From contig CADAUZ010000033.1 in assembly GCA_902791215.1 (NCBI GenBank), positions 1-32,580 of the forward strand: a DNA stretch of 32,580 bases. Reading direction: 5' to 3'. The translations under genes were made by a program, and so were the position numbers. The DNA is from Oscillospiraceae bacterium (GTDB lineage: Bacteria; Bacillota; Clostridia; Oscillospirales; Oscillospiraceae). The notes under the pieces are model-generated. The model was given only the letters and a program-made list of their open reading frames with translations, was not told the DNA's origin and searched no databases. Of this stretch, positions 1 to 32,580 are shown piece by piece (position 1 is the stretch's first letter; every line of letters begins with the position of its first letter).

Positions 1-1
1 G

Positions 2-283
2 GACCGGGAGCTTGAAAGGCTGCGCATTTCCTTTGAGACGGCGAGAGCAGCCGGGTACCGCAGGTATATCCTGTTTCTGCATTATCCGCCGACGAGCATC
101 CTGGAGGACGAGAGTCCTTTCACCGCCATGGCCGAGGAGTACGGGGCGGAGCAGGTCATATATGCGCACAGTCATGGAGAGAGCCGTTTCCATGACAGTA
201 TCCTCGGAGAGAAAAACGGGATCCGATACAGCCTGGTTTCCGGAGATTATCTGAAATGGAAGCCGATGAAGGTATTGAATTAA
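2..283 (+). CDS. Metallophosphoesterase, C-terminal part (cut by window edge)
   Basis: The reading frame is open from the first bases and ends at TAA 281-283, giving the last 93 residues of a protein that starts outside the window. It contains LFLHYPPT and, about 30 residues later, YAHSHGE. These resemble the metal-binding histidine motifs (GNHD...GHxH type) of calcineurin-like phosphoesterases, in particular the small bacterial predicted phosphohydrolases of the COG1768 kind. The end, SGDYLKWKP, also fits that family. The natural substrate is unknown. The next gene starts 25 bases later on the same strand, so the two may be co-transcribed. The family call is fairly firm; the metal site cannot be judged because the N-terminal half is missing. 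Confidence 0.65.
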   Translation, partial: DRELERLRISFETARAAGYRRYILFLHYPPTSILEDESPFTAMAEEYGAEQVIYAHSHGESRFHDSILGEKNGIRYSLVSGDYLKWKPMKVLN

Positions 284-308
284 TAAAGTGAGCGAAGGAG
301 TTGAGTAA

Positions 309-896
309 ATGTCTTTGATTGATGCAGCGAGCGACTATGTATATATGCTGTTTCGGGATAATGCCGGCGGGCATGATGCAGAGCACACCTTGCGTGTCTA
401 TCAAAACGCGATGCTGATTGCCCAACAGGAGCCCGACTGCAACCTGGAAATACTGGCGTTGAGCGCCCTGCTTCATGATGCAGACGACCATAAGCTGTTC
501 CATACAGAGAATAATGCCAACGCGAGATCTTTTTTGATGCAGCACAGCGTTGAATCAGATAAGATCGAATATATCTGCAGAGTAATTAACGCTGTTTCAT
601 TCAGCCAGAACAGAGAAAAACGCCCTGACAGCCTGGAAGGGATGATCGTTCAGGATGCGGATCGTCTTGATGCCATCGGTGCGATCGGGATTGCGAGAAC
701 CTTCGCGTTCGGTGGTGAGCACGGCAGACCTTTGGAAGCGACGATTCAGCATTTCCAGGATAAGCTGCTGCTGTTGAAAGATGAAATGAACACCGAGACA
801 GCAAAGAAGATCGCCGAAAGCCGGCACCTCTTTATGGTGAACTTCTTACAGGAATTTGATGAGGAGACAAAAGCTGCCCACCCAAGGAGATCATAA
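309..896 (+). CDS. HD-domain phosphohydrolase
   Basis: A 195-residue protein. His22 lies in GGHDAEHTLRV, the His-Asp pair is in ALLHDADDH (H56-D57), and a distal acidic motif is in VQDADRLDAIGAIGIART (D116-D121). Together these form the metal site of HD-superfamily hydrolases of the YedJ/COG1418 group, which usually cleave nucleotide or other phosphates. The exact substrate is not known. AAGGAG lies 8 bases before the ATG. It follows the metallophosphoesterase on the same strand, and the pair may form a small operon. Transcription probably ends at the large hairpin at 905-944, which it shares with the convergent gene. Length is normal for the family and all key residues are present. Confidence 0.8.
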   Translation: MSLIDAASDYVYMLFRDNAGGHDAEHTLRVYQNAMLIAQQEPDCNLEILALSALLHDADDHKLFHTENNANARSFLMQHSVESDKIEYICRVINAVSFSQNREKRPDSLEGMIVQDADRLDAIGAIGIARTFAFGGEHGRPLEATIQHFQDKLLLLKDEMNTETAKKIAESRHLFMVNFLQEFDEETKAAHPRRS

Positions 897-902
897 ACAA
901 AA

Positions 903-977
903 AACGCCCGCCGACTGCTCAATTTTCAGAGCAGCCGACGGGCGTAAATTATGCAAAGAAGCGGGCATCGGCATCTT
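903..977. repeat. 75-bp palindromic repeat, copy 1; bidirectional terminator
   Basis: A 16-base arm starting CGCCCGCCGACTG (905-920) pairs with 929-944 with two mismatches around an 8-base AT-rich loop. A-rich sequence lies on one side and TAAATT on the other, so it can act as a terminator for the convergent genes on both sides. Essentially the same sequence, in the same orientation, is present at 25989-26063. The similarity continues past the hairpin through GTAAATTATG and, more weakly, about 25 bases further. This is therefore a dispersed element and not just two similar terminators. Confidence 0.75.
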
Positions 978-3566
978 TTAACGGGACAAACGGACCCTCC
1001 GTGCAACAAGAAAACGCTCACTGGAAAGGTCGTAATACTCGCACACTTCGCCGGACTGTATCTGATGCAGGTAGATGACATCCTCCATGCCATCCGGTGA
1101 ATCGACAAGCTCCGCAAGATCATTTCCGGCTTTGAGCTCCTGCTCTTGGAAAATACGAGTGCTTGCCCCTTCAAAGACTGCCGAGTACAGGATCTCCGCT
1201 TCCACGAGATCCTGAAAGATATGGCTGCCGTAGCTGAGTTCGGGCATATACCCGGCCCGGCGGTCTGCAAGCTCCAGAATCGTGTCAAACTCGCTGATGT
1301 CGGAGAACTCTGTCGGGACCCCAAGCTCCGGTGAGCTGGTGCAGATCCTGCCGGGCGTGATGAGCAGCATGCGTTTATTCTGCCCACGCAGACGCCAGTT
1401 GATGGCTGATAGCATCTGCTTGACGCGGTACTTGTCACGATAGGGAAGCTTGTAGTAAGCGACCGGGTCCACATATACCAGCACGTCCAGAGGAAAGCTG
1501 CGGGAAAAGCCCATGGAGGTGCCGACGGTTTCAATCAGAATGTCCTCATCTTTCAGATCTGCCGGGATAGAGACCTTATCGCCGGTACGGGTCAGCTGCA
1601 GGGGGCGGCACTGCAGCAGGCTGATCACATACTCGCCCGTGGAGGCGCAGTTGATGGTGTACTCAATATCGACCGGATAGGCGTAGGTGTCCTGCAGAAG
1701 ACGCAGGATCTCACCCATATCCCGCATCAGACTCCTGTTGTTTACAAGGCCTTCACAGGAGACGTACAGCACATCTTCGCGGATTCCCTGTTCCCGCAGG
1801 ATCGTCTCCGTCTCCCGGTCATGGGAATAGAGCAGAGCGCTCAGATAGGGCGGGAGTGCGGCGCGGATACTCTCGGCGTCCCGGTTTTCCACACCGTCGG
1901 AGCCGTCACTGACCACATCCACAAGACGCTGGGAGAACTGATGGCGATCCGCTGAGGAGGTCTGCCATACGACAGACGGCTTGTCCAGCGCGACCATACG
2001 CGGATAGGAGCCCGTGCGGCGATCCACCGCGGCGGTGCCGAGGCCGCACACCAGGCGGAGCATGCCCTTCTCGGGATGATCGACTCCGAAGCGATAGGGA
2101 CTGGACGAATAGCCGACGCCCGCCGCGCACGGCATGAAAAAGCCTTCGTAATGCGAGCCGGAAACCCGCTGGACAAGGATCCCCATCTGCTCGTCCAGAT
2201 GCTCGAGCCCGCGCCGCTTCCGGTAATCCAGCGCCGAGAGACTGACGGTGCTTGCGTAGACGGTGCGGATGGCGGATTCAAACGCGTTCAGGCGTTCTTC
2301 CGGTGAACCGTGATTGCTGCAGAAAACGGATTCGTATTTCCCGGCAAAGGCGTTGCCGAAGCCGTCCTCGAGGATTGAGCTTGAGCGTACGATAATGGGC
2401 TCGTTGCCGTAATACTCCAGAAGCTGGCGAAACTGCATGCGAAGCGGCGGAGAAAACGCACCGCCCAGCAGGGCCTCCGAGAAAGCCTGCGCCTTGGAGA
2501 AATACCCGTCCGCCGTCTTCTGACTGAGCTTGAGATCCCAAAGACCATTGTCCACAATGAAGGAATAGAACACATCGGAGCCGATATAGAAGGAATCGTG
2601 CGGCTCGATGCGATCAAAGAGTTCCGCGTCCCGGTTTTGGACGATCTTCCTTGACAGCAGCATCCCGCAGGCTTTGCCGCCGATCAGCCCGGTGCCGATC
2701 ATGCGGTCATGGATTTCGAAATAGTCCCCGGGCTGAAACTGCTCTACGATCATATCCCGCATGCGTTTATCGCGTGTGAGCATGATGTCGCACATCCGGT
2801 CGCACTCGCTGCGGATGTCCAGACCAGCATCATATTTTACACGGGCGGCGTGGAAGAAGCGCTCCCAGCTGTCCATGCTCTGGCTGTTTTTGAGCCCCTT
2901 CGCGTCGTTGAGACTGCGGTAAAAGCGGCTGAGCTCCACGCTCTCCGAAACGGAATAAAAGTTGATGTCTTTGAGATCGCAGCCGTAGGGCTGGGCCAGG
3001 TGCGCAAGCGGCCTTTCCCAGACCTTTTCCGCCCGGAAAAAGAGTTTGTCCCGCCCACCCGGAAAAACGTCCAGCAAAAGCTGTGTGGTGCTCGCAATAA
3101 TGTCGATCGCGTCAAAGGAGTGTCTGCCGCGCAGGATCGGAAAATACGCAACGGTGTCCAGAGAGAACAGAAAGGGGCAGGTCAGGTGGAAGAAGTTTCC
3201 CATCATAAGATCGGTCGCCCAGGCCTCCTCCAGCTCGGAAAGGCAGTCGAAGACATAGAAAGCGCCGCGCCCTTCCCGTTCAATCAGGTTGTGGATATCC
3301 ACGGTGAAGGATTCAAAGAGATGGGAGAGCGGGACATGCAGCTCCCGCACGCCGGGCATGGAGGGCAGGATGGGATCGTGTCCGGCAAAACGAATGTAGA
3401 GGATGTTTCTGCCGTCCCGGACAGCCTGCTCGGCAAAGGCTTTCGCAAAAAAGCGGAATTCATCCAGGTCGGAGACCTGCCACACCACGTTGTCACCCAG
3501 ACGGATGGAATCAAGACACTGATCCAGCCCGGGAATGCCAGACAGAATCGGTTCAAAAGCAGCCAT
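978..3566 (-). CDS. PEP/pyruvate-binding (ATP-grasp) protein with degenerate RecA/KaiC-like N-terminus
   Basis: An 862-residue protein. Residues about 1-250 resemble a RecA/KaiC fold: SGIPGLDQCLDS at the start and a Walker-B-like strand, AFYVFDCLSELEE, near 102-114. The Walker-A position, IRLGDNVVWQVSD, has no GKT/GKS. Residues about 290-658 are a PPDK_N-type ATP-grasp domain, with GGKACGMLL (297-304), IIVRSSSILEDGFGNAFAGK (391-410), PVDIEYTI and LLQCRPLQ. The C-terminal 200 residues include TPGRICTSSPELGVP and ELSYGSHIFQDLVEA, typical of a poorly studied subgroup of PPDK_N proteins. The phosphohistidine domain and PEP-binding TIM barrel of true PEP synthase are absent, so it should not catalyse that reaction; a regulatory or nucleotide-sensing role is an inference. 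GAGGAGG precedes the ATG. It is the last gene of the leftward nitrogen operon, 15 bases after gltD. Confidence 0.75.
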   Translation of the reverse strand: MAAFEPILSGIPGLDQCLDSIRLGDNVVWQVSDLDEFRFFAKAFAEQAVRDGRNILYIRFAGHDPILPSMPGVRELHVPLSHLFESFTVDIHNLIEREGRGAFYVFDCLSELEEAWATDLMMGNFFHLTCPFLFSLDTVAYFPILRGRHSFDAIDIIASTTQLLLDVFPGGRDKLFFRAEKVWERPLAHLAQPYGCDLKDINFYSVSESVELSRFYRSLNDAKGLKNSQSMDSWERFFHAARVKYDAGLDIRSECDRMCDIMLTRDKRMRDMIVEQFQPGDYFEIHDRMIGTGLIGGKACGMLLSRKIVQNRDAELFDRIEPHDSFYIGSDVFYSFIVDNGLWDLKLSQKTADGYFSKAQAFSEALLGGAFSPPLRMQFRQLLEYYGNEPIIVRSSSILEDGFGNAFAGKYESVFCSNHGSPEERLNAFESAIRTVYASTVSLSALDYRKRRGLEHLDEQMGILVQRVSGSHYEGFFMPCAAGVGYSSSPYRFGVDHPEKGMLRLVCGLGTAAVDRRTGSYPRMVALDKPSVVWQTSSADRHQFSQRLVDVVSDGSDGVENRDAESIRAALPPYLSALLYSHDRETETILREQGIREDVLYVSCEGLVNNRSLMRDMGEILRLLQDTYAYPVDIEYTINCASTGEYVISLLQCRPLQLTRTGDKVSIPADLKDEDILIETVGTSMGFSRSFPLDVLVYVDPVAYYKLPYRDKYRVKQMLSAINWRLRGQNKRMLLITPGRICTSSPELGVPTEFSDISEFDTILELADRRAGYMPELSYGSHIFQDLVEAEILYSAVFEGASTRIFQEQELKAGNDLAELVDSPDGMEDVIYLHQIQSGEVCEYYDLSSERFLVARRVRLSR

Positions 3567-3581
3567 GATGATTCCTCCTCG

Positions 3582-4973
3582 TCAGATTAAATTTGTATAG
3601 CCCATGAGAAAGCGGTCGACCTCGGCGGCGCAGGCGCGGCCCTCCGCAATGGCGTGGACCACCAGGGACTGGCCGCGGTGCATATCACCGGCTGTGAAGA
3701 TGTGCGGGACGCTGGTCCGGAAGGAACCCGCCTCGGTTTTCACCGTGCGGTCAAGCTCCACACCGAAGGCGGCGCACACATCCTCCCGGCACCCGGCAAA
3801 GCCTGTCGCCGCGATGAGCAGCTCACAGGGAAGCTTTGTTCCGTCCTTCGTAACGGCAGCCGTGAGATTGCCCGCGTCATCGGTTTCAAGCGAAGCTACA
3901 CTCTGCGAGAAGAGACGCGGGTCACTGCCGAAAACGGCGTCAGCTTCTTCTTGCGCGTAGTCCTGCGGGAGGCTGCCGTCCGGCGTGAGATAATCCTCTT
4001 TCGCTCGGCGCACAAGCTGTACAAGACTTTTGCAGCCTTGGCGAAGGGAAGTTGCAGCGCAGTCGCTCGCGGTGTTGCCGGTGCCGATGATGACCACGTT
4101 TTTCCCCTCAGCGGAGGGGACGGCGGGGGTGAGGGAGAGTTGCTGACGCTCCACTGCGGCGGGCAGAAAGTCCATGGCAAAGCACACGCCCCGGACACCC
4201 CCCGCGTCGATGCCGAGCGGGCGCGGCTTCTCCGCCCCGCAGCATAAAACCACCGCGTCGTATTCCATCGTCAGCCGCTGGGCTACCGCGGGATCGGCGG
4301 CGTCGAGCTCGGTCACAAAGCTCACGCCCTCGCGCGTCATGAGATCAATCCGGCGGCGGACGATAGATTTCGGCAGCTTCATATTTGGGATGCCGTACAT
4401 CAATAGCCCGCCGGGCAACGCACGCTTTTCGATCACCGTGACACTGTGGCCCCGGTGGTTGAGCTGATCGGCCACCGCAAGCCCCGCCGGGCCGGAGCCC
4501 ACCACCGCAACATTCTTTCCAGAGCTGTGGGGCGAAAAGCGCGGCTCCATCAGATGATGGGAAAAGGCGTATTCAATGATGCTCAGCTCATTGTCATGTA
4601 CCGTGACGGAATCGCCATACAGCCCGCAGGTGCAGGCCTGCTCACAGAAGGCGGGGCAGACACGGCCTGTAAACTCCGGGAAGTTATTTGTTTTCAAAAG
4701 CCTTGACAGCGCGTGGGCGAAGTTACCGTCCATGATGCTGTCGTTCCACTCGGGGATCAGGTTGTGCAGCGGACAGCCGAGCTGTTTCCCCTCAAACTGT
4801 ACCCCGGCCTGGCAGAAGGGCACGCCGCAGTTCATGCACCTTGCGCCCTGCTCGCGCCGCTGCTCTTCCGAACGGGGAAGATGAAATTCCTCCCAGTCCT
4901 TTACCCGCTCAAGGGGCGGACGCACAGGATTCGCCCTGCGCTCAAATTCCAAAAATCCGGTCGGTTTTCCCAT
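3582..4973 (-). CDS. gltD: Glutamate synthase (NADPH) small subunit
   Basis: A 463-residue protein. It passes electrons from NADPH through FAD and two 4Fe-4S clusters to the large subunit, supporting glutamine + 2-oxoglutarate to two glutamates. N-terminal cysteines (RCMNCGVPFCQ, GCPLHN, GRVCPAFCEQACTCGL) are the cluster ligands. VVGSGPAGLAVADQL is the FAD Rossmann motif, IIGTGNTASDCAATSLRQG the NADPH motif, and FTAGDMHRGQSLVVHAIAEG the C-terminal FAD contact. I chose the ATG at 4973 (MGKPTGF, the usual start of the family), 8 bases after GAGGAGG; an in-frame GTG three codons upstream is too close to that site. It starts 13 bases after gltB, as expected for a two-subunit enzyme. Confidence 0.95.
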   Translation of the reverse strand: MGKPTGFLEFERRANPVRPPLERVKDWEEFHLPRSEEQRREQGARCMNCGVPFCQAGVQFEGKQLGCPLHNLIPEWNDSIMDGNFAHALSRLLKTNNFPEFTGRVCPAFCEQACTCGLYGDSVTVHDNELSIIEYAFSHHLMEPRFSPHSSGKNVAVVGSGPAGLAVADQLNHRGHSVTVIEKRALPGGLLMYGIPNMKLPKSIVRRRIDLMTREGVSFVTELDAADPAVAQRLTMEYDAVVLCCGAEKPRPLGIDAGGVRGVCFAMDFLPAAVERQQLSLTPAVPSAEGKNVVIIGTGNTASDCAATSLRQGCKSLVQLVRRAKEDYLTPDGSLPQDYAQEEADAVFGSDPRLFSQSVASLETDDAGNLTAAVTKDGTKLPCELLIAATGFAGCREDVCAAFGVELDRTVKTEAGSFRTSVPHIFTAGDMHRGQSLVVHAIAEGRACAAEVDRFLMGYTNLI

Positions 4974-4986
4974 ATCGTCCACCTCC

Positions 4987-11793
<6,807 letters not shown>

Positions 11794-11812
11794 GCGCGCA
11801 CCTCCTTTCAAT

Positions 11813-11953
11813 TCAACTGCGAAACAAGGTTTCGCAGTTGAGATACTCGCGCTTATCGCCCTCCGCTTGCGGGGGACGCTTCGGTTGGTCGGCGCGAGGG
11901 CTCGCATGGCTCGCCTTAAGGTGTGTTTACCGTGGCGAAGCTACGGTAAACAC
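11813..11953. repeat. Palindromic island between glnA and the ANTAR gene
   Basis: Three inverted repeats fill this spacer. TCAACTGCGAAAC (11813-11825) pairs perfectly with 11829-11841 around 3 bases. CTCGCGC (11846-11852) pairs with 11892-11898 around a smaller GC-rich hairpin. GTGTTTACCGT (11923-11933) pairs perfectly with 11943-11953. None is followed by a T-run on the minus strand, so they are not ordinary terminators. The innermost one lies about 10 bases before the AAAGGAGG of the ANTAR gene. They could stabilise or process the glnA message, or be a mobile palindromic element; I cannot tell which. Confidence 0.7.
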
Positions 11954-11969
11954 AGTTTGAATCAGCATC

Positions 11970-13181
11970 TTATCTTTCGCAGTATGCGGCGATGATCGCT
12001 TCGGGGACTGTGCGGGTGACAAAGTCACTGTGAAGGGCCAGGGTATTCGCTTCCTTGAGCGAGGTGGGCAGGCGTTCAAAGCCGCGCAGGATTTCCTCCG
12101 GCGCCGTAAAGAGGTTGAGATCGGCGCTAGGCGGCAGGGGAAGTCCCGCTTCAATGCCGTCAAGACCCGCGTGGATCAGCAGGGCAAAGGCCAGGTAGGG
12201 GTTCACCCCGGGATCGGCAGAGCGCAGCTCGGCACGTTTACCAAGACCCGGCGCCGCAGGGATGCGGATGAGCTGGGAGCGGTTTTCACTCGACCAGGAG
12301 ATATAACCCGGCGCTTTCCGGCTGCCGAGGCGCAGATAGGAGTTATCCGTCGGGTTGAGAAAGGCGGTGATCTCCCGGATGCGCGCCATGATGCCCGCAA
12401 TCACCTGCGGGAGAAGGTCGCGCCCGTCACGGCTCTCCACGGAGATGTTGATGTGCATGCCGTTTCCTGCCTGATCCGGAAGCGGCTTGGGGGAGAAGTC
12501 CGCGGTAAGACCGTTTCGCGCGACGATTGCCTCCACCACGGCGCGGAAGGTCAGGGCGTTGTCGGCGGCGGTCAGCGGATCGGAGTAACGGAAGTCGATC
12601 TCGTTCTGCCCCGGGCCCTCCTCATGGTGGGAACACTCCGGCTGAATCCCCATCTGGCTGAGCGTCAGGCAAATCTCACGCCGCACATTCTCACCCTTGT
12701 CCATGGGGGCAATATCCATATAGCCCGCCCGGTCAAAGGGGATCTTTGTGGGCTCTCCGTCCTCGTCGGTCTTGAATAGATAAAACTCCATCTCCGTACC
12801 GAAGGCAAAGGAGATCCCGCGCTTTGCCGCACGCTCCACGGCTTTTCTGAGCAGGGCACGGGAATCCGTTTCGAGGGTCGTCCCGTCCGGGTGGGCGACG
12901 CCGCAGAACATGCGCACTACCTTGCCGTTTTCACCTCGCCAGGGCAGGGAGGCGAGTGTGGCGGGATCGGGATGCAGGAAGAGATCGGAGCGCACCTCTC
13001 CTCCGAAACCGGCAATGGCGGAGGCGTCTATGGCGATGCCGTGCCGAAAGGCGCGATCCAGCTCTGTCGGCAGAATGGCGATGTTTTTCTGCTTCCCGAA
13101 AACATCACAGAAGGCCAGGCGGATGAAGCGCACATCCTCCTGTTCCACATATTGGCGTACTTCCTGTTCGGTAAAGTCCAT
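11970..13181 (-). CDS. glnA: Glutamine synthetase, type I, short form
   Basis: A 403-residue protein making glutamine from glutamate, ammonia and ATP. Family motifs present are FGTEMEFYLF (metal Glu), HHEEGPGQNEIDFRY, GNGMHINIS (metal and substrate His), RLGSRKAPGYISWSSENRS and ELRSADPGVNPYLAFALL. Typical type I enzymes have about 440 residues. This one stops soon after SDFVTRTVPEAIIAAYCER, so the usual last 35-40 residues (the EW..Y...V..WE..Y tail) are missing. I see no adenylylation-type tyrosine loop. It has its own promoter at 13220-13248 and reads away from glnN. The ANTAR regulator follows in the same direction. Catalytic residues look complete, so activity is likely, but a role as nitrogen sensor for its neighbour is possible. 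Confidence 0.92.
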   Translation of the reverse strand: MDFTEQEVRQYVEQEDVRFIRLAFCDVFGKQKNIAILPTELDRAFRHGIAIDASAIAGFGGEVRSDLFLHPDPATLASLPWRGENGKVVRMFCGVAHPDGTTLETDSRALLRKAVERAAKRGISFAFGTEMEFYLFKTDEDGEPTKIPFDRAGYMDIAPMDKGENVRREICLTLSQMGIQPECSHHEEGPGQNEIDFRYSDPLTAADNALTFRAVVEAIVARNGLTADFSPKPLPDQAGNGMHINISVESRDGRDLLPQVIAGIMARIREITAFLNPTDNSYLRLGSRKAPGYISWSSENRSQLIRIPAAPGLGKRAELRSADPGVNPYLAFALLIHAGLDGIEAGLPLPPSADLNLFTAPEEILRGFERLPTSLKEANTLALHSDFVTRTVPEAIIAAYCER

Positions 13182-13219
13182 GATAAAAACCCCTTTCCCG
13201 ATTCGTTCAACATGCTGAA

Positions 13220-13248
13220 AGATAACATCCGGGAGATTCCTTTGTCAA
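13220..13248 (-). promoter_or_regulatory. glnA promoter
   Basis: TTGACA (13248-13243) and TTATCT (13225-13220) are spaced by 17 bases on the minus strand. The leader to the ATG at 13181 is short, about 30 bases, and I found neither a terminator nor a hexaloop hairpin in it, unlike the pyrG and glnN leaders. Confidence 0.75.
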
Positions 13249-13277
13249 TGCAAATCGGTGAAAAATTTTGAAGGAAC

Positions 13278-13306
13278 TTGACAATTGCCCCAATCAGGTC
13301 TATACT
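13278..13306 (+). promoter_or_regulatory. glnN promoter
   Basis: TTGACA (13278-13283) and TATACT (13301-13306) are separated by 17 bases. Transcription should start near 13312, a few bases before the hexaloop hairpin. The glnA promoter on the other strand lies 30 bases away, so a single regulator bound here could touch both. Confidence 0.85.
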
Positions 13307-13317
13307 CGCGAGCGTCT

Positions 13318-13335
13318 TGAGACAACGACGTCTCA
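13318..13335 (+). promoter_or_regulatory. ANTAR-type hexaloop hairpin in glnN leader
   Basis: TGAGAC-AACGAC-GTCTCA is a perfect 6-bp stem closing a six-base loop with A1 and G4. It starts about 6 bases into the transcript. Its 5' arm and loop are the same bases that form the 5' arm of the terminator at 13319-13368, so protein-stabilised folding here should block termination. The following GGGC-TAAGT-GCCC hairpin (13338-13350) is the candidate second element but lacks the A1/G4 loop. Confidence 0.7.
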
Positions 13336-13376
13336 GAGGGCTAAGTGCCCCCTGTACGTCGTTGTCTCTTTTTTTT
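13319..13376 (+). terminator. Leader terminator (attenuator) of glnN
   Basis: GAGACAACGACGT (13319-13331) pairs perfectly over 13 bp with ACGTCGTTGTCTC (13356-13368) and is followed by eight T residues (13369-13376). It lies between the promoter and the start codon at 13408, so full-length transcription needs antitermination. It cannot coexist with the hairpin at 13318-13335. Confidence 0.92.
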
Positions 13377-13407
13377 ATTTGTTTTCAAATTTGAAAGGGT
13401 GAAGCAT

Positions 13408-15501
13408 ATGAAATCCGTTCCGGAAACATTCGGCAGTCTTGTATTTGACGACCGCACTATGAAGGCCCGCCTCTCCGGCGAGGTCTACCATGCCATGAAG
13501 CAGACCATGAAGAAGGGCCAGCCCCTTGACCCCAAGGTGGCAAACGCCGTTGCGACCAGCATGCGTGACTGGGCCGTTGAGCATGGCGCGACACACTTTA
13601 CCCACTGGTTCCAGCCCCTCACCGGCGTCACGGCGGAGAAGCACGACGGCTTTATCTCCCCGGCCCCCGACGGCGGCGTCATCATGGAGTTTTCCGGCAA
13701 AGAGCTCATCCGCGGAGAACCGGACGCCAGTTCTTTCCCATCCGGCGGCCTGCGCGCGACCTTTGAGGCGAGGGGATATACCGCCTGGGATCCCACCTCT
13801 TACGCCTTCATCAAGGGAAAGGTGCTCTGCATCCCGACGGCTTTCTGCTCCTACGGCGGCGAAGCGCTGGATAAAAAGACCCCACTGCTGCGCTCTATGG
13901 AAGCGCTGAACCGCGAGGCGCTGCGTATCCTGCGGCTTTTCGGTAATTCCGACGTCACCCATGTGACCTGCTCGGTCGGACCGGAGCAGGAATACTTCCT
14001 TGTGGACCGCGAGCTTTACAAAAAGCGCCGCGACCTCATCTATACCGGGCGGACGCTCTTTGGTGCCAAGCCACCCAAGGGCCAGGAGCTGGACGACCAC
14101 TACTTCGGCGTCATCAAGCCGCGGGTGCAGGCCTATATGGAGGAACTGAACGAGGAGCTCTGGAAGCTCGGCATCCTCGCCAAGACCGAGCACAACGAGG
14201 TCGCCCCCTGCCAGCATGAGCTTGCGCCCATCTACTCCACCACAAACATCGCAACCGACCACAACCAGCTCACCATGGAGGTCATGCAGAAGGTGGCCGA
14301 GAAGCACGGCCTGATGTGCCTGCTGCATGAAAAGCCCTTTGCGGGCGTCAATGGTTCCGGCAAGCACAACAACTGGTCCATCGCCACCGACACGGGTGTG
14401 AACCTCCTGTCTCCCGGCGAATCCCCTTACGAAAACGCGCAGTTTTTACTGTTTCTGATCGCGGTCATCGAGGCCGTGGACGAGTACGCCGATCTCCTGC
14501 GGGCAAGCGTCGCCACTGCCGGCAATGACCACCGCCTGGGGGCCAACGAAGCGCCTCCTGCCGTGGTATCCATCTTCCTGGGCGATGAGCTGACGGCGGT
14601 GCTGGACGCGCTTGAGAAAGAGCAGCCCTACACCGGAACTACAAGGCCCGAAATGATGCTGGGCGTGCTGACCCTGCCGCGCTTCCTGCGCGATACCACC
14701 GACCGCAACCGTACCTCTCCATTCGCCTTCACTGGCAACAAGTTTGAATTTCGTATGGTGGGCTCCTCCAACTCCATCGCCTGCGCCAACATCATGCTCA
14801 ACTCCGCTGTGGCGGACACGCTGCGGCGGTTTGCCGATGAACTTGAAGCAAGCACGGACTTTGACGCAACACTCCATGCCCTGCTGATCGGGAGCCTGAA
14901 GGCCCACAAGCGCATCCTCTTCAACGGCAACGGATATGACGATGCCTGGATCGAGGAGGCAACGCAGGTGCGCGGCCTGCACAATCTGCGCACCACGCCG
15001 GACGCCATGAAAGCTCTGCTCGAGCCGAAGAACATGGAGATGCTGCTGCGGCAAAAGGTCTATTCTGAAACAGAGCTGCGCTCCCGCTATGAGATCATGC
15101 TGGAAAACTACTGCAAGACCATCGTCATCGAGGCCAACACCATGGCGGAGATGACGCGCAAGGAGATCCTGCCCGCCGTGACGAAGTACTGTGCCGCCGT
15201 GGCGGAGGGCGCGGGCAAGAAGCGCGCGCTTGTGCCGACGCTGCCCTGTGCGTACGAAACGGGCCTTGTGGAAAAGCTCTCGGTACTGTCAGATCAGATT
15301 GAAAAGAGCGTGGAGGCACTGGAGGGTACGCTCGTGAAGCTCTCTACGGTTTCGGAGATCACCGCGCTTTCCGAGACGATCCGGGATAAGCTGCTTCCGA
15401 AGATGGCAGAGCTCCGCGCTGTGGCGGATGAGGCGGAGGTCATGACGGCGAAGGAATACTGGCCTTTCCCGACTTACGGCGAAATTCTTTTCGCCATGTA
15501 A
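13408..15501 (+). CDS. glnN: Glutamine synthetase, type III
   Basis: A 697-residue protein, normal for the GlnN/type III family, which makes glutamine as large dodecamers. Motifs include [22 protein letters not shown] with the following [44 protein letters not shown] and [15 protein letters not shown], all characteristic of type III rather than type I. I start it at ATG 13408, after GAAAGGGTG; an in-frame upstream start would lie inside the leader terminator. It is the first gene of the rightward nitrogen operon and is divergent from the short type I glnA. It is controlled by the attenuator at 13318-13376. A repetitive palindrome follows its stop, before glmS. Confidence 0.95.
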
Positions 15502-15505
15502 AGAC

Positions 15506-15587
15506 TTGTCATTCTGAGCAAAGCGAAGAATCTGATTCTTTATCAACAATCGAAGAAAAGATCCTTCGCTTACGCTCAGGATGACAA
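15506..15587. repeat. REP/MITE-like inverted repeat
   Basis: The left arm, starting TTGTCATTCTGAGC (15506-15533), is the inverse of the right arm, ending GCTCAGGATGACAA (15559-15587), with a few differences and one indel around a 25-base AT-rich centre. This TCATTCTGAGC-AAGCGAAG-type sequence is, from memory, a widespread bacterial intergenic repeat. It fills most of the glnN-glmS gap. No T-run follows, so it is not a clear terminator. Confidence 0.7.
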
Positions 15588-15613
15588 CAAAAAACCGACA
15601 AAGGAGAAACATC

Positions 15614-17437
15614 ATGTGTGGGATCGTTGGATTTACCGGAGCGCGCGCCGCGGCGCCGGTACTGCTTGGGGGATTGGAAAGGCTCGAATACCGGGGCTAT
15701 GACTCGGCCGGGATCGCGGTACTCCATGACGCGGCGATTCAGGTGGAGAAGGTCAGCGGACGCATTGCCAAACTGCGCGAGAAAACAGAAGATGGCGCGC
15801 GTGTTCCGGGCTCCGCCGGGATCGGGCACACCCGCTGGGCGACCCACGGCGCGCCGACGGATCAGAATGCTCACCCGCATTTGTCGAATGACGGACGCTT
15901 TGCCGTGGTTCACAACGGCATCATCGAAAACTATCTGGAGCTTCGCAGGGAACTCATCCGGGATGGCTATGTCTTTCAGAGCGAAACGGACACAGAGACC
16001 ATCGTCCACCTCTTGGAGCTTTACTATGACGGAGACATCAAGGCTGCTGTCATGAAGACCGCCGCGCGGCTGGAGGGCTCCTATGCCCTCGGCATCGTCT
16101 GCACCGACACACCGGACGCCCTCTACGTCGTGCGGGAGGCAAGCCCGCTGATCCTCGGCGTCGGCGTGGGGGAGAACTACTTTGCCTCGGACGTGACAGC
16201 GCTGGTGTCCCATACGAAAAATGTGATCTACCTGGAGGACGGCGAGTTTGCAAAGCTCACGCCGGACAGCATCACGGTCTGCGACTGTGCCGGGCGCGAG
16301 ATCAAAAAGCCCATCAGCCGCGTGACCTGGAGCGTGGAGGCGGCGGAAAAGGGCGGGTATGAGCACTTCATGCTCAAGGAGATCATGGAGCAGCCCGCCG
16401 CAGTCAAGGCCGCCCTTGCACCGCGGATCCATGAAGGCCGCGTACAGCTCGACGGTTTTGAGCTGAGCGCGGAAGAACTCAGGGGCATCACCAAGATTAT
16501 CATCACCGCCTGCGGCTCAGCCTACTATGCGGGCTGTTCGGGCCGCTATGCGCTCGAACGGCTCTGCCGTGTCCCGGTACAGGTGGAGCTTGCCAGTGAG
16601 CTGCGCTATTCCGACCCCATGGTGGATGAGCACACGCTGGTGCTGGTGATCTCTCAGTCCGGTGAGACGGCGGACACCATCGCCGCTCTCAAGGAATGCA
16701 AGGCGCGCGGGGCGAAGGTGATCGGCATTGTAAACGTGGTTGGCAGCACGATCGCAAAGCTTGCAGATTTCACGCTCTACACCTTCGCCGGACCGGAGAT
16801 CGCCGTCGCCACCACCAAGGGTTACACCACGCAGCTCACTGTTCTGTATCTCTTCGCCCTGTACATGGCCGAAAAGCTCGGGCGCATTGATGCGGAGAGC
16901 TACACCGCCCTGGTGAAGGAGCTTCAGCATCTGCCGCGAAAGCTGCAGCAGACCATCGACATGAACTGGCAGATCCCGAAGCTTGCAAGCCGTTACGCAA
17001 GCCACTCGCTCTTCTTCATCGGCCGCAATACGGACTACGCTGTAGCGCTGGAGGGCGCGCTCAAAATGAAGGAGATCTCCTACCTTCATGCCGAATCCTA
17101 CGCGGCCGGAGAGCTCAAGCACGGCACCATCGCCCTCATCGAGGAAAACCAGCCGGTCATCGCCGTCTGCTGCAACGAAGCGCTCCTGGATAAGACGCTA
17201 TCAAATATCGTGGAGGTCAAGGCCCGCGGGGCAAAGGTACTGGCGCTGTCATATATGGGCAATAAAAAAATCGTCTCCCAGGCGGACGACGTGATTTTTA
17301 TTCCGCGCGTGGAGACGGTGTTCTCGGCAGTGCTCGCGGTCGTGCCGCTGCAGTTGCTTGCCTATTATGCTGCCAAAGAAAAGGGCTGTGATATCGACAA
17401 GCCCAAGAATCTGGCAAAATCCGTGACAGTGGAGTGA
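15614..17437 (+). CDS. glmS: Glutamine-fructose-6-phosphate aminotransferase
   Basis: A 607-residue protein making glucosamine-6-phosphate for cell-wall precursors. The N-terminal Ntn amidotransferase begins MCGIVGFTG, with Cys2 exposed after Met removal, and has [11 protein letters not shown] and HNGIIENY. Two SIS sugar isomerase domains follow ([42 protein letters not shown]). It ends in [10 protein letters not shown], the conserved tail that reaches the active site. I start it at ATG 15614, after AAGGAG, because a Met-Cys start is required; an ATG 11 codons upstream would block the nucleophile. It follows glnN after the REP-like repeat. The 112-base gap has no room for, or sign of, a glmS ribozyme. 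guaA starts 5 bases after its stop. Confidence 0.96.
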
Positions 17438-17442
17438 GGACC

Positions 17443-18978
17443 ATGCAGGAAAAAATCCTTGTTCTGGATTTCGGCGGTCAGTATAACCTCCTGATCGCCC
17501 GACGGATCCGGCAGCAGCATGTCTATGCCGAAGTGAAGTCTTATAACAGCATTACCACAGAACAGATACAGAGGGAAGGCTACAAGGGCATCGTCTTTAC
17601 CGGCGGGCCGAACAGTGTCTATGATCCGGCCTCGCCGCACTTCGACCCCGGAATCCTCAGACTCGGTATCCCGATCCTCGGCATCTGCTATGGTCATCAA
17701 CTTCTGGCATGGATGGCGGGCGGCGAGATTCAGGCCGCCGAGAACGCCAGTGAGTACGGCCGGGTAGCGCTTGAGCATTCCGGTGGCGTCCTGTTTGAAG
17801 AGGTTCCGCCGGAAAGTGTCTGCTGGATGAGTCACACAGATTTTGTGAGCGCTGTCCCGGTTGGCTTCCAAATTACCGCCTCTACGGAAAACTGCCTCTG
17901 TGCGGCCATGGCGGATGATGAGCGAAGGCTCTACGGCGTGCAGTTTCACCCGGAGGTCACACATACCGTCTTTGGAAACCAGATCCTGTACAATTTCCTG
18001 TTCAAGGTCTGCGCCTGCCGGGGAGACTGGACAATGGAGGATTTTGTCTCCGCATCCATAGAGAGATACCGTCAGGAATTGTCCGGCAAGAATGCTCTGT
18101 GCGCCCTGTCCGGCGGGGTGGACTCCGCCGTGACGGCGGTGCTGCTGCATCGGGCCATCGGGGATCGCCTGACCTGCGTTTTCGTGGATCACGGCCTGCT
18201 GCGCAAAGAAGAGCGGGAGCAGGTGGTCAGGGTGTTTCGACACCGATTTCAGATGAAGCTGATCGTTGTTGACGCACAGGAGCGTTTTCTCGCAAGACTC
18301 AAGGGCGTCACGGAGCCGGAACGGAAAAGAAAAACTATCGGCGAGGAGTTTATACGCGTCTTCGAGGAAGAAGCAAAGCAACTCGGAAAGCAGGACGTGT
18401 TGGTGCAGGGTACCATTTACCCTGACGTGGTGGAATCCGGCGCGGGCAGCGCGGCTGTGATCAAGAGCCACCACAATGTAGGGGGCCTGCCGGAGAAGAT
18501 TGGTTTTGAGCGCATTGTCGAGCCCCTGCGGGAGCTTTTTAAGGATGAGGTCCGCGCTGTGGGACTGGAGCTTGGTATCCCGGAAGAACTGGTCATGCGC
18601 CAGCCGTTTCCGGGACCGGGCCTCGCCATCCGCGTGATGGGCGAGATCACGGAGGAAAAGCTCACGGTGCTCCGAGAGGCGGACGCCATTTTCCGGGAGG
18701 AGATCATGAGGGCCGGGCTTACGGATGCGCCGAGCCAGTATTTCGCCGTGCTGACGGATAACCGCAGCGTCGGTGTCATGGGTGACGCCCGTACCTATGG
18801 CTGGGTCATTGCCTTGCGTGCGGTGTCCACTGACGATTTCATGACTGCTGACTGGTCGCGCCTGCCGTGGGAGCTCATGGAAAGGGCTTCGTCCCGCATT
18901 ACAAATGAAGTCCGTTCTGTCAGCCGCGTGGTCTATGACATCACGTCCAAACCGCCCGCAACGGTGGAGTGGGAATAA
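17443..18978 (+). CDS. guaA: GMP synthase (glutamine-hydrolysing)
   Basis: A 511-residue protein converting XMP to GMP with glutamine nitrogen. The class I amidotransferase domain has nucleophile Cys82 ([10 protein letters not shown]) and the His169/Glu171 pair ([10 protein letters not shown]). The ATP pyrophosphatase P-loop is [13 protein letters not shown] (residues 221-233). The C-terminal dimer domain has [18 protein letters not shown] and ends [18 protein letters not shown] chose the ATG at 17443, with GGAG 8 bases upstream inside the end of glmS. A GTG three codons earlier overlaps the glmS stop and is less likely. It is tightly linked to glmS; a weak terminator-like hairpin follows. 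Confidence 0.96.
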
Positions 18979-18980
18979 AA

Positions 18981-19019
18981 AAAGACAGCCGCCACCCTGG
19001 AAAAGTCACGGCTGCCTTT
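18981..19019 (+). terminator. Weak terminator-like hairpin after guaA
   Basis: AAAGACAGCCG (18981-18991) pairs with CGGCTGCCTTT (19009-19019) with one mismatch and a 17-base loop. The T-tract is short (TTTAT), so it may only reduce readthrough into amt. I see no clear promoter between it and amt. Confidence 0.5.
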
Positions 19020-19030
19020 ATAGAGGTAAT

Positions 19031-19096
19031 GGAGGGCAAAAGCACTCATCACCGCCCTCCACTTTAACAAAGAAATACGAAGAAGTCAAGGAGGGC
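19031..19096 (+). promoter_or_regulatory. Candidate translational switch before amt
   Basis: GGAGGGC occurs twice, at 19031-19037 and at 19090-19096; the second copy is the ribosome-binding site of amt (ATG 19102). Between them lies GCCCTCC (19054-19060), which is perfectly complementary to both. Pairing with the first copy (16-base loop) leaves the ribosome-binding site free; pairing with the second (29-base loop) hides it. The geometry is seen directly; that it works as a switch is inference. Confidence 0.55.
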
Positions 19097-19101
19097 TTTC
19101 T

Positions 19102-20826
19102 ATGTCTGTTGAGTTTTGGTATCTGATAGGCGCGGCACTGGTTTTCTGGATGCAGGCGGGCTTTGCAATGGTCGAGACAGGATTTACCCGTGCAAAGAAC
19201 GCGGGAAACATCATCATGAAAAACCTGATGGATTTCTGCATCGGCACCGTGGTGTTCTCCCTGCTGGGATATACGCTGATGATGGGGGAGGACTGCTTCT
19301 TCGGTCTCATCGGCAAACCGAATCTGCAGCTGTTCACGCACTATAAGGAGTTCATTGCCTCTCCGGCAGAGGGCTTCACCGGCGCAAGCACTTTCGTGTT
19401 TAACCTTGTGTTCTGCGCCACGACCGCGACGATCGTCTCCGGCGCAATGGCAGAGCGCACGAAGTTTTCCGCGTACTGTATCTATTCCGGCATTATCAGC
19501 CTTGTGGTATACCCCATCGAGGCGCACTGGATCTGGGGCGGCGGCTGGCTCAGCAAGCTCGGCTTTCACGATTACGCGGGCTCCTGCGCGATCCATATGG
19601 TGGGCGGCATCGCAGCCTTGATCGGCGCCATCCTGCTGGGCGCGAGAATCGGAAAATATGTGAAGGGCCCGGACGGCAAGGTCGTCAAGATCAACGCCAT
19701 TCCCGGCCACTCGATCCCGCTCGGAGCCCTGGGCGTGTTTATCCTCTGGCTCGGCTGGTACGGGTTCAACGGTGCGGCGGCGACTTCTCCCTCGGAGCTC
19801 TCGTCCATCTTCCTCACGACGACCATCGCCCCGGCTGTCGCTACCTGCACCACCATGATCTACACCTGGAAGAAGAACGGGAAACCGGATGTGTCCATGT
19901 GCCTCAATGCCTCTCTCGCGGGCCTTGTTGCCATTACGGCGGGCTGTGACGCGATGGATGCCGTGGGTGCAATCGTCGTGGGCATTGTTTCGGGCATTCT
20001 GGTCGTTGTGGTTGTGGAAGCTCTGGATCTGAAGCTGCATGTCGATGATCCTGTCGGCGCTGTGGGTGTCCATATGGCAAACGGCATGTGGGGTACGCTT
20101 GCAGTCGGCCTGCTCGCAAATCCCGATGCTCCTGCCGGATTGAAGGGCCTTTTCTATACCGGCTCTTTTACACAGCTCGGCATCCAGACGCTGGGACTTA
20201 TGACAGTCGCTGTTTATACGACGGTATTGCTGTTTATTACCTTCAGACTCATTGAAAAGACAAACGGCCTGCGCGCCGATCCTGCGGATGAACTGATCGG
20301 CCTGGACGTGAGTGAACATGGTTTGCCCAGCGCTTATGCGGACTTCGTGCCTGCTGTGAGCAAATACGCGGAGTATGGCGTGACCGGCACGGACAGCGTC
20401 GTAACCGGGACTGTTCCTCCGGCAGAGGCCATTCCGGTCAGGCGTGAGACCGCTTTGCGCCCGGACGGCCACAAGTTTACCAAGGTAGAAATCGTCTTCA
20501 AGGAAGAAAAGCTCTATGCCCTCAAGGATGCCATGAGCAGGCTCGGCATCACCGGCATGACAGTTTCGCACGTCATGGGCTACGGCATCCAGAAGGGGCA
20601 GGTAGAATATTATCGCGGTGTCGCAGTGGAAACCGACCTGCGGCCCAAGGTGCAGGTGGATATTGTGGTCAGCGCCATCCCGGTGCGGGATGTGATCGAA
20701 ACCGCCAAGAAGGTGCTGTACACCGGCCATATCGGTGACGGCAAGATCTTTATCTACGATGTGGAGAACGTCGTGAAGGTGCGCACCGGTGAAGAAGGAT
20801 ATGACGCCCTGCAGGATGTGGAATAA
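19102..20826 (+). CDS. amt: Ammonium transporter fused to a PII signalling domain
   Basis: A 574-residue membrane protein. Residues 1 to about 400 are an Amt channel: GFAMVETGFTRAKNAGNI (20-37), HWIWGGGWL (142-150), and the twin pore histidines His165 (SCAIHMVGG) and His324 (AVGVHMANGMWG). After a linker of about 50 residues, residues 456-574 form a full PII/GlnK domain: KFTKVEIVF, the T-loop GYGIQKGQVEYYRGV with Tyr504 at the usual uridylylation position, and the C-loop TGHIGDGKIFIYDVENVVKV. PII proteins bind ATP/ADP and 2-oxoglutarate and close Amt channels, so here gate and sensor are one chain. AAGGAGGG precedes the ATG; a candidate RNA switch covers this site. It sits in the glutamine-using operon between guaA and asnB. 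Confidence 0.95.
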   Translation: MSVEFWYLIGAALVFWMQAGFAMVETGFTRAKNAGNIIMKNLMDFCIGTVVFSLLGYTLMMGEDCFFGLIGKPNLQLFTHYKEFIASPAEGFTGASTFVFNLVFCATTATIVSGAMAERTKFSAYCIYSGIISLVVYPIEAHWIWGGGWLSKLGFHDYAGSCAIHMVGGIAALIGAILLGARIGKYVKGPDGKVVKINAIPGHSIPLGALGVFILWLGWYGFNGAAATSPSELSSIFLTTTIAPAVATCTTMIYTWKKNGKPDVSMCLNASLAGLVAITAGCDAMDAVGAIVVGIVSGILVVVVVEALDLKLHVDDPVGAVGVHMANGMWGTLAVGLLANPDAPAGLKGLFYTGSFTQLGIQTLGLMTVAVYTTVLLFITFRLIEKTNGLRADPADELIGLDVSEHGLPSAYADFVPAVSKYAEYGVTGTDSVVTGTVPPAEAIPVRRETALRPDGHKFTKVEIVFKEEKLYALKDAMSRLGITGMTVSHVMGYGIQKGQVEYYRGVAVETDLRPKVQVDIVVSAIPVRDVIETAKKVLYTGHIGDGKIFIYDVENVVKVRTGEEGYDALQDVE

Positions 20827-20870
20827 GGATTTCCTGCGCGCGTATCAATACAACAGATAGGAGAATCATC

Positions 20871-22454
20871 ATGTGTTCGATTATGGGCTTCACGTCCGGT
20901 ACATTGACGCCGGAGCAATTCTTGCCGTTTTTTAAGCGCACGGTCTCCCGCGGCCCGGATATGAGCCGCGTGGAGCAGGCCGGGGAGGGCTATCTCTGCT
21001 TCCATCGCCTCGCCATCATGGGCCTGCATGAGGAAGGGATGCAGCCCTTTCATCTCAAGGGAGATATGTGCGTCTGCAACGGCGAGCTGTACCTCTTCCG
21101 GCCGCTCAAAAAGGAGCTGGAGGATGAGGGCTGTGTCTTTCAGAGCGATTCCGACTGCGAGATCATCCTGCCGCTTTACCACAGGTACGGGGTTGAGATG
21201 TTCAAAAAGCTGGACGCGGAGTTTGCCATGATCCTCTATGATGCCGAAACGGACAGCTTCATCGCCGCCCGCGACCCGATCGGTATTCGCCCGCTGTTTT
21301 ATGGAGAGCTCTCCGACGGCAGCATGGTCTTTGCGAGTGAGGCCAAGAACCTGGTGGGGCTCTGCGCCGAGATCAAACCCTTCCCTCCGGGACACTACTG
21401 GAAGGATGGAGAATTTGTCCGCTATGCCGACCTCACCACGGTCGATTCCTATATCGACGGGGATCTGGACGAGATCTGCGCGGGGATCCGCGAAAAGCTG
21501 ATACTCGGTGTAGATAAGCGCCTGGATGCGGATGCGCCCCTGGGCTTTCTGCTCTCCGGCGGTCTGGATTCGAGCCTTGTGTGTGCCATCTCCGCCAAGA
21601 TTCTCGGCAAACATGTGCGTACCTTTGCCATCGGCATGGATGTGGATGCCATCGACCTCAAGTACGCCCGCACAGCGGCGGACTTCATCGGGGCTGAGCA
21701 CACGGAAGTGTACATGACCCGGCAGCAGGTGCTGGATTCTCTGGAGGAGGTCATCGCCGCTCTCGGCACCTGGGACATCACCACGATCCGCGCCAGCATG
21801 GGCATGTACCTCTGCTGCAAAGCGATACACGAACAGACAGATGTACGCGTCCTGCTGACCGGGGAGATCAGCGACGAACTCTTCGGCTACAAGTACACAG
21901 ACTTTGCGCCGAGCCCTGAGGAATTCCAGCGGGAGGCGAAGAAACGCATTGATGAAATCTACATGTACGACGTGCTGCGCGCCGACCGCTGCATTTCGGT
22001 AAACTCTCTGGAAGCCCGCGTCCCCTTCGGTGACCTGGAGTTTGTAAAATATGTCATGTCCATCGACCCCAAACTCAAGATGAACCGCTACAACATGGGA
22101 AAATATCTGCTGCGCCACGCGTTTGAAAAGGATCATCTGCTGCCCGACGAGATCCTGTGGCGCCAGAAGGCGGCCTTCTCCGACGCGGTGGGCCACTCGA
22201 TGGTCGACGATCTGAAGGCCTACGCCGAGAATCTGTACACCGACGAGGAATTTGAACGGAAACGGATGGTCTATGACTATGGCCGTCCCTTCACCAAGGA
22301 GAGCTTGCTGTACCGTGAAATCTTCGAGAAATACTACCCCGGTCAGGCGGAAATGATCGCGGACTTCTGGATGCCGAACAAGAGCTGGCCGGGCTGCGAT
22401 GTGAACGATCCCTCCGCCCGTGTCCTTGCAAACTACGGCGCAAGCGGAACCTGA
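20871..22454 (+). CDS. asnB: Asparagine synthase (glutamine-hydrolysing)
   Basis: A 527-residue protein making asparagine from aspartate, ATP and glutamine. It starts MCSIMGF, so Cys2 is the Ntn amidotransferase nucleophile; RGPD, FHRLAIMG and CNGELYL are the glutaminase contacts. The synthetase half has the ATP P-loop LSGGLDSSLVCAIS (228-241), LTGEISDELFGYKY, and LEARVPFGDLEFVKYVM. The length matches the AsnB type. TAGGAG precedes the ATG. It begins 44 bases after amt and is followed 22 bases later by nadE, consistent with a single operon. Confidence 0.94.
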   Translation: MCSIMGFTSGTLTPEQFLPFFKRTVSRGPDMSRVEQAGEGYLCFHRLAIMGLHEEGMQPFHLKGDMCVCNGELYLFRPLKKELEDEGCVFQSDSDCEIILPLYHRYGVEMFKKLDAEFAMILYDAETDSFIAARDPIGIRPLFYGELSDGSMVFASEAKNLVGLCAEIKPFPPGHYWKDGEFVRYADLTTVDSYIDGDLDEICAGIREKLILGVDKRLDADAPLGFLLSGGLDSSLVCAISAKILGKHVRTFAIGMDVDAIDLKYARTAADFIGAEHTEVYMTRQQVLDSLEEVIAALGTWDITTIRASMGMYLCCKAIHEQTDVRVLLTGEISDELFGYKYTDFAPSPEEFQREAKKRIDEIYMYDVLRADRCISVNSLEARVPFGDLEFVKYVMSIDPKLKMNRYNMGKYLLRHAFEKDHLLPDEILWRQKAAFSDAVGHSMVDDLKAYAENLYTDEEFERKRMVYDYGRPFTKESLLYREIFEKYYPGQAEMIADFWMPNKSWPGCDVNDPSARVLANYGASGT

Positions 22455-22476
22455 GCGGGAATGGAGATGCTGAAAC

Positions 22477-23211
22477 ATGAGACATGATTGGAAAGCTGAG
22501 TATGAAAAACGTGTAGCCTGGATTCGTGTGCTCCTTGCACGCAGCGGTGCAAAAGGAATTGTCTACGGAAATTCCGGCGGCAAAGACAGTGCTCTGACGG
22601 GTATTCTCTGCAAAGGGGCCTGTCAGGATACTGTGGGATTGATCATGCCCTGCGCCTCAAAACGCAACTTCGGCCAGGACACAGAGGATGGTCTTGTCGT
22701 AGCAAAGCAGTATGGCATCGAAACACGCACAATAGATCTGACTTCCGTTCGGGAACAGGAGGTAAAAGCTCTGGGAACGGCAACTTCTCTGACAGAACTT
22801 GCCCTTGCAAATATCGCGCCCAGGCTTCGCATGACGACACTCTATGCAGTGGCGGCATCAGAAAATCGTATTGTCGCCGGCACAGGCAATCGCAGCGAAG
22901 CATACATGGGTTATTTCACAAAATGGGGAGACGGCGCATATGACTTTAATCCGATCGGGGATCTGACAGTCACAGAGATTTTTGCGTTTCTTACATATCT
23001 GGGAGCTCCGCAGCAAATCATCGACAAGGCTCCGTCAGCCGGACTGTTTGACGGTCAGACCGATGAAGCGGAAATGGGCATCAGTTACCGGGTGATCGAC
23101 CAGTATCTGCTGAAAGGTCAGGCGGATAAAAGTGAGCTTGCAACCATGCGCCGCTTCCACGAGCGGAGCGAACATAAACGCCAGGCGATCCCAATTTATA
23201 AGGGAGAATAA
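22477..23211 (+). CDS. nadE: NAD synthetase, ammonia-dependent
   Basis: A 244-residue protein converting nicotinate adenine dinucleotide to NAD. The PP-loop is GNSGGKDSALTG (SGGKDS at 33-38), followed by VAGTGNRSEAYMGYFTKWGDG and DFNPIGDLTVTEIFAF, typical of NadE. There is no N-terminal nitrilase domain, so the enzyme should use free ammonia and not glutamine, and it sits next to an ammonium transporter and other ammonia users. The sequence is somewhat less GC-rich than its neighbours. One base separates its stop from the purB start. Confidence 0.92.
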   Translation: MRHDWKAEYEKRVAWIRVLLARSGAKGIVYGNSGGKDSALTGILCKGACQDTVGLIMPCASKRNFGQDTEDGLVVAKQYGIETRTIDLTSVREQEVKALGTATSLTELALANIAPRLRMTTLYAVAASENRIVAGTGNRSEAYMGYFTKWGDGAYDFNPIGDLTVTEIFAFLTYLGAPQQIIDKAPSAGLFDGQTDEAEMGISYRVIDQYLLKGQADKSELATMRRFHERSEHKRQAIPIYKGE

Positions 23212-23212
23212 C

Positions 23213-24646
23213 ATGTACGACAGTTATCAAAACCCGCTTTGTACCCGCTATGCCGGGAAAGACATGCAGCGGATCTTCTCCGATCAGCAAAAGTTTTCCA
23301 CATGGCGAAGGCTCTGGCTCGCTCTGGCAGAGAGTGAGCAGGCCCTTGGCCTGCCCATCACAGACGCGCAGCTTGACGAGATGCGCCTTCATCTGGACGA
23401 CATTGACTATGACCTCGCGGCTCGGAAGGAAAAGGAGCTCCGCCATGACGTGATGGCGCATGTGCACACCTTTGCCGCTGTCTGCCCGACGGCCGCGCCG
23501 ATCATCCATCTGGGCGCCACCTCCTGCTATGTGGGAGACAATACGGACGTTCTCAATCAGCGCAACGCGCTGCTGCTCATTCGCCGCAAGCTTCTGTCCG
23601 TCATGCGGACGCTTGCAGACTTCGCAGGAAAAAACAGGGATCTCCCGACCCTTGCCTTTACCCACTTTCAGGCAGCCCAGCCCACGACTGTAGGAAAACG
23701 CGCCTGCCTCTGGCTTCAGGATCTGGAGATGGATCTCAAACAGCTGGATTTTGCTTTATCCCAACTGCGGCTTCTGGGCTGCAAGGGCACGACCGGAACG
23801 GCGGCGAGCTTTCTGAAGCTCTTCGATGGGGACGAAGAAAAGGTGCTGGGGCTTGAGCGCATGATCGCGGCGAAGATGGGCTTTACCGCCTGCCAGCAGA
23901 TAAGCGGGCAGACCTATTCCCGCAAGCAGGATTTCGCCGTGTTGCAGGTTCTCAGCGGCATTGCCCAGAGCGCCTGCAAATTTGCCGGGGATATCCGGCT
24001 GCTGAGTCATCTCAGGGAGCTGGAGGAGCCCTTTGAAAGCGGACAGATCGGCTCGTCTGCCATGGCCTATAAGCGAAACCCCATGCGCAGTGAACGCATT
24101 GCGGCACTGGCGCGCTATGTGATGTGCGACCTTCAAAACGCGGCTTTCACGGCGTCCTCCCAGTGGCTGGAACGCTCGCTGGATGATTCCGCCAACCGCC
24201 GCATCGCCATCCCGGAAGCGTTTCTTGCCTGTGACGGGATCTTGAATCTGTATGAAAATATCGTCTCCGGCCTGCGCCTGTTCCCGGCGGTGATGCAAAA
24301 ACATCTCCGGGAGGAGCTGCCGTTTCTCGCCACTGAGAATATCCTGATGGTCTGTGTGAAGGAGAAGAACGGAGACAGACAACTCCTTCATGAACGCCTT
24401 CGCGTCCACGCGGTCGCCGCGGCGGAACAGGTCAAGGTATATGGCAGGGACAATGATCTGCTACAGCGGATCGCAGAGGATCCGGCATTCGGCCTGACAG
24501 CGGAAGAACTGGAGGAGCTTGCGGAGCCGTCGGCCTTTACCGGTATGGCGGGATCACAGTGCACGCGTTATCTCCATGATGTGATCAAACCGATACTGGA
24601 ACAAAATCGGGCAAACATTCAGAAAGCAGACAAGATCAATGTGTGA
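23213..24646 (+). CDS. purB: Adenylosuccinate lyase
   Basis: A 477-residue protein releasing fumarate from adenylosuccinate and from SAICAR in purine synthesis. The signature loop is SSAMAYKRNP (281-290). HDVMAHVHTF carries the catalytic His, and GATSCYVGDNTD and GTTGTAASF are family contacts. I start it at ATG 23213, 6 bases after AGGGAG; upstream in-frame codons overlap nadE. purA follows after 12 bases. Placing both AMP-branch enzymes here ties aspartate-derived nitrogen to the same operon. Confidence 0.95.
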   Translation: MYDSYQNPLCTRYAGKDMQRIFSDQQKFSTWRRLWLALAESEQALGLPITDAQLDEMRLHLDDIDYDLAARKEKELRHDVMAHVHTFAAVCPTAAPIIHLGATSCYVGDNTDVLNQRNALLLIRRKLLSVMRTLADFAGKNRDLPTLAFTHFQAAQPTTVGKRACLWLQDLEMDLKQLDFALSQLRLLGCKGTTGTAASFLKLFDGDEEKVLGLERMIAAKMGFTACQQISGQTYSRKQDFAVLQVLSGIAQSACKFAGDIRLLSHLRELEEPFESGQIGSSAMAYKRNPMRSERIAALARYVMCDLQNAAFTASSQWLERSLDDSANRRIAIPEAFLACDGILNLYENIVSGLRLFPAVMQKHLREELPFLATENILMVCVKEKNGDRQLLHERLRVHAVAAAEQVKVYGRDNDLLQRIAEDPAFGLTAEELEELAEPSAFTGMAGSQCTRYLHDVIKPILEQNRANIQKADKINV

Positions 24647-24658
24647 GAGGAGAAAAAC

Positions 24659-25933
24659 ATGCTGACATCTGTAGTAGGAACAAACTGGGGCGATGAGGGA
24701 AAGGGCCGTATGGTCGACATGCTCAGCGAGGTGTATGATGTCGTTGTGCGCTATCAGGGCGGCAACAACGCCGGGCACACGGTTGTGAATGAATACGGAA
24801 AGACGGTGCTGAATCTGCTGCCCTCCGGCATCATGCGGAAGAATACCGCAAATATCCTCGGCCCCGGCATGGTCGTTGACCTTGAACACCTCTCCAAGGA
24901 GACCGACGCGCTTCGGAGGCGCGGTGTTCCGATCGGCCCGGAGAATCTGATCCTCAGCTCCCGTGCGACGATCTGCCTGCCTTATCATCGGCTGCTGGAC
25001 ATATTGGAAGAGGAACGCCTCGGCAGCAAAAGCTTTGGCTCCACCCGGCGGGGGATTTCGCCGGTGTATGCGGACAAGTATATGAAAAAAACCCTCCGCA
25101 TGGGCGACCTGCTCTATCCAAATACACTTAGGAAAAAGATTGAGGATCTTCTGGAATGGAAGAACCTCACCATCGAGAACGGCTATGGGCATGACCCAAT
25201 CAAAAGCGATGAGATCATGGAGTGGCTCATTGCCTACGGAAAGCCTTTTGTGTCATATGTCCAGGATACCGGGCTCTATCTGCAAAACGCAATAGCCAGA
25301 GGAAAATCTGTCCTGTTTGAAGCGCAGCTCGGCGCTCTGCGGGATATAGACTTCGGCATCTATCCCTTTACCTCCGCATCCTCAACGCTCGCAGCCTATG
25401 CCCCCATCGGCGCGGGGGTACCCTTTGCGCGTCTGGATCAGGTGATCGGGATCATGAAAGCGTATTCCAGCTGTGTCGGCGCAGGCCCCTTTCCCTGTGA
25501 GCTTTTCGGGGAAGAGGGGAGTGCATTGCGAGAAGCCGGAGCAGAATACGGCGCCGCCACCGGCAGACCGCGCAGAGTCGGCGGTTTCGACGTTGTCGCA
25601 TCCCGCTACGGAACCAGGATGCAGGGATGCACCGCTCTTGCACTGACGAAGCTGGACGTGCTGTCCTATATGGAAAAAATCCCGGTCTGCGTTGCCTACG
25701 ATGTGAGAGGCGAGCGCGTTGAGGACTTTCCCACGGTGATCGATGACCTGAATGCAGCAAAACCGATTTATGAATATCTGCCCGGTTTTCACTGTGATAT
25801 CAGAACCTGCCGCCATCTTGAAGATCTGCCGCAGGCAGCACGGAATTATATTGCCTTTGTAGAATCCGCCGTGGGCTGCCCGATCCGCTATGTATCCGTC
25901 GGCGCAGAGAGGGACGCAATTATTGTCACGTGA
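24659..25933 (+). CDS. purA: Adenylosuccinate synthetase
   Basis: A 424-residue protein that joins IMP and aspartate using GTP, the first step to AMP. The P-loop GDEGKG is at 11-16 and the IMP/Mg loop NNAGHT at 36-41. STRRGISPVYADK and the substrate loop TGRPRRVGGFD are typical, and LTKLDVLS is the guanine-recognition motif. GAGAGGAG precedes the ATG. It is the last gene of the rightward nitrogen operon. The 75-bp palindrome at 25989-26063 lies about 55 bases after its stop and probably ends transcription. Confidence 0.95.
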   Translation: MLTSVVGTNWGDEGKGRMVDMLSEVYDVVVRYQGGNNAGHTVVNEYGKTVLNLLPSGIMRKNTANILGPGMVVDLEHLSKETDALRRRGVPIGPENLILSSRATICLPYHRLLDILEEERLGSKSFGSTRRGISPVYADKYMKKTLRMGDLLYPNTLRKKIEDLLEWKNLTIENGYGHDPIKSDEIMEWLIAYGKPFVSYVQDTGLYLQNAIARGKSVLFEAQLGALRDIDFGIYPFTSASSTLAAYAPIGAGVPFARLDQVIGIMKAYSSCVGAGPFPCELFGEEGSALREAGAEYGAATGRPRRVGGFDVVASRYGTRMQGCTALALTKLDVLSYMEKIPVCVAYDVRGERVEDFPTVIDDLNAAKPIYEYLPGFHCDIRTCRHLEDLPQAARNYIAFVESAVGCPIRYVSVGAERDAIIVT

Positions 25934-25942
25934 TGTCAGAGA

Positions 25943-26857
25943 TTATTTTGAGTAGTTATAGATAACAAATATAAGTAAGTAAACAAATAACGCCCGCCGA
26001 CTGCTTAACTTTTTCAGAGCAGCCAGCGGGCGTAAATTATGTGAAGACGCGGACAACGACACTTGTCTAACTACGATTGAATTTACCCGGTCAAGGATGA
26101 TCCCGCGATCTCTCTGAGCATAATAGGAAAGCATAGGCTGAAGCACATCGCGTATCTCAGAGCGGCTGAACTTACGAATACGCAGCTGCGATCCATACAA
26201 TTTTCGCGCAGAAAGAATCTGACGATTAAAGGTCGTGTTGAATGGCCTGGCCCTGACAGATGAGATTAAGGCTTTGGGTGCAATGTCCATTGGCGAGATC
26301 TGCGTGTTCGACAAAAGCGCAGCGCCGTTATCAAAGATCGGACAATAATCAAAACACCCATCCTGCTCCAGAACCGCAATGTTGTTGAGATGCCGGTCGT
26401 CATTAAGAAACAACGCATCGACTTCAAAAAGCAATGCCAGGTACCTGGGAAAATCCCTGAGGCCGGTCAGATCCGCGGTCGTCTCTGCAAGGTATGATAC
26501 CCGTCGAATATCGCTGGGAAGCCGGGTCAGCGCTGCTTTCAGGTCAATGTTGTTTTTGCGAAACAGCCTGCTCAGCGTGATGATAGACTGTCCGGGCCGC
26601 AAAAAGTTTTCGCTGGAGCAGCCGGTCCTGTCCCGCCCGTGCACATTCATCCGCTCCATCCGGTAATGCGTGAAGTGAAAGGAAGTGTCTGTCTCAATAT
26701 TGCTCTGCTCCAGAAAACACGAAACGGCAGATTCCGCCAAAGCCTCATACCCGAACTGATCCAGCTTGTACCAGCGGTTTCCGTCTTTCCATTTCTCCTG
26801 ATTGCCCTTTGAGGATGTTTCAGCGATTTTCTCGTCTGTTACAAAGTGAATGTTCAT
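25943..26857 (-). CDS. Compact HipA-like kinase (putative toxin)
   Basis: A 304-residue protein. NDDRHLNNIAVL (152-163) and IFDNGAALL (174-182) are the catalytic loop and metal motif of the HipA/PI3K-like kinase fold. The usual HipA N-terminal subdomain is missing; instead the first 100 residues contain VHGRDRTGCSSENFL and are not assigned to a known domain. The ATG overlaps the stop of the upstream gene as ATGA, so translation is coupled. Residues about 265-290 are encoded by the 75-bp palindromic repeat, followed by a hydrophobic tail, so the natural C-terminus has probably been replaced. HipA kinases phosphorylate tRNA synthetases or related targets and cause growth arrest; the target here is unknown. 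Confidence 0.7.
   Translation of the reverse strand: MNIHFVTDEKIAETSSKGNQEKWKDGNRWYKLDQFGYEALAESAVSCFLEQSNIETDTSFHFTHYRMERMNVHGRDRTGCSSENFLRPGQSIITLSRLFRKNNIDLKAALTRLPSDIRRVSYLAETTADLTGLRDFPRYLALLFEVDALFLNDDRHLNNIAVLEQDGCFDYCPIFDNGAALLSNTQISPMDIAPKALISSVRARPFNTTFNRQILSARKLYGSQLRIRKFSRSEIRDVLQPMLSYYAQRDRGIILDRVNSIVVRQVSLSASSHNLRPLAALKKLSSRRALFVYLLIFVIYNYSK
25989..26063. repeat. 75-bp palindromic repeat, copy 2
   Basis: The second copy of the element at 903-977, in the same orientation. The hairpin arm starting CGCCCGCCGACTG begins at 25991 and pairs with AGCAGCCAGCGGGCG (26018-26032) around an AT-rich loop, then continues GTAAATTATG. As in copy 1, it lies between convergent genes, here purA and the HipA-like gene, and overlaps the coding end of the latter. 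Confidence 0.75.
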
Positions 26858-27399
26858 GTCATCTCCCTGATCTCTAGCCACTGCTGATCTTCTGCCATTC
26901 GGCCGCCCGTCTTTTTGATGATCGTTAACGGATCATATTCATCCAGACCAAGAGCCTCAAGATATTCGCGCAAACCGGCGCGCTGACGGGGAACACAACG
27001 CTCGGAAAGAAATTGCTGAAAGCTCTCCCAGGAGGGACGGACTTCTTTTCCGAACGCGGTTTTTACCAGATCGTCCGTATATCGCTCGGAATATATGTCG
27101 TGGCTCGTGTAATCTGCACAGATGCGATTGCAGAGCTTCTCTCCGTCATAAAACCGCAGTTCAAGCAAGCGGTGTTTTTTTCCTGCACGGCGGGAAGAAA
27201 AGGCATCATACGTTTCCGGCACGGAGATCGTGATTGATTCGCCGTCAAAGGACAGCTCCATATCACGATTTTCATCTGATAAGCCCAAAGCATGGATCCA
27301 GGAAGAGGGGAGTGCCGCCTTATATGTTTTTGCGTCCTTTCCTGCTGTACCTCCGGCTGTATTGACGATAAGCCGCGCAGATCGCCTTTCCATAATCAT
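26854..27399 (-). CDS. AbrB/MazE-like protein, putative antitoxin of the HipA-like kinase
   Basis: A 181-residue protein. The N-terminal 60 residues (RSARLIVNTAGGTAGKDAKT, then YKAALPSSWIHALGL, ELSFDGESITIS) have the beta-strand pattern of SpoVT-AbrB/MazE DNA-binding domains. The C-terminal part has ALGLDEYDPLTIIKKTGGRM followed by AEDQQWLEI, a motif I know from clostridial proteins linked to HipA-like kinases. The start is either ATG 27399 (4 bases after AAAGGAG) or ATG 27393; I give the first. It overlaps the kinase gene by four bases. A perfect palindrome between the -35 and -10 boxes suggests autoregulation. The antitoxin role is inferred from this arrangement. Confidence 0.6.
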   Translation of the reverse strand: MIMERRSARLIVNTAGGTAGKDAKTYKAALPSSWIHALGLSDENRDMELSFDGESITISVPETYDAFSSRRAGKKHRLLELRFYDGEKLCNRICADYTSHDIYSERYTDDLVKTAFGKEVRPSWESFQQFLSERCVPRQRAGLREYLEALGLDEYDPLTIIKKTGGRMAEDQQWLEIREMT

Positions 27400-27417
27400 C
27401 ACACTCCTTTCATACTC

Positions 27418-27446
27418 ATTATACAATATTCGTAACGAATTTTCAA
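27418..27446 (-). promoter_or_regulatory. Promoter of the kinase module with internal operator
   Basis: TTGAAA (27446-27441) and TATAAT (27423-27418) are spaced by 17 bases. The spacer contains the perfect palindrome ATTCGT-A-ACGAAT (27428-27440), ideally placed for repression by the first gene product. The transcript start falls just before the AAAGGAG. Confidence 0.75.
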
Positions 27447-27558
27447 GATAAATATAGTCAAATCTGCCTTATAATACAAAACACTGCATCAACACTCGGA
27501 TACAGAATGAAATAAACGAAAAAAACATGTGCGATAAACAAAAATGATGTATAATACA

Positions 27559-27578
27559 ATCAAATCGTGACTGGGAGG
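27559..27578 (+). promoter_or_regulatory. Ribosome-binding site deciding a TTG start
   Basis: GGGAGG (27573-27578) lies 8 bases before TTG 27587, and no ATG or GTG is available nearby in frame. A TATAAT box is present about 25 bases upstream of it, near 27550, but without a convincing -35 box. Confidence 0.5.
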
Positions 27579-27586
27579 TTTTCGCT

Positions 27587-28078
27587 TTGAAAGAAATCTA
27601 TACACGTGTGAGTATCCGCAAATTCTTGGACAAGCCGGTAGAAAAAGAAAAAATCGAGCAGGTGCTTCGTGCGGCAATGGCCGCGCCTTCGGCCGGGAAT
27701 CAGCAGCCCTGGGAATTTTATGTGGTGACAGATCGCATGGTGCTGGAGGCGCTGAGCAAAGCTACGCCCTATTCCGGATGTGCGAAGAATGCACCCCTGG
27801 TTATCGTCTCTGCCTACAGAGAGAAGCTATGGGCGCCGGAATATGCGCAGATCGATATGAGCATTGCCATGGAGAACCTGTGGCTTGCATGTGGTGAGCA
27901 GGGACTCGGCGGCGTCTGGCTCGGTATTGCGCCGATAGAAGATCGCATGAAAACGGTGGAGGAGATCGTCGGCATCCCCAAAGGGCAGAGAGCCTTTGCA
28001 ATTTTTCCGATTGGATACCCGGCGGAAACAAGACAGCAGCAGGATCGCTTTGAAGAAGAGCGGATTCATTATCTTTGA
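27587..28078 (+). CDS. Nitroreductase-family flavoprotein
   Basis: A 163-residue protein. RVSIRKFLDKPVEKEKIE at the N-terminus, AAMAAPSAGNQQPWEF (about 28-43) and GEQGLGGVWLGI are the FMN-binding motifs of the nitroreductase family. FAIFPIGYPAE is the usual C-terminal strand. The enzymes reduce nitro compounds, quinones or similar substrates with NAD(P)H; the physiological substrate is unknown. The start codon is TTG, supported by GGGAGG. It is followed within 4 bases by the promoter of the DUF2798 gene, so the two are probably expressed separately. Confidence 0.88.
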   Translation: MKEIYTRVSIRKFLDKPVEKEKIEQVLRAAMAAPSAGNQQPWEFYVVTDRMVLEALSKATPYSGCAKNAPLVIVSAYREKLWAPEYAQIDMSIAMENLWLACGEQGLGGVWLGIAPIEDRMKTVEEIVGIPKGQRAFAIFPIGYPAETRQQQDRFEEERIHYL

Positions 28079-28081
28079 GGC

Positions 28082-28110
28082 TTGATTTTTCAAAGCGGAA
28101 AAGTTATAAT
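28082..28110 (+). promoter_or_regulatory. Promoter of the first DUF2798 gene
   Basis: TTGATT (28082-28087) and TATAAT (28105-28110) are separated by 17 bases. About 100 bases of leader follow before the gene, including a terminator-like hairpin. Confidence 0.7.
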
Positions 28111-28155
28111 TATGTCCGAAAACCGTAACCGGGAAACCAGAAATAAGTCAGTATG

Positions 28156-28186
28156 GCGTAGTCTGTTTCAACAGGCTGCGCTTTTT
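28156..28186 (+). terminator. Attenuator-like hairpin before the first DUF2798 gene
   Basis: GCGTAGTCTGT (28156-28166) pairs with ACAGGCTGCGC (28171-28181) with two G-U pairs and a TTCA loop. Five T residues (28182-28186) follow. It lies between promoter and coding start, so it probably controls readthrough. Confidence 0.6.
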
Positions 28187-28213
28187 GAATACTTATTTTG
28201 GGGAGGTTTATTC

Positions 28214-28759
28214 ATGCCGAAAACGAAAACACAGGGAATCATCTTTGGACTCATTATGTCTTATGCCATGGCCATTGGGATGGAAGTCTACAACATCGCC
28301 ATCAAGATGGGCTTTAATCTGCAAACGGGCGGCTTCTCGTCCATGACCAACGCTGTCTTTCCCGCGGCGCTGGTGGAGGCAAGCTACATGGGGCTTTTCG
28401 TCTTTCTCTTCTCAAATCTCTATGGCAACCATGTCGGAGCTGCATTTTCCGCCAAAGTGAGTGATCCAAAGAAGGACAATCCGTACTTCTGCCAGCTCAT
28501 GCGTCAGGCTGGAACTATTGCCGTCATGTGCCCGACCATGAGTATGGTAGCCTCAATCCTGTTCAATGTAATTCTTGCCAAGCAGTCCTTGACACAGCTC
28601 CCGGCTATTTGGGTGGGGACAGTCATAAAAAACTTCCCCATGGCCTTCTTTTGGAATATGTTCGCCGCAGCGCCGTTTACGCGCTGGATCTTTGGAAAGC
28701 TGTTTCCGACGGAGACTGTACAGCAGAAGACGCAGACTGCATCCCAAACTGCGCCGTGA
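28214..28759 (+). CDS. DUF2798 membrane protein
   Basis: A 181-residue protein with about four membrane helices arranged as two repeats. MEVYNIAIKMG, VSDPKKDNPYF, AVMCPTMSMVASILFNVI and NFPMAFFWNMFAAAPFTRWIF are typical of DUF2798 proteins, whose function is not known. I start it at ATG 28214, 7 bases after GGGGAGG, because the 44 codons upstream in frame cross the promoter and leader hairpin. A paralogue lies at 31627-32193 on the other strand; both have riboregulator-like leaders and both are close to a MATE exporter and a nitroreductase. Confidence 0.8.
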   Translation: MPKTKTQGIIFGLIMSYAMAIGMEVYNIAIKMGFNLQTGGFSSMTNAVFPAALVEASYMGLFVFLFSNLYGNHVGAAFSAKVSDPKKDNPYFCQLMRQAGTIAVMCPTMSMVASILFNVILAKQSLTQLPAIWVGTVIKNFPMAFFWNMFAAAPFTRWIFGKLFPTETVQQKTQTASQTAP

Positions 28760-28837
28760 TGAAATGCAAAACATCTAAATAGTTTTTAGATATAAAGATT
28801 GTTGAAATTTTTGCATGAATTTTTGGGTAATATGTGC

Positions 28838-28843
28838 TATAAT
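28838..28843 (+). promoter_or_regulatory. Extended -10 promoter of the 82-residue protein gene
   Basis: TATAAT with TG one base upstream (TGTGCTATAAT) forms an extended -10 box. The -35 region is weak, with a TTGCAT at a 21-base distance. Transcription should begin near 28850. Confidence 0.6.
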
Positions 28844-28872
28844 TCTATTGTAGCTACGCTATCATGAGAGTG

Positions 28873-28979
28873 CTTTTGGCAGATCTTTCGACGGCAGCGG
28901 ATGATCAGTCATCCCTTTGCTTGAACATCTCTCTGCAATATAGGTGTAATCCTTCTGCCGTAATGGATTGTACCAAAAG
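28873..28979 (+). ncRNA. Structured leader hiding a ribosome-binding site
   Basis: Nested complementary segments span the leader. CTTTTGG (28873-28879) pairs with CCAAAAG (28973-28979), which overlaps the AAAGGAGG of the next gene. ACGGCAG (28891-28897) pairs with CTGCCGT (28955-28961). Inside lies the hairpin GGATGA-TCAG-TCATCC (28899-28914). I do not recognise a known riboswitch class and see no T-box or other known motif. Confidence 0.5.
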
Positions 28980-28990
28980 GAGGTGTTTCT

Positions 28991-29239
28991 GTGAAACGTG
29001 TAAAAGCCGCATGCATTATTCAGACACTGGTTTTCGCCCAGAAGCCCGATCTTGGCTTTGACAGAGATCATGTGTTGAAGCTCAATCAGGATGAAATTGA
29101 ACACTATAAGAGAAATCTTGAGCGCACAAAGACCAAGTATCAGATCATGGATACTGCGGAGCAGGAGGATGGTTCCATTATCGTCCATGTGAAAAAGCAG
29201 TACAATGACAAAGCGGACGTATCTGAGTACTTCGTGTAA
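28991..29239 (+). CDS. Conserved small protein, function unknown
   Basis: An 82-residue soluble protein starting with GTG, 7 bases after AAAGGAGG. It has VKAACIIQTLVFAQKPDLGF, then a charged helical centre (DEIEHYKRNLERTKTKYQI), then two strands (GSIIVHVKKQYNDK). I recall similar small proteins in other Clostridia but no function. Its own promoter, an elaborate leader and a strong terminator make it a stand-alone regulated unit. Confidence 0.7.
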   Translation: MKRVKAACIIQTLVFAQKPDLGFDRDHVLKLNQDEIEHYKRNLERTKTKYQIMDTAEQEDGSIIVHVKKQYNDKADVSEYFV

Positions 29240-29244
29240 ACTAC

Positions 29245-29269
29245 AGGCCGCCTGAATTTCGGGCGGCCT
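29245..29269 (+). terminator. Terminator after the 82-residue protein gene
   Basis: AGGCCGCC (29245-29252) pairs perfectly with GGCGGCCT (29262-29269), followed by CTTCTGT. Strong stem, modest T-tract. Confidence 0.8.
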
Positions 29270-29296
29270 CTTCTGTATCTGTGATGGGAGGGAAAA

Positions 29297-29539
29297 ATGA
29301 ACACGATTGATTCAATCAAAAAGGGAATTCACACATTATATAAAACAAATCCAAACATTCATGTTAATGTATCAATAAGCAATAAAAAGGTCAATCTTCG
29401 AAACAAAGCTGCCGTCATTAAAGGGGTTTATCCCCATGTGTTCCGTATCCAGGACAGTAGCGATTCCAGAGAATGTTATACGTTACAATACATTGATGTT
29501 TTAACGGGAACCATTGATATTTTGGAATTGCCGAGATAA
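29297..29539 (+). CDS. Veg-like small protein
   Basis: An 80-residue protein. It follows the Veg/DUF1021 pattern: an N-terminal helix, a basic segment (NKKVNLRNK), then AVIKGVYPHVFRIQ and YTLQYIDVLTGTIDI, matching the TYPSVFVIQ and YSYADVLTETVEL regions of Veg from memory. Veg in Bacillus affects biofilm formation and spore outgrowth; the role here is unknown. GGGAGGG lies just before the ATG. It has lower GC than the nitrogen cluster. No gene follows in close range. Confidence 0.55.
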   Translation: MNTIDSIKKGIHTLYKTNPNIHVNVSISNKKVNLRNKAAVIKGVYPHVFRIQDSSDSRECYTLQYIDVLTGTIDILELPR

Positions 29540-29550
29540 GCGGGATATAG

Positions 29551-29685
29551 GATCACGACTCTGTACCAAAGGCGGAGGTGATATCGAACTTTGCAGATTG
29601 CGAAAAAAACTGGCCTGAATTAGCTACATTATGTTTACCGATGCATGAAAAAGCCGTGCAGATGAGAAAAGAAGAATTGACATAA
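29551..29685 (+). pseudogene. Possible gene remnant in the AT-rich gap
   Basis: This frame, open after TAG 29548-29550 and ending at TAA 29683-29685, would encode a plausible protein segment (NFADCEKNWPELATLCLPM and 14 more residues) without any usable start codon. It may be the 3' end of a decayed gene, but 45 codons could also be open by chance. The family is not recognised. The rest of the gap, 29686-29969, is AT-rich with no gene or clear structure. Confidence 0.25.
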
Positions 29686-29969
29686 ATAATTGTGATAAAT
29701 AAAATAAATTATCTGATTAGCAGGATATTTTGTGTTGAAAATACTGTTGAAAATGTTGATAACTATTCGTTGAGCTTCTAAATTGAAATAATTATGTAAA
29801 TAAAATTACAGCTACATTTTATCAAACTGGAATAAATCGGAATCAAAACGCGCAATAACCAATTTCAATTCCCATAATTGATATTGATTCCTATAGTTCC
29901 TTAGAAAAACATACAATTATTTGCCTGTTGGACACTTTTAAGGTTTCAAGACAGTTCAGCAAAAAACAT

Positions 29970-29998
29970 TTGACAAATACTCAGTCCCCATTTATAAT
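29970..29998 (+). promoter_or_regulatory. Strong promoter of the MATE gene
   Basis: Perfect consensus boxes TTGACA (29970-29975) and TATAAT (29993-29998) with 17-base spacing. The predicted leader is about 130 bases and contains two large hairpins before the ATG. Confidence 0.92.
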
Positions 29999-30008
29999 GC
30001 AACGCAGT

Positions 30009-30122
30009 GTGTAGCGAAAGCGTAAATCCGGCTGTTCGCTGCACATTTTAATATTATATGAGAAACGATACAAGCTCTGTGCTGATACGATACACGATCC
30101 GCACAGGGCTTGTCTGCGTTTT
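30009..30122 (+). promoter_or_regulatory. Two-hairpin leader of the MATE gene (riboswitch candidate)
   Basis: Hairpin 1 is GTGTAGCGAA (30009-30018) with TTCGCTGCAC (30035-30044), 10 bp with one G-U and a 16-base loop. Hairpin 2 is ACAAGCTCTGTGC (30070-30082) with GCACAGGGCTTGT (30101-30113), 13 bp with one G-U, followed by GTTTT. A CGTA in loop 1 and TACG in loop 2 could pair. Leaders of two hairpins before MATE genes include the guanidine-IV (mepA) riboswitch; I cannot confirm the match from memory of its consensus. Confidence 0.45.
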
Positions 30123-30136
30123 AGAGAGGAGAAAAT

Positions 30137-31579
30137 ATGGAAACAAAATCAAATACTTTTCTGGAAACCGAGCCGCTTGGCGGTCTGATGAAGAAGTACT
30201 CCATTCCCTGCATCATTTCGCTTGTGGTAGCGGCGCTGTATAATATTGTCGATCAGATCTTTATCGCAAACGCCGATTACCTCGGCTCCTACGGCAACGC
30301 GGCCAATACCGTCGTTTTCCCGCTGACGGTCGTGGCTCTCGCGATCGCGGTCATGATCGGTGACGGCGCCTGTGCCTTTGTGTCGATCTCACTCGGGGCA
30401 GGCAATCAGGAAAACGCGCATCGCAGCATCGGCAACGCCATTGTTCTTTGCCTCGCGTCCAGCGTGATCCTGACCGCAGTCTACCTGCTGGCTTCCGAGT
30501 CAATCCTGACATTCTTCGGTGGGAAGGTGAACGCGGAGACCTATGCCTGCGCGAAGGAGTATTTCTTCTGGATCGCGCTGGGTATGCCGTTTTATATGTT
30601 CGGTCAGGCCATGAATCCGATTATCCGCTCCGACGGCAGCCCAAAGTTTGCCATGATCTCCACCGTGGCGGGCGCGGTCACCAACATCATCCTCGACCCG
30701 ATCTTCATCTTCCCGCTGAAAATGGGCATGATGGGCGCGGCGATTGCCACTGTGGCGGGGCAGATCCTAACAGCGGGACTTGCGGTGTGGTATCTTTTCC
30801 ACATGAAGGCGGTGAAGCTCGAAAGAAGCAGCTTCACGCTCAAGGGCAGCTTAATCCGGCGTTTCCTTACACTCGGCATCACAAGCTTTTTAAGTCAGAT
30901 CTCGCTTGTGATCTCTATGGCGGCGGTACAGAACATGTGCACCAAATACGGTGCGCTCGACCCCGTATTCGGGCAGGCTGAATATGCGCAGATCCCGCTT
31001 GCGGTGCTGGGCATCGTGATGAAGTTCTTCCAGATCGCGATCTCTATCGCAGTGGGTCTCGCGGCGGGCTGCATCCCTGTGGTGGGCTACAACATCGGCG
31101 CCGGGCGCAAGGACAGAGCCAAAGGACTGTTTACCCTGCTGCTCAAATGGGAGGCTTTGGTGGGCTTCGTTGCCCTGTTGATCGTGGAAATCTTCCCGCG
31201 TCAACTCATCGGTATTTTCGGTGCCGGCAATGAGAGCGCGTATTATACCTCCTTTGCCATCCGCTGCTTCCGAATCTATCTTTGCATGCTGCCGCTTGCG
31301 ACGGTCAACAAGGGTACCTTCATCTATCTTCAGGCGCTGGGCAAGGCGGTGCCGTCAACGGTGCTGTCGCTTGTGCGTGAAATTATCTTCGGTGTGTTCC
31401 TGCCGATCCTGCTGCCCCGCATCTTCGGCCTGAACGGCGTGCTGTATTCTTTCCCTGTGGCTGACGTGCTGACGTTTATCCTCACAGTCATTATTGTGGT
31501 CAGAATTTATCGGGAACTGAGTACCGGAAATGACGCACATGCCAATGAGACAACCTCCGAAGCGGTAAAGATACTGTAA
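30137..31579 (+). CDS. MATE-family efflux transporter (MepA-like)
   Basis: A 480-residue membrane protein with 12 predicted helices in two homologous halves. ETEPLGGLMKKYSIPCIIS, LYNIVDQIFIA, GDGACAFVSISLGAGNQENA in the first half and LAAGCIPVVGYNIGAGRKDRA in the second are typical of MATE exporters of the MepA/DinF branch, which expel cationic drugs or metabolites using Na+ or H+ gradients. AGAGGAG precedes the ATG. A consensus promoter and a two-hairpin leader suggest inducible expression. The substrate cannot be told from sequence. It is convergent with a DUF2798 gene and shares a terminator with it. Confidence 0.9.
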   Translation: METKSNTFLETEPLGGLMKKYSIPCIISLVVAALYNIVDQIFIANADYLGSYGNAANTVVFPLTVVALAIAVMIGDGACAFVSISLGAGNQENAHRSIGNAIVLCLASSVILTAVYLLASESILTFFGGKVNAETYACAKEYFFWIALGMPFYMFGQAMNPIIRSDGSPKFAMISTVAGAVTNIILDPIFIFPLKMGMMGAAIATVAGQILTAGLAVWYLFHMKAVKLERSSFTLKGSLIRRFLTLGITSFLSQISLVISMAAVQNMCTKYGALDPVFGQAEYAQIPLAVLGIVMKFFQIAISIAVGLAAGCIPVVGYNIGAGRKDRAKGLFTLLLKWEALVGFVALLIVEIFPRQLIGIFGAGNESAYYTSFAIRCFRIYLCMLPLATVNKGTFIYLQALGKAVPSTVLSLVREIIFGVFLPILLPRIFGLNGVLYSFPVADVLTFILTVIIVVRIYRELSTGNDAHANETTSEAVKIL

Positions 31580-31588
31580 TGATCATAG

Positions 31589-31628
31589 AACCAGCGCCGC
31601 AGCTCAACTTGAACTGCGGCGCCGGTTT
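31589..31628. terminator. Bidirectional terminator between MATE and DUF2798 genes
   Basis: AACCAGCGCCGCAG (31589-31602) pairs with CTGCGGCGCCGGTT (31614-31627) with one mismatch. A-rich and T-rich flanks on both sides suit both directions. The stop codon of the minus-strand gene overlaps its edge. Confidence 0.85.
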
Positions 31629-32193
31629 ATGCGTGGCGAAGACGCGCGGTAATGGGATGGGAAACAAAGATTGCCTTGAAGACAGCTCTGACGAAAGGCT
31701 GGATAAAGAAAAGCTGGCTCAGGAGCGCAAAGGGGAAGTTGAAGCAGACCAGCTTGAGCCAGTTGGCAAGGAAGGTCAGCACATTGAATCCGGTATAGAA
31801 CGGATAGTAAAGAAAGGCCGCGATGAAGCTCATGGCCGGGCACATGAGCGCAACAGTGGAGCTGATGATCGCCGTTTCAAAGAGCACAGGATGTGTCTTC
31901 TGCGGGTCAAAGTTTTTCACTGCCAGCTTAAAGGAGCAAGGGCTCCCCATGCCGACTTCGAGCGAGTAGGCCAGAATAAACTCTACCGCAACGACCATCC
32001 AGATGGGACGATAGCCGCCGAGCATATATACGCCGCCGAGCTGTTTGATTGCACCGAGGACGCTGCCTGCGCCGGTAAGGGACATGAGCGTCTGGCCGTT
32101 GACCACGTAGAGACTGTAGAAAACATAGGCGTGGACGGTAATCACGACGGTGATGAATGCGAAAACCATTTTCTGAAATTTGTTCTGTGGCAT
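31627..32193 (-). CDS. DUF2798 membrane protein, second copy
   Basis: A 188-residue protein with about four membrane helices. KNFDPQKTHPVLFETAIISS, ALMCPAMSFIAAFLYY and NFPFALLSQLFFIQPFVRAVF line up with the copy at 28214-28759. Function unknown. I start it at ATG 32193 (MPQNKFQKMVF), just after AGGAGG; an ATG eight codons upstream lies before that site. A promoter and a long leader with a terminator-like stem precede it on the minus strand. The two copies are diverged, so the duplication is not recent. Confidence 0.8.
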   Translation of the reverse strand: MPQNKFQKMVFAFITVVITVHAYVFYSLYVVNGQTLMSLTGAGSVLGAIKQLGGVYMLGGYRPIWMVVAVEFILAYSLEVGMGSPCSFKLAVKNFDPQKTHPVLFETAIISSTVALMCPAMSFIAAFLYYPFYTGFNVLTFLANWLKLVCFNFPFALLSQLFFIQPFVRAVFKAIFVSHPITARLRHA

Positions 32194-32215
32194 AGATTCC
32201 TCCTGCTTTTTGAGC

Positions 32216-32301
32216 AAAAAAGAACATGGGCGCAGAGTACGCCGATCTGTCAGCAGTGCAAATAGTACCGTGATCAGATTTACGCGCTCAGCGCCACATG
32301 T
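32216..32301 (-). promoter_or_regulatory. Riboswitch-like leader with terminator before the second DUF2798 gene
   Basis: On the minus strand ACATGTGGCGC (32301-32291) pairs with GCGCCCATGT (32233-32224) with a one-base bulge, then six T residues (32221-32216) follow after GTTC... close by. Inside, GCGC-TGA-GCGC can form a small hairpin that uses part of the same arm, so two folds compete. I cannot match it to a known class. Confidence 0.5.
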
Positions 32302-32328
32302 GTCGTCTTTGCCTCAATTTTCGTGGGG

Positions 32329-32337
32329 ATTATATCA
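32329..32337 (-). promoter_or_regulatory. Extended -10 promoter of the second DUF2798 gene
   Basis: TGATATAAT on the minus strand (32337-32329) is a consensus extended -10 box. The -35 region is poor. It lies about 135 bases before the coding start. The stretch 32340-32470 shows no gene or clear structure. Confidence 0.6.
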
Positions 32338-32476
32338 TAACGAAAAATCAACGGAACTTTGTCACAAAAACAGATCAGAGAAAATACGGCTTGCAGCAGG
32401 AAAAATGACGGTTTTACGCCAGAAGAGGAGTATCCATTCACGATCATATTTGTCTCTTGAAAGAATGGAGAACACA

Positions 32477-32512
32477 AGGCCCGCGCAAAACCGAACTGTT
32501 TTGCACGGGCCT
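32477..32512. terminator. Terminator-like hairpin
   Basis: AGGCCCGCGCAAAAC (32477-32491) pairs with GTTTTGCACGGGCCT (32498-32512) with one mismatch. It lies about 20 bases after the end of the minus-strand gene at the window edge and probably terminates it. Confidence 0.75.
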
Positions 32513-32531
32513 GTACAAGAGAGAAAAGGAA

Positions 32532-32580
32532 TTACGCTGCGCAGATTGTATTGATCCAGTCGATAAAGGTGCCGGTGGAG
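32532..32580 (-). CDS. Last codons of an unidentified minus-strand gene
   Basis: Read on the minus strand, the final bases encode STGTFIDWINTICAA and a TAA stop (32534-32532), followed by a strong hairpin at the distance expected for a terminator. The rest of the gene is outside the window. Fifteen residues are too few to name a family. Confidence 0.45.
   Translation of the reverse strand, partial: STGTFIDWINTICAA

Follow-up and report, generated by a model that had tools for sequence, protein, structure and literature searches.

A single-hexaloop hairpin overlapping a terminator recurs before glutamine and glutamate genes of Clostridia and tracks an ANTAR protein

The window analysed here, a 32,580-nucleotide stretch of an Oscillospiraceae genome (contig CADAUZ010000033.1), comes from a bacterium that is kin to rumen species. 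Its central part carries a gene for an ANTAR antiterminator protein and a gene for a glutamine synthetase (GS)-like protein, here called glnA*, which are flanked by pyrG and glutamate synthase (GOGAT) genes on one side and by glnN, encoding a type III GS, on the other (Table 1). The leaders of glnN and pyrG share the same logic, a small hairpin with a six-base loop overlapping an intrinsic terminator, and they lie on opposite strands with the ANTAR gene between them, in agreement with an earlier reading of the sequence alone. That reading had regarded the two genes as unrelated, which does not hold, because pyrG heads the pyrG-gltB-gltD run and glnN heads a run of glutamine and ammonia genes. 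Since the pyrG leader stands before a glutamate synthase run, both leaders would serve glutamine/glutamate supply.

Table 1. Genes and predicted regulatory features around the ANTAR gene, in window coordinates
Feature	Position	Strand	Remark
gltB-like 4987-9504 (overlapped by pyrG), gltD-like 3582-4982	3582..9504	-	names from reading ORFs
pyrG, CTP synthase (CTP_synth_N, GATase), first gene of the pyrG-gltB-gltD run	9494..11107	-	
pyrG-leader terminator 11170-11129, over hairpin loop and 3′ arm, with T-rich tail	11123..11170	-	
Second hexaloop hairpin TGAAC/AAAGAC/GTTCA	11160..11175	-	8 nt past -10; loop with A1, G4
Sigma-A promoter of pyrG, TTGACA-17-TATTCT	11184..11212	-	
ANTAR antiterminator protein with pseudo-receiver, 194 aa	11209..11793	-	only ANTAR match in the genome
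glnA*, GS-I-like protein, 403 aa	11970..13181	-	flap Lys, Arg62 lost, short C-terminus
Predicted promoter of the glnA*-ANTAR unit, TTGACA-18-TATCTT	13219..13248	-	
Sigma-A promoter of glnN, TTGACA 13278-13283, 17-nt spacer, TATACT 13301-13306	13278..13306	+	11/12 consensus bases
Hexaloop antiterminator hairpin TGAGAC/AACGAC/GTCTCA, putative ANTAR site	13318..13335	+	sequence, folding, strict detector
Intrinsic terminator: 13-bp stem 13319-13331 (GAGACAACGACGT) with 13356-13368, T8 13369-13376	13319..13376	+	
glnN, type III glutamine synthetase (GSIII_N, Gln-synt_C, Gln-synt_C-ter)	13408..15501	+	
glmS-, guaA-, amt-PII-, asnB-, nadE-, purB-, purA-like run, possible glnN operon	15614..25933	+	names from translations read by eye

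In the glnN leader, the terminator stem reuses the 5′ arm and the loop of the hairpin plus two bases past the loop, and the loop itself, AACGAC, begins with A (A1) and has G as its fourth base (G4). RNA folding takes the whole leader into the 13-bp terminator (minimum free energy −35.2 kcal/mol, z −8.4, none of 200 shuffles as good) and the first 29 nt of the RNA into the hexaloop hairpin (−10.8 kcal/mol, z −2.1, matched by 5 of 200 shuffles). The two competing structures first read from the sequence are thus also predicted by folding, and the eight T residues are present. Transcripts usually begin some 7 nt past the −10 element. With such a start here, the hairpin would begin about 5 nt into the RNA, which fits the original estimate of about 6 bases, and would be the first thing in the transcript. 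The pyrG hairpin folded alone (−4.1 kcal/mol, z 0.1, matched by 90 of 200 shuffles) is no better than shuffled sequence, which counts against the antitermination reading developed below. A known Rfam riboswitch or attenuator is ruled out, as the window holds no match above gathering score. Further downstream, the gap between glnN and the glmS-like gene contains an inverted repeat (CATTCTGAGCAAAGCGAAGAATC ... CTTCGCTTACGCTCAGGATGACA, 15510-15590).

A genome-wide search for hexaloop hairpins overlapping terminators near promoters, as envisaged in the sequence-only reading, was run in the window's own genome (3.19 Mb), with a pattern made up of the loop AANGAC, a complementary 3′ arm downstream of it and a T-run, and with the same pattern read backwards as control. 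It returned nine rows (eight distinct sites) against four for the control. A flanking stem longer than 2 bp is seen at two sites alone, glnN (7 bp) and pyrG (5 bp), with 0-2 bp at the other six. The same two are the sole sites with a promoter of no more than two mismatches, 8 nt (pyrG) and 10 nt (glnN) upstream, and both lie within ~2 kb of the genome's single ANTAR gene. The other six sites, in which the stem is missing, were set aside as ordinary terminators. Across positions 11000-26100, promoter matches of at least 10/12 occur at glnN, glnA* and pyrG only (ten sites in total were found, against 6.0 in shuffles). Within the window, a strict detector, which requires an AANGRC loop, at least 4 stem pairs and an overlapping terminator, finds no third element. 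A covariance model, R1, built from the window and from rows at named loci, returns below E 0.01 in this genome only the two window leaders, both of which are training rows, with the next match at 0.023; no wider own-genome regulon was found with R1. The genome has a second glnN (G000:C10:24380-26464), 63% identical to that of the window, and R1 lists no match on its contig.

We applied the strict detector to both strands of the best 80 of 592 glnN loci plus the window (965,684 bases) and found 55 elements, compared with 2, 0, 1, 7, 2 and 2 for six control loops. Another loop, AARNGC (40 matches), was discarded as a control because it overlaps AAAGGC. By comparison with the window proteins, the genes downstream of the 55 elements are glnN (24), gltB (9), pyrG (4), amt (3), guaA, asnB and glnA (1 each), and 12 are unassigned; one of the glnN-assigned elements is a false site inside glnN, and others among the 55 have no promoter. 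A promoter with at most four mismatches, its −10 ending 5-20 nt before the hairpin (mode 8), precedes 45/55 elements, an arrangement reached at 7.45% of 2000 random positions. A perfect promoter lies within 75 nt of 17/55, and in 15 of these within the 5-20-nt range.

The element also tracks the ANTAR protein. R1 was run, blind to ANTAR, on 99 genomes that include the window's own and near relatives of training rows; matches to E 1e-3 were read and passed through the separate strict detector and the promoter criterion, since R1 takes up ordinary terminators at weak scores. PF03861 is found in 47/99 genomes, and the strict element occurs in 27 of these 47 (the window's genome among them) and in 0/52 ANTAR-negative genomes (Fisher 7e-12, computed over phylogenetically non-independent relatives). 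The same holds within the genus of the window (10/23 vs 0/38) and in other genera (17/24 vs 0/14). Behind 49 strict elements of this set stand glnN (17), gltB (11), pyrG (7), amt (5), asnB (2) and seven unassigned genes, a tally fetched from the top of the R1 list that misses some elements, the 27/47 count covering the listed matches to E 1e-3. Class-wide, R1 alone at E 1e-4 matches 78 of 291 genomes, and ANTAR is present in 70/78 of these vs 75/213 R1-negative genomes (Fisher 9e-18); searches across more than 40 genomes used stricter filters, under which weak matches are lost. Absence of the strict element from 20/47 ANTAR-positive genomes and of an ANTAR match from 8/78 class-wide R1-positive genomes count against a strict pairing, although these absences are soft because many of the genomes are incomplete MAGs. 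Together, recurrence across Clostridia, mostly on glutamine/glutamate genes, and co-occurrence with ANTAR support a real, recurring attenuator and the regulon that the two window leaders had suggested. By co-occurrence and by homology, readthrough would depend on the ANTAR protein.

A conserved palindrome just past the −10 element could instead be a DNA operator for a repressor, a reading that suits its position 8-10 nt past −10 in the window and the different palindrome found at a like place in 6/9 ANTAR-minus relatives read. However, the alignment of 36 of the 55 elements points to an RNA structure. Both partners vary in four of the five stem pairs, pairing is kept in 94.4% of cells, and pair 8-17 is A-U, G-C and G-U in 12 rows each, the 12 G-U rows breaking the DNA symmetry and keeping the RNA stem. 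Four of five covariation measures exceed every shuffle, whereas the fifth, counting further pair types, shows no excess (8 vs 10.2 in shuffles) and counts against the antitermination reading. Because the rows were picked to have a stem, which inflates the covariation count, we added an unselected stem test: among 53 sites picked without regard to a stem, 39 have one of at least 4 bp, compared with 10.3 on average and at most 20 when the 3′ flanks were shuffled 1000 times, and several of the 14 stemless rows are the true element read one step upstream. The rows were also picked for AANGRC, so that the invariance of A1, A2, G4 and C6 of the loop across the 36 rows is by selection. An overlapping terminator downstream of the palindrome and the tracking of an RNA-binding protein likewise speak for RNA, and we regard a DNA operator as highly improbable. 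Much the same evidence bears on the idea that the glnN and pyrG terminators are ordinary and unregulated, setting a low basal level, with the small hairpin incidental. The terminator is indeed far stabler than the hairpin (−35.2 vs −10.8 kcal/mol), but the excess of the AANGRC loop over control loops, the unselected stem test (39/53), the covariation and the co-occurrence with ANTAR (27/47 vs 0/52; 70/78 vs 75/213) leave this explanation very little room.

Known ANTAR targets are described as dual-hexaloop motifs with A1 and G4, of which the second hairpin (P2) overlaps a terminator, and ANTAR sites had already been predicted before glutamate and glutamine synthase genes (Ramesh et al., 2012, PMC3369931). 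Like the targets of EutV, AmiR and NasR, the elements described here have an A1/G4 hexaloop, a closing C-G pair, an overlap with the 5′ arm of a terminator, nitrogen genes downstream and an ANTAR protein in the genome; unlike them, they have one hexaloop, its conservation in this set extending to AANGRC, at the predicted 5′ end of the RNA right past the promoter. The proposed ANTAR-type target is thus upheld for the hexaloop overlapping a terminator and not for the canonical dual hairpin, in place of which stands a single-hexaloop variant. One could argue that these are standard dual-hexaloop targets after all, their P1 being part of a longer RNA that starts at a promoter further upstream, or else contributed by a second RNA or leader, given that known targets carry two hexaloops (PMC3369931), that glnN leaders of ten relatives show, by eye, two hairpin-terminators in tandem, and that a further A1/G4 hexaloop occurs 20-140 nt downstream of 13/55 elements, compared with 8.0 at random. 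The 60 nt before the hairpin, however, hold no excess of A1/G4 hexaloops, with 8/55 vs 8.9 random for stems of at least 3 pairs and 2 vs 3.9 for stems of at least 4 among the 55 elements, and in 45/55 the promoter occupies that very stretch; a hidden P1 therefore seems very unlikely to us.

The minimal ANTAR site has been redefined as a single hexaloop, and single-hexaloop motifs were said to call for bioinformatic and experimental work (Walshe et al., 2022, PMC8934654). Several published observations count against a single-hexaloop mechanism: antitermination by EutV requires both hairpins in vivo (PMC8934654); single sites are expected where the time limit set by a transcribing polymerase is absent, and here that limit is present (PMC8934654); and NasR binds a lone hairpin at ~12 µM only (PMC7496416). 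A single-hexaloop regulon would be a natural test of this open question, with affinity as its weak point. In the literature covered (mostly open main texts), we found no single-hexaloop antiterminators before glnN or gltB. Overall, our data support the single-hexaloop element as a new form of the known ANTAR antitermination.

The ANTAR protein of the window matches PF03861 (48.9 bits) and, in searches that included fold comparison of the ANTAR model, Rv1626, EutV and AmiR over their full length, in agreement with a receiver-coiled-coil-ANTAR architecture. The phospho-acceptor Asp of the receiver is replaced by Asn at the aligned position, and in an alignment read by eye the Asp is missing in 41/43 ANTAR orthologues and present in 2/43. 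The glnA* product has a GS fold (PF00120, PF03951 and GS matches in the PDB) and keeps the metal ligands, whereas the catalytic flap Glu (VPGxEAP) is lost, with SRKAP in place of GYEAP, Gly stands at the position of Arg62, and ~24 C-terminal residues are missing.

We compared 57 of 61 distinct GS-like sequences, four of fewer than 340 aa being dropped and loci L011-L040 left out. A flap Lys for Glu, loss of Arg62 and a short C-terminus are shared by 38 of the 57, with one origin, and all 38 are labelled ANTAR-adjacent, the adjacency of 29 of them being by selection because their loci came via the ANTAR search. Among the left-out rows, five with a flap Lys are labelled non-adjacent (L014, L017, L018, L022, L033); non-adjacent labels stem in four cases from a stretch ending before the ANTAR gene and in one (G024) from GS and ANTAR on different contigs. 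A canonical VPGxEAP flap is kept in nine of the 57, six non-adjacent and three adjacent (G068, G092 and, by coordinates, G082, where an ANTAR match lies ~500 bases downstream of the GS on the same strand). The remaining ten, all labelled adjacent, are intermediates, with a short-flap Glu in six and Gly, Gln, Ala or Leu in the other four. Metal ligands are lost in some adjacent proteins, with Asn or Ala for Glu132 (G067, G069, G091, L116) and Lys for Glu134 (L066). In an unrooted tree, a branch (98/95) sets the 48 short-flap proteins apart from the rest, and the flap-Lys proteins form one group (100/99). Counted blind to ANTAR, a GS-like protein 52-100% identical to that of the window occurs in 39/99 genomes, and all 39 are among the 47 ANTAR-positive ones. 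The conserved reading-frame length of the 38 flap-Lys proteins (396-408 aa) argues against simple decay, and these sequence features suggest a GS turned sensor. Alternatively, since most members keep the metal ligands, GlnA* may be a GS-like ligase with another substrate.

AmiC and NasS have folds other than that of glutamine synthetase. In AmiC-AmiR (structure 1qo0, among our fold matches) and NasS-NasT (PMC3795266), an ANTAR protein is under the control of a separately encoded partner, as we propose for GlnA*, which differs from AmiC and NasS in having a glutamine-synthetase fold. A perfect inverted repeat (CAACTGCGAAA-CAAGG-TTTCGCAGTTG, window 11814-11840) lies between the ANTAR gene and glnA*, where it might serve RNA processing or attenuation within the glnA*-ANTAR unit.

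Together, these observations make it very probable that the leaders are default-off transcription attenuators, in which the ANTAR protein holds the single hexaloop and prevents the terminator. Polymerase leaving the glnN or pyrG-gltB promoter would first make the 5-6-bp hairpin with its AANGRC loop at the extreme 5′ end of the RNA. Unaided, the loop and one arm would be recaptured by the stronger terminator, and transcription would stop before the gene. Presumably, the ANTAR protein encoded in the adjacent glnA*-ANTAR unit binds this lone hexaloop and holds the hairpin, thus preventing the terminator and turning the gene on, probably when nitrogen or glutamine is short. The direction and the signal of this proposed switch are taken from NitR of Clostridium saccharobutylicum, which is reported to induce genes of the GS/GOGAT cycle on nitrogen limitation by antitermination (Stutz 2007, as cited in PMC6316151). 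NitR, too, is an ANTAR protein with GS/GOGAT cycle genes as targets; the system here differs in that one regulated enzyme is GSIII (glnN) and that the ANTAR-adjacent GS-I homologue lacks the flap Glu and the C-terminus. C. thermocellum has a similar gene set, in which an ANTAR gene, GOGAT genes and GSs of types I and III bear neighbouring locus tags (Clo1313_2030-2038), and the passages covered mention no leader motif there (PMC4676874, PMC9888227).

More speculatively, GlnA* might sense glutamine status and control the phospho-acceptor-less ANTAR protein by direct contact. The wider proposal, that a GS has become, via graded loss of its active site, a dedicated glutamine sensor paired with a kinase-independent ANTAR protein, and that this pair runs a class-wide single-hexaloop regulon on the real glutamine/glutamate supply genes, is tentative, and we would give it slightly less than an even chance. 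In the literature covered (mostly open main texts, as above), we found no GS pseudoenzyme paired with an ANTAR protein. If the proposal is true, many Clostridia, many of them from gut or rumen samples, would sense glutamine via a pseudoenzyme derived from GS, with an RNA-binding protein devoid of a phosphorylation site as its target. The elements themselves are natural, recurring candidates for single-hexaloop ANTAR antitermination, the kind of site flagged by Walshe et al. (2022) for further work, and they challenge the view that P1 is obligatory.

Related leaders show further variation. Three ANTAR-positive glnN leaders are missed by the detector, their loops, read by eye, being ACTGAC (L018), GCCGAC (L016) and GCTGAT (L022), the last two without A1, which counts against the antitermination reading. 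These loops, which occupy a like position in leaders of the same genus (among L016, L018, L021 and L022), are possibly a recognition code co-evolving with their ANTAR proteins. In ten relatives (L020, L024, L032, L034, L075, L077, L079, L082, L107 and L108), the two hexaloop hairpins seen by eye in tandem before glnN mostly have their own terminators and form a possible double gate. Finally, six of the nine ANTAR-minus glnN upstream regions read (L023, L025, L026, L027, L028 and L040) have another palindrome close to the promoter, TGAGAGGC-(5-6 nt)-GCCTCTC, whose loop varies and which is a putative second control of glnN.
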